DNA of 64,000 nucleotides, taken from NCBI RefSeq assembly GCF_004367585.1, contig NZ_CP038015.1, forward strand, positions 1,184,001 through 1,248,000, in the 5' to 3' direction. This DNA is from Paenisporosarcina antarctica (GTDB lineage: Bacteria > Bacillota > Bacilli > Bacillales_A > Planococcaceae). Positions 1-64,000 of the stretch are shown piece by piece. A model generated the notes under the pieces. It had not been told where the DNA came from and searched no databases. It was given only the letters and a program-made list of their open reading frames with translations. Every line of letters begins with the position of its first letter. Position 1 is the stretch's first letter. Position numbers and translations under genes: made by a program.

Positions 1-573
1 CAGTGGAAAAGCCGTGTCTTGATTCGTAGCTCTGAAAATATCTATAATCAATCTTTGGTAGCATCTTTTATTGAAATTAATGGCGAAGAAAAAACGAAAG
101 AATGGGCTAGAGGACTTGTAGCAAACTTTGCGCAAACACCTCAAGGTGGCGACCGCGATCAAGCAAAAGCAATAGCAGCTGGTATTGGTGATGTAGCTAT
201 CATGAATTCTTATTACTTTGGTCAAATGTTGAATTCTATGGAACCAGAAGAAGTTAAAGTAGCAGAAGGGTTAGGCTTATTCTTCCCTAACCAAGAAACA
301 ACAGGTACACATGTAAATGTAAGTGGAGCTGGTGTCGTGAAAACATCTAAAAACAAAGACAATGCAATTAAACTTCTTGAGTTCTTATCAGCTCCTGAAG
401 CACAAAGTACATTTGCAGAAGCAAACTATGAATACCCAGTTAACGAATCAGTAGAACCTTCTGAATTGCTTAAAACATGGGGCGAATTTAAAGAACAAGA
501 TATTTCATTATCTGTTCTTGGCGATAACAATTCAAAATCAATTTTAATTTTTAACGAAGTTGGTTGGAAATAA
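1..573 (+). CDS. Ferric-iron ABC transporter substrate-binding protein, C-terminal part
   Basis: The reading frame is open from base 1, so the N-terminus and signal peptide lie outside the window; 190 codons are visible. The visible part begins QWKSRVLIRSSENIYNQSLV, which resembles the FutA/FbpA (periplasmic iron-binding, type 2) family around the metal-site Arg/Tyr region, and continues with YYFGQML and a typical C-terminal lobe. In Gram-positives such proteins are lipid-anchored outside the membrane and hand Fe3+ to the permease. A permease and an ATPase follow on the same strand after a hairpin. Family assignment is by sequence resemblance; iron as substrate is inferred from that and from the neighbours. 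Confidence 0.85.
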   Translation, partial: QWKSRVLIRSSENIYNQSLVASFIEINGEEKTKEWARGLVANFAQTPQGGDRDQAKAIAAGIGDVAIMNSYYFGQMLNSMEPEEVKVAEGLGLFFPNQETTGTHVNVSGAGVVKTSKNKDNAIKLLEFLSAPEAQSTFAEANYEYPVNESVEPSELLKTWGEFKEQDISLSVLGDNNSKSILIFNEVGWK

Positions 574-585
574 TCAAATAAAATG

Positions 586-620
586 CCCTTGTTACGACTA
601 TTCGTAACAAGGGATTTCTT
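586..620 (+). terminator. Hairpin between binding protein and permease genes
   Basis: An 11-bp perfect stem (CCCTTGTTACG at 586-596 with its complement at 603-613) is followed by a weak T-rich tail. Such partial terminators are common between the binding-protein gene and the membrane genes of ABC operons and would leave more binding protein than permease. Confidence 0.65.
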
Positions 621-645
621 GCGATTGGATAAGAGGTGTTGAGAC

Positions 646-2277
646 GTGCAAAGAAAACTAGCGAATGTAAATATGTGGACGGTATCAGCAGCAATCATTA
701 TGATTCTATTATTTTTGCCAAACTTAACGATTGTAAAGGGAATTTTTACACCATCCAATGAAAACTGGGCACATATGAAAGAATTTGTTATGGGATCTTT
801 TATAAAAACGTCTTTTATCCTCATCAGTGCAACAGCTATTTTGACTATTGTTATCGGCTTAAGCTTAGCTTGGATCATTGTACAATATGATTTTCCTTTG
901 CGACGATTTTTAAAGTGGACGCTTATATTGCCACTATCAATTCCTCCTTTTATTGGTGCATATACGTATCATGGGATTGTCAACTACACAGGTGTTGTTC
1001 AAACAACACTTCGTGACCAATTTGGCATGAGTCTAAATCAATCATACTTTGATATTATGAATTTGCCTGGTGCAATTTTTATTTATACGATGTTTTTATA
1101 TCCGTATGTGTATACGATTACACGAATTTTCTTATCTCAGCAATCCGCTTCTCTAATAGAAAGTGCTCGAATGTTAGGGAAAGGTTCTTGGCGTACTTTC
1201 TTCCAAGTTGTAGTACCGATTTCCAGAGTTTCCGTCATTGGTGGAGCAAGTTTAGTTGTTCTGGAAGTGTTAAATGACTATGGTGTTGTAAAATACTTTG
1301 GCATTCAGACGTTTACAACGGCGATTTTTCAATCTTGGTTTGGTTTGGGCGATATTGAAACGTCAATTAAACTTGCTGCATCACTTATGGGGTTTGTAAT
1401 TATAATCTTAATGATCGAAAAACTATTACGAGGTAGACGTCAATACAGTTACTCAACGACCAAAGTGCGACCCTTACAACTCATTCAGTTGAAAGGTTTG
1501 AAAGCATTTTTAGCTACTAGTTATGGATTAATTATTTTAAGCTTAGGCTTCTTTATTCCAATAGCTCAGCTTATTGATTGGACAATCTTAACGTTTGGTA
1601 CAATTCCAATGAGTGAATTCATGTCTTATGTGAAAAATTCAGTATTAGTTGCTGGAATAACCGCAACAGTTATTATTATTTTTGCATTAATTGTTGGGAA
1701 TTTCAGTCGCTTAGTACATGGGAAAGTAGCGAATTTGTTGCCTAAATTATCTATTCTCGGTTATTCTATACCAGGAGCGGTCATTGCTGTTGCTGTTGTC
1801 ACAGCATTTATCGGACTTGATCGTTTTTTAGCACCTTTGTATCAACTGATGGGTATTAATAAAACACTTGTACTAAGCGTAAGTTTAATTATGTTAATTT
1901 CTGCATATATTATTCGATTTTTCGCGATTGGTTATAATTCCATCGAATCTGGATATGATAAAATTGGAACAGATTTTAGAGACGCCTCCAGACTTCTCGG
2001 TGTCGGTCTAACAAAAACATTTTTCAAAGTTGATTTACCCATGCTAAAAGGAGCCATTATTAGCGGCTTTCTATTAATTTTTATTGATATCTTGAAAGAA
2101 ATTCCGTTAACGTTAATTTTACGTCCATTTAATTTCGATACGCTTTCAACGAAAGCATTTCAATATGCAAGTGATGAAAAAATTATGGAAGCTTCGCAAG
2201 CTTCGTTATTAATTGTTGGAATAAGTGCCCTTGCTATTTATATTTTCTATAAGTTTCTAGAAAAGGAGCGTGATTGA
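646..2277 (+). CDS. Ferric-iron ABC transporter permease, fused double domain
   Basis: A 543-residue integral membrane protein with about twelve hydrophobic segments and two copies of the binding-protein-dependent permease domain, the arrangement of FbpB/AfuB-type iron permeases. The two coupling EAA-like loops are visible as ESARMLGKGSWRTFFQVVVP (about residue 177) and DASRLLGVGLTKTFFKVDLP (about residue 446). The start is GTG at 646, 7 nt after the Shine-Dalgarno AGAGGTG. It lies between the binding protein and the ATPase genes, and the ATPase start follows its stop codon by one base. It should form the channel of the Fe3+ importer in the cytoplasmic membrane. Confidence 0.85.
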   Translation: MQRKLANVNMWTVSAAIIMILLFLPNLTIVKGIFTPSNENWAHMKEFVMGSFIKTSFILISATAILTIVIGLSLAWIIVQYDFPLRRFLKWTLILPLSIPPFIGAYTYHGIVNYTGVVQTTLRDQFGMSLNQSYFDIMNLPGAIFIYTMFLYPYVYTITRIFLSQQSASLIESARMLGKGSWRTFFQVVVPISRVSVIGGASLVVLEVLNDYGVVKYFGIQTFTTAIFQSWFGLGDIETSIKLAASLMGFVIIILMIEKLLRGRRQYSYSTTKVRPLQLIQLKGLKAFLATSYGLIILSLGFFIPIAQLIDWTILTFGTIPMSEFMSYVKNSVLVAGITATVIIIFALIVGNFSRLVHGKVANLLPKLSILGYSIPGAVIAVAVVTAFIGLDRFLAPLYQLMGINKTLVLSVSLIMLISAYIIRFFAIGYNSIESGYDKIGTDFRDASRLLGVGLTKTFFKVDLPMLKGAIISGFLLIFIDILKEIPLTLILRPFNFDTLSTKAFQYASDEKIMEASQASLLIVGISALAIYIFYKFLEKERD

Positions 2278-2278
2278 T

Positions 2279-3022
2279 ATGTTTATTTCCATTAAAAATG
2301 TTTGTTTCTCATATCCAAATACAGAATCTGTAGCACTTGATCAGTTTTCAATGAATATTGAAAAAGGTGAAGTGATTTCAATATTAGGTAGAAGTGGTAG
2401 TGGAAAAAGCACTATTTTGCGTATCCTTGCTGGACTTGAAAAGTCAACAAACGGATCTTTAACAATACAGGATGAAATAGTTTTTGATGACAATACATTT
2501 TTACAACCAGAAAAACGAGGAATTGGTATGGTCTTTCAAGATTATGCATTATTTCCTCATATGACCGTTGGTGAAAATATTCTATTTGGTTTATTTCAAT
2601 TGAAAAAAGTACAAAAGAAAAAGCGACTTAAAGAAGTTTTGGAATTAGTTGAACTTGAAGATTATGAAAAACGCTATCCACATCAATTGAGTGGTGGTCA
2701 ACAACAACGTGTTGCGATTGCAAGAGCAATTGCGCCGAACCCACACTTAATTTTGCTAGATGAACCATTTAGTAATTTAGATGCAGAGCTACAGGTGAAA
2801 ATTCGAAAAGATTTACGTGAGATTTTGAAAAAAGCAAACATCACATCTATCTTTGTCACACATGATGAAAACGATGCACATGCACTTGCAGACCGTATAG
2901 TTAAATTGAAAGACGGATGCATTGATCTAATTGGCAGTCCATGTGACTTACTTGGGACCACACCTTACCCCGCCTTAGATTTGGATCCCCTAATTGAAAA
3001 ACGAGAATTAGTAACCAATTAA
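2279..3022 (+). CDS. Ferric-iron ABC transporter ATP-binding protein
   Basis: A 247-residue ABC ATPase with Walker A GRSGSGKST, Q-loop VFQDYALFPH, signature LSGGQQQRVAIARA, Walker B LILLDEP and the switch His in VTHDENDA. It lacks the long C-terminal TOBE region of FbpC/PotA proteins. The ATG at 2279 is chosen over an upstream in-frame GTG at 2270 because AAGGAG at 2263-2268 is 10 nt from the ATG but only 1 nt from the GTG. It energises uptake with the permease immediately upstream. Confidence 0.85.
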   Translation: MFISIKNVCFSYPNTESVALDQFSMNIEKGEVISILGRSGSGKSTILRILAGLEKSTNGSLTIQDEIVFDDNTFLQPEKRGIGMVFQDYALFPHMTVGENILFGLFQLKKVQKKKRLKEVLELVELEDYEKRYPHQLSGGQQQRVAIARAIAPNPHLILLDEPFSNLDAELQVKIRKDLREILKKANITSIFVTHDENDAHALADRIVKLKDGCIDLIGSPCDLLGTTPYPALDLDPLIEKRELVTN

Positions 3023-3035
3023 TTAGTAATTAGTG

Positions 3036-3064
3036 TTGCATTTAAATTACTGCAAGAGTAAGAT
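3036..3064 (+). promoter_or_regulatory. Sigma-A promoter of the thrS leader
   Basis: TTGCAT at 3036-3041, a 17-bp spacer and TAAGAT at 3059-3064 lie just upstream of the T-box leader; transcription would begin near 3071. Confidence 0.6.
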
Positions 3065-3070
3065 ATCAAC

Positions 3071-3335
3071 ATATGAATAATGAAATGCCAAGAAGAGGAC
3101 AACAATGATCTGTACGACTTTTTAGAGAGAGAAGCCATGGCTGAAAGCTTCTTAAGTACGATAGTCATTTACCACCTCGGAGCAGCAACAGTGAACAATC
3201 TTAGTAACTGTTGACGGTTACGGCCCGTTAGCCGGCTCAAAGCTTCATCTTTTTAGTCATGTGACTATCGAGAAGGAAGAAGGGTGGAACCACGAACTCA
3301 AACCTCGTCCCTTTCATAGGACGGGGTTTTTTCTG
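3071..3335 (+). promoter_or_regulatory. T-box riboswitch controlling thrS
   Basis: The leader contains the conserved T-box sequence AGGGTGGAACCACG at 3281-3294, followed by a terminator with arms CCTCGTCC (3303-3310) and GGACGGGG (3319-3326) and a T run. The likely specifier is ACC (Thr) at 3171-3173; like the TTC specifier of the pheS leader in this window it is directly followed by ACC. Uncharged tRNA-Thr pairing with the T-box would release the antiterminator and allow thrS expression. Confidence 0.92.
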
Positions 3336-3437
3336 TTCAATTTTTTAAGAAATAATAGTAATGAGAATTCAAAATGGAGCATAAAATCGTGATTTTATCG
3401 GTCTTTTTTGAACTACATCTAAAAAGGAGTGTTCAAC

Positions 3438-5363
3438 ATGTCAGAAACAATTAAACTCAAGTTTCCAGATGGTGCTGTAAAGGAGTTCCCAAAAGGCACA
3501 ACAACAGAAGACGTGGCAGCGTCAATCAGTCCTGGACTACGTAAAAAAGCATTAGCAGGTAAATTAGATAATCAACTTATGGACTTAAAGGCACCACTTG
3601 AGCATGATGGAGAGATTGCAATTGTCACTGCTGGATCAGACGAAGCATTAGAAGTGTTACGTCACAGCACGGCTCATTTACTAGCTCAAGCTGTAAAACG
3701 TATTTACAAAGATGTGAAATTAGGTGTAGGTCCCGTTATTGAAAATGGATTTTACTATGATATTGATTGTCCAGAACCGATTACAAAAGAAGAATTAATA
3801 ATAATCGAAAAAGAAATGAAAAAAATCATCAAAGAAAACATTGAAATTGTACGTCATAATGTGTCTCGTTCTGAAGCATTTGATAAATTTAAAGATGATG
3901 AATATAAAGTTGAATTATTAGAAGCTATTGCTAAAGATGATCAAGTATCAATCTATGAACAGGGTGATTTCTTCGACCTTTGCCGAGGAGTACATGTACC
4001 TTCAACTGGTAAACTAAAAGAATTTAAATTATTGAGTGTAGCGGGTGCATACTGGCGTGGAAACAGCGACAATAAAATGTTGCAACGTATATATGGAACT
4101 GCTTTCTTTACAAAAGAAGAGCTTTCAGCACATTTAGTTATGCTTGAAGAAGCGAAAGAGCGCGATCATCGTAAAATCGGGAAAGAATTAAATTTGTTTA
4201 TGAATTCACAAAAAGTTGGTCAAGGTTTGCCAATGTGGTTACCAAAAGGCGCTACAATTCGTCGTATTATCGAAAGGTACATCGTAGATAAAGAAGTGAA
4301 GCTTGGGTACGACCACGTATATACACCTGTTATGGGAAGCGTCGAACTATATAAAACAAGTGGACACTGGGACCACTATCAAGAAAATATGTTCCCTGTA
4401 ATGAGCATGGATAATGAAGAGTTAGTGCTACGTCCTATGAACTGTCCACATCATATGATGATTTTCAAAAACGGCATTCATTCGTATCGAAACCTTCCAA
4501 TGCGTATTGCTGAGCTTGGTACAATGCACCGTTATGAAATGTCAGGAGCCCTTACTGGACTTCAACGTGTTCGTGGTATGACGTTAAACGATGCGCATAT
4601 TTTTGTTCGTCCAGACCAAATTAAAGACGAATTTAAACGTGTAGTTCAATTAATCATTGATGTATATAAAGACTTTGACTTAAATGATTATTCATTCCGA
4701 GTGTCATATCGTGATCCTGAAGATAAAGAAAAGTACTATGATGACGATGATATGTGGCATAAAGCTCAGTCAATGTTAAAAGAAGCGATGGATGAACTTG
4801 GCTTAGATTATTTCGAGGCTGATGGGGAAGCTGCTTTTTATGGTCCTAAATTAGACGTAATGGTGAAAACGGCATTAGGCAAGGAAGAAACTTTATCAAC
4901 TGTTCAACTAGACTTCCTATTGCCCGAGCGATTTGATCTGTCATACATCGGTGAAGATGGAAAACAACATCGTCCAGTTGTTATCCACAGGGGAGTCGTT
5001 TCAACAATGGAACGTTTTGTAGCCTTCTTAATTGAAGAATACAAAGGCGCGTTCCCAACTTGGTTGGCACCTGTTCAAGTACAAGTAATTCCTGTATCAA
5101 ATGAAGCACACTTTGACTATGCAAAAGGCGTCATTGAAAAATTACAAGCAGCAGGGCTTCGCATCGACATGGACGATCGAGAAGAAAAGTTAGGGTATAA
5201 AATTCGTGAAGCGCAAATGCAAAAGATTCCTTATATGCTGGTACTTGGAGACAAAGAGATGGAAAGTGGTTTTGTAAATGTTCGTAAATACGGACAGCAA
5301 AATTCAGAAAGTATCTCTTTTGATGAGTTCCTTTCTCGTATTCAAAAAGAAATTAGCAATTAG
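3438..5363 (+). CDS. thrS: Threonyl-tRNA synthetase
   Basis: A 641-residue class II synthetase charging tRNA-Thr. In order: TGS domain (about 1-62), editing domain with [12 protein letters not shown] (about 72-83), catalytic core with the zinc-binding Cys in MNCPHH and motif 2 around [18 protein letters not shown], then the HGTP anticodon-binding domain (about 540-641). Length matches bacterial ThrRS. The ATG at 3438 is preferred because AAGGAG at 3424-3429 is 8 nt upstream, while an in-frame GTG at 3429 overlaps that ribosome site. Regulated by the preceding T-box. Confidence 0.98.
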
Positions 5364-5366
5364 TGG

Positions 5367-5395
5367 TTGACAGTTTTAATTTGGAATGGTAATCT
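5367..5395 (+). promoter_or_regulatory. Sigma-A promoter of infC-rpmI-rplT
   Basis: TTGACA at 5367-5372 and TAATCT at 5390-5395 with a 17-bp spacer, preceded by TGG (extended -10). It begins almost at the thrS stop codon and drives the long infC leader. Confidence 0.65.
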
Positions 5396-5401
5396 TATAA
5401 A

Positions 5402-5659
5402 GGTTATTGAATACAAAAGTTTGTGGTATAAGAAGAGGCTGCCCGCTTCTCACCTGATTGACACTATTAGTTGTTGACAGGTCGGCACACGATTAAACGT
5501 AACGTACAGTGTTGTACTTGCATATATCGGCGGGCGGACATCTTACATGTCCGCCCGTTTTTTTATTGGTCCGGAACGGCGTAACTTACTCAGGTATTTA
5601 CCTAACTGAGAGATATGCCCAAACCATGTATTCGCGACACTACCTGGAGGTGGATTACT
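5402..5659 (+). promoter_or_regulatory. L20 autoregulatory leader with terminator, upstream of infC
   Basis: About 250 nt of structured leader precedes infC. It ends in a strong terminator: CGGGCGGACAT (5531-5541) pairs with ATGTCCGCCCG (5547-5557), followed by a run of T. In Bacillales this leader binds ribosomal protein L20, the product of rplT two genes downstream, and attenuates the operon. I recognise it from position, length and the terminator; I have not modelled the L20-binding fold. Confidence 0.8.
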
Positions 5660-6178
5660 ATTAGCAAAGACATGTATGTAAACGATGGCATTCGCGCACG
5701 TGAACTTCGAATTATCGACCAAAACGGAGATCAATTAGGAGTGAAAACGCGCAACGAAGCGCTTGAAATTGCCGCTAACGTTAATTTGGATCTTGTCCTT
5801 GTGGCCCCTCAAGCCAAGCCACCAGTCGCTCGTATTATGGACTATGGTAAATTCAAGTTTGAGAATCAAAAGAAAGATCGTGAAACTCGTAAAAATCAAA
5901 AGATTATCATATTGAAAGAGGTTCGTTTGAGCCCAACAATTGATGAGCATGATTTCCAAACGAAATTACGAAATGCAGTTAAATTCCTTGAAAAAGGTGA
6001 CAAAGTCAAAGCTTCTATTCGCTTTAAAGGTCGTGCGATTACGCACAAAGAAATTGGCCAACGAGTATTAGATCGTTTTGCAGAAGCTTGTGCTGAAGTA
6101 TCGACGGTTGAGCAAAAACCGAAGATGGATGGCCGTAGCATGTTCTTGGTTCTTCAACCTAAGAACGAAAAAAAATAA
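5660..6178 (+). CDS. infC: Translation initiation factor IF-3, AUU start codon
   Basis: A 172-residue IF-3. The N-domain starts near residue 7 ([11 protein letters not shown]) and the C-domain carries the conserved [14 protein letters not shown]. It binds the 30S subunit and enforces correct start-codon selection. The start is the non-standard ATT at 5660: GGAGGTGG at 5646-5653 is 6 nt upstream, and the protein then begins (M)SKD like the B. subtilis protein. The first in-frame ATG (5672) is too far from the ribosome site. An AUU start is the known means by which IF-3 represses its own translation. Confidence 0.95.
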
Positions 6179-6208
6179 GATCGACGAACAGTTTAGGAGG
6201 AATTCCAC

Positions 6209-6409
6209 ATGCCGAAAATGAAAACTCACCGTGGCGCTGCTAAGCGTTTTAAAAAGACTGGTTCTGGAAAATTAAAACGTGCAAGTGCTTACCGCAGTCA
6301 CTTATTTGCAAACAAGTCTACTAAAGCTAAACGTAAGTTGCGTAAAGGCGGATTTGTTTCTTCAGGAGATTACAAACGTATCAAATCACTTATCGCTTAC
6401 ATGAAATAA
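6209..6409 (+). CDS. rpmI: Ribosomal protein bL35
   Basis: A 66-residue, strongly basic protein beginning [20 protein letters not shown], the typical start of bL35 of the 50S subunit. The Shine-Dalgarno AGGAGG is ideally spaced. Middle gene of the infC-rpmI-rplT operon, 30 bp after infC. Confidence 0.98.
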
Positions 6410-6441
6410 TATATGAAATTTAATCAGCAGGAGGTAATGTT

Positions 6442-6801
6442 ATGCCACGCGTAAAAGGCGGAACAGTGACGCGCCAGCGTCGTAAAAAAGTTATAAAATT
6501 AGCAAAAGGTTATTATGGTGCTAAAAGTTTATTATATAAAGTAGCAAACCAAGCAGTTATGAAATCAGGTATGTATGCATACCGTGACCGTCGTCAAAAC
6601 AAACGTGACTTCCGTAGATTATGGATTACACGTATCAATGCCGCGGCTCGTTTGAACGGTCTTTCTTACAGCCGTTTAATGCACGGTTTGAAATTAGCTG
6701 GAATCGAAGTTAACCGTAAAATGCTAGCAGAATTAGCTGTTACAGATGCGGCTTCATTCACGCAATTAACAGACGCTGCAAAAAAAGCAATGAACAAGTA
6801 A
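6442..6801 (+). CDS. rplT: Ribosomal protein bL20
   Basis: A 119-residue basic protein with the bL20 hallmarks MPRVKGG and [17 protein letters not shown]. It is required early in 50S assembly and in Bacillales also represses this operon by binding the infC leader. Good AGGAGG ribosome site; last gene before the operon terminator. Confidence 0.98.
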
Positions 6802-6813
6802 ATTCTAATACTT

Positions 6814-6848
6814 AAAAGACTGATGGATTTTCCATCAGTCTTTTTTTA
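6814..6848 (+). terminator. Terminator of the infC operon
   Basis: GACTGATGGA (6818-6827) and its complement (6831-6840) form a 10-bp stem extended by A/T pairs and followed by seven T. Confidence 0.9.
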
Positions 6849-6967
6849 GATAAACAAGTATAAGTTTTTGCGAGCAGCCCTCCTCACTCGGAGCAGCTAT
6901 GTATAGTTCTATGCGATGGTGCTTTACACTTTTCTTTACATTCATTATTTTTCGTAGGAGGAATTTT

Positions 6968-7249
6968 ATGATACATATCATTTTCAACGGCTTTATAATT
7001 ATCATGTCAATTATTGCTTTTTTCACCATGGGCCATGACAAATCAGCAGCAAGAGCTAGTAAACGACGTGTTCCAGAACGCACTTTGTGGAAACTTGCTA
7101 TATTTGGCGGAGGTTTGGGTGCATATTTAGGAATGATTATCTTTCGCCATAAAACGAAACATACGTCCTTTCGCATTGGCTTTATTTTACTAGCCATCGC
7201 TCAAGTTGCCTTGATGATTTGGGCAACTCCATTATTAAAAGAACTATAA
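6968..7249 (+). CDS. ysdA: DUF1294 membrane protein YsdA
   Basis: A 93-residue protein with about three hydrophobic segments. The motif MGHDKSAARASKRRVPERTLW, followed by a Gly-rich segment and HKTKHTSFR, is typical of the DUF1294 family, which has no known function. The start at 6968 is set by TAGGAGG eight bases upstream; an earlier in-frame ATG at 6899 has no ribosome site. In B. subtilis ysdA occupies the same place after rplT. Confidence 0.85.
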   Translation: MIHIIFNGFIIIMSIIAFFTMGHDKSAARASKRRVPERTLWKLAIFGGGLGAYLGMIIFRHKTKHTSFRIGFILLAIAQVALMIWATPLLKEL

Positions 7250-7299
7250 AGTACATTTCAGTTTGATCTCTAATATAACAACCAAATACTGCAACAGAA

Positions 7300-7334
7300 A
7301 AAACCCGACATATTTACTTCTACGTCGGGTTTGC
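7300..7334. terminator. Bidirectional terminator between ysdA and ysdB
   Basis: AACCCGAC (about 7302-7309) and GTCGGGTT (about 7324-7331) form a stem with A and T runs on both flanks, between two convergent genes. Confidence 0.75.
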
Positions 7335-7337
7335 TGA

Positions 7338-7724
7338 TCATTCAGGTTTCATTAAATCTTCAATGGGGTTTTTCCAGCTAATATCAGCATCTGGGTAGTT
7401 CATTAAAATTTCTTTTTCTAAAAACAAGAAATCATCACGAGTAAAGCCTTGTAAATTCATCGTATCTTTGGCCCAAACAAAAATAGAGACCACTTCAAAT
7501 GCATTATCAGTCGTACCTAGGTATTTTTCTCCTTCAAATAATGCTCCCTTAAAGGAAATAAAGAAATTCTTCCGTACATTTTTAACATCATCATAAAAAT
7601 AATACGAACCTTTCTCATAAGACTCATCCAGTTTTCTCTTTGGATCCATTAAGTAAACAATTCCACGATAAAATAAATAAATAATAAGAGAGATAATTAA
7701 AAATCGAATTAATACAATAATCAT
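7338..7724 (-). CDS. ysdB: YsdB-like protein (sigma-W regulon family)
   Basis: A 128-residue protein with one N-terminal membrane segment (about residues 1-20, MIIVLIRFLIISLIIYLFYR) and a soluble, acidic and aromatic-rich remainder. It resembles YsdB, a sigma-W-regulated protein of unknown function. Position matches B. subtilis (ysdA-ysdB-ysdC) although other genes intervene. The start at 7724 is chosen because AAGGGGG lies just upstream; the frame is open 21 codons further without a ribosome site. Confidence 0.7.
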   Translation of the reverse strand: MIIVLIRFLIISLIIYLFYRGIVYLMDPKRKLDESYEKGSYYFYDDVKNVRKNFFISFKGALFEGEKYLGTTDNAFEVVSIFVWAKDTMNLQGFTRDDFLFLEKEILMNYPDADISWKNPIEDLMKPE

Positions 7725-7821
7725 AAATAACCCCCTTTGGGCAGACGTGTTACTATGTATACGGATGAACAAATCCATTGGTTTCAAGATTCATCAAATT
7801 AATTATTTGGAGGCATTTGAC

Positions 7822-8313
7822 ATGCACTTACAACAACTTTTTAAAATGCAAAAATCTCTCGATACATATATTCAATCTGAAAAAAAAATTACAAATGATG
7901 TATTTTTGGAAAAAGGACTAGCACTGCTAGTTGAACTTGCAGAGCTAGCTAATGAAACAAGATGCTTTAAATTTTGGAGCGAAAAAGGACCTTCCGAAAA
8001 ACATGTCATTTTAGAAGAATATGTAGATTCAATTCACTTTTTATTATCTCTTGGAATTGAAAAGAATTTGAATGACTTAGAAAACTGGCCAGTTCATCAA
8101 CAACATAAGGATGAGTCATTAACCATGCTATTTATACATACACAGGACTCCATTAATCAATTTTTACAGATTTCTACGATAGACAATTATGAGAATGTAT
8201 GGTCGTGGTATGGGGCAGTTGCATCAAAACTTGGATTTACGCATGAAGAAATCATACAAGCATATTTTGATAAAAATGAAAAAAATTATGAGCGCCAACG
8301 TTCAGGTTATTAA
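7822..8313 (+). CDS. Dimeric dUTPase / all-alpha NTP pyrophosphatase
   Basis: A 163-residue all-helical protein. The motif GLALLVELAELANETRCFKFW followed by EEYVDSIHFLLSLG supplies the ExxE...ExxxD metal-binding residues of the dimeric dUTPase (DUTPase_2/MazG-like) superfamily, which hydrolyses dUTP to dUMP and keeps uracil out of DNA. The ATG at 7822 is preceded by TTGGAGG; an in-frame ATG at 7747 has no such site. It sits between divergent ysdB and the M42 peptidase gene. Confidence 0.8.
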   Translation: MHLQQLFKMQKSLDTYIQSEKKITNDVFLEKGLALLVELAELANETRCFKFWSEKGPSEKHVILEEYVDSIHFLLSLGIEKNLNDLENWPVHQQHKDESLTMLFIHTQDSINQFLQISTIDNYENVWSWYGAVASKLGFTHEEIIQAYFDKNEKNYERQRSGY

Positions 8314-8321
8314 CGAATATT

Positions 8322-8350
8322 TTGAAAATTGAACACGTTTACATTATAAT
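8322..8350 (+). promoter_or_regulatory. Sigma-A promoter of ysdC
   Basis: TTGAAA at 8322-8327 and TATAAT at 8345-8350 with a 17-bp spacer, 33 bp upstream of the gene start. Confidence 0.75.
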
Positions 8351-8383
8351 GATATCTGTAGATATATTTAGGAGGGCGAAATA

Positions 8384-9472
8384 ATGACAAAGCTAGACGC
8401 AACACTTACAATGTTAAAAGAATTAACAGATGCTAGAGCAATTCCAGGTAATGAACGTGAAGCTCGCGATGTAATGAGAAAATACATAGAGCCTTTTGCT
8501 GACCGTATGGATACGGACAACTTAGGTAGCTTAATCGCTGAAAAAGTTGGCGATGCTAATGGTCCCAAAATTATGGTTGCTGGACATTTAGATGAAGTCG
8601 GCTTTATGGTTTCACAGATTGATGACAAAGGTTTCTTGAAGTTTCAAACGGTTGGAGGTTGGTGGTCACAAGTAATGTTAGCTCAACGAGTAACAATCGT
8701 TACACGTAAAGGACAATCGATTACAGGTGTCATCGGTTCGAAACCACCACATATATTAACTCCTGAAGCGCGTAAAAAACCAGTGGATATAAAAGATATG
8801 TTTATTGATATCGGTGCGTCTTCTAAAAAAGAAGCTATGGAGTGGGGCGTATTACCTGGAGATATGGTTACTCCATATTTTGAATTTACGGTCATGAACA
8901 ACGATAAATTACTTCTAGCAAAAGCATGGGACAATCGCATAGGTTGTGCGATCGCAATTGACGTATTAAAGGCTTTGAAAGGGGAGAACCACCCGAATAT
9001 TGTTTATGGTGTTGGGGCAGTTCAAGAAGAAGTAGGATTACGTGGTGCACGTACAGCTGCTACAAAAATTAAACCCGATATCGGCTTCGCAGTTGACGTT
9101 GGGATTGCTGGGGATACACCAGGAATTACTTCAAAAGAATCTACAAGCAAAATGGGTGATGGTCCTCAATTAGTATTGTTTGATGCATCTATGGTTTCTC
9201 ATAAAGGTCTTCGAGATTTAGTGGTAAATACGGCTGAAGAAAACAATATTCCTTACCAGTTCGAATCAATGCCTGGTGGCGGAACAGATGCTGGAGCCAT
9301 TCACTTAACTGCCAACGGAGTGCCTTCGTTAGCAATTGGTGTTGCAACTCGCTATATTCATTCGCATGCAGGTATATTACACCGAGATGATTATGAAAAT
9401 GCAGTAAAATTAATTGTTGCAGTTATCAAGAAACTAGATCGTGACACAGTGAACAAAATTATATTTGATTAA
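8384..9472 (+). CDS. ysdC: M42 family glutamyl/leucyl aminopeptidase
   Basis: A 362-residue co-catalytic metallopeptidase. Metal ligands and catalytic residues lie in VAGHLDEVG (His/Asp, about 66), WDNRIGCA (Asp, about 182), QEEVGLRGA (catalytic Glu pair, about 214), DVG and HSHAG near the C-terminus. These enzymes form large cytosolic assemblies that trim peptides. Strong GGAGGG site before ATG 8384. Single-gene unit with its own promoter and a terminator at 9603. Confidence 0.92.
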
Positions 9473-9823
9473 CATTCCTTAAAAGTATTACTAATGGTGA
9501 TGGATATACTATTTTTAGATGAAAAGCAATAGCTTATTGAAAGCTAGTAGCATTAACCATTGTTAACTCTCTTAATTAAAAGCCTTTAAATATTTCTAGT
9601 TTAAGCGTAGTCTACTGACTACGCTTTTATTGTGCGATTTTTTACCATCTTTTAGTTATATCAATTGGAAACAAAAAATGGGATAAGTCTATTAATTAAG
9701 CCCGTCAGCCTAAAGAATTTTACTATCATTTAATATGTTATAGAAGTAAGACAAATTACGGATTTAATTGGATATCCATGTGGAGTCTACTAACAATCCG
9801 AGAGAAAGGAGGTGTAATCAATT
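9473..9823. other. Intergenic region ysdC to Cys-rich repeat gene
   Basis: It contains the ysdC terminator (9603-9635) and the AAAGGAGGTG ribosome site of the next gene (9805-9814). I see no convincing promoter motif for the Cys-rich gene and no further gene. Confidence 0.5.
9603..9635 (+). terminator. Terminator downstream of ysdC
   Basis: AAGCGTAGTC (9603-9612) pairs with GACTACGCTT (9617-9626), followed by TTTTAT. Confidence 0.8.
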
Positions 9824-10435
9824 ATGAAATCATACCTGATGGAATTAGGAAAGTTAGATAGATGTGACTGTTTAAAGTGTCGTAAAGCACTAGTAAAATT
9901 ACAATGTAAAGATGATTTTAACGAAAAAAAATGGGAAAAGAAACAAGGTTGTAATTGTTCAAAGTGTCGTGAAGTAGAGATGAAAATTGAATGTAAAGAC
10001 GATTGCCACGAAAAGAAATGGGGTAAGGAACAAGGGTGTAATTGTTCGAAGTGTCGTGAAGTAGAGATGAAAATTGAATGTAAAGACAACTGCCACGAAA
10101 AGAAATGGGGTAAGGAACAAGGTTGTAATTGTTCTAAATGTCGTGAAGTAGAGATGAAAATTGAATGTAAAGACAACTGCCACGAAAAGAAATGGGATAT
10201 GAAACAAGAATGTCATTGTTTCAATTGTCGTGAAGTAGTAATCAAAATTGAATGCCATTGTCATGAAGTAGAGATCAAAATCGAATGTAAAGATGGCTAT
10301 CACGAAAAGAAATGGGATAAGAAAGAATGTAATTGTTTCAAGTGTCATAAAGTAGCGATTAAAGACGAATGTTACGATAACAAGTGTAAAGATTACTGTC
10401 CTCAAAAGAAATGGTGGAAAGAATACTGTTTTTAA
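9824..10435 (+). CDS. Unrecognised Cys-rich protein of 29-residue tandem repeats
   Basis: A 203-residue hydrophilic protein with 32 cysteines. From 9863 it consists of tandem 87-bp units (starts 9863, 9950, 10037, 10124, 10211, then degenerate), each encoding a 29-residue block. The consensus block has CxCxxC at 1-6, then Cys at 15 and Cys-His at 19-20, with a KKW near 24. The central copies are nearly identical in DNA, so the array is young or homogenised. No signal peptide or membrane segment. Strong AAAGGAGGTG ribosome site. CxCxxC/CH spacing suggests metal binding or cross-linking (for instance a spore-layer protein), but that is inference; I recognise no family. Confidence 0.75.
   Translation: MKSYLMELGKLDRCDCLKCRKALVKLQCKDDFNEKKWEKKQGCNCSKCREVEMKIECKDDCHEKKWGKEQGCNCSKCREVEMKIECKDNCHEKKWGKEQGCNCSKCREVEMKIECKDNCHEKKWDMKQECHCFNCREVVIKIECHCHEVEIKIECKDGYHEKKWDKKECNCFKCHKVAIKDECYDNKCKDYCPQKKWWKEYCF
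9863..10297 (+). repeat. Intragenic 87-bp tandem repeat array
   Basis: Five in-phase 87-bp units start at 9863, 9950, 10037, 10124 and 10211; units 2-4 are almost identical. The period is a multiple of three, so copy-number change keeps the frame. Confidence 0.9.
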
Positions 10436-10499
10436 AATAGATACAAAAATGACTGTGACAAAAGTACAACATAAATTACATGCAAATAGTTGAAATAGA

Positions 10500-10531
10500 C
10501 AAAGAAAAATCATCTATATGATTTTTCTTAA
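10500..10531 (+). terminator. Hairpin downstream of the Cys-rich gene
   Basis: AAGAAAAATCAT (10502-10513) pairs with ATGATTTTTCTT (10518-10529); a low-GC terminator-like hairpin about 65 bp after the stop codon. Confidence 0.5.
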
Positions 10532-10694
10532 GTGTCATGTTCTTATTTTTGTAGTAGTGAATGAAACTTGTCATGTATCTTATACAGTTGGATTTAAATC
10601 ATTATATCCAATTGTTTAGCAGTAGTCTTAGCAGGTCAAATATGTTAACAGCTGTATGAAGTAGCAAGACAATAGTAATTGATGTAAAATTGAG

Positions 10695-10728
10695 AAAGCG
10701 TCTTATCCAATTGAAGACGCTTTTTTTG
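10695..10728 (+). terminator. Terminator-like hairpin upstream of argF
   Basis: AAGCGTCTT (10696-10704) pairs with AAGACGCTT (10714-10722), then a run of T. It isolates argF from upstream transcription. Confidence 0.75.
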
Positions 10729-10751
10729 TGTTTAAATTAATAAAAATGCGC

Positions 10752-10780
10752 TTGCATTTATAAATATGCATAGTTATAAT
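10752..10780 (+). promoter_or_regulatory. argF promoter with candidate ArgR/AhrC box in the spacer
   Basis: TTGCAT (10752-10757) and TATAAT (10775-10780) with a 17-bp spacer. The near-palindrome TGCATTTATAAATATGCA (10753-10770) overlaps the -35 and spacer and resembles the AT-rich dyad of an ARG box. Promoter is well supported; the ArgR reading is inference from the dyad and the gene. Confidence 0.65.
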
Positions 10781-10815
10781 AGGTAATACATATTTATATT
10801 TAGGGGTGATTGTTA

Positions 10816-11781
10816 ATGAAATTATTAGAATACGTTAATCTTGAAGTGGTTAAGAGTATAAAAGGAAAAGACTTATTAACTTGGTTTGATTATTCGTCTA
10901 AAGAAGTAAAGGAATTGTTAGAGTTGGCGGTGCATCTAAAGAGTTTAGCAAAAAGTGATGTACATCCTCCTTTGCTTGAAGGAAAGACAGTCGGGCTCAT
11001 TTTTGAAAAGCATTCAACCCGAACACGTATTTCATTTGAAGTGGGAATAAATCACTTAGGCGGAAGAGCGATTTATATGCATGCTAGAGATTTGCAAATA
11101 GGACGTGGTGAGCCCATTTCAGATACAGGAAAAGTATTATCAGGATATTTAGATGGTATTATGATTCGTGCCAATTCACACAAAATGGTCGAAGAGTTGG
11201 CTCATGCCGCAACCATTCCAGTTATCAATGGATTAACAGATTTATATCATCCATGCCAAGCATTAGCCGATTTATTAACGATTCACGAAGTTAAAGGTTA
11301 CTTACCAGGTCAAAAGTTAGCTTATGTGGGGGATGGCAACAATGTGGCACATTCACTCATTATTGCCTGTGCTCATCTTGGAGTTGATGTATCAATTGCC
11401 TCGCCAGTCGGGTTCGAAGTAGATAATAGTATTTTAGCAAAAGCTCAACAACTAGCAGTTTCAAATGGATCGACAATAACAACAACCACTAACCCAATCG
11501 AAGCTGTAAAGAATGCTGATGTCATTTACACAGATGTTTGGACTAGTATGGGGCAAGAAGAAGAAACCGCAGCGCGACTACTAGCTTTTGAGGGCTATCA
11601 AATAAATGATGAACTCGTCAAACATGCAAAGTCAGACTATTTATTTCTACACTGTTTACCTGCTCATCGTGAAGAAGAAGTGGCAACATCGATTATCGAT
11701 GGTCCACATTCAAATGTATTTGACCAAGCAGAGAATCGTTTACATGCACAAAAGGCCATTCTCGCATCCGTCTTTTCATAA
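10816..11781 (+). CDS. argF: Ornithine carbamoyltransferase
   Basis: A 321-residue enzyme transferring the carbamoyl group from carbamoyl phosphate to ornithine to give citrulline. The carbamoyl-phosphate site STRTR (about 62), HPCQ (about 139) and the ornithine-side HCLPAHR (about 285) are all present. The ATG at 10816 follows AGGGGTG; an in-frame TTG at 10810 is too close to that site. It stands alone here with its own promoter and terminator, without the other arg genes. Confidence 0.96.
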   Translation: MKLLEYVNLEVVKSIKGKDLLTWFDYSSKEVKELLELAVHLKSLAKSDVHPPLLEGKTVGLIFEKHSTRTRISFEVGINHLGGRAIYMHARDLQIGRGEPISDTGKVLSGYLDGIMIRANSHKMVEELAHAATIPVINGLTDLYHPCQALADLLTIHEVKGYLPGQKLAYVGDGNNVAHSLIIACAHLGVDVSIASPVGFEVDNSILAKAQQLAVSNGSTITTTTNPIEAVKNADVIYTDVWTSMGQEEETAARLLAFEGYQINDELVKHAKSDYLFLHCLPAHREEEVATSIIDGPHSNVFDQAENRLHAQKAILASVFS

Positions 11782-11787
11782 ACAAAG

Positions 11788-11822
11788 AAAGTTCCTGAGA
11801 AAGCTATCAGGAACTTTTTTTG
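11788..11822 (+). terminator. Terminator of argF
   Basis: GTTCCTGA (11791-11798) pairs with TCAGGAAC (11807-11814), flanked by A and followed by a T run. Confidence 0.88.
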
Positions 11823-11886
11823 TGTGCAAAAGTGAGAAAGTTAATTTTCTGCAGTGAATTCATACTAATAAAAATGTTACTTATTA

Positions 11887-11933
11887 TTGACAAAAAGTTA
11901 AGTATATATTACATTTAGTACAGTATACTTAAC
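11887..11933 (+). promoter_or_regulatory. Promoter and inverted-repeat operator of the XRE operon
   Basis: TTGACA (11887-11892) and TACATT (11910-11915) with a 17-bp spacer. A perfect 10-bp inverted repeat (GTTAAGTATA at 11897-11906, TATACTTAAC at 11924-11933) straddles the -10, as expected for an autorepressor operator. Binding by the XRE protein encoded next is inference. Confidence 0.75.
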
Positions 11934-11955
11934 ATGGAAGAAAGGATTGGCCTGG

Positions 11956-12165
11956 ATGCTCCATAACAAAGTTAAAGAACTACGTGCACGTTTTGGATTT
12001 ACCCAAGGGGACTTAGGAGAGAGAGTAGGGGTCACCAGACAAACAATTGGTTTTATAGAAAAAGGCAATTTTTCTCCATCAATTACTTTGGCTTTAAAAA
12101 TGGCAAGGGAGTTTGAAATAAAAGTTGATGAGTTGTTTTGGTTGGAAGGAGAGAAGAAATTATGA
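11956..12165 (+). CDS. XRE-family transcriptional regulator
   Basis: A 69-residue protein that is essentially one HTH_3 domain: TQGDLGERVGVTRQTIGFIEKG spans helices 2 and 3, with SITLALKMAREFEIKVDELF after it. The ATG at 11956 is 9 nt after AAAGGA; an in-frame TTG at 11947 abuts that site. Its stop codon overlaps the next start (ATGA). Small XRE proteins translated with a membrane protein are usually autoregulators. Confidence 0.88.
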   Translation: MLHNKVKELRARFGFTQGDLGERVGVTRQTIGFIEKGNFSPSITLALKMAREFEIKVDELFWLEGEKKL

Positions 12166-12662
12166 AAAAAGACTTTCGTGTACAGTACCCACTATGGCAA
12201 ATGGCATTTATTGTACTGTTTGGTTTTTTTGTTTTTAGTGTAACTAGTGCTACTACAGAATTAATTAATAGTACTGACGAATTTAGTTATTCGTTTGAAT
12301 TAGCTACCTTCGAATCTTTGTTATTGCTTGGATCTATTTCCTTAACATTAGTATTGGGGGCAATATTTGCATCTAAAATAGCCAAACATAACAAACAACA
12401 CCCTACTCAAAAACTAACGATGTGGCAAATTCGTCCATTAGAATTCCTAGAGCAAGATGAAGGGATGACACACATTACGAGAAAAGCAGCACAAAAAGTG
12501 TACACATTCTTCGTGTGGGCTCTTCCGGCACTGGTAGCGATCTACTTAGTATTTGAATTATCTAGATTTTGGATGATTCTTGGTATCTTATTTTTAGCTC
12601 TTATGCAATATATAATCTACTACTTAGAAGTACGTAAACATTTGAAGGAGGTCGAGGATTAA
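12162..12662 (+). CDS. Four-segment membrane protein of unknown function
   Basis: A 166-residue protein with four predicted membrane segments (about residues 10-30, 48-70, 109-127 and 130-150) and a central cytosolic stretch rich in Thr/Gln. It is translationally coupled to the XRE gene by a 4-bp overlap and to the next gene by one base. I do not recognise the family with certainty; XRE plus small membrane protein pairs are widespread in Firmicutes. Confidence 0.7.
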   Translation: MKKDFRVQYPLWQMAFIVLFGFFVFSVTSATTELINSTDEFSYSFELATFESLLLLGSISLTLVLGAIFASKIAKHNKQHPTQKLTMWQIRPLEFLEQDEGMTHITRKAAQKVYTFFVWALPALVAIYLVFELSRFWMILGILFLALMQYIIYYLEVRKHLKEVED

Positions 12663-13111
12663 TGTGGGAATATTTATTAGTTTTTTTAGGGGCAGCTACT
12701 CCTTGGCTAGAAATAGCGTTAGTCATACCTGTAGGAATTGTGGCTGGATTATCACCATTTTGGGTGATGGTTCTTGCATTTACAGGAAATTTATTAACCG
12801 TAATTATTGTCATCATCGGCTTTGATAAAATTCAAGTTTGGTGGTTGAAACGTCAAGAAGAAAAAGGCAAATCGTCATCTAATAAACGTTCTGATAGAGC
12901 GAAGAAAATTTGGAGTAAATATGGTTTACCAGGACTTGCATTGCTTGGACCTATATTAATTGGTACTCATATCGCTGCATTTATTGGCATGAAGCTTGGG
13001 GCAGATAAAAAATGGACAACGCTGTGGTTAACTATTAGTATCGCTCTATGGACATTAACATTTGGTATTTTAACCGCACTTGGTTTTGATTTCTTTGTTA
13101 AAGAGAATTAA
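12662..13111 (+). CDS. Small multidrug-export family protein
   Basis: A 149-residue protein with an amphipathic or re-entrant N-terminal segment, ATPWLEIALVIPVGIVAGLSP (about 11-31), a charged loop (about 60-82) and LPGLALLGPILIGTHIAAFIG (about 89-110). It matches the Sm_multidrug_ex family, whose transport role is by annotation rather than experiment. Starts on the last base of the preceding stop codon, so it is the third gene of the XRE operon. Confidence 0.75.
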   Translation: MWEYLLVFLGAATPWLEIALVIPVGIVAGLSPFWVMVLAFTGNLLTVIIVIIGFDKIQVWWLKRQEEKGKSSSNKRSDRAKKIWSKYGLPGLALLGPILIGTHIAAFIGMKLGADKKWTTLWLTISIALWTLTFGILTALGFDFFVKEN

Positions 13112-13114
13112 AAT

Positions 13115-13150
13115 AAGAAAAGTCTCCGCGTTAAACGGAGACTTTTCTTA
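13115..13150. terminator. Bidirectional terminator
   Basis: AGAAAAGTCTCCG (13116-13128) pairs perfectly with CGGAGACTTTTCT (13136-13148). It lies between two convergent units and overlaps the sspI stop codon. Confidence 0.88.
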
Positions 13151-13357
13151 TGCTTTAAACGTTTGTTCCAAATGCTTTAATACGGTTTCTTTTTCTGGTT
13201 CAGGAGCGGTCTGCCACCATTTTTCAAAAAACACACCAAGCCCTGGAAGCAAATGTTCTTCGCCACGTTTAATGGCATCTTCAACGACGTCACGAATTTG
13301 TGAAGCATCGTTACCGATCATGTTAGCTGTAATAGCATCTCTAATTTGAAAGTCCAT
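13148..13357 (-). CDS. sspI: Small acid-soluble spore protein SspI
   Basis: A 69-residue protein starting MDFQIRDAITANMIGNDASQ and containing HLLPGLGVFFE, matching SspI of the spore core. Strong GGAGGAG ribosome site. It lies divergently to trmH, as in B. subtilis. A weak forespore (sigma-G-like) promoter can be proposed on the minus strand (TGTATA at 13409-13404, 16-bp spacer, CACAAAA at 13387-13381), with spacing one base short of usual. Confidence 0.93.
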   Translation of the reverse strand: MDFQIRDAITANMIGNDASQIRDVVEDAIKRGEEHLLPGLGVFFEKWWQTAPEPEKETVLKHLEQTFKA

Positions 13358-13451
13358 AATTTCTCCTCCTCACGTTTTCATTTTGTGCCCAGCTCTCGCC
13401 ACTTATACATGAATTTGATACACTTAAAAGAAAAAGGTGGTACAACTAGAA

Positions 13452-14228
13452 ATGAAACGCATAGAATCATCGCAAAATGCACAAGTAAAGCATTGGAAAA
13501 GACTTATTACCGTACGTAAAGAGCGAGACAAATCAGGAGAATTCTTAGTTGAGGGATTCCATTTAGTTGAAGAAGCGTTGAGAAAACAAGAGTCTGTTTT
13601 AGCACTTATTGTAAGAGAAGGAATGACCATTCCAAAAAACTGGAATGTTGAAGAAATTGAAATTATTGAAGTAACAATGGACATAGCTAAAGAAATGGCT
13701 GAAACTGAACACTCGCAAGGAATTTATGCACATTGTAGCCAATCAACAACGACCAAAGAACAACAACAATCTTGGGAAAAGCTTCTCTTTATTGATGCTG
13801 TTCAAGATCCAGGCAATGTTGGTACAATGATTCGTACAGCGGACGCTGCTGGACTAGATGCAGTTATTTTAGGGAAAGGATCAGCGGATGCTTTTAACCC
13901 GAAAACCGTCCGATCTGGTCAAGGTTCACATTTCCATATTCCGATTGTAAAAGGCGACTTATCTGATTGGGTACAAGCATGCAAGTATAAAGATATTCCT
14001 GTATATGGAACTTCTTTAGATGATTCAGTCGTCTACAACCATATCGAACCACAACCACAATTCGCATTAATTATGGGTAATGAAGGTAGTGGATTGTCAC
14101 AACAACTGCTCCAACAAACGGATATGAATTTAAAAATCCCATTAGTAGGACAAGCCGAATCATTAAACGTAGCAGTTGCAACAGGGATTCTTTTATACAC
14201 ATTAATACCTATTCAAGTTGAATCTTGA
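13452..14228 (+). CDS. TrmH/SpoU-family RNA 2'-O-methyltransferase
   Basis: A 258-residue SPOUT methyltransferase: N-terminal substrate-binding domain, then the knot motifs DAVQDPGNVGTMIRTADAAG (about 116-135), LGKGSADAFNPKTVRSGQG and the SAM-binding IMGNEGSGLSQQL, ending ESLNVAVATGILLY. Likely a 23S rRNA modifier (YsgA-type). The ATG at 13452 is preferred to the GTG at 13437, which lies within the AAAAAGGTGG ribosome site. Sits between sspI and pheST as in B. subtilis. Confidence 0.9.
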   Translation: MKRIESSQNAQVKHWKRLITVRKERDKSGEFLVEGFHLVEEALRKQESVLALIVREGMTIPKNWNVEEIEIIEVTMDIAKEMAETEHSQGIYAHCSQSTTTKEQQQSWEKLLFIDAVQDPGNVGTMIRTADAAGLDAVILGKGSADAFNPKTVRSGQGSHFHIPIVKGDLSDWVQACKYKDIPVYGTSLDDSVVYNHIEPQPQFALIMGNEGSGLSQQLLQQTDMNLKIPLVGQAESLNVAVATGILLYTLIPIQVES

Positions 14229-14253
14229 TGAAAAAATGAATTAAGTTTATAAT
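14225..14253 (+). promoter_or_regulatory. Sigma-A promoter of pheST
   Basis: TTGATG at 14225-14230 (overlapping the trmH stop) and TATAAT at 14248-14253 with a 17-bp spacer. Confidence 0.7.
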
Positions 14254-14261
14254 AGAAAGTA

Positions 14262-14530
14262 ATATGATACGCTAAAAGCTTTGACCGGGAAGAGTACGTG
14301 AAATCCTTTTATTAAGGAAGTTTGCACCAAGACTGAAAGTGCAAATATAAAAGTTTCATCGAAGTTCACCCCGTTAGTTGCCGCCAGGACCAGCAGTTGC
14401 TGTAAAGGTGTGCCGGTGAAGAGCCGTTAATTCAATGAAGTGATTACGTCTGGAAAATCAGCGTAGTAATCAGGGTGGTACCGCGAAAATAGTTCCTCGT
14501 CCCTTTTTCAGGGGCGGGGTTTTTTATTTT
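14262..14530 (+). promoter_or_regulatory. T-box riboswitch controlling pheST
   Basis: T-box sequence AGGGTGGTACCGCG at 14472-14485 precedes a terminator (CCTCGTCCCT, loop, AGGGGCGGGG, then a T run). The likely specifier is TTC (Phe) at 14365-14367, followed by ACC as is usual. Uncharged tRNA-Phe would stabilise the antiterminator. Confidence 0.93.
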
Positions 14531-14550
14531 TTTAGAGGGAGGATGTACAA

Positions 14551-15588
14551 ATGCAAGAACAATTACAACAATTAAAACAAGAAGCGATTAGCAAAATAGA
14601 ATCTGCTTCAACTGTAAAAGAACTTCAAGACGTACGTGTAGCATATTTAGGGAAAAAAGGACCGATTACGGATTTATTAAAAGGCATGGGGAAACTACCG
14701 GCTGAAGAACGTCCTAAAATGGGTGCACTTGTAAACGTCATTCGTGAAGAGGTAACATCAGTTCTAGATGAACGTCTTGTTGTATTAGAAGACTTTGCAA
14801 TTCAACAACAACTAAAAAATGAATCAATTGATGTGACATTACCAGGTCGTCCTGTAAAAACAGGAAATCATCATCCTTTAACACGTGTTGTAGAAGAAAT
14901 TGAAGACTTATTTATTAGTATGGGATATGAAATTGCTGAAGGTCCTGAAGTGGAAAAAGATTACTATAACTTCGAAGCATTGAACTTGCCAAAAGGGCAT
15001 CCAGCTCGTGATATGCAAGATTCATTCTACATTTCAGAAGATATATTACTTCGAACACATACATCACCAGTGCAAGCACGAACGATGGAAGCTAAAGGCG
15101 GAGAACCAATTAGAATTATTTGCCCTGGTAAAGTGTACCGACGTGATAACGATGATGCGACACATTCACACCAATTCACTCAAATCGAAGGTCTTGTCAT
15201 CGGTGAGAACATTCGCATGAGTGATTTAAAAGGTACATTATCTGTGTTTGCAAAGAAAATGTTTGGTGACGATCGTGAAATTCGCTTACGTCCAAGTTTC
15301 TTCCCATTTACTGAGCCATCTGTTGAGATGGATATATCTTGTTTTAAATGTGGTGGAAGTGGCTGTAACGTCTGTAAAAAAACAGGTTGGATCGAAATTT
15401 TAGGTGCCGGTATGGTGCATCCAAATGTATTAGAAATGGCAGGTTACGATTCAAAACGTCTGTCAGGGTTTGCATTTGGTATGGGACCAGAGCGCATTGC
15501 GATGTTGAAATATGGAGTGGAAGACATTCGTCATTTCTATACAAATGATGTGCGATTCGTTTCTCAATTCCACCGAACTGAAGTGTAA
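14551..15588 (+). CDS. pheS: Phenylalanyl-tRNA synthetase alpha subunit
   Basis: A 345-residue catalytic subunit. N-terminal coiled coil (about 1-90), then the class II core: motif region [47 protein letters not shown] and [14 protein letters not shown]. It also has the CxxCGG...C cluster ([17 protein letters not shown]) typical of Gram-positive PheS. Forms an alpha2-beta2 enzyme with PheT, 12 bp downstream. T-box regulated. Confidence 0.98.
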
Positions 15589-15600
15589 GGAGGAGATCAC

Positions 15601-18012
15601 ATGCTAGTTTCTACAAAATGGTTAGCAGATTACATCGAGACAAAAGGATTAGCTCCAGCAGAGCTTGCAGAGATGATTACGCGATCAGGCATAGAAGTTG
15701 ATGCTGTTATCGATCGCTCACATGGAATGACTAACGTCGTTGTTGGTCATGTAGTGGAATGTGGAAAGCATCCAGAAGCAGATAAATTATCCATATGCCA
15801 AGTTGATGTTGGGGAAGAAATGACACAAATTATTTGTGGAGCACCAAACATAGCTACTGGTCAAAAAGTAATCGTGGCACGTCCGGGAGCGATATTAGCC
15901 GGAGGCATGAAAATTAAAAAAGCGAAACTTCGTGGAGAAGAATCAAACGGTATGATTTGTTCACTTCAAGAGCTTGCAATTGAAGGGAAGCTTGTACCCA
16001 AAGCGTATGCTGAAGGAATTTATGTATTGCCAGTTGATACACAAACGGGTGCAGATGCACTTGAAGTTCTAGGGTTACATGATACGGTGCTAGAACTTGG
16101 TTTAACGCCAAACCGTGCAGATGCTATGAGCATGTTAGGTGTGGCATACGAAGTTGGTGCGATTCTTTCTGAAGATATGAAATATCCTGAAATCAACTAT
16201 ACTTCATCAAATGAAGTAGCTGAAAATGTCTTGAAACTACGTGTGGAAGACTTGGATGCAAACCCAATGTACGTTGCAAAAGTAGTGAAAAATGTAAAAA
16301 TCGGTGAATCTCCATTATGGTTACAACAACGTTTGATGGCTGCAGGAGTGCGACCACATAATAATGTTGTTGACGTGACCAACTATGTGTTAATGGAATA
16401 TGGTCAACCACTTCATGCATTTGATTACGATCGTCTAGAAACAGGTGAAATCGTTGTGCGCGCAGCACGTCAAGGTGAAAAAATCACCACATTGGACAAT
16501 CAACAACGCGAATTACAAGCCCATCATTTGGTTATAACAAACGGTCAAGAACCTGTAGCGATTGCAGGAGTTATGGGTGGCGCTAATTCAGAAGTACATG
16601 AAGGCACGACAACCATCGTTATAGAGTCAGCATACTTCAAACCCGCTTCTGTTCGTCAAACATCAAAAGACCATAACCTCCGCAGTGATGCGAGCTCTCG
16701 TTTTGAAAAAAGCGTAGATCCGAATCGTGTGGAAGCGGCCGCAGAGCGTGCAGCACAACTGATTGCGGAACTTGCTGGAGGAGAAGTCCTACAAGGCAGC
16801 GTTAAAGTTGACGAACTGGATAAATCACAAAAAGAAGTAGTGGTATCCCCAGACTTCATTAATAATCGTTTAGGTATGAAAATTTCTTTAGAAGAAATGA
16901 CAGCTATTTTAAGTCGTCTAAAATTCGATTTCGAAGCAGCGAATGGACAGCTTTATATTCAAGCACCCACACGTCGCCAAGATATCCAGATTGAAGAAGA
17001 CATCGTGGAAGAAATTGCTCGTATTTATGGCTATGATGAAATCCCATTAACACTTCCAGATGGTGAAATAACGCCTGGTGGGTTAACTCCTTATCAAGCA
17101 CAGCGCCGAATCGTTCGCAACTTCATGGAAGGTGCAGGCTTGCATCAAGCAATCACCTATTCATTAACATCTAAAGAGCTTGCGCAAAGCTTTGCGTTAG
17201 AAACAGCACCTGTAACGGAATTATTAATGCCTATGAGCGAAGAACGAAGTACCCTTCGACAATCATTAATTCCACATTTACTCGAAGCTGCCACTTATAA
17301 CGTAGCGCGTAAAGCAGATGCAGTGACGTTATTTGAAACAAGTTCTGTATTCTTAGGTGAAACAGCTGAAGGTCTTCCTCACGAAGAAGAACATGTAGCG
17401 GCAGTTTTGACAGGTAAATGGCTTGACCATAGCTGGCAAGGTGAACGCAAAACAGTCGATTTCTTTGTGTTAAAAGGAATTATTGAAGGCTTGTTTGCAA
17501 AACTAGGATTAGACAAACATCTGTCATTTGAACAGGCGCAAGTGAATGGTCTACACCCAGGTAGAACGGCGACAATTAAACTAGCCGACAAGTCAATCGG
17601 TGTTGTTGGACAATTACATCCAACTGAACAAAAGAAACGCGATTTAAAAGAAACATATGTAATGGAACTGAACATGGCTAAACTATTAGCTTTCTCTCTA
17701 GAACCATTATTGTACACACCAGTACCACGTTTCCCATCTATCTCACGTGATATTGCTTTAGTCGTTGAAAGAGCGAAAGCGGCTGGCGAATTAGAACAAA
17801 TTATTCGTGGAGCGGGTGGTAAGTTATTGAAAGATGTCCGAGTTTTTGATTTATACGAAGGAGAGAAAATGGAACCAGGTCAAAAATCTGTAGCATTCTC
17901 TCTAACTTACGAGGATCCAGAACGTACATTAACAGATGAAGAAGTCGTAAAGGCTCATTCGAAAGTATTAAAAGCTCTTGAAGTAGAAGGTAACGCACAA
18001 CTTCGAGGATAA
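15601..18012 (+). CDS. pheT: Phenylalanyl-tRNA synthetase beta subunit
   Basis: An 803-residue protein of normal length: OB-fold tRNA-binding domain (about 40-150), B3/4 editing region (about 210-390), B5 (about 405-475), the catalytic-like core and a C-terminal ferredoxin-fold anticodon-binding domain (about 710-803). It edits misacylated Tyr and binds tRNA-Phe. AGGAGG ribosome site overlaps the end of pheS. Confidence 0.98.
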   Translation: MLVSTKWLADYIETKGLAPAELAEMITRSGIEVDAVIDRSHGMTNVVVGHVVECGKHPEADKLSICQVDVGEEMTQIICGAPNIATGQKVIVARPGAILAGGMKIKKAKLRGEESNGMICSLQELAIEGKLVPKAYAEGIYVLPVDTQTGADALEVLGLHDTVLELGLTPNRADAMSMLGVAYEVGAILSEDMKYPEINYTSSNEVAENVLKLRVEDLDANPMYVAKVVKNVKIGESPLWLQQRLMAAGVRPHNNVVDVTNYVLMEYGQPLHAFDYDRLETGEIVVRAARQGEKITTLDNQQRELQAHHLVITNGQEPVAIAGVMGGANSEVHEGTTTIVIESAYFKPASVRQTSKDHNLRSDASSRFEKSVDPNRVEAAAERAAQLIAELAGGEVLQGSVKVDELDKSQKEVVVSPDFINNRLGMKISLEEMTAILSRLKFDFEAANGQLYIQAPTRRQDIQIEEDIVEEIARIYGYDEIPLTLPDGEITPGGLTPYQAQRRIVRNFMEGAGLHQAITYSLTSKELAQSFALETAPVTELLMPMSEERSTLRQSLIPHLLEAATYNVARKADAVTLFETSSVFLGETAEGLPHEEEHVAAVLTGKWLDHSWQGERKTVDFFVLKGIIEGLFAKLGLDKHLSFEQAQVNGLHPGRTATIKLADKSIGVVGQLHPTEQKKRDLKETYVMELNMAKLLAFSLEPLLYTPVPRFPSISRDIALVVERAKAAGELEQIIRGAGGKLLKDVRVFDLYEGEKMEPGQKSVAFSLTYEDPERTLTDEEVVKAHSKVLKALEVEGNAQLRG

Positions 18013-18020
18013 ACCATAGG

Positions 18021-18053
18021 AAGAAGAGGGAGAACTAAACCTCTTCTTTTTTT
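18021..18053 (+). terminator. Terminator of pheST
   Basis: AAGAAGAGG (18021-18029) pairs with CCTCTTCTT (18040-18048), followed by T. Confidence 0.85.
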
Positions 18054-18245
18054 ATTTTATAAGAAAGTGAAAATAATTATATACATCCTTTTTTTCATTC
18101 CAACAAGCAATGTTGAGATAGGTGTGAATCTGGTCGTTAGTTGAGTGTTATGAAGTATCTGTAAGTCCATAAAAAAGGGTATTCCCATACTATAAAGTGT
18201 CTCGCATCGTCAAAATTCTAAAGTTCTTAGGTCGAGCATAGCTCA

Positions 18246-18336
18246 GTTGTAATTATTGGTTGTGACGTTGTAATTATGTAAGGTGACGTTGTAAAATTAA
18301 ACCTTCATGTTGTAAAAATAGCGATTCACGTTGTAA
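18246..18336. repeat. Five-copy direct repeat with exact 21-bp period
   Basis: The core GTTGTAA occurs at 18246, 18267, 18288, 18309 and 18330, always 21 bp apart. In four of the five it is preceded by AC or AT (ACGTTGTAA or ATGTTGTAA). The 12-14 bp between cores differ. See the similar arrays at 39371 and 55692. Confidence 0.85.
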
Positions 18337-18568
18337 TAGTTAAATTTTGGGAATTAAATAGCTAATTAATATGTTAAAGATTGGTGACTTTTAAATGTGG
18401 ATTTTGGAAAATAGATGAGAGGTTATGAAACTTGGTAATTAAGTTTGAAAAAGAGGATAGCCAAACTGAAAGTGACACAAAGAAGCAATCTAAAGTGATA
18501 TGGAAATTGTTGTCGACATCTTGGTATCGTAACGCTAGTTAGAGAAATTCAGACCTGTGCACGTGGTT

Positions 18569-18660
18569 GTAGGCGAGCTAAAGGACGCACATCCGTACAA
18601 AATCGCCTACCAGAAAAGAAGACTAGCGATGTGAACGTCACATCGCTAGTCTTCTTCTTT
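18569..18660. terminator. Structured block with 19-bp perfect hairpin, terminator of rnhC and possible dispersed repeat
   Basis: A perfect 19-bp stem (18616-18634 with 18638-18656) has a 3-nt loop. Read on the minus strand it is followed by TTTTC and lies about 125 bp past the rnhC stop, so it can terminate rnhC; it can also act on the plus strand. An outer inverted repeat GTAGGCGA (18569-18576)/TCGCCTAC (18603-18610) lies beside it. Confidence 0.6.
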
Positions 18661-18784
18661 AGTGCAGTAGGTTTGTCGTCAACAGTGATTCGAAAATTCA
18701 AGTCGCTAAATCCTTTTTCAGCGGTGTCACTCAAACTACTGGGTCAGTTCAATTTTTGTCCGGTTTTCTTGCAAATATAAGATG

Positions 18785-19723
18785 TTATATTCTTTTTTTC
18801 TTATTGGCAAGAACGGTGGCTTTCCCTGTATTCGCAAAATGCTTTTTCGTAATTGACGTTAAATAATCTTCACCTTTAGATAATAAAATTTGTGCTGCGA
18901 CTTCATCTACTTTAAAACCAGCACCTTTTGGTATAGTGACTCCAGCGTTTTGACTGAGCTTATCCATCTCTTCTAAAAAGGCAACGCGTGCTAAAATGGA
19001 TGCAGCTGCCACTGATACATGAAGTTGTTCAGCTTTAGTTGAGAACAATACATTTTCACGAATGATTTCTTTTTCAGCTTTTATATGATTGTAGTAAATG
19101 CCTCGTTCTGCAAATTGATCAATTAATATAAACTCAGGTTTATCAGGGGCAATTTTAGAGAGTACATGTTTCAAGGCTTGATTGTGTAACAGTGCTTTTA
19201 TTTTTCCTTGTGACCAGCCTGTAGCTTGCACGGTGTTGTATTTTTCATTCCCAAGGACCAGGATTTTGTAAGTCAGTGATGTTTTTAAATCAGGAGCCAT
19301 TTTGCGCATAAGGTCATCCGTCAGCATTTTTGAGTCTTTGACACCTAAGAATTGAATGAGTTCGATTTTATCTGCAGGCACGTAACAAGCAGCAACTGTC
19401 ATAGGACCAAAAAAATCACCAGTTCCAGTTTCATCGGAACCAAGGACTGATTTCAAGGCAAACCCTTCAGGTAAAGTATCACCTTTTGTCGAGCTGACTT
19501 TTTTACCTGCTTTTTCTTGTACTGTTCCCCAACGCATTGCTTCTCGACTTGCACCTCCACCTTGAAACAATACTTTCCCAGACTTGTAAACAGTAATAGA
19601 TGTGTCTGATAGTTTCGCAGCAAAAACCACACCCGGTGCGTTTCTATGAATTTTGTTTTTTAAATAATAGGACATGACGGTTTTTAGTTGATTAGTAGAT
19701 AATAAAAGAACTTCGTTTGACAT
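18785..19723 (-). CDS. rnhC: Ribonuclease HIII
   Basis: A 312-residue RNase H of the HIII type: N-terminal TBP-like substrate-binding domain (about 1-90), then the catalytic domain with GSDETGTGDFFGPMTVAA (first acidic residues, about 95-112), LGVKDSKMLTD, and later acidic residues in EFILIDQF and the C-terminal part. It cleaves RNA in RNA-DNA hybrids. The ATG at 19723 is 8 nt after AGGA; an in-frame GTG at 19729 lies within that spacing. Divergent from zapA, as in B. subtilis. Confidence 0.95.
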   Translation of the reverse strand: MSNEVLLLSTNQLKTVMSYYLKNKIHRNAPGVVFAAKLSDTSITVYKSGKVLFQGGGASREAMRWGTVQEKAGKKVSSTKGDTLPEGFALKSVLGSDETGTGDFFGPMTVAACYVPADKIELIQFLGVKDSKMLTDDLMRKMAPDLKTSLTYKILVLGNEKYNTVQATGWSQGKIKALLHNQALKHVLSKIAPDKPEFILIDQFAERGIYYNHIKAEKEIIRENVLFSTKAEQLHVSVAAASILARVAFLEEMDKLSQNAGVTIPKGAGFKVDEVAAQILLSKGEDYLTSITKKHFANTGKATVLANKKKRI

Positions 19724-19750
19724 GAACACTTTCCTTTCTATGGTTCATTA

Positions 19751-19780
19751 TTCACAACTGTATCCATTTCATGGTATGAT
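19751..19780 (+). promoter_or_regulatory. Promoter of zapA
   Basis: TTCACA (19751-19756), an 18-bp spacer and TATGAT (19775-19780) preceded by TGG (extended -10). Confidence 0.6.
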
Positions 19781-19812
19781 ACATAATAGGATTTTGATGA
19801 GGAGGGAAACCT

Positions 19813-20073
19813 TTGTCAGAGAAACATAAAATACGAGTTTCAGTAGATATTTATGGACAAACATATATGATGATGGGTTCGGAAACGAGCGGGCATATGC
19901 GTCTAGTTGCATCTATGGTTGACGATAAAATGAGAGAAATAAATACTCATAATCTATCATTAGATAGTTCTAAATTAGCTGTTCTTACAGCACTTAACGC
20001 CATGCATGAATATGTTAAAATAAAAGATCAAATAGAACGACTAGAAGAAGAAATAAAAATGTTAAAGGGCTGA
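19813..20073 (+). CDS. zapA: Cell division protein ZapA
   Basis: An 86-residue protein, start TTG at 19813 with GGAGGG 6 nt upstream. It begins (M)SEKHKIRVSVDIYGQTYMMMG and ends in a coiled coil (YVKIKDQIERLEEEIKMLKG), the standard ZapA architecture. ZapA binds and bundles FtsZ. First gene of a zapA-cvpA pair. Confidence 0.93.
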   Translation: MSEKHKIRVSVDIYGQTYMMMGSETSGHMRLVASMVDDKMREINTHNLSLDSSKLAVLTALNAMHEYVKIKDQIERLEEEIKMLKG

Positions 20074-20077
20074 ATAA

Positions 20078-20617
20078 ATGTTAGATTTTGTGATTTTACT
20101 ACTATTATTAATAGGATTAATCGTGGGTGCTAGACGAGGTCTAATCGTCCAATTGTTACATATGACGGGATTTATTATTGCACTCATCGTGGCCTATACT
20201 TATTATAAACCACTTGCTGAGAAATTTGTGTTATGGATTCCATATCCTGCAGTTGACTCAAGTTCAAGGCTTACATTTGCAATTGAGAAACTTGATTTAG
20301 ATCAAACGTTTTATCAATTGATTGCATTTGCACTCATCTTTTTTGTAATCAAATTTGCTTTACAACTTGTTGCTTCCATGTTTGATTTTCTTTCGTACTT
20401 ACCTGTATTAGGATTTATTAGTAAGATTACAGGAGCAATTTTAGGATTTATTGAATTTTACATATTGTTGTTTATTTTAATTTATGTATTTGCTTTATTA
20501 CCAATAGAACCTTTCCAAAGTTTAATTGAAAACTCCAATTTAGCGATTTTCATGCTAGAAAACACACCATATTTTTCTGATGCGGTTAAAAATTGGTGGT
20601 ACATCTATACTGAATAG
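20078..20617 (+). CDS. cvpA: CvpA family membrane protein
   Basis: A 179-residue protein with four membrane segments, beginning MLDFVILLLLLIGLIVGARRGLIVQ, the typical CvpA/YshB N-terminus. Role unclear in Bacillales (colicin V production in E. coli). It starts 4 bp after zapA and is followed by a terminator. Confidence 0.88.
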   Translation: MLDFVILLLLLIGLIVGARRGLIVQLLHMTGFIIALIVAYTYYKPLAEKFVLWIPYPAVDSSSRLTFAIEKLDLDQTFYQLIAFALIFFVIKFALQLVASMFDFLSYLPVLGFISKITGAILGFIEFYILLFILIYVFALLPIEPFQSLIENSNLAIFMLENTPYFSDAVKNWWYIYTE

Positions 20618-20618
20618 T

Positions 20619-20652
20619 GACTTCTCTCTTCCTGAGAGGAGTTTTTTTTAGA
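20619..20652 (+). terminator. Terminator after cvpA
   Basis: ACTTCTCTC (20620-20628) pairs with GAGAGGAGT (from about 20634), followed by a T run. Confidence 0.82.
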
Positions 20653-20754
20653 GATAGTTTAAAAAGTACACTTAAAGTAACTATGCAGAGTGAAGACATC
20701 ACTGCATTTGTCTTGATCTTTTTAAACACGAACTGAATGACTGGAGGAATCGTT

Positions 20755-22455
20755 ATGAATAAAAAAATTATTATCCGAACCTTAGAGAAAATTGCTTTAT
20801 ATATGGAATTAAAAGGTGAAAACCCATTTAAAGTGTCTGCTTTCCGAAAGGCGGCTCAAGCACTTGAGCTTGATGCAAGAAGCCTTACTGAAATGGACGA
20901 TGTGACAAAATTAAAAGGCATTGGAAAAGGAACTGCCGCAGTAATTGATGAATTGATTGAAACAGGCAAGTCAACCGTATTGCAAGAGTTAGAAGAGTCT
21001 GTGCCAAGTGGTTTATTACCTCTATTAAAACTTCCTGGTCTAGGTGGAAAGAAAATAGCAAAGTTATATCAAGAACTTGGTGTCGATTCAGCAGATTCTT
21101 TAAAATTGGCTTGTGTGGATGGAAAAGTTCAAGCATTAGCAGGTTTTGGTGCAAAAACACAAGAAAAAATCATGAAAGAATTGGACCAATTTGAATCAAG
21201 ACCAGATCGTTTACCCATTTGGCGTTTAGAAACGGCTGTGTTAGTGATTGAAGATATTTTGAGTAAAATCACACACATAGACAAATTCTCAGTGGCTGGG
21301 AGCTTTCGTCGTGTAAAGGAAACGAGTAAAGATCTCGATTTTATTATCGCAACTACAGATTTTGTGGCAGTGAGAGAAGCTTTATTAAAAGAGTTACCCG
21401 TAACTGAAATTATTGCAGCTGGAGACACAAAAGTTTCAGTAACGATTGATTATGAAGAATTAATTGATGTCGATTTCCGTTTAGTAGAACCTGTAGCCTA
21501 CATAACTGCTCTTCATCATTTTACGGGATCAAAAGATCATAATATCAAGCTTCGTCAAATAGCTAAATCTCAAGGTAAAAAAATCAGCGAATATGGAGTG
21601 GAGCAAGAAGATGGTTCAAATCAAACATTTGATTCAGAACAAGACTTCTTCGCTCATTTCGGACTTCCTTATTTTCCGCCCGCTGTACGTGAGGATTCTA
21701 AAGAATTTGAACGTCAAGAGGATTTGAAAGAACTCGTACATGTGGAATCAATAATATCGGATTTGCACATGCATACCACACAGTCAGACGGGGCTCATAC
21801 ATTGCGCGAAATGATTGAAGCATGTCTGGAAAAAGGCTACACACATATAGCAATTACGGATCACTCACATTATTTACGAATAGCAAATGGCTTATCTGCA
21901 GAACGCGTACGTGAACAAATTAAAGAGATTCGACAAATTCAACAAGAGTATCCAGAGATTCAAATAATGGCGGGTACTGAAATGGACATATTACCGGATG
22001 GTTCGCTTGATTTTGATGATGACCTCCTAGCAGAGCTCGATTTTGTCATTGCATCAATTCATTCAAGCTTTAGTCAACCACAAGAAAAAATTATGGATCG
22101 TTTATTAACGGCAATGAAAAATCCACATGTCGATATGATAGCGCATCCCACAGGACGTATTATTGGAGTACGTCCAGGCTATAATCCAGATGTGTCACAA
22201 TTAATTAAATGGGCTGCAGAATACGGCAAAATCCTTGAATTGAATGCAAATCCGCATCGTCTTGATCTAGCTACAGAGTATTTAATAGAAGCACAAAACT
22301 TACAAGTACCTATTGCCATAAATACAGATGCACATGCTATTGATCAATTACGATTTATGAATATTGGTGTAAAATATGCTCAAAAAGCATGGTTAAAGCA
22401 AGACCTAATTGTTAATACATGGTCTTATGAAAAGTTGAAAAATTTCTTGAAATAA
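20755..22455 (+). CDS. polX: DNA polymerase/3'-5' exonuclease PolX
   Basis: A 566-residue family X polymerase with a PHP exonuclease domain. HhH segments (KLKGIGKGTAAVIDELIETG and LLKLPGLGGKKIAKLY), nucleotidyltransferase residues GSFRRVKETSKDLDFII and DVDFR, then the PHP domain from DLHMHTTQSDGAHT to INTDAHAIDQL. It fills short gaps and removes mismatches in base-excision repair. The ATG at 20755 follows GGAGGAATCGTT. mutS2 follows after 13 bp. Confidence 0.95.
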   Translation: MNKKIIIRTLEKIALYMELKGENPFKVSAFRKAAQALELDARSLTEMDDVTKLKGIGKGTAAVIDELIETGKSTVLQELEESVPSGLLPLLKLPGLGGKKIAKLYQELGVDSADSLKLACVDGKVQALAGFGAKTQEKIMKELDQFESRPDRLPIWRLETAVLVIEDILSKITHIDKFSVAGSFRRVKETSKDLDFIIATTDFVAVREALLKELPVTEIIAAGDTKVSVTIDYEELIDVDFRLVEPVAYITALHHFTGSKDHNIKLRQIAKSQGKKISEYGVEQEDGSNQTFDSEQDFFAHFGLPYFPPAVREDSKEFERQEDLKELVHVESIISDLHMHTTQSDGAHTLREMIEACLEKGYTHIAITDHSHYLRIANGLSAERVREQIKEIRQIQQEYPEIQIMAGTEMDILPDGSLDFDDDLLAELDFVIASIHSSFSQPQEKIMDRLLTAMKNPHVDMIAHPTGRIIGVRPGYNPDVSQLIKWAAEYGKILELNANPHRLDLATEYLIEAQNLQVPIAINTDAHAIDQLRFMNIGVKYAQKAWLKQDLIVNTWSYEKLKNFLK

Positions 22456-22468
22456 AGGAGTGTTTTGA

Positions 22469-24832
22469 ATGATAACAAAACGCGCATTGAAAACACTTGA
22501 ATTTGATAAAGTGAGAGCTCAAGTAGCCAATTTTTGTACATCCTCACTAGGAAGTGCACAGTTAGATGTATTAGAACCTTCCATCATTTACGATGAGGTC
22601 GTGAGATTATTAGATGAAATGGATGAAGGGTTATCACTGCTACGCGTACGTGGAAATGTACCGATGGGTGGCATATTTGATGTGCGTGGACATGCAAAAC
22701 GTGCACAAATTGGTGGGATGCTAAGTCCTATTGAACTAATGGAAATAGCGAGTACCATTCGTGCAAGTCGAGTATTGCGTCAATTTTTTGAAGCGGTAGA
22801 AGAAACTGAAGACATTAATATTCCATATTTCATAGAACGCAAACAAGCAATACCAATCTTAACTGCACTCGAACACGAAATCATTGCGTGCATTGATGAT
22901 AATGGGGCAGTTTTAGATAGTGCGAGTATCCAACTACGCACGATTCGACAACAATTACGCTCACAAGAAAACCGTGTACGTGAAAAGTTAGATGGCTATA
23001 TACGCGGGAAAAATGCATCGAAAATGTTATCGGATACGATTATAACCATCCGTAATGATCGTTTTGTAATCCCAGTAAAACAAGAATACCGTGGGAACTA
23101 TGGTGGAATTGTTCATGATCAATCTTCATCTGGGCAAACTTTATTTATTGAACCGGCTGCAATAGTACAAGCGAATAATGAAATACGTCAATTGAAAATG
23201 AATGAAAATGAAGAAATAGAACGTATTTTGTTGATGCTATCACTTGAGGTTCAAAATGTAGCTCACGATTTATTTGGTGTAGTTCAAATTCTAGGGGAAA
23301 TAGACGTTATTTTAGCGAAAGCGAAATATGGTCAAGCTAATAATTGCACAAAGCCAGTAGTCAACGAAAAAGGAATGATTCGTTTGGTGAAAGCCCGTCA
23401 TCCTTTGTTAAATATAGAGGAGGCAGTTGCTAATACGATTGAGTTTGGCGATGACATTACTGCTATCGTTATTACAGGACCAAATACAGGTGGTAAGACC
23501 GTTACACTTAAAACAATAGGACTATGTACATTAATGGCTCAAGCAGGTGTTCCGATTCCTGTATTAGATGGTTCGGAAATTGCTGTATTTGATCAAATTT
23601 TCGCTGATATTGGAGATGAACAATCCATTGAACAAAGTTTAAGTACATTTTCTTCTCATATGGTGAACATCGTTGATATATTATCTAAGTTTGATGAGCA
23701 AAGCTTGGTATTATTTGATGAACTTGGAGCAGGAACTGATCCACAAGAAGGTGCTGCCCTTGCTATTTCTATTTTAGATGAAGTTCATGGCAGAGGTGCT
23801 CGTGTCATGGCAACGACTCATTACCCAGAGTTAAAAGCTTATGGCTTTAATCGACCAGGAGTTGCGAATGCAAGTGTTGAATTTGATGTTGAATCATTAA
23901 GTCCAACATATAAGTTATTAATTGGCGTTCCTGGTCGAAGTAATGCATTTGAAATTTCAAAACGACTAGGGTTACCGGCACATATTATTAAACATGCACA
24001 GTCATTTACCGGCACAGATCGTCACGAAGTTGAATCGATGATCGCTTCGCTTGAAACAAGTCGAAAAAAATCTGAAAAAGATGCTGAGCAATCCGCTGAA
24101 TTACGCATCGAATCAGAAAAAATTCGAGAAGATTTGACAAATCAATTACAACAACATGAAGATCAAAAAGACAAACTCGAACAAAAGGCAAAAGATAAAG
24201 CACGGAAAATTGTCGAGGAAGCAAAAAGACAAGCTGAAGGCATTATTGCCGAACTTCGTAGTATGCAAAAAAATGCACAATATGTAGTCAAAGACCATGA
24301 ATTAATCGATGTACGGAAACGTTTGGAAAAAGCAGCACCTGAAAACACTGTACTAAAAAAACAACAACAAATTAAAGAGCGTGAAAAAACCCTAACACAA
24401 GGTGATGAAGTCAAAGTCTTAAGTTATGGTCAAAAAGGTATTTTGTTGGACAAAGTTTCAAGCACGCAATGGACAGTTCAAATTGGTATTTTGAAAATGA
24501 AATTAGATGAATCTGATTTACAATACATCAAACCAGAGAAACAAAAACAAACTTTTGCAATGACTCATGTGAAGGGTCGAGATACATACGTGAAACTAGA
24601 ATTAGATTTGCGTGGGGAACGATATGATGATGCGGTTTTAAGAGCTGAGAAATATATAGATGATGCAGTGTTGTCTAACTACAACCAAGTATCAATTATT
24701 CATGGAAAAGGTACAGGAGCATTAAGACAAGGAATTCAACAGTTTTTGAAGAAACATTCTCGCGTGAAAAGCTATCGATTTGGTGAATCAAGCGAAGGTG
24801 GACATGGTGTGACGATAGTGGAGTTGAAATAA
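22469..24832 (+). CDS. mutS2: MutS2 endonuclease/ATPase
   Basis: A 787-residue protein lacking the MutS mismatch-recognition domain. MutS core, Walker A GPNTGGKTVTLKT (about 340), Walker B LVLFDELGAGTDP, a long coiled coil (about 515-640) and a C-terminal Smr nuclease domain with LDLRGERYDDA and HGKGTGALRQG. MutS2 acts in recombination control and rescue of collided ribosomes. Operon with polX. Confidence 0.97.
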   Translation: MITKRALKTLEFDKVRAQVANFCTSSLGSAQLDVLEPSIIYDEVVRLLDEMDEGLSLLRVRGNVPMGGIFDVRGHAKRAQIGGMLSPIELMEIASTIRASRVLRQFFEAVEETEDINIPYFIERKQAIPILTALEHEIIACIDDNGAVLDSASIQLRTIRQQLRSQENRVREKLDGYIRGKNASKMLSDTIITIRNDRFVIPVKQEYRGNYGGIVHDQSSSGQTLFIEPAAIVQANNEIRQLKMNENEEIERILLMLSLEVQNVAHDLFGVVQILGEIDVILAKAKYGQANNCTKPVVNEKGMIRLVKARHPLLNIEEAVANTIEFGDDITAIVITGPNTGGKTVTLKTIGLCTLMAQAGVPIPVLDGSEIAVFDQIFADIGDEQSIEQSLSTFSSHMVNIVDILSKFDEQSLVLFDELGAGTDPQEGAALAISILDEVHGRGARVMATTHYPELKAYGFNRPGVANASVEFDVESLSPTYKLLIGVPGRSNAFEISKRLGLPAHIIKHAQSFTGTDRHEVESMIASLETSRKKSEKDAEQSAELRIESEKIREDLTNQLQQHEDQKDKLEQKAKDKARKIVEEAKRQAEGIIAELRSMQKNAQYVVKDHELIDVRKRLEKAAPENTVLKKQQQIKEREKTLTQGDEVKVLSYGQKGILLDKVSSTQWTVQIGILKMKLDESDLQYIKPEKQKQTFAMTHVKGRDTYVKLELDLRGERYDDAVLRAEKYIDDAVLSNYNQVSIIHGKGTGALRQGIQQFLKKHSRVKSYRFGESSEGGHGVTIVELK

Positions 24833-24930
24833 ACTATACTTTTCCGTCATTATGTTGAAAAAACTCATTTAATTGAAACTTATGAGCATTTCATTCGTAA
24901 AAGCTAGAAACGATTTAAGGAGTAAACAAT

Positions 24931-25344
24931 ATGATAGCTATGAATTTTTGGGAACACCCATTAGTGGAAACAGCCGGATATTTTAGTGTGGTTGTGTTGT
25001 GTTTAATTGTGACGATGGTTTTATTTGAACTCGTAACGAAATATAAAAACTGGGAAGAGATTCAAAAAGGAAATATGGCAGTAGCTATGGCAACCGGTGG
25101 GAAAATTTTTGGGGTGGCGAACATTTTTCGCTATGCAATTGACAATCATAATTCACTACCTGAAATGATAGGGTGGGGATTATATGGGTTCTTTTTACTC
25201 ATAGTCGCTTATTTCTTATTTGAATTTTTGACGCCAAAGTTTAATATTGATCAAGAGATTAAAAATGACAATCGATCTGTCGGGTTTATTTCTTTATCGA
25301 TTTCTGTCGGTTTATCATTTGTCATTGGTGCAAGCATTTCATAG
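24931..25344 (+). CDS. DUF350 membrane protein
   Basis: A 137-residue protein with about four membrane segments and the DUF350 features NMAVAMATGGKIFGVANIFRYAI and a second half of the same fold. Function unknown. AAGGAG lies 8 nt before ATG 24931. A 26-codon membrane peptide gene follows 12 bp later. Confidence 0.82.
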   Translation: MIAMNFWEHPLVETAGYFSVVVLCLIVTMVLFELVTKYKNWEEIQKGNMAVAMATGGKIFGVANIFRYAIDNHNSLPEMIGWGLYGFFLLIVAYFLFEFLTPKFNIDQEIKNDNRSVGFISLSISVGLSFVIGASIS

Positions 25345-25356
25345 GAGCGGATTATA

Positions 25357-25437
25357 TTGGAAAAACTAGCAAAAGTATTACTCGTTGTATGTATCGGATT
25401 TATTCTAGTAGGCATCCTGTATTTATACGTACAATAA
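25357..25437 (+). CDS. 26-residue single-pass membrane peptide
   Basis: A TTG start at 25357 lies 7 nt after TAGGAGCG (25342-25349). The peptide is (M)EKLAK followed by a hydrophobic helix VLLVVCIGFILVGILYLYV and a final Gln. The ribosome site, tight spacing to the DUF350 gene and ideal transmembrane composition support translation; no family recognised. Confidence 0.6.
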   Translation: MEKLAKVLLVVCIGFILVGILYLYVQ

Positions 25438-25541
25438 GAAACCGTAAAAGTTGCAAGATTTCCTTAGCGTCGAAGTAACCGTAGGCGTTCAAGTGAGCGG
25501 CGGATACAAAAACACAGCAAGGTTGACTGTAGAAAAAAGCG

Positions 25542-25578
25542 AAATGAGAGGTGACTTTTGTCACCTCTCATTTTGTTT
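25542..25578 (+). terminator. Terminator after the DUF350 unit
   Basis: AAATGAGAGGTGAC (25542-25555) pairs perfectly with GTCACCTCTCATTT (25560-25573), followed by TGTTTTC. Confidence 0.85.
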
Positions 25579-25650
25579 TCATTCTCAAGGATATGATTTA
25601 GTGGGTTTGCTGTCCAATGGAAATCAAAAAGCTTAGTCAATTAAATAGGT

Positions 25651-25682
25651 AAAAAATCGTAAACTTTCTTACGATTTTTTAA
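25651..25682. terminator. Second hairpin upstream of fadD
   Basis: AAAAAATCGTAA (25651-25662) pairs with TTACGATTTTTT (25669-25680); symmetric, so it may act in both directions. With the hairpin at 25542 and the promoter at 25731 it accounts for most of the 367-bp gap. Confidence 0.6.
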
Positions 25683-25730
25683 AATATTGCATGGAACATG
25701 TAAATTATCCCATGTTTTTTTGTTATTTTA

Positions 25731-25759
25731 TTGTAAGCGGATTCATATTTCTCTATAAT
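25731..25759 (+). promoter_or_regulatory. Promoter of the fad-etf operon
   Basis: TTGTAA (25731-25736) and TATAAT (25754-25759) with a 17-bp spacer. Downstream, around 25768-25785, GGAATATTCA partly matches one half of the FadR site found at 27551, but the match is weak. Confidence 0.65.
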
Positions 25760-25804
25760 AAAGAATAGGAATATTCAAACGATTTAAAAAAAGGGGGAAA
25801 AAAT

Positions 25805-27508
25805 ATGACGGCAAAACCTTGGTTAACTCAGTATCCACCAGAAATTCCACATACGCTAACATACGAAGCTATTCCAGTTCAGGAATATTTGACACGTGCC
25901 TATCAAAATTATCCGGAAAAAGTAGCTATTCATTTTCTAGGGAAAGACGTCACGTATCAAGAACTCTATGAATCTTCTTTAAAGTTTGCTAATTATTTAA
26001 GGGCAATTGGAATTGAAAAAGGCGACCGTGTGGCTATAATGTTGCCAAACTGTCCTCAAAATGTCATTGGATATTATGGGATCTTGTATGCAGGGGCAAT
26101 TGTAGTACAAACAAATCCTCTTTATACTGAGCGTGAAATTGCCTATCAAATGAAAGACTCTGGAGCAAAAGCGATTCTTTCACTTGATATTTTATTCCCA
26201 CGTATTTCAAAGGTGATTAAAGAAACGAATTTAGAAAATATAATTATTACGGGTATTAAAGATTACTTACCATTCCCGAAAAATTTAGTTTACCCGTTTA
26301 TACAAAAGAAACAGTATGGTTTTTCTGTAAAAGTGGAACATCGAGGCATGAATCACTTGTTCCCTGAAGTCATGAAAGTAGGGAAAGCTGAAAAAATTGA
26401 AGTTCCTTTTGATTTTGAAGAAGATATTGCAATTTTACAATATACTGGTGGAACAACCGGATTCCCGAAGGGTGTTATGTTAACTCATAAAAACCTAATT
26501 TCAAATGCTACCATGTGTGATGCGTGGCTTTATCGTAGTGAAAAAGGGAAAGGAACAATTTTAGGAATCCTACCATTTTTCCATGTATACGGTATGACAA
26601 CCGTATTAATCTTATCTGTAATGCTTGGAAATCGAATGGTTCTATTACCTAAGTTTGACGTAGAATCAGCGCTGAAAACAATTCATAAACAAAAGCCGAC
26701 ATTATTCCCGGGTGCTCCAACGATATATATTGGATTATTGAATCATCCAGACATTGGAAAATACGATTTATCTTCAATCGAAGCTTGTTTAAGTGGTTCT
26801 GCACCATTACCGGTAGAAATCCAAGATAAGTTTGAAAAAGTGACAGGTGGTAAGTTAGTAGAAGGATATGGTCTTACGGAGTCTTCTCCAGTGACACATG
26901 CGAATTTTGTTTGGGATAACGAACGTATTAAAGGCTCGGTTGGGGTGCCTTGGCCTGATACTGATGCGGGAATTTTCCAAATGGATTCAACGGAGCCAAT
27001 GCCTCCGGGTCAAATCGGGGAGATATGTGTTCGTGGTCCGCAAATTATGAAAGGCTATTGGAATCGTCCGGAAGAAACCGAACATACGATGCGTGATGGT
27101 TGGTTATTAACAGGAGATTTAGGATATATGGACGAAAAAGGTTTCTTTTATATAGTCGATCGTAAGAAAGATATGATTATTGCAGGTGGTTTTAATGTGT
27201 ATCCTCGTGAAATTGAAGAAGTGCTGTATGAACATCCTGCAATTCAAGAATGTGTAGCGGCCGGTGTACCGGATCCTTACCGCGGAGAAACTGTTAAAGC
27301 GTTCATTGTCCTTAAAGAAAATCAACATGTATCAGAAGAAGAGCTAAACGCATTTTGCAGGGAGCATTTAGCAGCATTTAAAGTTCCGCGAATCTATGAA
27401 TTTAGAAAAGAGTTACCAAAAACAGCAGTAGGTAAAATTTTACGACGTACACTAGTTGAAGAAGAAAAAGAAAAAATCATAAATGCCAGTGCTGCTACTA
27501 CTACGTAA
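25805..27508 (+). CDS. fadD: Long-chain-fatty-acid--CoA ligase
   Basis: A 567-residue acyl-activating enzyme (B. subtilis LcfA type). AMP-binding P-loop YTGGTTGFPKGVMLTHKN (about 212-230), GYGLTESSP (about 358), TGDLGYMDEKG and the hinge DRKKDMIIAGGFNVYPREIEE, and the catalytic Lys in KTAVGKILRR near the C-terminus. It converts fatty acids to acyl-CoA for beta-oxidation using ATP. First gene of a fadD-fadR-fadB-etfB-etfA cluster identical in order to the B. subtilis lcfA operon. Confidence 0.96.
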   Translation: MTAKPWLTQYPPEIPHTLTYEAIPVQEYLTRAYQNYPEKVAIHFLGKDVTYQELYESSLKFANYLRAIGIEKGDRVAIMLPNCPQNVIGYYGILYAGAIVVQTNPLYTEREIAYQMKDSGAKAILSLDILFPRISKVIKETNLENIIITGIKDYLPFPKNLVYPFIQKKQYGFSVKVEHRGMNHLFPEVMKVGKAEKIEVPFDFEEDIAILQYTGGTTGFPKGVMLTHKNLISNATMCDAWLYRSEKGKGTILGILPFFHVYGMTTVLILSVMLGNRMVLLPKFDVESALKTIHKQKPTLFPGAPTIYIGLLNHPDIGKYDLSSIEACLSGSAPLPVEIQDKFEKVTGGKLVEGYGLTESSPVTHANFVWDNERIKGSVGVPWPDTDAGIFQMDSTEPMPPGQIGEICVRGPQIMKGYWNRPEETEHTMRDGWLLTGDLGYMDEKGFFYIVDRKKDMIIAGGFNVYPREIEEVLYEHPAIQECVAAGVPDPYRGETVKAFIVLKENQHVSEEELNAFCREHLAAFKVPRIYEFRKELPKTAVGKILRRTLVEEEKEKIINASAATTT

Positions 27509-27543
27509 CATCTCTTGACAACAGTGATTCATCAGTCTAAGAT

Positions 27544-27575
27544 AAAATTGTGAATGAATATTCATTCACAATTTT
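27544..27575. promoter_or_regulatory. 32-bp perfect palindrome, candidate FadR operator
   Basis: The centre TGAATGAATATTCATTCA (27551-27568) fits the known B. subtilis FadR consensus, and the symmetry extends 7 bp on each side without a mismatch. It lies 20 bp before the fadR start, so FadR (released by acyl-CoA) would control fadR and downstream genes. It could also form a hairpin after fadD. Confidence 0.85.
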
Positions 27576-27595
27576 ATTTTTTGGCGGTGATATCT

Positions 27596-28177
27596 ATGAA
27601 ACGAGACAAACCAAAGTTTAAACAAATAATCGATGCAGCAGTTGTTGTGATTGCAGAAAATGGGTATCACCAAGCCCAAGTTTCTAAAATCGCTAAACAA
27701 GCTGGCGTCGCCGATGGAACGATCTATTTGTATTTCAAAAATAAAGAAGATATTTTAATATCTGTGTTCCAAGAAAAAATGGGTTTATTTGTTGATAACT
27801 TAAAAGGCATTATTAATGATGGCACAACATCATCAGATAAACTACTGAAAATGATAGAAAATCATTTTAATGTACTAGGTACAGATCACCATTTAGCAAT
27901 TGTTACTCAGTTAGAACTACGACAATCTAATATAGAAATTCGCTTAAAAATCAATGAAGTATTAAAGGAGTACTTAATGTTACTCGACGATATTTTAATC
28001 GAAGGAAAAGAAAATGGCGAATTTCAAGAAGATTTAGATATACGCCTTGCGAGACACATGGTCTTTGGTACAATTGATGAGACTCTTACTACTTGGGTTA
28101 TGAATGAACAAAAGTATGATTTGATGAGTTTAGCACCAAAAGTTCATCAACTTTTACTAAGAGGTATGAAAGCATAA
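27596..28177 (+). CDS. fadR: TetR-family fatty-acid regulator FadR
   Basis: A 193-residue repressor. N-terminal TetR HTH: IIDAAVVVIAENGYHQAQVSKIAKQAGVADGTIYLYFKNKEDIL (split here by reading: recognition helix VADGTIYLYF, about 40-49). The C-terminal helical domain binds long-chain acyl-CoA in the B. subtilis homologue. The ATG at 27596 follows GGCGGTGAT. The palindrome at 27544 is its likely own operator. Confidence 0.93.
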   Translation: MKRDKPKFKQIIDAAVVVIAENGYHQAQVSKIAKQAGVADGTIYLYFKNKEDILISVFQEKMGLFVDNLKGIINDGTTSSDKLLKMIENHFNVLGTDHHLAIVTQLELRQSNIEIRLKINEVLKEYLMLLDDILIEGKENGEFQEDLDIRLARHMVFGTIDETLTTWVMNEQKYDLMSLAPKVHQLLLRGMKA

Positions 28178-28195
28178 GTGAGAGGATGGATATGT

Positions 28196-28969
28196 ATGGA
28201 ATTTTTGAGTTGGACTGTAGAAAATTATGTTGCGAAAGTAACGATCAATCGACCACCAGCAAATGCATTATCACGCGCCCTTATTGTCGAAGTAAACGAA
28301 TTAATGAATGCAGTTGAACATGATGACAGCGTTCGTGTCATCGTCTTACACGGGGAAGGTCGTTTCTTCTCAGCAGGAGCAGATATTAAAGAATTCACTC
28401 TAATTAATACAGGAGAAGAATTCACAGCTTTATCTGCAAGTGGACAAGAAATATTTGAACGTCTAGAACGATTCTCGAAACCTGTCATCGCCTCTATTCA
28501 CGGAGCTGCTCTTGGCGGAGGACTTGAACTTGCTATGAGTTGTCACATGCGAATTGTATCTAATAATGCTAAACTAGGATTACCTGAATTACAGCTAGGT
28601 TTGATTCCTGGTTTTGCAGGTACTCAACGTTTACCAAGATTAGTAGGTATACCTAAGGCAGCAGAGATGTTGCTAACAAGTGATACAATTAGTGGTGAAG
28701 AAGCCGTTCAATGGGGTTTAGCAAACCGTGCGTATGCAGAAGAAGAAGTGCTTGCTAAATCAATGGAATTGGCTACTAAAATTGCGAAGAAGAGCCCAGT
28801 TGCAATGAAAGCTGCAATTGAGATGCTACAATACGCAAAATCATACGCTTATGATGAAGGTGTGAAAGCTGAAGCACAATCTTTTGGAACCGTTTTCGTA
28901 TCTGAAGATGCTCAAGAAGGAATTTCTGCTTTCATTGAAAAACGCGAACCATCATTCAAAGGAAAATAA
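28196..28969 (+). CDS. fadB: Enoyl-CoA hydratase
   Basis: A 257-residue crotonase-fold enzyme. Oxyanion-hole motifs [10 protein letters not shown] (about 63) and [14 protein letters not shown] (about 104-117), and the catalytic Glu in [20 protein letters not shown]. It hydrates trans-2-enoyl-CoA in beta-oxidation. The ATG at 28196 is 10 nt after GAGG; the in-frame GTG at 28178 follows the fadR stop without a ribosome site. Confidence 0.93.
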
Positions 28970-28994
28970 TGACAAGTATTGGGAGGTCTGCAAC

Positions 28995-29768
28995 ATGAAT
29001 ATTTATGTGTTGGTAAAACGTACATTTGATACAGAAGAAAAAATTGTCATTTCAGGTGGCCAGATTCAAGAAGACGGCGCTGAATTTATCATTAATCCTT
29101 ACGATGAGTATGCGATTGAAGAAGCTATCCAAGTTCGTGAAGCACACGGTGGCGAAGTGACTGTATTGACAATGGGTGGAGAAGATGCACAAAAGCAACT
29201 TCGTACTGCACTTGCAATGGGAGCCGACAAAGCTGTTCTTATTAACGTAGAAGATGACTTAGATGAAATGGACCAATTTACAGCTGCTCAGATTTTAGCG
29301 GATTACTTGAAAGATAAAAACCCAGACTTAATTTTAGCTGGAAACGTTGCGATTGATGGTGGATCTGGACAAGTTGGACCACGAGTAGCTGACTTATTAG
29401 ATATTAACTATGTAACAACTATCACGAAATTAGAAATTAACGGAACACAAGTTAGTATCGTTCGTGATGTAGAAGGCGATTCTGAAATGATTGAAACATC
29501 ATTACCACTTCTAGTTACAGCTCAACAAGGGTTAAATGAGCCTCGTTATCCTTCTTTACCTGGGATTATGAAAGCGAAAAAGAAACCTCTAGAAGAAGTT
29601 GAGTTAGATGATTTAGATATTGATGAAGATGATGTTGAAGCGAAAACGGAGACAATTGAAATTTATTTACCTCCTAAAAAAGAAGCAGGTCGTGTGTTGC
29701 AAGGCGATCTTTCAAACCAAGTACAAGAATTAGTAGAATTACTTCGTAAAGAAGCAAAAGTCGTTTAA
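28995..29768 (+). CDS. etfB: Electron transfer flavoprotein beta subunit
   Basis: A 257-residue EtfB: MNIYVLVKRTFDTEEKIVIS, the NPYDEYAIEEAIQ segment and the signature region VEGDSEMIETSLPLLVTAQQGLNEPRYPSLPGIMKAKKKP. Carries AMP and shuttles electrons from acyl-CoA dehydrogenases with EtfA. ATG 28995 follows GGGAGG; the frame is open further upstream inside fadB but without a ribosome site. Confidence 0.96.
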   Translation: MNIYVLVKRTFDTEEKIVISGGQIQEDGAEFIINPYDEYAIEEAIQVREAHGGEVTVLTMGGEDAQKQLRTALAMGADKAVLINVEDDLDEMDQFTAAQILADYLKDKNPDLILAGNVAIDGGSGQVGPRVADLLDINYVTTITKLEINGTQVSIVRDVEGDSEMIETSLPLLVTAQQGLNEPRYPSLPGIMKAKKKPLEEVELDDLDIDEDDVEAKTETIEIYLPPKKEAGRVLQGDLSNQVQELVELLRKEAKVV

Positions 29769-29805
29769 TCGAATCTAAAGATTTGTAATTGGAGGGAAAC
29801 ACATC

Positions 29806-30780
29806 ATGTCAAAAAAAGTAATCGTATTAGGTGAAGCACGTGAAGGTGCTTTACGTAATGTATCTTTTGAAGCAATCGCTGCAGCGAAGAAAATTTCAGG
29901 CGGTGGAGAGATTGTAGCTGTTCTTTTAGGGGACTCTGTTCAATCTCTAGCAACTGAAATGATTCATTATGGAGCAGACCGTGTGGTAACTGTTGAACAT
30001 CCACATTTAAAAATATATACTTCTGACGGTTACAGCCAAGCATTTATGGCAGTAGTTGAGGGTGAGAGTCCAGATGCAGTTGTTTTCGGACACACAGCAC
30101 TCGGAAAAGATTTATCTCCTAAAGTAGCAAGTAAATTAAAATCTGGCCTAATTTCAGATGTAACAAGTATTGAAGGCGAAGGTTCAGATGCTGTATTTGT
30201 TCGTCCGATCTTCTCTGGTAAAGCATTTGAAAAAGTGAAAATCAAAGATGGTATTGATTTCATAACGGTTCGTCCTAACAACATTGAGCCTTTAGCTCAC
30301 GATGATAGCCGTACAGGTGATGTATCATCTGTATCAGTAGATATAAAGAACCTTCGTACAATAATTAAAGAAGTTGTTCGTAAATCAACTGAAGGCGTGG
30401 ATTTATCAGAAGCAAAAGTAATTGTAGCTGGTGGTCGTGGCGTTAAAAGTGAAGCTGGTTTTGAACCATTAAATGAATTAGCTAGAGTATTAGGTGGAGC
30501 TGTTGGAGCATCTCGTGGAGCATGTGACGCTGACTACTGTGACTACTCTCTTCAAATTGGACAAACAGGTAAAGTGGTAACGCCTGACCTATACATTGCA
30601 GCAGGTATTTCTGGCGCAATTCAACATTTAGCAGGAATGTCTAACTCGAAAATTATCGTGGCAATCAATAAAGATTCTGAAGCGAGCATTTTCAAAGTTG
30701 CTGATTATGGAATCGTTGGTGATTTGTTCGAAGTCATTCCAATGTTGACAGAAGAATTCAAAAAAATGAAAGCTAATTAA
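29806..30780 (+). CDS. etfA: Electron transfer flavoprotein alpha subunit
   Basis: A 324-residue EtfA with the C-terminal FAD-binding domain: GRGVKSEAGFEPLNELA, VGASRGACDADY, QIGQTGKVVTPDLYIAAGISGAIQH and INKDSEASIFKVADYGIVGD. Pairs with EtfB and passes electrons to the quinone pool through an ETF dehydrogenase. Last gene of the fad operon, followed by a terminator. Confidence 0.97.
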   Translation: MSKKVIVLGEAREGALRNVSFEAIAAAKKISGGGEIVAVLLGDSVQSLATEMIHYGADRVVTVEHPHLKIYTSDGYSQAFMAVVEGESPDAVVFGHTALGKDLSPKVASKLKSGLISDVTSIEGEGSDAVFVRPIFSGKAFEKVKIKDGIDFITVRPNNIEPLAHDDSRTGDVSSVSVDIKNLRTIIKEVVRKSTEGVDLSEAKVIVAGGRGVKSEAGFEPLNELARVLGGAVGASRGACDADYCDYSLQIGQTGKVVTPDLYIAAGISGAIQHLAGMSNSKIIVAINKDSEASIFKVADYGIVGDLFEVIPMLTEEFKKMKAN

Positions 30781-30785
30781 TACTT

Positions 30786-30826
30786 AAAAAAACTCCGCAA
30801 AATGAATTTTTTGCGGAGTTTTTGTG
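30786..30826 (+). terminator. Terminator of the fad-etf operon
   Basis: AACTCCGCAA (30791-30800) pairs with TTGCGGAGTT (30811-30820), followed by TTTG. Confidence 0.88.
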
Positions 30827-30971
30827 TTTAAAAGATGTTTAAAAGGTTAATATACCTTAGAAGGATTAGGTCTAGAATGTAATTTTTAGCTTACTGAGCA
30901 GAATAGTAGAAGCGCATTTTCTCACATGCTATACTACGTTTACAGTTTGTATTTGAAGGAGGATATTTATT

Positions 30972-31286
30972 ATGGCAATTGTACACGGTACAGATCAAAG
31001 TTTTTCAAACGAAATTTCAGACGGCTTAGTATTAGTCGATTTTTGGGCACCATGGTGTGGTCCATGTAAAATGATCGCTCCAGTTTTAGTGGAACTAGAC
31101 GCTGATATGAGTGATAAAGTTAAAATTGTAAAAATAGATGTGGATGAAAACCAAGAAACTGCTAGCAACTTCGGTATTATGTCTATTCCAACATTAGTTC
31201 TTTTCAAAGACGGGAAACCTGTTGATAAAGTAGTTGGATTTAACCCGAAAGAAGCATTAGTAGATTTAGTTAACAAACACGCATAA
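30972..31286 (+). CDS. trxA: Thioredoxin
   Basis: A 104-residue thioredoxin with active site FWAPWCGPCKM (about 26-36) and the cis-Pro in SIPTLVLF. It reduces protein disulfides in the cytosol using thioredoxin reductase. GAAGGAGG ribosome site; monocistronic with its own terminator. Confidence 0.97.
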   Translation: MAIVHGTDQSFSNEISDGLVLVDFWAPWCGPCKMIAPVLVELDADMSDKVKIVKIDVDENQETASNFGIMSIPTLVLFKDGKPVDKVVGFNPKEALVDLVNKHA

Positions 31287-31324
31287 AATTGCCCTTTAGT
31301 CAGGCACAAGTATATTGACATATT

Positions 31325-31361
31325 AAAAAAACCGGGTACCCAAGGGCGCCCGGTTTTTTTT
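31325..31361 (+). terminator. Terminator of trxA
   Basis: ACCGGG (31331-31336) pairs with CCCGGT (31349-31354), extended by A/T pairs and a run of T. Confidence 0.87.
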
Positions 31362-31379
31362 CAGTAGGTGATGATAATA

Positions 31380-33170
31380 GTGAATGAATTAATACAACAG
31401 AAATGTACGATATTACCGGACCAGCCTGGTGTTTATTTAATGAAGGACAGGCAAAGTACGATTATTTATGTTGGGAAAGCCAAAGTATTGAAAAATCGAG
31501 TACGTTCGTATTTCACGGGCAGTCATGACGGAAAAACACAACGTCTTGTCAATGAAATTGAGGACTTTGAATACATCGTTACATCTTCAAACATCGAAGC
31601 ATTGATTTTAGAACTGAACTTAATTAAAAAACACGATCCTAAATATAACATTATGCTTAAAGATGATAAAACATATCCCTATATTAAAATAACAGGTGAA
31701 AAACACCCGAAATTAATTACAACCCGGCAAGTTAAAAAGGACAAAGGAAAATATTTTGGTCCTTACCCAAATGCATATGCAGCTAGTGAAACAAAAAAAT
31801 TGTTGGATAGATTATATCCATTACGCAAATGTCCAACATTACCGGACAGAGTTTGTTTGTATTATCATTTAGGTCAATGCTTAGCACCTTGCGTAAAACC
31901 AATTGAGCAAGATGCCTATCGTGAGATTATTGATGAAATTACACGATTCTTAAATGGAGGATACCAACAAGTCAAACAAGAATTAACAGGGAAGATGTTA
32001 GTGGCTTCTGAAAATTTGGAGTTTGAACGAGCAAAAGAATACCGCGATCAAATTACGCATATTGAAACCGTTATGGAAAAGCAAAAAATGATGACGAATG
32101 ATTTTACGGATCGTGATATTTTTGGCTATGCAATTGATAAGGGTTGGATGTGTGTGCAAGTTTTCTTTGTACGACAAGGCAAATTAATTGAACGCGATGT
32201 ATCTATATTCCCTTTATACCAAGATCCTGACGATGAATTTTTAACTTTCTTAGGACAATTTTATGATCAGCCACATCATATAAAACCAAAAGAAGTGCTG
32301 TTGCCTATTTCAGTTGATTTGGACTTAGCCAATCAACTACTCGAAGTAAAAGTGGCTTCGCCAAGTCGCGGGCAGAAAAAACAAATGATTGATTTAGCGA
32401 CAAAGAATGCTGAAATTGCAGTACGCGAAAAATTCCAACTCATTGATCGACAAGAACAACGAACGATAGGTGCTGTTGACGATCTCGGGAAAGCTATGAA
32501 TATCTCGCCACCTCTACGAATTGAAGCTTTCGATAACTCACATATTTATGGGGCCGATGCAGTCTCTGGGATGGTCTCGTTTATAGATGGAAGACCTAAT
32601 AAAAAAGATTATCGTAAATATAAAACGAAAACAGCGGCACGTCATGATGACTATGGGGCGATGCGGGAAGTTATACGTAGACGGTACACGCGTGTATTAA
32701 ATGACCAATTACCTTTACCTGATTTAATCGTTATTGATGGTGGGAAAGGACAAATGGAAATTGCCCGGGAAATTATTGAGGATGAACTTGGTTTATCTAT
32801 ACCGATTGCAGGACTCGCAAAAGATGCGAAGCACCAAACTTCTTCATTGTTATATGGGGATCCTCCTCAAATTATTCCGTTAAAACGGACGAGTGAAGGA
32901 TTCTATTTACTTCAACGTATTCAAGATGAAGTGCATCGATTTGCCATTACATTCCATCGACAACAAAGAGGAAAACATACCGTGGCATCTGCTTTAGATG
33001 GATTTGAAGGTATAGGACCAAAACGCAAAAAAATGTTATTAAAACATTTTGGATCAGTAAAACGTATTAAAGAAGCAACAGTCACTGAATTGAATGAATC
33101 AGGATTGCCTTTGAAAATTGCTGAATCAATGTCAACTTATTTTCATAATGAAACATTGTCAAAAGAGTAA
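31380..33170 (+). CDS. uvrC: Excinuclease ABC subunit C
   Basis: A 596-residue UvrC: GIY-YIG domain ([11 protein letters not shown] and [18 protein letters not shown]), cysteine cluster and UvrB-interacting UVR motif ([15 protein letters not shown], about 205), the RNase H-like nuclease ([20 protein letters not shown] and IVIDGGKGQ) and a terminal helix-hairpin-helix. It makes both incisions in nucleotide excision repair. GTG 31380 is chosen for its 9-nt spacing from AGGTG; the product then begins (M)NELIQQKC like B. subtilis UvrC. Confidence 0.96.
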
Positions 33171-33183
33171 CCATGTGCTATTG

Positions 33184-33212
33184 TTGACACACTGAAATTG
33201 AATCACTTAATA
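33184..33212 (+). promoter_or_regulatory. Promoter of the lysC leader
   Basis: TTGACA (33184-33189) with a 17-bp spacer to TTAATA (33207-33212), immediately before the riboswitch. Confidence 0.6.
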
Positions 33213-33213
33213 A

Positions 33214-33464
33214 GTGGTGATAGAGGTGCGAAAATCATCAGTAACCTGCTAGAGGATGAACAGATCCGACGACTGCAGGTGAAAGGGGAATTCGCCGAAG
33301 TTCGACATAAACTGTTTCTTATGTCGAGCTGGTTTTGTATTGAAAAAATGCAGGATTGTCAGAATCTAAATGATTCTGGAGGGCTATCTCACATGGACGC
33401 TTCTTTCGAACGGCCATGCATGGAGACAGCTTTTCACGAATTTTCGTGGATAAGCTGTTTTTTT
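33214..33464 (+). promoter_or_regulatory. Lysine riboswitch and terminator of lysC
   Basis: L-box elements appear in order: GATAGAGGTGCGA (33220-33232), AGAGGATGAACAG, CAGGTGAAAGGGGAA with GCCGAAG (about 33277-33303) and GGAGGGCTATCTCAC. A terminator follows (ACAGCTT at 33426-33432 with AAGCTGT at 33452-33458 and a T run). Lysine binding terminates transcription before lysC. Confidence 0.93.
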
Positions 33465-33582
33465 ATATTGATAAACTTTTATTTTTGCGTATCAGTATAG
33501 GAAAAGACATCATCTTGCACTATTTTGGATGCAATCTTGTTTTTCTAATTTAGCTTCTTTGGAAATAAAGGGAGAGTTAACA

Positions 33583-34806
33583 TTGAGTCGTATTGTCATG
33601 AAATTTGGTGGGACTTCTGTTGGTAACACTGAACGTATTCGAAACGTCGCAAAACGTGTTATCGGAGAGACTGCAAAAGGTCATGAAATTGTAGTGGTTG
33701 TCTCAGCTATGGGGAAAACAACAGATGAATTGCTGCGTTTAGCAGAGGATTTATCCGCAGAGCCCTCAAAACGCGAAATGGATATGTTGTTATCAACGGG
33801 GGAACAAGTGACGAGTGCTTTATTAACAATGAGTCTTCAACATATGGGGCAAGATGCGGTATCATTCACCGGCTGGCAAGCGGGCATTGGAACTGAATCC
33901 GTTCATCGTAATGCTCGGATTGAACACATCGATACCATTCGGATAGAACAAGCTTTGAGTGCTGGTAAAGTGATAGTCATTGCTGGATTTCAAGGGTTGG
34001 ATGCGTTTGGTGAAATCACGACACTCGGTCGTGGAGGTTCGGATACAACGGCAGTTGCTATTGCTGCATCAATTCTAGCGGACCGATGCGATATTTATAC
34101 CGATGTCGATGGCATTTATACGTCAGATCCACGTTATATAGAAGGTGCCAGGAAATTACAAGAACTGTCATATGATGAGATGTTAGAACTAGCAAATTTA
34201 GGGGCGGGTGTATTACATCCTCGTGCTGTAGAATTCGCCAAAAACTTTTGTTTGCCACTCAGTGTTCGTTCAAGTTTAAGCGAAGAAACAGGTACTATAT
34301 TATTGGAGGAACCAACATTGGAGAAAAACCTAATTGTGCGCGGTGTCGCATTTGAACCAGAAATTGTTCGTATTACAATTGCATATGAAGTGCCATTTAA
34401 TGGCTCTCTCGCTAAAATTTTCACTATGCTTGCAAGATATCATATAAACGTTGATATTATTGTTCAAAGTATTATGGAAGGGATACAACCAAGTGTGTCA
34501 TTTTCAATTAAAAAAGAAGATTTTGCCGAAACAATTCATATACTAAAAAGCAATAAGGCTGATTTAGGTTACCAATTAGCAAATTTTGAAGAGGGCTTAG
34601 CTAAAGTATCAATTGTTGGTTCTGGAATGGTTTCAAATCCAGGTGTGGCTGCTCAAATGTTTGATCGACTTCGTAAAGAAGAAATCGCCGTGAAGATGGT
34701 GAGTACCTCAGAAATTAAAGTTTCGGTAGTTATCCCTGAAATTGACATGTTAAAAGCAACAAATGCTTTGCACGATGAATTTGGATTAGCTGTAGTTCGA
34801 GTATAA
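33583..34806 (+). CDS. lysC: Aspartate kinase, lysine-sensitive type
   Basis: A 407-residue aspartokinase: kinase motif MKFGGTSVGN at the N-terminus, GRGGSDTTAVAIAA (about 150) and two ACT domains in the last 150 residues. It phosphorylates aspartate at the entry to lysine, threonine, methionine and diaminopimelate synthesis. The TTG at 33583 lies 7 nt after AAGGGAGAG and gives (M)SRIVMKFGG. In B. subtilis the homologous lysC also yields a beta subunit from an internal start. Riboswitch-controlled. Confidence 0.95.
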   Translation: MSRIVMKFGGTSVGNTERIRNVAKRVIGETAKGHEIVVVVSAMGKTTDELLRLAEDLSAEPSKREMDMLLSTGEQVTSALLTMSLQHMGQDAVSFTGWQAGIGTESVHRNARIEHIDTIRIEQALSAGKVIVIAGFQGLDAFGEITTLGRGGSDTTAVAIAASILADRCDIYTDVDGIYTSDPRYIEGARKLQELSYDEMLELANLGAGVLHPRAVEFAKNFCLPLSVRSSLSEETGTILLEEPTLEKNLIVRGVAFEPEIVRITIAYEVPFNGSLAKIFTMLARYHINVDIIVQSIMEGIQPSVSFSIKKEDFAETIHILKSNKADLGYQLANFEEGLAKVSIVGSGMVSNPGVAAQMFDRLRKEEIAVKMVSTSEIKVSVVIPEIDMLKATNALHDEFGLAVVRV

Positions 34807-34863
34807 GAGTTTGTCATGCTATGATGATGATACTCTGATTAACATGAGAGGCAGTGAAAGTAA

Positions 34864-35238
34864 ATGAACTGGCATATCGTGGAGGATTTAATCAAAAAAG
34901 CACAGCGTGATGGACAGTTTGATAATTTGCCGGGAGCAGGGAAACCTTTGCCACCAGATGAATTTACTCATTATCCAGAAAATATTCGTATGGTTATGCG
35001 CGTATTAAAAAACTCAGGTCATGATGCAGAAGCGCAGTTTATTAAAGAAGAAATAAGTGATTTGCAACATCAAATGAAAAAAGCTACGCGACAAGAAAAG
35101 ACTGAGCTCGAGCAACAGTACAATCAAAAACTCACAAAAATGAATCAACTATTATCTAAAAAAGGAATTAAGACAAATAGTAGTGCTGCTTTTAAACAAT
35201 ATCAATCTCAAATAGACGATAAGTTTAAATGGGATTAA
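34864..35238 (+). CDS. DUF1992 (DnaJ-like) protein
   Basis: A 124-residue soluble protein with the DUF1992 motif IKKAQRDGQFDNLPGAGKPLP, followed by RMVMRVLKNSG and a coiled coil (about 63-100). The family is distantly related to J-domain co-chaperones; function unproven. GAGAGGCAG upstream. Monocistronic. Confidence 0.85.
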   Translation: MNWHIVEDLIKKAQRDGQFDNLPGAGKPLPPDEFTHYPENIRMVMRVLKNSGHDAEAQFIKEEISDLQHQMKKATRQEKTELEQQYNQKLTKMNQLLSKKGIKTNSSAAFKQYQSQIDDKFKWD

Positions 35239-35239
35239 A

Positions 35240-35286
35240 AAAAGCTGGTAGTCACTCCATATGGAAGTGGCGGCCAGCTTATTTTA
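35240..35286. terminator. Terminator after the DUF1992 gene
   Basis: AAGCTGG (35242-35248) pairs with CCAGCTT (35274-35280), with an imperfect inner stem and TATTTTA after it. Confidence 0.75.
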
Positions 35287-35394
35287 GGTGAAACTGCTTT
35301 AAATTTGTATACTGAACAACTATTTTAAATTTCTGTGTCTAACTCCGTAGCCTACCAAGGAGTCGGTCTGCCATGGTGTGCTATTCTGTGCTGT

Positions 35395-35808
35395 TTAAAT
35401 TTTTTCTTTGAGATCCCATTTCACATGGAATTGAATGACGTTCTTCTTCAGGTCCTTTTCTTCAAAGCATTCGGTCAAAAAACCACCTAGTTTTTGTTGT
35501 TGTTGTGCTAAAAAACCTGCCTCTAAGCGAAAGCAACGTTTTTCGATTTGGAGTAAATCAGGTTCTCCTGTTAATTTGTAAAAGGCTTCATTTTTTGTAA
35601 GGCGTTCAAGTGTTAACTCACCCCAGCCAGCTTCTTGAAAAAAAGAAGTCGTTTCTTCCATTGAAAACATCTGAAACTTACGAGCTAATTCTTTTCCTGA
35701 CCAGTATAAAATATCGCTTTCGTGCTTGCCTAGAATTGTAGAAAGCACATGATCCCGAATTAATTCATAACCAAAAGTGGGTACTGTTTTTGTGTCTGTC
35801 ATTGTCAT
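35395..35808 (-). CDS. yslB: YslB family protein (DUF2507)
   Basis: A 137-residue soluble protein with FGYELIRDHVLSTILGKHESDILYWSGKELARKF, the start of the YslB/DUF2507 V4R-like fold, and an aromatic C-terminus. Function unknown. In B. subtilis yslB lies between lysC and sdhC, as here. Divergent from sdhC. Confidence 0.85.
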   Translation of the reverse strand: MTMTDTKTVPTFGYELIRDHVLSTILGKHESDILYWSGKELARKFQMFSMEETTSFFQEAGWGELTLERLTKNEAFYKLTGEPDLLQIEKRCFRLEAGFLAQQQQKLGGFLTECFEEKDLKKNVIQFHVKWDLKEKI

Positions 35809-35943
35809 TTAAATCTCACTTTCTAAATAAATTCGCGTCAAAATTTTTTGAATATAAGAATTTATCATAGGCAAGGTAGAAAAACTATGCAAAATCGAGA
35901 ATATATCTGCGTTTACTTGTTGTTTCTAGTGCGCTCCCTTGCC

Positions 35944-35972
35944 TTGACGCTCCCTATTGATGGGAGTACAAT
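35944..35972 (+). promoter_or_regulatory. sdhCAB promoter with dyad in the spacer
   Basis: TTGACG (35944-35949) and TACAAT (35967-35972) with a 17-bp spacer. Within the spacer CTCCC (35950-35954) and GGGAG (35962-35966) form an inverted repeat. Confidence 0.72.
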
Positions 35973-36082
35973 AAACATGTCATAATATTGTACCATGATG
36001 AGATATGCAGTCAATATTGCTTTCGTAGCATACGAAGGCTTGAATTTGTCTGACTATTTTAAGTACCGAGGGGGTAATAGAT

Positions 36083-36694
36083 TTGTCGAAAGATAGTGAT
36101 TTTTATTTACGCCGTTTGCATTCTCTACTTGGGATCATTCCGATTGGTTTGTTCTTGACGCAACATTTAGTAATAAACTATTTCGCAACACGAGGCGCAG
36201 CGTCATTTGAAACTGCGGCACACTTCATGGAAAATCTTCCGTTCCGCTTGCTTTTAGAGTGGTTTGTGATTTTCTTGCCATTAATGTTCCATGCATTCTA
36301 TGGTCTCTACATAGGATTCACCGCAAAGAACAATCCAAAACGTTTTGGTACTTTCCGAAACTGGTTGTTTGTTTTGCAACGATTTAGTGGAGTCTTCCTT
36401 GTCGTGTTTATCGCATGGCATATTTTTGAAACAAGATTCCAAGCAGCAATTGGTGCAAAAGAAGTTAATTTTAACATGATGGCTGATATTTTAGCGAATC
36501 CATTTATGTTTGCTTTCTATGTGGCAGGTGTTGTAGCTGCAACATTCCACTTTGCAAATGGTATTTGGTCATTCCTAGTAAGTTGGGGTATCACTCAATC
36601 TCCTAGATCACAACAAATTTCTACTTATGTGACGATAGGGATCTTCTTAGCATTATCTGTAGTCGGCATTCAAGCACTTCTTGCATTCGTGTAA
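36083..36694 (+). CDS. sdhC: Succinate dehydrogenase cytochrome b558 subunit
   Basis: A 203-residue membrane anchor with five predicted membrane helices and conserved His residues (FYLRRLHSLLG, LTQHLVINYF, MFHAFYGLYIG, IAWHIFETRF, FHFANGIW) that fit the two-haem Firmicute SdhC. It anchors SdhAB and reduces menaquinone. Start TTG at 36083, 6 nt after GAGGGGGT. First gene of sdhCAB. Confidence 0.95.
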   Translation: MSKDSDFYLRRLHSLLGIIPIGLFLTQHLVINYFATRGAASFETAAHFMENLPFRLLLEWFVIFLPLMFHAFYGLYIGFTAKNNPKRFGTFRNWLFVLQRFSGVFLVVFIAWHIFETRFQAAIGAKEVNFNMMADILANPFMFAFYVAGVVAATFHFANGIWSFLVSWGITQSPRSQQISTYVTIGIFLALSVVGIQALLAFV

Positions 36695-36750
36695 AAAGTT
36701 TATTAATTGAAAGCGTTTGACTACTACTAAAAAGAGGAGTGAGGAAAATC

Positions 36751-38508
36751 ATGGCAAAAAGTAAATTGATCGTTGTCGGCGGAGGTTTAGCTGGATTAAT
36801 GGCTACAATTAAAGCGGCAGAAAAAGGTACACCTGTTGAATTATTTTCAATTGTTCCTGTAAAACGCTCACACTCAGTTTGTGCGCAAGGCGGGATTAAC
36901 GGAGCTGTAAATACAAAGGGTGAAGGCGATTCAACAGCTAAACACTTTGACGATACAGTATATGGTGGAGATTTCTTAGCAAACCAACCACCTGTACAAG
37001 CAATGACTGAAGCAGCACCTAGCATTATTCATTTATTAGACCGTATGGGTGTTATGTTTAACCGTACACCTGAAGGCTTACTTGACTTCCGTCGTTTCGG
37101 TGGAACGATGTATCATCGTACAGCATTTGCTGGTGCAACAACTGGCCAACAATTATTATATGCACTAGACGAGCAAGTACGTAAGTTTGAAGTTGAAGGA
37201 CTTGTGACGAAGTATGAAGGTTGGGAATTCCTTGGGGCTATTCTTGATGACGATGGAGCTTGTCGTGGCGTCATGGCACAAAGCTTAACCACAATGGAAA
37301 TCCGTGCATTCCGTGGTGATGCTATTATAATGGCTACTGGTGGACCAGGAATCATTTTCGGGAAATCTACAAACTCTATTATCAACACAGGTTCTGCTGC
37401 ATCAATTATTTATCAACAAGGCGGACATTACGCAAATGGTGAATTCATTCAAATTCATCCTACAGCGATTCCTGGGGATGACAAGCTTCGATTAATGTCT
37501 GAATCAGCTCGTGGTGAAGGTGGACGTGTTTGGACGTATAAAGACGGAAAACCTTGGTATTTCCTTGAAGAAAAATATCCAGCTTACGGAAACTTAGTGC
37601 CACGTGATATCGCTACTCGTGAAATTTTTGATGTATGTGTTAATCAAAAATTAGGGATTAACGGCGAAAACATGGTGTACTTAGATCTTTCTCACAAAGA
37701 TCCGAAAGAATTAGATATTAAACTTGGTGGAATCATCGAAATTTATGAGAAATTCATGGGTGACGATCCCCGTAAAGTACCGATGAAAATTTTCCCGGCT
37801 GTCCATTACTCAATGGGTGGGTTATGGGTAGATTATGATCAAATGACGAACATTCCTGGTATCTTTGCTGCAGGTGAATGTGATTACTCTCAACATGGTG
37901 CAAACCGTTTAGGAGCAAACTCATTACTTTCTGCAATTTACGCTGGAATGGTTGCAGGTCCTAACGCTGTAGATTATATGAGCGCATTAGACAAGCATTC
38001 AGAAGATATGCCTTCTACAATTTTCGATGCACACATCGCTGCTGAGCAACAGAAGTGGGATGATACAATGGCATTAGATGGCACTGAAAATGCATATGTC
38101 TTGCATAAAGAGCTTGGTGAATGGATGACAGACAACGTAACAGTTGTACGTTACAATGATCGTTTACAAGCAACTGATGAAAAAATTCAAGAACTTCTTG
38201 AACGTTATAACAATATTAATATTAACGACACACAAAAATGGTCAAATCAAGGCGCAACATTTACGCGTCAGTTGAAAAACATGCTATACTTGGCTCGCGT
38301 AATTACATTGGGTGCACTTAACCGTAATGAGAGCCGTGGCGCTCACTACAAACCAGACTTCCCAGACCGTAACGACGATGAATTCATGAAAACTACGATG
38401 GCTAAGTTTGATCCAGCAACTGGTGCACCAATCTTCCATTATGAAGAAATCGATGTTACTCTTATTGCGCCGCGTAAACGTGATTACTCAGCGAAGAAAG
38501 GGGATTAA
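36751..38508 (+). CDS. sdhA: Succinate dehydrogenase flavoprotein subunit
   Basis: A 585-residue flavoprotein: FAD-binding VVGGGLAGLMATIKAAE, the histidyl-FAD attachment SHSVCAQGGINGAVN (about 44), active-site region FIQIHPTAIPG and RGEGGRVW, and GEC...GANRLGANSLLSA. It oxidises succinate to fumarate. ATG 36751 is preferred over GTG 36739, which overlaps the AGGAGTG site. Confidence 0.97.
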   Translation: MAKSKLIVVGGGLAGLMATIKAAEKGTPVELFSIVPVKRSHSVCAQGGINGAVNTKGEGDSTAKHFDDTVYGGDFLANQPPVQAMTEAAPSIIHLLDRMGVMFNRTPEGLLDFRRFGGTMYHRTAFAGATTGQQLLYALDEQVRKFEVEGLVTKYEGWEFLGAILDDDGACRGVMAQSLTTMEIRAFRGDAIIMATGGPGIIFGKSTNSIINTGSAASIIYQQGGHYANGEFIQIHPTAIPGDDKLRLMSESARGEGGRVWTYKDGKPWYFLEEKYPAYGNLVPRDIATREIFDVCVNQKLGINGENMVYLDLSHKDPKELDIKLGGIIEIYEKFMGDDPRKVPMKIFPAVHYSMGGLWVDYDQMTNIPGIFAAGECDYSQHGANRLGANSLLSAIYAGMVAGPNAVDYMSALDKHSEDMPSTIFDAHIAAEQQKWDDTMALDGTENAYVLHKELGEWMTDNVTVVRYNDRLQATDEKIQELLERYNNININDTQKWSNQGATFTRQLKNMLYLARVITLGALNRNESRGAHYKPDFPDRNDDEFMKTTMAKFDPATGAPIFHYEEIDVTLIAPRKRDYSAKKGD

Positions 38509-38514
38509 TTATAC

Positions 38515-39291
38515 ATGAGTGCAGCAACAGCTACTAAAACAGTCGTTCTCGAGATCCTTCGCCAAGATACTACAGATTCTACACCATATTGGGAAAAATT
38601 TGAGTTAAATTATCGTCCAAATATGAATGTCATTTCAGCTTTAATGGAAATACGACGTAATCCAGTCAACTCAGACGGTAAACAGACAACACCAGTAAAT
38701 TGGGATATGAACTGTTTAGAAGAAGTCTGTGGTGCTTGTTCAATGGTGATTAACGGGAGACCTCGTCAATCATGTACAGCTCTTATTGACAAATTGGAGC
38801 AACCAGTTCGCTTGGAACCAATGAAAACATTCCCTGTCGTACGCGATCTTATCGTAGACCGTGCACGTATGTTTGATTCATTGAAAAAAGTTAAAGCTTG
38901 GGTTCCAATTGATGGTACGTATGACCTTGGAGAAGGTCCACGTATGCCTGAACGCAAACGCCAATGGGCATACGAATTATCAAAATGTATGACGTGTGGA
39001 GTATGTTTGGAAGCTTGTCCAAACGTAAACGACAAATCAGACTTTATGGGACCAGCTGTTTTATCACAAGTTCGCCTATTCAATGCGCATCCAACAGGTG
39101 CCATGAACAAAGATGAACGTCTTAATGCCCTAATGGGTGAAGGTGGTATCGCTAACTGCGGTAACTCTCAAAACTGTGTAGTTGCATGTCCAAAAGGGAT
39201 TCCTTTGACAACATCTATCGCAGCTATGAACCGTGACACTTCGGTTCAAATGTTCAAAAACTTCTTCGGAAGCGACCACATGGTTGACTAA
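38515..39291 (+). CDS. sdhB: Succinate dehydrogenase iron-sulfur subunit
   Basis: A 258-residue protein with the [2Fe-2S] ligands in CLEEVCGACSM, the [4Fe-4S] motif CMTCGVCLEACP and the [3Fe-4S] motif CGNSQNCVVACPKG. It passes electrons from the SdhA flavin to the haem/quinone anchor. It begins 6 bp after sdhA and is followed by a strong terminator. Confidence 0.97.
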   Translation: MSAATATKTVVLEILRQDTTDSTPYWEKFELNYRPNMNVISALMEIRRNPVNSDGKQTTPVNWDMNCLEEVCGACSMVINGRPRQSCTALIDKLEQPVRLEPMKTFPVVRDLIVDRARMFDSLKKVKAWVPIDGTYDLGEGPRMPERKRQWAYELSKCMTCGVCLEACPNVNDKSDFMGPAVLSQVRLFNAHPTGAMNKDERLNALMGEGGIANCGNSQNCVVACPKGIPLTTSIAAMNRDTSVQMFKNFFGSDHMVD

Positions 39292-39304
39292 AAAGAATTC
39301 AAAT

Positions 39305-39344
39305 TTAGTAGCCTCTCGCATTTTTGCGAGAGGCTACTTTTTTG
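39305..39344 (+). terminator. Terminator of sdhCAB
   Basis: AGTAGCCTCTCGCA (39307-39320) pairs with TGCGAGAGGCTACT (39325-39338), then a T run. Confidence 0.92.
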
Positions 39345-39370
39345 ATTCGAGAATTAGGAGGAAATTGGTT

Positions 39371-39500
39371 AGTTTCCCCAGTCCCGTCGAAAGTTGCCTC
39401 AGTCGAGCCGAAAGTTGACCCAATACCGTTGAAAGTTGCCTCAGTCGAACCAGAAGTTGCTCCGGTCGAGCCAAAAGTTGTCCTAGTTCCATCAAAAGTA
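39371..39500. repeat. Seven-copy degenerate repeat with exact 21-bp period
   Basis: AGTT (mostly in AAAGTTGCC or AAAGTTGNC) starts at 39371, 39392, 39413, 39434, 39455 and 39476, with a decayed AGTA at 39497; every step is 21 bp. The half between cores is often CAGTCGAGCC-like. Because 21 is seven codons, an open frame of heptads runs through it, but it has no ribosome site. It fills most of the sdhB-ysmA gap after the terminator. Confidence 0.88.
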
Positions 39501-39646
39501 TCAAAGTTTAAACGACATTAGCTTCGATACAATAAATTTAAAGATGTTAAACTCTCGATTAAAACCTTTTCACTTCTTAAGAAAATTTGTTACAATTGCG
39601 TTAACAATGAATCGCCATTCACTTTAGAAAAGGGGAGTTATAAATT

Positions 39647-40093
39647 ATGCGTGCATCTTATATTCAAGACCCGGAAAAATGGGCAAGTGGTTTCAATTTT
39701 TCAGTACCTGTACAAGTTCGTTTTGGTGAAACGGATATGTTTGGTCATTTGAATAATACATATAATTTTTCTTATTTCGAGTTGGCTCGGATTGAATATT
39801 TTAAGCACATCGGTTTGATGAATGATTGGCTTAATCCGAAAGGGACGACTATTCCAGTTGTTGCAGACCTTCAATGTGACTATGTGAAGCAAGTATTCTT
39901 TGACGAAAAGCTTCAAATTCATGTGAAAGCTGAGTCTATAGGTAATTCATCGGTTGATATTCATTACCATGCAACAAATAAAAAAGGGGATACAGTTTTC
40001 ACTGGAAGAGGTTCTATTGTTCAAATTAATAAAACAACGGGAAAAGGTTCAGCGTGGACTGAAAAAGAAAAATCGTTATTCATTCCAAGATAG
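39647..40093 (+). CDS. ysmA: Acyl-CoA thioesterase family protein
   Basis: A 148-residue hotdog-fold protein (4HBT family): VRFGETDMFGHLNNTYNFSYFELARIEYF holds the catalytic Asp (D of ETD) region. Likely hydrolyses an acyl-CoA; substrate unknown. Ribosome site AAAGGGGAG. B. subtilis ysmA has the same position between sdhB and gerE. Confidence 0.88.
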   Translation: MRASYIQDPEKWASGFNFSVPVQVRFGETDMFGHLNNTYNFSYFELARIEYFKHIGLMNDWLNPKGTTIPVVADLQCDYVKQVFFDEKLQIHVKAESIGNSSVDIHYHATNKKGDTVFTGRGSIVQINKTTGKGSAWTEKEKSLFIPR

Positions 40094-40098
40094 CCGTG

Positions 40099-40126
40099 AC
40101 CTCCGCTAGGCTTTCAACATAAGTTA
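40099..40126 (+). promoter_or_regulatory. Candidate sigma-K promoter of gerE
   Basis: ACC at 40099-40101, a 16-bp spacer and CATAAGTTA (40118-40126), an exact match to the sigma-K -10 CATANNNTA, 27 bp before the gerE start. gerE is transcribed by sigma-K in B. subtilis. Confidence 0.7.
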
Positions 40127-40152
40127 CAAGGAAGAAGGGATAGGAGGGGCAT

Positions 40153-40380
40153 ATGTTGTCAGAACGGGCACATCATCGTTCATTATTGACTGGGCGAGAA
40201 AGAGAAATATTTCAATTATTAGTTCGTGATTATTCAACGAAAGATATTTCGATTCAATTAAAGATCAGTGAAAAAACCGTAAGAAACCACATCTCCAATA
40301 CTATTCAAAAGTTAGGTGTATCGGGTAGATCACAAGCTATACTTGAACTTTTACGACTAGGCGAATTATCACTCGACTGA
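40153..40380 (+). CDS. gerE: Late mother-cell transcription factor GerE
   Basis: A 75-residue LuxR-type HTH protein with no receiver domain: LLTGREREIFQLLVRDYSTKDISIQLKISEKTVRNHISNTIQKLGVSGRSQAI in a single domain (quoted for recognition; recognition helix around SEKTVRNHISN). This is the size and sequence of GerE, which regulates late spore-coat genes. GGAGGGGC ribosome site. Confidence 0.95.
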   Translation: MLSERAHHRSLLTGREREIFQLLVRDYSTKDISIQLKISEKTVRNHISNTIQKLGVSGRSQAILELLRLGELSLD

Positions 40381-40449
40381 GTAGGTCTTGCCAATTTCCA
40401 CAAAAAACGTCACAATGGATACAAAGTAACTGTATTCAGGGAGTGGATA

Positions 40450-40914
40450 TTGAACATGACAGAGCAAATTTCGAGAAAACAACACAATCAAGAACAAGTA
40501 GCTTTTTTAGAGAAAGAACTTCGATATATTTCAGGAATTATAAAACAAAAAGGCCGACAAATATTAAGTAATTACACGGTTACACCACCTCAATTTATTG
40601 CATTACAATGGTTATTTGAACATGGAGATATGACGATTGGTGACCTTTCTACCAAAATGTATTTGGCGTTTAGTACGACGACAGATTTAGTTGACCGTAT
40701 GGAAAAAAATCAAATCGTTATGCGTGTGCGTGACGAGCAAGATAGACGCGTAGTTCGAATTCATTTATTAAAAGAAGGCGAGCGAGTAATTGAAGAAGTA
40801 ATACAAAAACGTCAAGCTTATCTACAAGAAGTTTTGTCTGATTTTGATGCGCCAGAAGTTCAACAATTGTCGAATTTGCTTCATAAACTTCATGTAAAAA
40901 TGAAAGAGGATTGA
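40450..40914 (+). CDS. MarR-family transcriptional regulator
   Basis: A 154-residue winged-helix protein: the HTH lies about residues 50-85 (TIGDLSTKMYLAFSTTTDLV) and the wing at VRDEQDRRVVRIHL, with dimerisation helices at both ends. Matches B. subtilis YsmB by position. The start is either TTG 40450 (6 nt after AGGGAG) or ATG 40456 (12 nt); I use the TTG. It is 10 bp upstream of the racemase gene. Confidence 0.87.
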   Translation: MNMTEQISRKQHNQEQVAFLEKELRYISGIIKQKGRQILSNYTVTPPQFIALQWLFEHGDMTIGDLSTKMYLAFSTTTDLVDRMEKNQIVMRVRDEQDRRVVRIHLLKEGERVIEEVIQKRQAYLQEVLSDFDAPEVQQLSNLLHKLHVKMKED

Positions 40915-40924
40915 GGCGAATCTC

Positions 40925-41722
40925 GTGAATGCACCTATCGGCGTGATCGATTCAGGTGTTGGCGGTTTAACGGTTGTTAAAGAACTTATGCGACGATTGC
41001 CCAATGAGCAGTTTCTCTACATTGGAGATACAGCTAGATGTCCTTATGGTCCTCGTTCAGCAACAGAAGTGCGGAAATTCACGTGGCAAATGGCACAAGC
41101 ACTAAAAGGGCATTCCATCAAAATGCTTGTTGTCGCATGCAATACAGCCACAGCAGTCGCACTTGAATCTTTACAAAAAAAATGTCCGTTTCCGGTTGTC
41201 GGTGTTATTTTTCCAGGAGCCCGTGCAGCTATAAAAGCAACAAAACGATCAGAAGTTTGTATTTTAGGTACTACAGGTACGATTCATAGTGGGGCTTACG
41301 AGCAAGCACTAAAATCGTTATCTTCTTCTTGTCATATAGTACCTCTAGCTTGCCCCGCGTTCGTTCCGCTTGTTGAAAGTGGTGAATACGAAGGTGACTT
41401 TGCAAATTATCTAGTTGAAAAAACACTCGAACCACTGCATGCAGAGTCGTTTGATACGTTAATATTAGGGTGTACTCATTACCCTTTATTACAAAAGCTT
41501 ATCGAAAAGGCAGTTGGTCCGAATGTGACTGTATTATCATCTGCTGAAGAAACTGCAGATGATGTAGAGGAAATACTCAATTATTACCATTTACAACGTA
41601 AAGAAGTGAATACCCAATCGCACTTTTTCTACACAACGGGGTCCATTCCCATGTTTAAAACCATCATTAGTAAATGGCTTGAAATTTCAAACCCAAACAT
41701 TCAACAAATAACATTTAAATAA
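40925..41722 (+). CDS. murI: Glutamate racemase
   Basis: A 265-residue racemase with the two catalytic cysteines in VVACNTATA (about 72) and LGCTHYPLL (about 184), plus IGVIDSGVGGLTV and GDTARCPYG. It makes D-glutamate for peptidoglycan (RacE of B. subtilis). GTG start at 40925. In B. subtilis gerM follows; it is absent here. Confidence 0.96.
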   Translation: MNAPIGVIDSGVGGLTVVKELMRRLPNEQFLYIGDTARCPYGPRSATEVRKFTWQMAQALKGHSIKMLVVACNTATAVALESLQKKCPFPVVGVIFPGARAAIKATKRSEVCILGTTGTIHSGAYEQALKSLSSSCHIVPLACPAFVPLVESGEYEGDFANYLVEKTLEPLHAESFDTLILGCTHYPLLQKLIEKAVGPNVTVLSSAEETADDVEEILNYYHLQRKEVNTQSHFFYTTGSIPMFKTIISKWLEISNPNIQQITFK

Positions 41723-41763
41723 AACCCGGAATTCTTTTGAAAAAAGGAATCTCCGGGTTTTGA
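41721..41763 (+). terminator. Terminator after murI
   Basis: AAAACCCGGA (41721-41730) pairs with TCCGGGTTTT (41752-41761) around a long A/T-rich inner arm. Confidence 0.8.
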
Positions 41764-41789
41764 TTCGTTCACAGAATATGTGATACGAT
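41760..41789 (+). promoter_or_regulatory. Promoter of rph-rdgB-yfcE unit
   Basis: TTGATT (41760-41765), an 18-bp spacer and TACGAT (41784-41789) preceded by TGA (extended -10). Confidence 0.55.
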
Positions 41790-41825
41790 AAGCTTGCGAA
41801 CCTACTATGAGGAGGAAACACATAC

Positions 41826-42581
41826 ATGAGAAATGATGGACGAGACACAAACCAACTTAGACCAGTTACAATAGAAACAGATTATTTAGTACATCCAGAA
41901 GGTTCTGTATTAATTACCGTAGGGCAAACAAAAGTCATTTGCACAGCTACTATCGAAGATCGTATCCCTTCATTTTTACGTGGTCAAGGTAAAGGGTGGA
42001 TAACTGCTGAATACTCCATGCTGCCTAGAGCAACAGGCTCTCGAACTCAGCGTGAAGCGACAAAAGGCAAAATTGGTGGACGTACGATGGAGATTCAACG
42101 TCTCATTGGACGAGCATTAAGAGCAGTTGTTAATTTAGAAGCTTTAGGTGAAAGAACATTGTGGATAGACTGTGATGTTATCCAAGCTGATGGAGGCACA
42201 CGAACAGCTTCTATTACCGGTGCATTTGTTGCTATGACAATGGCCATTGCAAAATTGCAAGATGCAAAACAACTGCCCGAATTCCCTGTAACGGATTTCC
42301 TAGCTGCAACGAGTGTTGGAATGGACGAAGAATTAGGCGCAATTTTAGATTTAAACTATTTGGAAGATTCCACTGCAAACGTTGATATGAATATTATTCA
42401 AACAGGTTCTGGACAGTTTGTAGAACTTCAAGGAACTGGAGAAGAAGCTACGTTTACGAGACAACAACTAAACGAAATGCTCGATCTAGGAGATGAAGGA
42501 ATTAAAAAACTAATAGAAATTCAAAAAGAAGCGTTAGGCGAAATCGCTGACCGAATCGGTTATCAGTTAGGCGTTTTATAA
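41826..42581 (+). CDS. rph: Ribonuclease PH
   Basis: A 251-residue phosphorolytic 3' exoribonuclease that trims tRNA 3' ends: [59 protein letters not shown]. Normal length and GAGGAGG ribosome site. Its stop overlaps the rdgB start by one base. Confidence 0.97.
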
Positions 42582-43177
42582 TGAAACAAGTAATTATAGC
42601 AACGAAAAATAAAGGTAAAGCAAAAGACTTTGAAGCGATTTTTAATCCATATGGTTTTGAAGTCCTGACTCTTCATGATGTTGCTGAAGATATGGAAGTC
42701 GAAGAAACAGGTACTACGTTTGAAGAAAACGCGATTCTAAAAGCGGAGGCGCTTGCAGAGCGATTACAAACGTTTGTAATCGCTGATGACAGCGGTCTAG
42801 AAATTGACGCTTTAAACGGCGCTCCAGGGGTCTATTCTGCAAGGTATGCAGGGCTGGGTAAAAGTGACGAAGCCAATATGGAAAAAGTGTTGACCGAACT
42901 AGCACATGTAGACGACAATAAGCGTATGGCTCGTTTTTGTTGTGCCATTGCTCTAGCAGGTCCAGGCATGGAGACTAAAACTGTCTTTGGTACATGCGAA
43001 GGTCTTATAGCACACGATCGAAAAGGAACGAATGGCTTTGGCTACGACCCCATATTCTTTGTACCAGAGTTAGGAAAAATGATGGCTGAATTACAACCTA
43101 TAGAGAAAGCTGCAATTTCTCATCGGGGAAATGCGATTAAGAAAATCTCAGAAGAATTACCAAACTTGTTGAGGTAA
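42581..43177 (+). CDS. rdgB: RdgB/HAM1 non-canonical purine NTP pyrophosphatase
   Basis: A 198-residue enzyme cleansing dITP/XTP: ATKNKGKAKDF at the N-terminus, ADDSGLEIDALNGAPGVYSARY and GTNGFGYDPIFF are family hallmarks. Translationally coupled to rph. Confidence 0.96.
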   Translation: MKQVIIATKNKGKAKDFEAIFNPYGFEVLTLHDVAEDMEVEETGTTFEENAILKAEALAERLQTFVIADDSGLEIDALNGAPGVYSARYAGLGKSDEANMEKVLTELAHVDDNKRMARFCCAIALAGPGMETKTVFGTCEGLIAHDRKGTNGFGYDPIFFVPELGKMMAELQPIEKAAISHRGNAIKKISEELPNLLR

Positions 43178-43189
43178 GGTGGCGAGCGG

Positions 43190-43693
43190 ATGCGTATTGT
43201 AGTGATGAGTGACACACATGGAGAAACGAATTCGATTGATCAAGTCAGGCATGCAGTAGGACCTGTAGATGCTGTTTTTCATTGCGGAGACAGCGAACTC
43301 GATATACAACATGAATCGCTACAAGATGCTTTTGTAGTCGAAGGCAATTGTGATTGGGATTCCTCTTATTCAGCTGAAGTTTTCACCGAAGTTAATGGAG
43401 TAAAAGTTTTTATGACACATGGTCACTTATGGCAAGTGAAATCTACACTAATGCCATTAAGTACCCGAGCTCAAGAACTAGGAGCTGACCTGGTTCTCTT
43501 CGGACATACTCATTTGTTAGGCGCAGAGCTTATAGGTAGCACACTTTTCGTAAACCCAGGCAGTTTAGAATTGCCGAGAGGCCGCAAAGAAAAGAGCTAT
43601 GCGATTATTGAAAAATCACAATTAAAGTGGATGGTAACATTCTTTTCCGATGCTCATAAACAGCTGGAACAACAAGTATTTTCGATAGTTTAA
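43190..43693 (+). CDS. YfcE/MJ0936-type metallophosphoesterase
   Basis: A 167-residue calcineurin-like phosphodiesterase with MSDTHGE, FHCGDSE, EGNCDWD, MTHGHLW and LFGHTHLL, which supply the two-metal site. Matches B. subtilis YsnB in position after rph and rdgB. Physiological substrate unknown. Confidence 0.9.
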   Translation: MRIVVMSDTHGETNSIDQVRHAVGPVDAVFHCGDSELDIQHESLQDAFVVEGNCDWDSSYSAEVFTEVNGVKVFMTHGHLWQVKSTLMPLSTRAQELGADLVLFGHTHLLGAELIGSTLFVNPGSLELPRGRKEKSYAIIEKSQLKWMVTFFSDAHKQLEQQVFSIV

Positions 43694-43701
43694 AAATAAC
43701 C

Positions 43702-43730
43702 TTGACTTATGGTGGGAATATTTCTATAAT
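43702..43730 (+). promoter_or_regulatory. Promoter of the split tRNA-Arg gene
   Basis: TTGACT (43702-43707) and TATAAT (43725-43730) with a 17-bp spacer, about 40 bp upstream of the tRNA. The gene is therefore probably expressed. Confidence 0.8.
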
Positions 43731-43771
43731 AAGTATTGTCTTTCATTTCTGAAACGAGTTGAAAGTAACAT

Positions 43772-44131
43772 GTCTCAGTAGCTCAGCCGGATAGAGCAAC
43801 GCCCTTCAAGATATTAGGAGCCTTTACAGGGAAACAAAAACCTGTGGAGTGGACGACACTATATCGGTGAAACCTTAACAGATCATGCTGATGGCAATAC
43901 CGAGGAAACTTACGCTTCACTTTGGTGAAGAGAAGGCAATCTGAATGATTACGCAAGTAATGGTAAGAATGCTAAAAATCGTTCATTCGACGTGAGGTTC
44001 CGTAGAGACTACACGTGTCGCACCTGCAATGGTGAAGATATAGTCCAGACTACAAACAATGTTACATTGGTAGCGAAAGCTATGGTGGTAAGCTAAGGCG
44101 TCGGTCGGGGGTTCGAATCCCTCCTGGGACG
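43772..44131 (+). tRNA. tRNA-Arg(UCU) interrupted by a group I intron
   Basis: The exons are 43772-43806 and 44093-44131. Joined they give a 74-nt cloverleaf: acceptor GTCTCAG/CTGGGAC (one G-U pair), D stem GCTC/GAGC, anticodon stem ACGCC/GGCGT, loop CTTCTAA with anticodon TCT, T arm GGGGG-TTCGAAT-CCCTC and discriminator G. CCA is not encoded. The intron interrupts the anticodon between U34 and C35, so the tRNA cannot function unless the intron is removed. It would read AGA (and perhaps AGG). Confidence 0.93.
43807..44092 (+). ncRNA. Self-splicing group I intron (286 nt) in the tRNA-Arg anticodon
   Basis: The intron has no ORF. The core pairs as expected: P2 ACAGG/CCTGT (43826-43830/43841-43845), P3 CGACAC/GTGTCG (43854-43859/44015-44020), P7 GACTA/TAGTC (44007-44011/44041-44045) and P8 CACC/GGTG (44021-44024/44031-44034), with the conserved GAAGATATAGTCC. 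The guide TTAGGAG (43814-43820) pairs with the 5' exon CUU, giving the U-G wobble at the 5' splice site, and with the 3' exon CUAA (P10). The intron ends in G. GNRA loops GCAA (43953-43956) and GAAA (in the terminal hairpin near 44070-44085) are present. Subgroup not determined. Confidence 0.93.
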
Positions 44132-44249
44132 TAGAGTTTTATAACGTTATATCTAGAGAAATAAGCACTTTCGCTTATGATTCAATATTACAGTACTCGG
44201 TCAGTCGAGTTTCTGTACTAAAGAATTGTAGGTGGAGGTGCTTTTTTCT

Positions 44250-44775
44250 TTGTCCAAAAAGAAGGGGATATTTGATATCCAAATTGAACAACCACTATTC
44301 CCAGTAAAAAAACAGCCAGAGAAACGGAATGACCTACAAATTGAACAAGCATTGACAGTGGTTTTAAAGCAACTTGAAGTGGGTGGTTGTCGTGAAGAAC
44401 AATATAGGATTACCGTACAATTGTTCACTACTTTACTAAAGATACTAAGGTTGAGTATTTGGTAGATATAACGAGTGACATTATATATTTGTGGCTGGGG
44501 CAGATGAATGTTGCTAATACGACTAAATTAACTCGTTTAAAGTGTTTCTAGGACGTTGTTTTGATAATGGGTGGCTTGCTAATAGGTTTTGGCGGTCAGT
44601 AAATATCGAAGTAGATACAGAAACAAAGATAGGGGCATCAGATGAAGATGTAAATTTACTATTATCTGTTCTCGATTTGTTTAAACTAAGTTCAGCTAAT
44701 TCAAAGACTAGTGTGTATGGAGAAGGTACTACAAAGAGTGCAGCAGCAATAATTGAAATAAAAGATAAGAAATAA
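44250..44775 (+). pseudogene. Decayed tyrosine recombinase (integrase), N-terminal part
   Basis: A TTG start at 44250 with GGAGGTG upstream opens a 71-codon frame. Conceptual protein similarity then passes to another frame near 44425 (KVEYLVDITSDIIYLWLGQMN), stops at TAG near 44548, and resumes in a third frame (FLGRCFDNGWLANRFW, to 44775). Read together these look like the core-binding domain of a phage-type integrase, with at least two frame changes and no catalytic domain left. Identification is from remembered resemblance of VDITSD..YxWL and LGRCFDNGW segments, so moderate. Confidence 0.5.
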
Positions 44776-44818
44776 TAATACATAAAAAGGATTGAGGATC
44801 GATAAAGGAGTATCATAA

Positions 44819-45218
44819 CGTCATGACGAATAAATAAGCATGGGGGGTATGCCGTTATGACGATAATTTATAAACCGAGTGACGTAATGAAACAGCTAGA
44901 CATCAAGGAATCTCTATACAAAAAATACATAGCTGCTTTGGAAAAAGACGGTGGCTATGTATTCCAGAAAAATCAGCAAGGCCATAGAATTTTTACTGCT
45001 GAAGATATTCAAACTTTGGAAAAGTTCATGGAGCTTATAAAGTATGACGGTATGACGATTGAAAAAGTCTCTAAGAAAATTGGCGAAATGAATAGTCATG
45101 ACGGTCATGACTCAATTAGCGAAGAAGAACCAAATAGATATGACGTTATGGCTTTAGTTGAACAAGCTGTATCCTCTGCTCTTAAAGTTCAAGAAAAACA
45201 GATTCATGAGGTTATGAC
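44819..45218. repeat. Cluster of GTCATGAC-like motifs in and before the MerR-like gene
   Basis: The perfect palindrome CGTCATGACG (44819-44828) and the variant CGTTATGACG (44853-44862) lie before the gene. Inside it are TATGACG at 45043, 45051 and 45139, GTCATGAC at 45095 and 45104, and GTTATGAC at 45211. Eight ATGAC-containing sites in 400 bp is far above chance. They look like binding sites for a DNA-binding protein. Confidence 0.65.
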
Positions 45219-45417
45219 TTCTATTGCAAATCAAAACAACGAGTTGAAAGTACAATTAAAGAGAATTGAAGATAAGCATGATAAAGTATTTGTTCAATCA
45301 CTCCGAGAATCTCAAGAAAATAAAAAGTTAATGCTTGAAGAAGTTAAAACTCAAGTTAAATCTGAAATTGCAGCTGCTAAAGAAGAAAAGAAGAAGTGGT
45401 GGAAGTTCGGCAAGTAG
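44857..45417 (+). CDS. MerR/RacA-like DNA-binding protein with coiled coil (DUF3967-type)
   Basis: A 186-residue protein: MerR-like HTH at the N-terminus (YKPSDVMKQLDIKESLYKKY, GHRIFTAEDIQTLEKFMEL), a linker, then a long coiled coil (about 108-175) ending in a basic-aromatic tail EKKKWWKFGK. This layout is found in plasmid and phage-borne DUF3967 proteins and resembles RacA, which anchors chromosome ends. Start ATG 44857 after GGGGGG. A role in segregation or replication of a former mobile element is inference from the architecture and the surrounding motif cluster. Confidence 0.72.
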   Translation: MTIIYKPSDVMKQLDIKESLYKKYIAALEKDGGYVFQKNQQGHRIFTAEDIQTLEKFMELIKYDGMTIEKVSKKIGEMNSHDGHDSISEEEPNRYDVMALVEQAVSSALKVQEKQIHEVMTSIANQNNELKVQLKRIEDKHDKVFVQSLRESQENKKLMLEEVKTQVKSEIAAAKEEKKKWWKFGK

Positions 45418-45792
45418 TATATAAAAAAAGTTTAACAAAGATTTTAATGAATATTTAGAGCTTCACTATTGAATACTGCAATTAATTCGTGGTGAATTGA
45501 ACTATATTACACATTCGCTACTCGAAAATTATAAAAACCATTATTTACTAAGTTTTACAGGACTATTAAACAAGTTTTCCTGGAAGGTAGAGAGCACAGA
45601 TGGTTTACGTTTAACCAATAAAAAAACACTATCAAAACCTTGTTATATAAGGTTTTGATAGTGTTTTTCTTTTGTCTTAATATGTTTATTGTGTCGTTTG
45701 AAAACAATAGATTTAAAAATCTAATAATAAATTGGTAATAGACAATCATCTTATATTCTCGAAGGCATTTTTAATGCACCAATATATTGGTT
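45418..45792. other. Intergenic region with terminator, no gene
   Basis: Apart from the hairpin at 45621-45670 I see nothing here; a 64-codon open frame on the minus strand has no ribosome site and overlaps the hairpin. Confidence 0.5.
45621..45670. terminator. Strong terminator, 17-bp perfect stem
   Basis: A perfect 17-bp stem (45625-45641 with 45649-45665), A-rich before and T-rich after, so it can work in both directions: for the MerR-like gene and for the convergent zinc-ribbon gene. Confidence 0.85.
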
Positions 45793-46014
45793 TTATTTTT
45801 TTGAAGTTCTTGGAGTTCTAGGTTCTAAACAACTAGAACATTTTTTCTGATTACTAGCTTTAAATTTAGTTAAAGTTTTTTCGAAATTATTTCCACATGA
45901 ACATTTAAACAGTAATTTTTGTGAGAATCCAAGATACTCAGTAGAAAGTAGTTCACAATCTGAATTCTTCTTAACATACTCACTGATATTTTCAATAGTC
46001 CATTTTTTATTCAT
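45793..46014 (-). CDS. Small zinc-ribbon protein
   Basis: A 73-residue protein beginning MNKKWTIENISEYVKKNSDC with a zinc-ribbon: CSCGNNFEKTLTKFKASNQKKCSSC (in two CxC/CxxC halves) near residues 37-61. This 'LLFKCSCG..F..' module is common in phage and mobile-element proteins, often fused to nucleases; here it stands alone. ATG 46014 follows GGAGGTG. Function unknown; it may be a DNA-binding remnant of a larger nuclease. Confidence 0.68.
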   Translation of the reverse strand: MNKKWTIENISEYVKKNSDCELLSTEYLGFSQKLLFKCSCGNNFEKTLTKFKASNQKKCSSCLEPRTPRTSKK

Positions 46015-46238
46015 ATTAACACCTCCGATAATGATTCCGAATAATAACACAGGAAGAAGTTTCGGATACCTTCCTTTAATTTAGGATAATGTCTTCCTAA
46101 TCTATCTGCTTTGCCCATTATACCATCACTTTTGCGCCAGAATGCTTTAAGATTTGATACAAAATCAATATTAGAGTTTCTTACATTATAAGTAATGGGT
46201 ATAGATAATAATCAAAAGAAAGTTTTAGGGGGTGTAAG

Positions 46239-46742
46239 ATGGAACATCATACTAAAAACAAAGATGATTTAGGTGTCCTTAAGGCTCAAGTGGATTTATG
46301 CAGCAAAGGTTACTTAATTTTAACGCCTTTATCAGATCTCTCTCCATTTGATCTAGTTGCCTATAAAAATGGAGAATTTATTCGGATTCAAGTTAAATAT
46401 AGAAGTGTTAATTCCAAAGGATTTTTGTTTGTAAGATTTAGTTCTTCATATAGTACATCAAAAGGTTGTTGTGAAAAACCCGTTGATAAGAAGGAAGTAG
46501 ATTTATACTGTGTGTATTGTCCAGACACGGATAAGTGTTACTATTTTGATCCGAAAAAGTTTAAAAGCACTGTAAATATTAGAATCAACAAGACGCTTAA
46601 TAATCAAAGTGAAAAAATTAATTTTGCTGAGGATTATTTAATGATTCCTACAGTAAATAGAAATTCACTTGTTTCTATTGAAAACGAAACTCAGGTTTCC
46701 TTTTGCATATTACGTCAAGTGTTCTTTTGTCTTTTAGCATAA
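46239..46742 (+). CDS. PD-(D/E)XK endonuclease of the I-Ssp6803I (group I intron-associated) family
   Basis: A 167-residue protein with the nuclease core at residues 3-56: HHTKNKDDLGVLKAQVDL, the first metal ligand Asp38 in LSPFDLVAY, and the Q-x-K end of the motif in IRIQVKYRS (Gln51, Lys53). The central LYCVYCPDTDKCYYFDP is typical of the same family. The family's founder, I-Ssp6803I, is the homing endonuclease encoded in a cyanobacterial tRNA-fMet group I intron. Start ATG 46239 after AGGGGGTG. The last 25 residues look unrelated to the family and the stop codon lies inside a long hairpin arm. It may act on the intron-less tRNA gene in trans; that is inference. Confidence 0.72.
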   Translation: MEHHTKNKDDLGVLKAQVDLCSKGYLILTPLSDLSPFDLVAYKNGEFIRIQVKYRSVNSKGFLFVRFSSSYSTSKGCCEKPVDKKEVDLYCVYCPDTDKCYYFDPKKFKSTVNIRINKTLNNQSEKINFAEDYLMIPTVNRNSLVSIENETQVSFCILRQVFFCLLA

Positions 46743-46813
46743 ATAGCATTTGGATCAAAGAGTATTGCTCTTTGATCCAAATGCTATTTATGTGGAAATT
46801 AATAATTTCCACA
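46738..46813. repeat. Two adjacent perfect inverted repeats
   Basis: A 25-bp perfect inverted repeat (46738-46762 with 46768-46792, loop TATTG) is followed at once by a 10-bp perfect inverted repeat (46791-46800 with 46804-46813, loop AAT). Neither is followed by a T run, so this is not a standard terminator, although it sits at the end of the endonuclease gene. Confidence 0.85.
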
Positions 46814-46923
46814 GAACAATACCTGTTAACCTTTAAATAATATTTTAGGTTGAATACATTTCACTATTTCTTCATTTCGGATTTTTTATAACGATATAAA
46901 TATCCGAATTTAGTAATAACTAT

Positions 46924-46940
46924 TTCGACAGGCTTCGACA
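46924..46940. promoter_or_regulatory. Tandem Spo0A boxes
   Basis: TTCGACA (complement of the 0A box TGTCGAA) at 46924-46930 and again at 46934-46940, exactly 10 bp apart, upstream of the KinB-like kinase gene. A third box, TGTCGAA in the opposite orientation, is at 47106-47112. The remaining 46814-47253 region shows TATAAT at 47046-47051 but no clear -35. Confidence 0.6.
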
Positions 46941-47253
46941 AACCATCTCTACCATATTAAGTACAAAGTCTAACTAAGCTAAGTTTCAGTTCTTATGAAA
47001 ACTTCACTATTCACCGACAACAATATGATATCATTACTTTTGTTTTATAATAGAATGAAATTATACACGTCCGTAAAATAAATAAGAAATCAAAAAAGAA
47101 GATAGTGTCGAATAATCTTTATTTATGAAATAATAAAATGATCGGTTGTTAATCGTTAAGGTTTGAATTTAATTTCACTTGGATAAGGTAGGTTCTATTA
47201 GAAGGTTTAATTCTTTCGTATATCCAATGATTGCAAAGAGAGGGGTTGCCTCA

Positions 47254-48489
47254 ATGTTTGAAACATTATTATTAAATATCTTATTCTTAATTTTTCCGCT
47301 CTTATTATTTGTCATATTTTTTGAAAATCGTAGACCTGTTTATAGCAATTCATTCCTCATTACCTTTTCTGCAATCTCGATGATTTTATGCATGTTGTAT
47401 CCAATCCATCTTCAAATTGGTTTTATTTTTGATTTACGTTATATTCCATTCATTATCGTTGCGCTTTATGGCGGTTATAAAAAGGTACTTCCTTTATATA
47501 TCCTATTAAATATATATCGATTTATTATTGGGGGAGAAGGTACGATTCATTCACTCATATTTTCAACGGTGATTTTTCTAGTCGTGCCCTTGATAAGTAA
47601 AAAGTTTCTTAAATACTCAACTCAAAAACGGGTAATTACAGGAGTTTTCGCGGCCTTATTTACGATGGGGCTATATTTATTGTCACTTAGCACATTTTTT
47701 GTGCAACTAACGAGTGAATTTTGGCAGCTTGCTTTCTATTCAGTTTCGACACATGTTTTGGTCATTACATTGAATTTGTTAATGATCGAAAAAGTCATTT
47801 CGAATATTAAAAGTCGAGAAAACTTTCTCCATACAGAACGACTCCATGTTATGAGTGAGATTTCTGCAAGTGTGTCGCATGAAATTAGAAATCCACTTAC
47901 GGTAACTCATGGATTTCTACAACTTTTAAAAGAATCCAAGACTTTATCAACTGACGAAAAAATGTATATTGATTTCTCATTAAAAGAATTAGAACGGGCA
48001 GAGGAGATTGTAAGTAACTTTCTTGCTTTTGCAAAACCGCAATCAGAAAATATGGTGTCTTCTAATTTAAAAGAAGAGATAGAGTACGTGAAGAATATAT
48101 TGTTTCCATATGCCAAAATGAATCATGTTGATATAGAGTTTCAGTTTAATAATACGCTGAAAAAAAGATACGATAAAAATCAGATGCAACAATCATTAAT
48201 TAATATATTGAAAAATGGAATAGAAGCAATGAAAGAAAGTGGCGGTATTTTATCTATTGATGTATCGGAGCAAAATCGTACCATCATAATAATAATTAAA
48301 GATAACGGTATTGGTATGACGGAAGATGAAATTTCACAATTAGGTAAGCCTTACTACTCGACGAAAAAAGAAGGAACTGGCCTTGGTATGCTCATGGTGT
48401 ATGGTGCTATTAGTAAAGCCAAGGGGACAATTGAAGTGGAAAGCGAAAAAGGTAAGGGGACTACTTTCACGATTACACTTCCTGTTTAG
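47254..48489 (+). CDS. KinB-like sporulation histidine kinase
   Basis: A 411-residue membrane kinase: N-terminal 5TM-LYT-type sensor with about six membrane helices (about 1-185), then HisKA with the phospho-acceptor in SHEIRNPLTVTHGFLQLL (about 210), N box ILKNGIEAM, G1 DNGIGM and G2 GTGLGMLMVYGA. Domain order is that of KinB, which feeds phosphate into Spo0F/Spo0A. The ATG at 47254 is 8 nt after GAGAGGGG; the frame is open 25 codons upstream without a site. No response regulator gene is adjacent, in line with a phosphorelay kinase. Confidence 0.88.
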   Translation: MFETLLLNILFLIFPLLLFVIFFENRRPVYSNSFLITFSAISMILCMLYPIHLQIGFIFDLRYIPFIIVALYGGYKKVLPLYILLNIYRFIIGGEGTIHSLIFSTVIFLVVPLISKKFLKYSTQKRVITGVFAALFTMGLYLLSLSTFFVQLTSEFWQLAFYSVSTHVLVITLNLLMIEKVISNIKSRENFLHTERLHVMSEISASVSHEIRNPLTVTHGFLQLLKESKTLSTDEKMYIDFSLKELERAEEIVSNFLAFAKPQSENMVSSNLKEEIEYVKNILFPYAKMNHVDIEFQFNNTLKKRYDKNQMQQSLINILKNGIEAMKESGGILSIDVSEQNRTIIIIIKDNGIGMTEDEISQLGKPYYSTKKEGTGLGMLMVYGAISKAKGTIEVESEKGKGTTFTITLPV

Positions 48490-48568
48490 TAACGAAAAGG
48501 TGTGGAAATATGCGCATCTTTTTTTAATTTTGTGCTACTATATACTCGAGAGAAAGGCGGAATCTGCA

Positions 48569-49570
48569 TTGCGAAGAAAGTATGGAAAATTACAAACAAA
48601 AGATAATCTCATTGTTTTTCCAGGTATGGTGGATAAGTTGATTGCTGAAGGGCTTAAACATGCTGAAGATTTTCAATATGATTTAGCGGTGGATTCAATT
48701 AGACAAGCCTTGACCTATACTGAAGTTGATGAACAAACGCTTGGTGTTTATGCATATTCATTGTATGAAAATCGAGAATTTGAAGAATCTCAAAAAGTAT
48801 GTGAAGAATTATTAAAGCTAGGTCCTTCTTTTTACTTCGAAACAATGGAGTTAAATATTACAGTTTTGATGGAGCTACGACAGTTTGATGAGGTTACTAA
48901 AATTGTGGAATCATTGCTTGAAGAAGGTATTGTTCCTCCTGAAAAAGTGGATAAGTATGAACAGTTGCTTACATTAAATGAAAGACTTGCCAAACAAAAC
49001 GAAGATATTTTGTTAGACGATGCTCCACATAATAATAAAATTGATGCAAGCCTTTTTCAAATTGAAATATTTTCAGCATTTCCCGAAGATAAGCAACAAC
49101 AACTTCTATTAGAATTACAAGGGGAAAATTTATCGTCAATTGAAAACGAATTAGCAACGATTATTGAAAATGGGCTTATTCCTCCTATTAGTAAATCATT
49201 TGCTTTGTTATTAATGGTGATTAGTGGAATAGATCGAACCTTATCAATTGAAAAATTCGGCTTTAAGTTTGATGTAACACCTAAAGGATTACCGGAACCT
49301 GCAAATACTACTAAAGTGAGATCTGTCTTAGCCATCACGCGAGAAGAATTAGTGCAAAATCCAACTAAACTAGAAATGGTACATGACTTAATCATTCGTC
49401 ATGCGTTTGCCATGTATCCATTTGAATGGTCTACGTTCGACAAACAAGAGGTAGCAGAAGCATACATAAACTATGTAGGAGCAATGTTAGGCGAAGAAGT
49501 GGCTTGCGAAGCACAGATGCACGATTTATTGGTAGAGATTGATAGGATGTACGAATTAAGCGGTAAGTGA
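48569..49570 (+). CDS. ysoA: TPR-repeat protein YsoA
   Basis: A 333-residue soluble protein with helical TPR-like repeats (AEDFQYDLAVDSIRQALTY, SLYENREFEESQKVCEELLKLG, about 25-110) and a conserved C-terminal half. It matches B. subtilis YsoA in position upstream of tig. Start TTG 48569 lies 8 nt after AAAGGCGG. Function unknown. Confidence 0.82.
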   Translation: MRRKYGKLQTKDNLIVFPGMVDKLIAEGLKHAEDFQYDLAVDSIRQALTYTEVDEQTLGVYAYSLYENREFEESQKVCEELLKLGPSFYFETMELNITVLMELRQFDEVTKIVESLLEEGIVPPEKVDKYEQLLTLNERLAKQNEDILLDDAPHNNKIDASLFQIEIFSAFPEDKQQQLLLELQGENLSSIENELATIIENGLIPPISKSFALLLMVISGIDRTLSIEKFGFKFDVTPKGLPEPANTTKVRSVLAITREELVQNPTKLEMVHDLIIRHAFAMYPFEWSTFDKQEVAEAYINYVGAMLGEEVACEAQMHDLLVEIDRMYELSGK

Positions 49571-49575
49571 ATAAG

Positions 49576-49603
49576 TTGAAAGTATCGTTGAATGTGATAT
49601 ACT
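49576..49603 (+). promoter_or_regulatory. Promoter of tig
   Basis: TTGAAA (49576-49581), a 16-bp spacer and TATACT (49598-49603) preceded by TGA (extended -10). Confidence 0.65.
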
Positions 49604-49672
49604 AAAATGGTTGTCAAATTCATAGATAAGAATGATTGTAACAAGTTAATTAAAATAATGGAGGTTGAATAT

Positions 49673-50956
49673 ATGTCAGTGAAATGGGAAAAACAAGAAG
49701 GTAACACAGGTATATTAACAGTAGAAGTAGACGTTGCGTTAGTTAAAGAAGGTTTAGACAAAGCATTCAAGAAGGTTGTTAAAGAAATTAACGTTCCAGG
49801 TTTCCGTAAAGGGAAAATGCCACGTAAAATGTTCGAACAACGTTTTGGTACTGAATCTTTATACCAAGATGCTTTAGACTTTATTCTTCCTGATGCATAC
49901 TCTGGAGCAGTTGAAGAAGCGGCGATTGATCCTGTTGACCGTCCAGAAATCGACATCGTGAAAATGGAGCAAGGTGAAAACTTGATTTTCACAGCTACAG
50001 TTACAGTTCGTCCTGAAGTAACTCTTGGAGACTATAAAGGTCTTGAAATTTCTAAACAAGAAACAGACGTAACTGATGAAGAAATTGAAGCTCAAATAAA
50101 AGAACAACAAACTCGTTTAGCTGAGTTAGTAGTTAAAGAAGAAGATGCAATCGTTGATGGTGATACGGCAGTAATCGACTTCGAAGGATTCCTAGGAGAA
50201 GAAGCATTTGAAGGTGGAGCTGGTGAAGACCATACACTAGAAATTGGTTCAGGTTCATTCATTCCAGGATTTGAAGAGCAATTAATCGGCTCAAAAGCTG
50301 GCGATAACAAAGAAGTAGTTGTGACTTTCCCTGAAGAATACCATGCAGCTGAACTTGCTGGTAAAGAAGCTACTTTCAAAGTAACAGTGAAAGAAGTAAA
50401 AGGAAAAGAACTTCCTGAATTAAATGATGAGTTAGCAAAAGAAATTGATAACGAAGTTGAAAGTATGGACGAGCTTCGTACAAAACTAAAAGAAAAAACA
50501 GTGGTAGAGAAGAAAAATGCTGCTGAATCTAAAGTCAAAGATGAGTTAGTTGAATTAGCTGCAAACAATGCAACTATCGACATTCCTCAAGCAATGGTTG
50601 ACATGGAAGTAGAACGTATGCTAAACGACTTTAAGCAACGTTTAGAATCACAAGGTATGAATCTTGAACTTTACTTCCAATTCTCTGGTCAAGATGAAAA
50701 AGCACTTCGCACACAAATGACTGAAGATGGTCAAAAACGTGTGAAAGTTTCTTTAACACTTGAAGCGATCGCTGAAGCTGAAGGTTTCACACCTTCTGAA
50801 GAAGAAATCAATAATGAATTAGAAAAAATGGCTGTTCAATTCAGCATGCCAGCAGAAAAAATCCGCGAGTCACTTGGTGGAACTGATGCTTTAGAAAACG
50901 ATCTTCGTTTACAAAAAGCAATTGACTTCTTAGTTGAAAACGCTAAAATTTCATAA
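49673..50956 (+). CDS. tig: Trigger factor
   Basis: A 427-residue ribosome-bound chaperone: N-terminal domain with the ribosome-binding signature [20 protein letters not shown] (about 33-52), FKBP-type prolyl isomerase domain (about 150-240) and helical C-terminal domain. The ATG at 49673 follows GGAGGTTGA; an in-frame ATG at 49607 has no site. Confidence 0.97.
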
Positions 50957-50978
50957 TAAAATCTATACACGCTTAACT

Positions 50979-51018
50979 AGAACAAGGGGCGGATGTTTAA
51001 CCCGTTCCTTGTTCTTTG
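50979..51018 (+). terminator. Terminator of tig
   Basis: AGAACAAGG (50979-50987) pairs with CCTTGTTCT (51007-51015), with an inner GGG/CCC arm and T after it. Confidence 0.82.
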
Positions 51019-51148
51019 TAATACATAGGTAGTGATTGTCAATCAATTTAAAAGATACAAAAATAATGGTTTAAGATTTCATTAATCTTATTAGTTGATT
51101 CTAGTAGGAGAATCTTGTAAGATTGTGGCTTGAATAGGGGTGAATATT

Positions 51149-52417
51149 TTGTTCAAATTTAATGATGAAAAAGGAAACTTAAAGTGTTCCTTCTGTGGAA
51201 AATCCCAAGAGCAAGTTCGTAAACTGGTCGCAGGACCTGGTGTATATATTTGCGATGAATGTATTGAATTATGTACAGAAATCGTAGAGGAAGAACTCGG
51301 TACAGAAGAAGAAACTGAGTTTAAAGAAGTCCCGAAACCTAAAGAAATTTTATCAATTTTAGATGATTATGTAATTGGTCAAGAAAGAGCAAAAAAATCG
51401 CTTGCAGTTGCCGTATATAATCACTACAAACGAATCAATTCTAATAGTAAAATCGATGATGTCGAGTTGTCTAAATCGAATATCGTGATTTTAGGGCCAA
51501 CAGGTAGTGGTAAAACATTGCTTGCTCAAACACTTGCGCGCATTTTGGATGTGCCATTTGCTATTGCAGATGCGACATCACTTACTGAAGCGGGTTACGT
51601 GGGAGAAGATGTAGAAAATATTTTACTTAAATTAATCCAATCTGCTGATTACGACGTAGAAAAAGCTGAAAAAGGGATCATCTATATTGATGAAATCGAT
51701 AAAGTAGCTCGTAAATCAGAAAATGCATCAATCACGCGTGATGTTTCAGGTGAAGGTGTTCAACAAGCACTTCTAAAAATATTAGAAGGCACAGTTGCAA
51801 GCGTTCCTCCTCAAGGCGGTCGTAAGCATCCTCATCAAGAATTCATTCAAATCGATACAACGAACATTTTGTTCATTGTTGGTGGTGCATTTGATGGAAT
51901 CGATCAAATTATTAAACGTCGCTTAGGACAAAAATTGATTGGTTTTGGTTCGAATCCTAATGTTAAAGAGCCGGATGAAGCTTCTTTACTATCACACTTA
52001 ATTCCAGAAGACTTGTTGAAATTCGGATTAATTCCAGAGTTTATTGGCCGTTTGCCAGTATTAGCAAGCTTAGAACAATTAAGTGAGCATGCACTTGTTC
52101 AGATTTTAACTGAACCTAAAAATGCATTAGTGAAGCAATATCAAAAAATGATTGAATTGGATAATGTGAAATTAACATTTGAAGATGATGCATTAATTGA
52201 AATTGCTAAACTAGCAATTATCCGTAAAACGGGTGCACGTGGACTTCGTTCAATTATTGAAAGTTTAATGTTAGAAGTAATGTATGAATTGCCTTCTAGG
52301 GAAGATATTAAGGAGTGCATAATTACAAAAGAGACAGTTACTGATTCTTCACATCCTAAATTGTTACTAGAAGACGGTACTGTATTAAATCAAAACGATG
52401 AAAAAACTTCAGCATAA
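51149..52417 (+). CDS. clpX: ClpX unfoldase
   Basis: A 422-residue AAA+ protein: N-terminal zinc domain (CSFCGK...CDECIELC), Walker A GPTGSGKT (about 116), Walker [13 protein letters not shown], sensor GRLP and the ClpP-binding loop in the central part. It unfolds substrates for ClpP. The TTG at 51149 gives [17 protein letters not shown], aligned with B. subtilis ClpX, and is 8 nt after AGGGGTG; an in-frame GTG at 51140 is within that site. Confidence 0.96.
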
Positions 52418-52430
52418 GTTGAGTTGAGAT

Positions 52431-52486
52431 AAGCTGGCTTCGAACGTGCGTATGCATACGCGCAGCTCGGATGTCAGCTTTTTCTT
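52431..52486 (+). terminator. Terminator of clpX
   Basis: Outer stem AAGCTG (52431-52436)/CAGCTT (52475-52480) then TTTTC; the apex is a perfect palindrome GCGTATGCATACGC (52448-52461). Confidence 0.75.
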
Positions 52487-52542
52487 ACATATGTTTGATT
52501 TACGGTTAATTCGGACAAAATTGGATTGAGGTGAATTTCCAC

Positions 52543-54873
52543 ATGACAAAGAAAAATGAAGAAAAAATTGTTCCCTTATTACCTTTACGTGGTTTATTAG
52601 TGTTCCCAACAATGGTATTACACATTGACGTGGGGCGTGAACGTTCAGTAGCTGCGCTTGAGCAAGCTTTATTAAGTGATTCCATTGTCTTCTTAGCAAC
52701 TCAAAAAGAAATGAACGTAGAACAACCTGAAGAAGATGATTTACATGATGTTGGAACATTGGCGCATGTAAATCAAATGATTAAATTACCAAACGGAACA
52801 ATTCGCGTGCTAGTTGAGGGTGTAGAGCGTGCCACATGGTCTGGTTATACAGAAGGTGACAAGTACGCGACAGTCGCAGCCACTTCTTCTGCGGACGAAA
52901 CGGAGAAAACGCCAGAACTTGAAGCACTAATGCGGGTACTTCTTGAGTATTTTGAAAAATACTCAAAAATATCAAAAAAAGTCACAACAGAAACGTATGA
53001 TACAGTCTCTGATATTGAAGAACCAGGTCGCTTAGCAGATATGGTTGCTTCTTACTTGCCATTAAAAATGATTGGTAAACAAGAAGTGCTCGAAATCTTC
53101 GAGGTGAAAAACCGTTTAGAATGGCTAATTAATCGCTTGCACAATGAACAAGAAGTACTAGATATGGAAAAGAAAATAACGAACCGTGTAAAACAAGCGA
53201 TGGAACGTACTCAAAAAGAATTTTATTTACGTGAACAAATTAAAGCAATTCAATTGGAACTTGGCGATAAAGAAGGGAAGACGGGGGAAGTTACCGATCT
53301 TCGCAAGAAAATTGAAGAATCTGGCATGCCAGAATCCACTTTGAAAGTTGCCACAAAAGAGTTGGATCGCTATGAAAAATTACCATCTGCAGCAGCTGAG
53401 AGTGGTGTCATTCGAAACTACTTGGATTGGTTAATCGCTTTGCCATGGACAGATGCAACGGCAGATCGGTTAGATATTAGTCATGCGGAAACCATATTAA
53501 ACCGCGATCACGAGGGACTTGAAACAGTGAAAGAGCGAGTGCTCGAATATTTGGCTGTGCGTCAATTAACAAACTCACTGCGTGGACCGATTCTATGTTT
53601 AGCTGGACCTCCTGGCGTCGGTAAAACCTCGCTTGCTCGTTCAATTGCGACATCACTTGGACGTGAGTTCGTTCGTATTTCATTAGGTGGAGTGCGTGAT
53701 GAATCTGAAATTCGTGGGCATCGTAGAACTTATGTAGGTGCTTTGCCTGGACGTATCATTCAAGGGATGAAAAAAGCCGGGAAAATCAATCCAGTTTTCT
53801 TATTAGATGAAATTGATAAAATGTCTAATGACTTCCGTGGCGATCCGTCTTCAGCGATGCTTGAAGTATTGGATTCTGAACAAAACCATTCATTTGGAGA
53901 TCATTACCTTGAAGAAACGTATGACTTATCAAATGTACTATTTATTGCAACGGCTAACGATTTAGGTGCGATTCCAGGGCCTCTTCGTGATCGAATGGAA
54001 ATCATTTCAATACCAGGTTATACTGAAATTGAAAAGCAAGCAATTGCTAAAAACCATCTATTACCGAAGCAAATAAAAGAGCATGGCTTAACAAAATCAC
54101 AATTGCAATTGCGTGATGATGCGATGCTGGATTTAATTCGCTATTACACACGTGAAGCGGGTGTTCGTAGTTTAGAACGTCAAATTGCTTCAATTTGCCG
54201 TAAAGTTGCGAAACAAATTGTATCAAGCGATAAAAAACGTATTGTAATCAAAACATCAACTTTAGAAGATCTTATTGGCAAACATAAATTCCGTTATGGA
54301 CAAGCCGAAACAGAGAATCAAATTGGTGTAGCTACAGGATTAGCTTATACAACGGTTGGTGGGGACACACTTCAAATTGAAGTATCATTATCACCTGGTA
54401 AAGGAAAGTTAATATTGACCGGTAAATTAGGTGATGTCATGAAAGAATCTGCACAAACAGCCCTTTCTTTCGTTCGATCAAAAACCGAAATATTAGGTCT
54501 AGATGCAAATTTCCATGAGACACATGACATTCACATTCATGTACCTGAAGGCGCTGTTCCTAAAGATGGACCTTCTGCTGGAATTACAATTGCAACTGCT
54601 CTCGTTTCCGCTTTGTCAAAACGTCCAATTCGCCGAGAAGTGGGTATGACAGGTGAAATCACATTACGTGGTCGCGTATTGCCTATAGGTGGTCTCAAAG
54701 AAAAAACATTAAGTGCTCACCGTGCAGGATTAACAACGATTATTTTGCCGAAAGATAATGAACGTGATATAGAAGATATACCAGAAAGTGTGCGCGAAGA
54801 TTTAACGTTTAAATTGGTTTCACATGCTGACGAAGTGCTTGAAATAGCACTAGAGGGAGGCGATGTGCAATGA
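52543..54873 (+). CDS. lonA: ATP-dependent protease LonA
   Basis: A 776-residue soluble Lon: N-terminal substrate domain ([15 protein letters not shown]), AAA+ domain with [13 protein letters not shown] (about 352) and Walker [11 protein letters not shown], and the protease domain with catalytic Ser in PKDGPSAGI (about 676) and Lys in [13 protein letters not shown]. The ATG at 52543 is 8 nt after GAGGTGA. The membrane-associated lonB that precedes it in B. subtilis is absent. engB overlaps by 4 bp. Confidence 0.97.
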
Positions 54874-55472
54874 AAGTGCACAACGTAGAATTAGTAATAA
54901 GTGCAGTACGACCAGCGCAATATCCGGAAGATGGTTTTCCGGAGTTTGCTTTAGCTGGTCGTTCTAATGTTGGAAAATCTTCATTTATTAATAAGTTGAT
55001 AGGTAGAAAGAGTATGGCACGTATCTCTTCAAAACCTGGGAAAACACAAACATTGAACTTCTATAAAATAGAAGAGCAACTGTTTTTCGTTGACGTTCCG
55101 GGCTATGGTTATGCAAAAGTGTCTAAAACCTCTCGTGAAGAGTGGAGTAGGATGATAGAAGAATACATTACGAGTCGCGAGTTATTAAAAGCCGTGATAC
55201 AAATTGTTGATTTACGCCACGCACCTTCAAACGAAGATTGCATGATGTATGACTTTTTAAAGTACCACAACATTCCGTGTATCGTAATCGCAACAAAAGC
55301 AGATAAAATCCCTAAAGGTAAATGGGATAAGCACAAGAAAATGGTGCGCGACGAGCTAGACATGGAAGCACATGATACATTGATTGTATTTTCTTCTGAA
55401 ACAGGACTTGGTTTTGATGCAGCATGGGCAGAAATCGAACGCCGTATGACACTAGAATTAGAAGTAGAATAG
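54870..55472 (+). CDS. ysxC: Ribosome biogenesis GTPase YsxC/EngB
   Basis: A 200-residue GTPase with G1 GRSNVGKSS (about 30), G2 region KPGKTQT, G3 [10 protein letters not shown], and G4 [11 protein letters not shown]. It acts in 50S subunit assembly. Its ATG overlaps the lonA stop (ATGA), as in B. subtilis. Confidence 0.96.
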
Positions 55473-55480
55473 AACGGTAA

Positions 55481-55524
55481 AACTCACGAACAAGCATTGC
55501 GCTTTTTTGTGAGTTTTTTTATTT
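55481..55524 (+). terminator. Terminator of lonA-ysxC
   Basis: AAACTCAC (55481-55488) pairs with GTGAGTTT (55510-55517), followed by T. Confidence 0.85.
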
Positions 55525-55691
55525 GAGTAATTTTAGGGGGAATATCCAGATATCGCCACAATGTGAAAAGGAATAAATCCAAAAGCTGTATGATATTTCT
55601 ATAGAACGGTTACACTCTCGAAGAAGCAATGCGTTTTTTCTTTTAAATGATCATTTAGATTGATGTTTATTAGGAGAAATATGGGTTAAAG

Positions 55692-55782
55692 GGAATAAAT
55701 CGAGCGTGAACAGAATTAAAACTAGTTTGAACAGGAATAAACATCATGTGAACAGGAATAAACGCAGATGAACAGGAATAAA
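55692..55782. repeat. Five-copy direct repeat with about 21-bp period
   Basis: The core GGAATAAA occurs at 55692, 55734, 55755 and 55775, with a decayed copy GAATTAAA at 55713; steps are 21, 21, 21 and 20 bp. Copies 2-5 are preceded by TGAACA or GAACA. An isolated GGAATAAA lies at 55570. The array sits between the ysxC terminator and the hemA control region. Confidence 0.85.
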
Positions 55783-55896
55783 CCAAAACTACAAGTAAGA
55801 TAAAAGTCTAATCTATATACTAGTCACGACATTTTTAGGCAATTCCACCTATAATCAAAACAATTGTGACAATCTCATCAATTTGTTACACTTACA

Positions 55897-55911
55897 TTAT
55901 AATTATTACAA
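55897..55911. promoter_or_regulatory. Candidate PerR box upstream of hemA
   Basis: TTATAATTATTACAA matches the Per box TTATAATNATTATAA in all but one position. B. subtilis hemA is a PerR target. Together with the repeat array and promoter it occupies the 556-bp gap before hemA. Confidence 0.68.
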
Positions 55912-55961
55912 AGTAACTTAAGGTTTAGTATTGATTTCATAGCTTGTTCACAATTGAAACC

Positions 55962-55988
55962 TTGTTTTCAGAATGGTTATGGTATAAT
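55962..55988 (+). promoter_or_regulatory. Candidate hemA promoter, extended -10
   Basis: TATAAT (55983-55988) preceded by TGG, with TTGTTT at 55962-55967 (15-bp spacer). The short spacer is offset by the extended -10. Confidence 0.55.
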
Positions 55989-56028
55989 AAAAGACATGAA
56001 TATACAACGTGAGAGGTGTTATGAAGCC

Positions 56029-57414
56029 ATGCATACCATCGTAGTGGGTGTGAATTATCGTACAGCGCCGGTAGAGATTCGCGAACGACTGTCCTTCGTA
56101 GAATCCGATTTACCGCAGGCGATGCGAGCACTGCAGGAGCAAAAAAGCATATTAGAAAACGTAATTGTCTCAACATGTAACCGGACCGAAGTCTATGCAG
56201 TTGTCGATCAGTTACATACTGGACGTTATTATATTAAACAATTTCTAGCCAATTGGTTCAAATTACCGATTGAATCGTTTTCATCCTACTTATTCATTTA
56301 TGAAAGTGATGGGGCTGTCGATCATTTATTCCGTGTAACTGCGGGGATCGATTCAATGGTACTTGGAGAAACTCAGATCCTTGGACAAGTACGTAAAAGT
56401 TTCTTAGAAGGTCAGGAACGCGGTACAACAGGAACAGTGTTTAATCAATTGTTTAAACAATCTGTAACATTTGCTAAACGAGCGCATGCTGATACGGCTA
56501 TTGCTGAGAATGCAGTTTCGGTTTCCTATGCAGCTGTTGAACTTGGAAAGAAAATCTTTGGTTCACTTAAACAAAAGCATGTAGTCATATTAGGTGCCGG
56601 GAAAATGGGTGAGCTTGCCATTAAAAACCTTCATGGAAATGGAGCAGGTAAAATCACAGTAATCAATCGTACATTGGAAAAAGCTCAGTTACTCGCCGAG
56701 CAATTTAATGGTCAAGCTAAATCAATGCAAGAACTTCAATGTGCTTTGCTAGAAGCAGATATTCTAATCAGTTCAACAGGTTCAACTGATTTTGTGATTG
56801 ACTTAGAGTTAATGCAATATGTTGAACGATTACGCAAAGGTAAACCGTTATTTATGGTCGATATCGCTGTGCCACGTGATTTAGATCCACGTATTGCTGA
56901 ACTTCCAAATATGTTCTTATACGATATTGATGATTTACAAGGTATTGTTGATGCTAACTTAGCAGAACGACAAAAAGCTGCTAATGAAATCATGATTATG
57001 ATAGAGCAAGAACTTGTCCAATTTAAAGACTGGCTTGGTACATTAGGTGTGGTACCGGTGATTTCAGCACTTCGCCAAAAGGCGTCACAAATTCAAGCGG
57101 ATACGATGGTAAGCATTGAAAATAAAATGCCTGAACTAACGGACCGTGAACGTAAAATTTTGAACAAGCATACTAAATCAATTATTAATCAATTGTTAAA
57201 AGAGCCGATATTACAAGCGAAAGAACTTGCTGCTTCTCCTAAATCTCATGAACAACTCCAATTATTCCAACAAATATTTGGAATTGAAGAAGAAGTCCAA
57301 CATGAAAAAGCAAAACAACTAGTGGTTACGAAACAACTAGAAGATGTTGTGGAAGCTCAAGTTGGAGGGAAATCAACACAAGAGGTTAAAGTAAATCCAA
57401 TCTATTCATATTAA
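56029..57414 (+). CDS. hemA: Glutamyl-tRNA reductase
   Basis: A 461-residue enzyme reducing glutamyl-tRNA to glutamate-1-semialdehyde, the first step of haem synthesis in this pathway. Catalytic Cys in STCNRTE (about 50), [26 protein letters not shown]-binding [10 protein letters not shown] and the C-terminal dimerisation helix. The ATG at 56029 gives [10 protein letters not shown], aligned with B. subtilis; it follows GAGAGGTG. First gene of hemAXCDBL. Confidence 0.96.
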
Positions 57415-57424
57415 TTCAAGTTAG

Positions 57425-57476
57425 AAGGCGTTTTCGTCACTGTATGGTAAACTATACATGCGAAAACGCTTTTTTA
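57425..57476 (+). terminator. Hairpin between hemA and hemX
   Basis: GCGTTTTCG (about 57428-57436) pairs with CGAAAACGC (57461-57469), followed by TTTTTTA. It would reduce expression of the downstream hem genes relative to hemA, or they have a further promoter. Confidence 0.75.
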
Positions 57477-57567
57477 TATTTAACTAAATGGCTACTAAAG
57501 TCAGTGTTTTGCGAACAATTTATTCTGAAAGGACATCTTCAGGTTTGAAGCGAAAAGGGGTAAGCTA

Positions 57568-58398
57568 GTGGCGGATTTGACCATGACAAGGCTGCATGAA
57601 GGTATGGTAATTCTCTACGCAATCAGTCTTGTATTTTACTTCATAGATTATTTAGATAAAGATTTCAAAGCTCACCGCATAGCATTTTGGATACTTAGTA
57701 CGGTATGGCTAATGCAAACGGTGTTTTTAATCCTATATATCGTCGAAACAAAGCGATTTCCGATATTGACGTTGTTCGAAGGTATTTATTTTTATGCGTG
57801 GTTATTGATCACATTATCCATTGTACTTCACCATACATATCGCGTGATGATATCCGTATTTTTCTTGAATGTGATTGGCTTTATTTTTATGACGATTCAT
57901 ACATTTTCGCCCGTACAAATTGAACGTTCACCCGTTGGAGAAACACTGGTTTCAGAGTTGCTATTTATTCATGTAACGTTTGCGATTCTATCGTATGTTG
58001 CTTTCTCGTTATCATTTGTTTTTTCGACGTTGTATCATATTTTGTATCGTTTATTAAAGAAAAAGAAATGGACGAAACAATTTAGTGAATTGCCTTCTCT
58101 TGATCAAACTGAGAAAGGCATGACGGTATCAATCCTCACAGGAATTCCGTTCCTACTTGTTAGTTTGATTCTTGGTTTGCAATGGGCGTATGTATCTCTC
58201 AATGAATTTTCTCTCAGTGATGTGAAAATAATTGGTTCATTTATTTTATTATTTGTATACGGCTATTTATTTTATCGACGCAAAAAAGGCACGCTACAAG
58301 GAACGGGGTATGCATGGGGACATGTCTACGCTTTCCTGTTAGTATTGGTGAATTTCTTCTTAGGAAGTAGCTTATCTGAATTTCATTTTTGGTATTAA
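57568..58398 (+). CDS. hemX: HemX, cytochrome c assembly-type membrane protein
   Basis: A 276-residue protein with about eight membrane helices and the CcmC/CcsA-like core (HVTFAILSYVAFSLSFVFSTLYHILY, WAYVSL, YAWGHVYAFLL). In B. subtilis HemX lowers the level of HemA protein. The GTG at 57568 is 7 nt after AAGGGG. Confidence 0.9.
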   Translation: MADLTMTRLHEGMVILYAISLVFYFIDYLDKDFKAHRIAFWILSTVWLMQTVFLILYIVETKRFPILTLFEGIYFYAWLLITLSIVLHHTYRVMISVFFLNVIGFIFMTIHTFSPVQIERSPVGETLVSELLFIHVTFAILSYVAFSLSFVFSTLYHILYRLLKKKKWTKQFSELPSLDQTEKGMTVSILTGIPFLLVSLILGLQWAYVSLNEFSLSDVKIIGSFILLFVYGYLFYRRKKGTLQGTGYAWGHVYAFLLVLVNFFLGSSLSEFHFWY

Positions 58399-58409
58399 CA
58401 TTAATAACT

Positions 58410-58497
58410 GTTCAAAAAGGAGCAACGGTTAAGAATGCCACACAATGTGGCAACGCATGAGTGATCAACGTAGGTTGGCCCGAGCGACTTTTTGAAC
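58410..58497 (+). ncRNA. Candidate structured leader RNA before hemC
   Basis: A perfect 10-bp closing stem, GTTCAAAAAG (58410-58419) with CTTTTTGAAC (58488-58497), encloses a 7-bp hairpin TGCCACA/TGTGGCA (58436-58442/58446-58452) and a small CAAC/GTTG hairpin (58466-58469/58474-58477). The hemC ribosome site lies 8 nt after it. I recognise no known riboswitch class. Confidence 0.55.
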
Positions 58498-58515
58498 TTC
58501 ATACAAGGAAGGTTG

Positions 58516-59451
58516 ATGACTGTGAGAAAGATTATTGTAGGTTCTAGAAGAAGTAAATTAGCATTAACACAAACAAATTGGTTTATTGAACAAATGAAAC
58601 AAGCGGGTGCACCGTTTGAGTTTGAAGTAAAAGAGATTGTTACAAAAGGGGATAAAATCGTTGACGTACAACTTTCAAAAGTTGGTGGCAAAGGTTTGTT
58701 TGTAAAAGAAATTGAACAAGCTTTATACGACAAAGAAATTGATTTTGCTGTTCACAGTATGAAGGACATGCCTTCAGAATTGCCACAAGGTCTTGTTATT
58801 GGATGTATCCCACCGCGTGAAGATGCACGTGACGCATTCATTTCAACGAATCATGTAAAATTTATGGACCTGCCAATCGGTTCAATCGTTGGAACAAGTA
58901 GTCTACGCCGCTCGGCTCAGCTTTTGTTACTGCGCCCTGATCTTGAAATTAACTGGATTCGAGGTAATGTGGATACGCGCTTAGCGAAACTTAAAACGGA
59001 CGAATTCGATGCCATCATTTTAGCTGCAGCGGGTCTAAAACGTCTAGGTTGGAGTGACGATGTGGTAACAGAATACTTATCACCGGAAGAGTGTTTACCT
59101 GCTGTTGGACAAGGTGCTTTAGCAATTGAGTGTCGCGCAGATGACAAAGAATTGTTAGCTGAAATGAGTAAATTAACACATGAAGATACTTGGAACGCTG
59201 TTCATGCAGAACGTGCATTTTTACATGCCATGGATGGTGGATGCCAAGTTCCAATCGCTGGTTATGCAACAATCGAAGATGGACAAGTTGAATTTACTGG
59301 ACTCGTCATTTCTCTTGATGCAGAACAAGTATTTAAACAAACATCAACAAATGTAGAACCAAAAACAGCAGGTAAAGAAGTGGCGAAAATATTAAGCGAG
59401 CAAGGTGCTTACGATTTAATACAACAAGTTAGAGCCGATTTGAATGTCTAA
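58516..59451 (+). CDS. hemC: Porphobilinogen deaminase
   Basis: A 311-residue enzyme linking four porphobilinogens into hydroxymethylbilane. Substrate and cofactor motifs: [31 protein letters not shown], and the dipyrromethane-binding Cys in GGCQVPIAG (about 240). Start is ATG 58516 (6 nt after AAGGA) or GTG 58522, which would match B. subtilis length; I use ATG. hemD overlaps its end. Confidence 0.95.
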
Positions 59452-60208
59452 AAAAGGTGATTTGCAAGGACAAACGATTGTCTTTACAGGTCATCCAAAG
59501 TCACCAGAAGCCTTTCTTGAAGTAGAGAGGCTGGGAGGCAAAGTGAAAGCTTTTCCTCTCATAAAAACAGGTGAAGTATCTCATCAAGATGATCTTTTTA
59601 TGAATAGTCTCAACTCGTATGATTGGCTGATTTTCACAAGTCAAAATGCAGTGATTGTTTTCGAACAAAAACTAGCGAGGTATGGAGTTATCATTGCTAA
59701 TTTTAAATTCAAAGTCGCTGCGGTTGGTAGTAGAACAGCGCATGCTTTAGAAAAAATAGGATTACACGTAACATTTATACCAACTACATATAGTGCAGAC
59801 GAATTCGTTGAACAGTTTAAACAAGTCTCTAGTCCTGAGCAATCCTGTTTGTTTTTAAGGGGTTCTCTCGCAAAAGCAACGATCAAACAAGGTTTATCTC
59901 AACAAGTAGACGAATGGACGGTGTATGAAACACTTCCTGACATCAATAATGCAAAAGAATTATCAGCCTACATTGCACAATATCCTAATGTCTTTGTGGC
60001 ATTTGCGAGTCCATCATCCGTACATATATTTGCACGTGATATCGCTCCGAATACGGGGTGGGCAAAAATCAATATAGCTGCGATTGGTTATGTCACAGCG
60101 GCCGCTTTAAAAAGCCATGGGGTGACAGTTCATGCACAATCGAGCACATATACATGGCTTGCACTCGTTCAAGAAATTGCTAATTGGAAGGATGATTCTC
60201 AGAAATGA
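59444..60208 (+). CDS. hemD: Uroporphyrinogen-III synthase
   Basis: A 254-residue two-domain protein of the HEM4 family ([51 protein letters not shown]). It cyclises and inverts ring D of hydroxymethylbilane. The family is poorly conserved, but the motifs and operon position are clear. Overlaps hemC by 8 bp and hemB by 4 bp. Confidence 0.93.
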
Positions 60209-61185
60209 AAGAACTTCAATTTAACAGACATCGCCGCTTAAGAGGCAGCGAAACCTTACGCGCAATGGTTCGCGAAACTAGATTACATACAGACGATTTA
60301 ATTTATCCACTATTCGTTGCTGAAGGTGAGAATATTAAACATCCCATCTCTTCAATGCCAGGTGTGTTCCAATTTTCTCTCGATCACTTAGGGGCGGAAC
60401 TCGACGAAGTGGTGTCACTCGGAATCCCTTCGATTATTTTATTTGGAATTCCTCTTGAAAAAGACGCTGAAGGTTCACAAGCTTATCACGATCATGGCAT
60501 CATTCAAGAAGCGATCCGTTTTGCGAAAAATCGTCATCCTGAATTAATCGTCATTGCAGACACCTGTTTATGTGAATATACAGACCATGGACATTGTGGA
60601 GTTATTGAGAATGGACAAGTACTAAATGATCCAACACTAGATATATTAGCGCGAACAGCGATAGCGCAAGCAAAAGCTGGAGCGGATATTATTGCGCCAT
60701 CGAATATGATGGATGGATTTGTCGCAGCAATTCGTTACGGATTAGACGAAGCTGGGTTTTCGCATCTTCCAATTATGTCGTATGCGGTAAAATACTCATC
60801 TGCATACTATGGTCCTTTCCGTGAAGCCGCAAACAGCGCACCGCAATTTGGTGATCGTAAAACGTATCAAATGGATTATGCCAACCGCAATGAAGCGATG
60901 CGTGAAGCAACATCTGACGTCGAAGAAGGCGCGGATTTCCTAATTGTAAAACCTGCATTGTCTTATTTAGATATTGTGCGTGACGTGAAAAATAACTTTG
61001 ATGTACCTATTGTTGCTTACAATGTAAGCGGAGAATATGCCATGGTAAAAGCGGCAGCTCAAAACGGTTGGGTAGATGAGGAAAAAATTGTACTTGAAAC
61101 ATTAACGAGCATGAAACGTGCGGGAGCAGATTTAATCATGACGTATCACGCAAAAGACGTGGCACGTTGGTTGGGGGCGAAATAA
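60205..61185 (+). CDS. hemB: Delta-aminolevulinic acid dehydratase
   Basis: A 326-residue porphobilinogen synthase. Zinc-binding [14 protein letters not shown] (about 117), Schiff-base lysines in APSNMMDG and SYAVKYSS (about 197) and [12 protein letters not shown] (about 250). Condenses two aminolevulinates. Overlaps hemD (ATGA) and hemL (one base). Confidence 0.97.
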
Positions 61186-62474
61186 TGGAACGTTCTTACG
61201 AAAAATCAAAACAAGCATTTAGTGAAGCGGTCAAACTAATGCCAGGTGGAGTGAATAGTCCGGTTCGTGCATTTAAATCAGTTGATATGGATCCTATCTT
61301 CATGGCAAGTGGTAAAGGGGCTACGATTACGGACGTTGATGGCAATGAATACATCGATTACGTGTTATCTTGGGGTCCTTTGATTTTAGGTCACTCTCAT
61401 CCAGAAGTTGTAGCTGCTATTCAAAGAGTAGCTGAGACGGGTACGACCTTTGGCGCGCCAACGCTTGTTGAAAATGACTTAGCGAAACTTGTGATGGAAC
61501 GTGTGCCTTCAATTGAAATGGTACGTATGGTATCGTCAGGGACTGAAGCAACTATGAGTGCACTGCGTGCGGCTCGTGGCTTCACAGGGCGAGATAAAAT
61601 ATTGAAATTTGAAGGTTGTTACCATGGACATGGGGATAGCTTATTGATAAAAGCGGGTTCAGGGGTCGCTACGTTAGGATTGCCAGATAGCCCTGGCGTT
61701 CCTGAAGGCGTTGCGAAAAACACCATTACGGTACCTTACAACGATGTAGAGAGTGTGCGTGCTGCGTTTAAACTTTACGGTGATGACTTAGCGGCAGTAA
61801 TCGTTGAGCCAGTGGCAGGGAATATGGGCGTTGTTGGCCCACAACCTGGCTTCTTAGAAGCACTTCGTGAATTGTCTACGGAGAACGGAACCATTCTAAT
61901 ATTTGATGAAGTAATGACTGGTTTCCGTGTTGGCTACAACTGTGCACAGGGCCATTTCAATGTTACACCGGATATGACGTGTCTAGGAAAAGTAATTGGA
62001 GGGGGGCTTCCAGTTGGTGCGTACGGAGGAAAACTTGAGATCATGTCTCAAATCGCTCCAAGTGGTCCGATTTATCAAGCGGGTACACTTTCAGGTAATC
62101 CACTTGCGATGACAGCCGGCATTGAAACATTGTCTCGTTTAACACCAGAGACGTATGATCACTTCAATAGATTAGCTGATCAACTAGAAGCAGGATTCCG
62201 TGATGCGGCATCTAAGTATCACATTCCTCACACAGTAAATCGTGCAGGGTCTATGATTGGATTCTTCTTTACAAATGAAAAAGTGACTAACTTTGATATT
62301 GCAAAAACGTCTGATCTTAAGTTGTTCGCAAAATATTATCGCTTGATGGCTGAAGAAGGCATTTTCTTGCCACCTTCACAATTTGAGGGCATGTTCTTAT
62401 CTGCAGCTCATACATCTGAAGATATTGCAAAAACTGTCCAAGCATTCCATAAAGTGTTTGCTCAATTAGCTTAA
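61185..62474 (+). CDS. hemL: Glutamate-1-semialdehyde 2,1-aminomutase
   Basis: A 429-residue PLP enzyme converting glutamate-1-semialdehyde to 5-aminolevulinate: [37 protein letters not shown] and the PLP-binding Lys region [17 protein letters not shown]. The ATG at 61185 shares a base with the hemB stop. Confidence 0.97.
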
Positions 62475-62479
62475 AACAC

Positions 62480-62516
62480 ACGTCCTGTTACTCATTAAGA
62501 GTAGCAGGACTTTTTG
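62480..62516 (+). terminator. Terminator of the hem operon
   Basis: GTCCTGTTACTC (62482-62493) pairs with GAGTAGCAGGAC (62499-62510), followed by TTTTTG. Confidence 0.9.
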
Positions 62517-62534
62517 CATTGGAAGAGGTGGAGC

Positions 62535-63590
62535 ATGTTGCACAAAAATTGGATTGTTTTACGAACATTTTTAATAGCAGCTACAAGTGGATTCGTGTTA
62601 CATTCCATCGGTATTTTTTTGCCATGGTTACTCGGACCCATGATTTCATTACTGCTATTAAGACAATATACAAAGTTAGAATTTCATTGGCCAAGAATAC
62701 TTCGTCAAATGGGGTTAATATTTTTAGGTATTCAAATCGGCTCATCTTTTACCAAAAAAGCAATTGAACTTATGTGGATTGACCTTCCTTTGATGGCTTT
62801 ATTAACATTCTCTGTAGTGATTGTGGCACTTCTCCTTAGCTATGTATTCATGAAAATGTCAGGTGAAACAGTTGCTACAAGTGTATTAGGTTCACTACCT
62901 GGAGGCTTATCGCAAATGGTGCTTCTTAGTGAAGAAGTGAAATCGGCAAATTCGACTGTCGTCATGTTAATGCAAACCTTTCGTATATTCGTAGTCGTTA
63001 CGATTGTCCCATTTTTAACTGCATGGATTCCAAAAGGCTCCCATTTTAATGATGGATCACTTGATGTTTTGTCTTCATTTAATACGACTCATTTTATAAT
63101 TTTCGTCGTAGGAGGAATAGCTCTTTTCATAGGGATGAAAAAAATTCATTTTCCTCTTCCTGAACTTATGGCACCTATTATAGCGATGGCCATTGTGCAA
63201 TTCATAACCGATCATCCTGTTGTAGAAGTCCCATTTCTGGTGTTAATTCTTTCTCAAATATTTGTAGGTTCGCATTTAGGACTTCAGCTCGAAAAAGTAC
63301 GAGATAAATTATCTGTCCGCATGTTCAGTGCGATTGTGCTGTCAAATTTAGTTTTAATTGCATTTTGCGTTGGCTTCGCTTACGTCTTAACGGCTATTCA
63401 TCCAATTAACACGTTTTTAGATTTCTTTATAAGTGCGGCACCTGGTGGAATTGCTGAAATGTCCATCACTGCTCTAGAAACTGGGGCGGATCTATCGACA
63501 GTCACTAGTTTTCATTTATTCCGGATTTTCTTTATTTTGTTGATAGCTGGACCCTTATTGACGTATGCATTGAAAAAGTGGCTGAAATAA
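62535..63590 (+). CDS. AbrB family membrane protein
   Basis: A 351-residue protein with about ten membrane helices in two repeats, each containing the family's Pro-Gly motifs (LPWLLGPM, LGSLPGGLSQMVLLSEE and SAAPGGIAEMSITALE). This is the AbrB/PF05145 transporter-like family, often misnamed ammonia monooxygenase; substrate unknown. ATG 62535 follows AGAGGTGG closely. It lies between the hem terminator and spoVID and is not part of the B. subtilis arrangement. Confidence 0.82.
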   Translation: MLHKNWIVLRTFLIAATSGFVLHSIGIFLPWLLGPMISLLLLRQYTKLEFHWPRILRQMGLIFLGIQIGSSFTKKAIELMWIDLPLMALLTFSVVIVALLLSYVFMKMSGETVATSVLGSLPGGLSQMVLLSEEVKSANSTVVMLMQTFRIFVVVTIVPFLTAWIPKGSHFNDGSLDVLSSFNTTHFIIFVVGGIALFIGMKKIHFPLPELMAPIIAMAIVQFITDHPVVEVPFLVLILSQIFVGSHLGLQLEKVRDKLSVRMFSAIVLSNLVLIAFCVGFAYVLTAIHPINTFLDFFISAAPGGIAEMSITALETGADLSTVTSFHLFRIFFILLIAGPLLTYALKKWLK

Positions 63591-63602
63591 CTTGTACTAA
63601 AA

Positions 63603-63631
63603 TCATAATAGCTCGTTCTCTCGCATAAAAT
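63603..63631 (+). promoter_or_regulatory. Candidate sigma-E promoter of spoVID
   Basis: TCATAAT (63603-63609), a 14-bp spacer and CATAAAAT (63624-63631) resemble the mother-cell sigma-E consensus. Confidence 0.55.
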
Positions 63632-63663
63632 CTTTCACATAGCATTGTGAAGGAGGACAAGAA

Positions 63664-64000
63664 TTGAATCATGTAAATTGGAAGCTACAAGAAGTATTTT
63701 ATTTCCCGGAAAGTTTTGGGGTGCCTAGTAGTGCTTCACGAATAGATGTTAAACCGCAAGTAGAATTTCAACAGTTAAATGGAGTAAGCAGTTTGCATGG
63801 CATTTACCATATTGCGGCGAACGTCGCATTTCAACCAGGTGATTGTCAACATCACGGAACATCAGAATGGATTTCGATTGAAGATTTAGATGTTAGTGGA
63901 GAAAACGGTTATTTTGAATATGCAGTGCCATTATTTGTAGAATTACCACCAACTTATGTACATGGAGACATAAAGCCTGAAATTCATTTATCAGATGTGC
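63664..64000 (+). CDS. spoVID: Spore morphogenetic protein SpoVID, N-terminal part
   Basis: The frame opens at TTG 63664, 7 nt after AGGAGG, and runs off the window end (112 codons visible). The product, (M)NHVNWKLQEVFYFPESFG then EFQQLNGVSSLHGIYHI and FEYAVPLFVELP, fits the N-terminal domain of SpoVID, which directs spore-coat encasement. The position after hemL matches B. subtilis (hemL-spoVID-ysxE). Assignment rests on weak similarity plus position. Confidence 0.75.
   Translation, partial: MNHVNWKLQEVFYFPESFGVPSSASRIDVKPQVEFQQLNGVSSLHGIYHIAANVAFQPGDCQHHGTSEWISIEDLDVSGENGYFEYAVPLFVELPPTYVHGDIKPEIHLSDV

Follow-up and report, generated by a model that had tools for sequence, protein, structure and literature searches.

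The split tRNA-Arg(UCU) gene and its surroundings

Within the 64 000-nt stretch of Paenisporosarcina antarctica DNA analysed here (the window), positions 43772-44131 hold a split tRNA-Arg(UCU) gene, in which a 286-nt intron (43807-44092) lies inside the anticodon, between U34 and C35. The 5' exon (43772-43806) ends with U34, and joining it to the 3' exon (44093-44131) gives a 74-nt tRNA-Arg(tct). ARAGORN, when permitted to place introns, recovers the same tRNA-Arg(tct) and puts the 286-nt intron at the junction of ccctt and ctaag; with introns disallowed, it reports no tRNA anywhere in the window. A preliminary description made from the sequence letters had read the locus as a two-exon tRNA-Arg(UCU) interrupted between positions 34 and 35, and this reading is borne out. 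The gene, together with the promoter, integrase remnant and endonuclease gene described below, lies on the forward strand. A sigma-A-type promoter (TTGACT-17-TATAAT; 43702-43730) ends 41 nt 5' of the tRNA and agrees with the consensus at 11 of 12 positions; the call is a consensus match only, in a region that gives 1.8 promoter-like matches per shuffle when shuffled. The gene on the 5' side (43190-43693) is, going by Bacillus gene order, presumably that of a YsnB-like phosphoesterase-type protein. Directly 3' of the tRNA is a broken tyrosine-integrase gene (44232-44679), which is matched in a tblastn search with the integrase of a related genome, G006 (PF00589), at 44357-44548 (with two stops) and at 44527-44679. 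It is probably the leftover of an element that had tRNA-Arg(UCU) as its attachment site. Related integrases occupy the same place, after the tRNA, in two intron-less congeners (G002 and G004).

A tRNA search of the P. antarctica genome gave at least 59 tRNAs (150 of the 297 candidates were scored). In the same stretches, the arginine anticodons named by ARAGORN, besides that of the split gene, are ACG and CCG, and there is no other UCU or CCU tRNA among those named. The intact second tRNA-Arg(UCU) gene that the preliminary description had weighed as an objection was found neither in this way nor by direct pattern matching for an uninterrupted UCU tRNA, which gave no match in the genome. As no second tRNA-Arg(UCU) or tRNA-Arg(CCU) was found, splicing seems to be needed: judged from gene content, it looks essential for the host, and AGA and AGG together account for 23 of the 2925 codons in ten window genes. 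Similarly, 22 of the 23 intron-bearing genomes of the family are without a pattern-matching intact tRNA-Arg(UCU), the exception being G206, which has one. These data bear on the alternative that the locus is a tRNA pseudogene, decayed and carrying an unspliced insert, with AGA being read by another tRNA. Such decay would accord with the adjoining integrase remnant and with the score of the Rfam match, which is under the gathering score (see below); nevertheless, the exons are intact, the codons are in use, no other UCU or CCU tRNA was found in the genome and the helices of the intron covary, and we regard this alternative as very improbable.

Structure of the intron

The internal guide, TTAGGAG (43814-43820), pairs through its GAG with CUU of the 5' exon to form P1, with a U.G pair at the splice site, and through its TTAG with CUAA of the 3' exon to form P10. 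There follow the P2 hairpin (43822-43849), the 5' strand of P3 (43854-43859), the P4-P5-P5a domain (43864-43903), and P6/P6a with the variable P6b region (43904-44001), the latter being the site of an endonuclease ORF in relatives. The catalytic core (44007-44045) comprises P7 (44007-44011 with 44041-44045), the 3' strand of P3 (44015-44020) and P8 (44021-44034); the P9 domain (44049-44089) includes a GAAA-capped P9.2, and the last base of the intron is G. Pairing is perfect in both P7 and P3, a core helix whose strands are ~160 nt apart, just as the preliminary description had noted. The conserved group I core is thus present, with P3-P8 and P7 pseudoknotted with P4-P6, as are the terminal G and the P10 alignment of the 3' exon. 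A match to a group I covariance model, the lack of which would have told against the earlier assignment, exists but is weak: the Rfam Group I catalytic intron model (RF00028) matches 43797-44064 over its full length with an E value of 0.0055, although, as its 21.6 bits are below the gathering score of 50, a default Rfam scan misses the intron.

Comparative support comes from a structure alignment of 28 tRNA-Arg introns with their exons (27 distinct), drawn from Bacillota together with one gammaproteobacterial and one Cytophagales sequence. Across the 27 distinct homologues, 97.9% of the cells of the named structure are paired, falling to 35-41% when the partners are shifted by 1-3 columns. Both-sided changes are seen in 31 of 82 pairs (tRNA stems included), against a shuffled mean of 11.7, and none of 500 shuffles scored as high. 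Within the intron, they occur in P2 (7 of 9 pairs), P3 (4 of 6), P5a (2 of 3), P6a (4 of 6) and P9.2 (4 of 5), with none in P9; P4, P7 and P8 are paired in all 27 sequences yet invariant, and so speak neither for nor against the model. P1, including its U.G pair, is likewise invariant in 27/27. The first P10 pair (G-C, invariant) and the second are held in every sequence, and the third in 25/27; the outermost U-A is held in only 7/27. The proposal that the guide complements the whole joined anticodon loop therefore stands for P1 and the inner pairs of P10, but not for the outermost one.

The conserved structure suggests how the tRNA would be matured. The transcript of the sole tRNA-Arg(UCU) gene would fold as a group I ribozyme; guanosine would attack on the 3' side of U34, where P1 has its U-G pair; the freed 5' exon would then attack after the terminal G, leaving the loop CUUCUAA intact and releasing the 286-nt intron.

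Distribution of the intron and of the empty site

Five of the nine genomes of the genus (the window genome being one of the nine) carry an uninterrupted gene with ...CGCCCTTCTAAGGCG..., identical to the joined exons; this is the intron-less allele that the preliminary description had proposed to seek among relatives. In an intron-bearing congener, G003, a degenerate intron-less tRNA-Arg copy with the loop CTTCGAA (G003:C22:200820-200890) lies ~1.7 kb to the 3' side of the gene that has the intron.

At the level of the family, an intron occupies exactly the same site in 23 of 261 genomes (25 before two matches shorter than 35 bases are discounted). The family was taken to be Caryophanaceae, since Lysinibacillus odysseyi and Chryseomicrobium excrementi have contigs and introns identical to some of those surveyed. 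A class-level sample has the core pattern in 31 of 399 genomes and 12 of 145 genera, and the 30 loci fetched are nearly all within tRNA-Arg, with ARAGORN's reading of some shifted by one base. Among named genomes, scanning gave at least 118 core-pattern loci, with at least 37 tRNA-Arg(UCU) introns after U34, from Bacillota, Bacteroidota and Gammaproteobacteria; the other loci include CAU-anticodon tRNAs and tRNA-Leu(UAA), the latter having introns after U34 with the same core pattern in other phyla. The survey was made without Rfam, as RF00028 at an E value of 0.1 missed four loci, including introns. Many core-pattern matches in Patescibacteria (L072, L075, L108, L121, L170 and others) are outside recognizable tRNAs, some of them apparently in rRNA genes.

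In a quick tree of the introns (283 columns), Bacillota and Bacteroidota fall together (support 99), apart from the Gammaproteobacteria, and the majority of Bacteroidota form a single nested group (96). The introns of three close congeners form one clade (100); that of a further congener, G001, joins Exiguobacterium (85), away from the window intron. The labels mostly cluster by phylum, which we count against taking cross-phylum transfer as proven.

In genome G006, a 25-kb integrase-bearing element sits inside the intron-bearing tRNA (G006:C1:1294580-1320321; L178 and L179). Since its far end carries a 119-bp repeat (98%) of the 3' part of the intron and the 3' exon, the attachment site of this element seems to extend into the intron.

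A free-standing endonuclease gene downstream of the tRNA

An ORF for 167 aa (46239-46742), which the preliminary description had not noticed, begins 2.1 kb downstream of the split tRNA gene and encodes a putative PD-(D/E)XK homing endonuclease. It matches PDDEXK_5 of Pfam (PF11645; 114.8 bits), as does an intron-borne ORF in genome G063, and a profile search matches it to 2ost with an E value of 5.8e-5. The best Foldseek match of the predicted structure (pLDDT 76) is also 2ost (E 1.1e-10, ~20% identity), that is, I-Ssp6803I, which we take to be the endonuclease of the Synechocystis tRNA-fMet intron. D38 and the Q51-V52-K53 motif are invariant (n=16); the family profile, the fold and the catalytic residues of an I-Ssp6803I-type enzyme are therefore all present. 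NCBIfam has no matching model, either for the endonuclease or for its small neighbour, an 85-aa ORF on the reverse strand (45793-46050) with a zinc-ribbon-like cysteine motif and no Pfam match; in G006, this ORF and the endonuclease share a strand, whereas in the window they are on opposite ones. The endonuclease genes of the window and of G006 are in the same place, beside a histidine-kinase gene, and their products are 82% identical; with dN 0.09 and dS ~2.1 (near saturation), the comparison indicates purifying selection on the window copy, with that of G006 as the reference.

Endonuclease genes of this family are present in 9 of 261 family genomes, in several arrangements. In G063, the homologue is an ORF in P6b of a 637-nt intron, and G067 has a decayed intron-borne copy. 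Elsewhere, the gene is downstream of an intron-bearing tRNA: at 2.1 kb in the window, <250 nt in G217 and G163, 8.5 kb in G158, and 34 kb in G006, 25 kb of which is the inserted element. G185 and G201 keep decayed relics of the endonuclease with intron or exon scraps, their tRNAs now being intact; no such intron or 3'-exon remnants were found beside the free-standing gene of the window. Fredinandcohnia resembles G217 and G163 in having a free-standing gene just 3' of an intron-bearing tRNA-Arg(UCU), and in these three, as in the window, it accompanies an endonuclease-less intron. Locus L195 (G390) has, downstream of an intron-bearing tRNA-Arg, an endonuclease gene that ~150 bp divide into two parts. 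Remnants of a P6b ORF persist in G001 (the C-terminal end) and in G025 (both ends), and by this comparison of sequences some endonuclease-less introns are deletion derivatives.

The association extends to phages. Among viral contigs, 21 of 23 relatives with at least 48% identity adjoin or lie inside tRNA-Arg(UCU), though these are not independent events, as the phage sequences are related by common ancestry: 18 follow an intact tRNA-Arg(UCU) at a distance of ~40-75 nt, one immediately precedes it and two are inside a tRNA-Arg(UCU) intron. Synechococcus phage Sf-FR1 has the same pair of endonuclease and tRNA-Arg(UCU). This linkage suggests that the putative endonuclease is specific for tRNA-Arg(UCU). 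In the endonuclease tree, most phage genes fall together (94/89), whereas the free-standing and intron-borne genes of bacteria are intermixed, from which it appears that the endonuclease has probably switched between the two states more than once in bacteria. Apparent group I introns were also observed in phage tRNA genes (L225, OR578706; L226, MF403008; L228, LR756508; L230, LR745208), among them tRNA-Leu(UAA) of Agrobacterium phage Atu_ph07 and tRNA-Arg of Microcoleus phage My-WqHQDG; a 2014 review places every phage group I intron known at that time in a protein gene (PMC3984707).

Probable mobility of the intron

Taken as a whole, we consider it likely that the intron is self-splicing and belongs to a mobile lineage kept at a single site, positions 34/35 of tRNA-Arg(UCU), and spread by a homing endonuclease of the I-Ssp6803I type. 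The endonuclease would cut the intron-less tRNA-Arg(UCU) near the anticodon, and repair would copy the intron in; the free-standing enzyme of the window could drive such co-conversion from 2.1 kb downstream. Mobility is suggested by the empty allele in congeners, the patchy occurrence at an identical site and the grouping of the G001 intron with Exiguobacterium. Among the points against it, 2.1 kb is a long co-conversion tract, and the sister of the window gene in the endonuclease tree is a single sequence, 82% identical.

Alternatively, the intron may splice but now be immobile, having been inherited vertically with repeated loss, and the endonuclease close by may have nothing to do with it. 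The single clade of close congener introns would fit such a history, as would the window P6b, in which no endonuclease remnant was found above shuffles, and congener G003, in which the intron is present and no endonuclease gene was found. Set against this are the presence of the same endonuclease family within this intron among relatives and next to tRNA-Arg(UCU) in both bacteria and viral contigs, the purifying selection on the window copy, and G001, where a different intron lineage with endonuclease remnants occupies the same site; we therefore think immobility unlikely. Within the mobile interpretation, the endonuclease is seen in three states: free-standing in viral contigs, next to a tRNA-Arg(UCU) without an intron; free-standing in Bacillota chromosomes, next to one with the intron; and intron-borne in Bacillota and Bacteroidota. 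There is perhaps an even chance that these represent one tRNA-Arg(UCU)-specialized lineage; collaborative homing would then be aimed at an essential tRNA gene of the chromosome, and phages might serve as vehicles from one phylum to another.

Relation to known systems

Small group I introns are also found in tRNA-Ile(CAU) of Azoarcus and tRNA-Arg(CCU) of Agrobacterium, although the anticodons and the insertion positions differ from those here; the window intron presumably resembles that of Azoarcus in its GNRA-capped P9 and similar core letters. The cyanobacterial tRNA-Leu(UAA) intron shares the position after U34 but has a different host tRNA, and we know of no endonuclease in it. The Synechocystis tRNA-fMet intron and I-Ssp6803I offer a further parallel, in that the intron is likewise a bacterial tRNA group I intron and the PD-(D/E)XK fold is shared; however, the tRNA and presumably the target are different, and I-Ssp6803I is intron-borne whereas the window gene is free-standing. 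Collaborative homing by free-standing endonucleases is known from phage protein genes, whereas the present candidate case, known from sequence, involves an enzyme of the PD-(D/E)XK type and a tRNA gene of the chromosome. In cyanophage S-PM2, for example, a separate endonuclease gene, that of F-CphI, is reported to mobilize an endonuclease-less intron (PMC6083498).

The host tRNA itself has a precedent: one report records that tRNA-Arg-TCT contains putative group I introns in Beggiatoaceae (BOGUAY and Thiomargarita nelsonii Bud S10; PMC4853749). These belong to Gammaproteobacteria, and the gammaproteobacterial introns that we sampled, from other genomes, are outside the Bacillota/Bacteroidota clade (support 99). 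The novelty suggested in the preliminary description is accordingly narrower than proposed, the same site being occupied in many bacteria, although a literature search of mostly open-access papers found no published tRNA intron from Bacillota. The portion of the 2014 review available to us mentions none either and sees little evidence for horizontal movement of bacterial introns (PMC3984707). As tRNA-Arg-TCT introns and PD-(D/E)XK intron endonucleases were already known, the newest part is the three-state endonuclease.

In P. antarctica, it thus appears that a ribozyme is required by the only AGA-reading gene found in the genome, a gene that default Rfam and tRNA scans miss. If the three-state interpretation is true, the arrangements would form a living series for the assembly or dismantling of mobile introns. 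Because there are congeners both with and without the intron, the empty site is conserved and the endonuclease occurs in three arrangements, the mobility of a bacterial chromosomal intron becomes directly testable.
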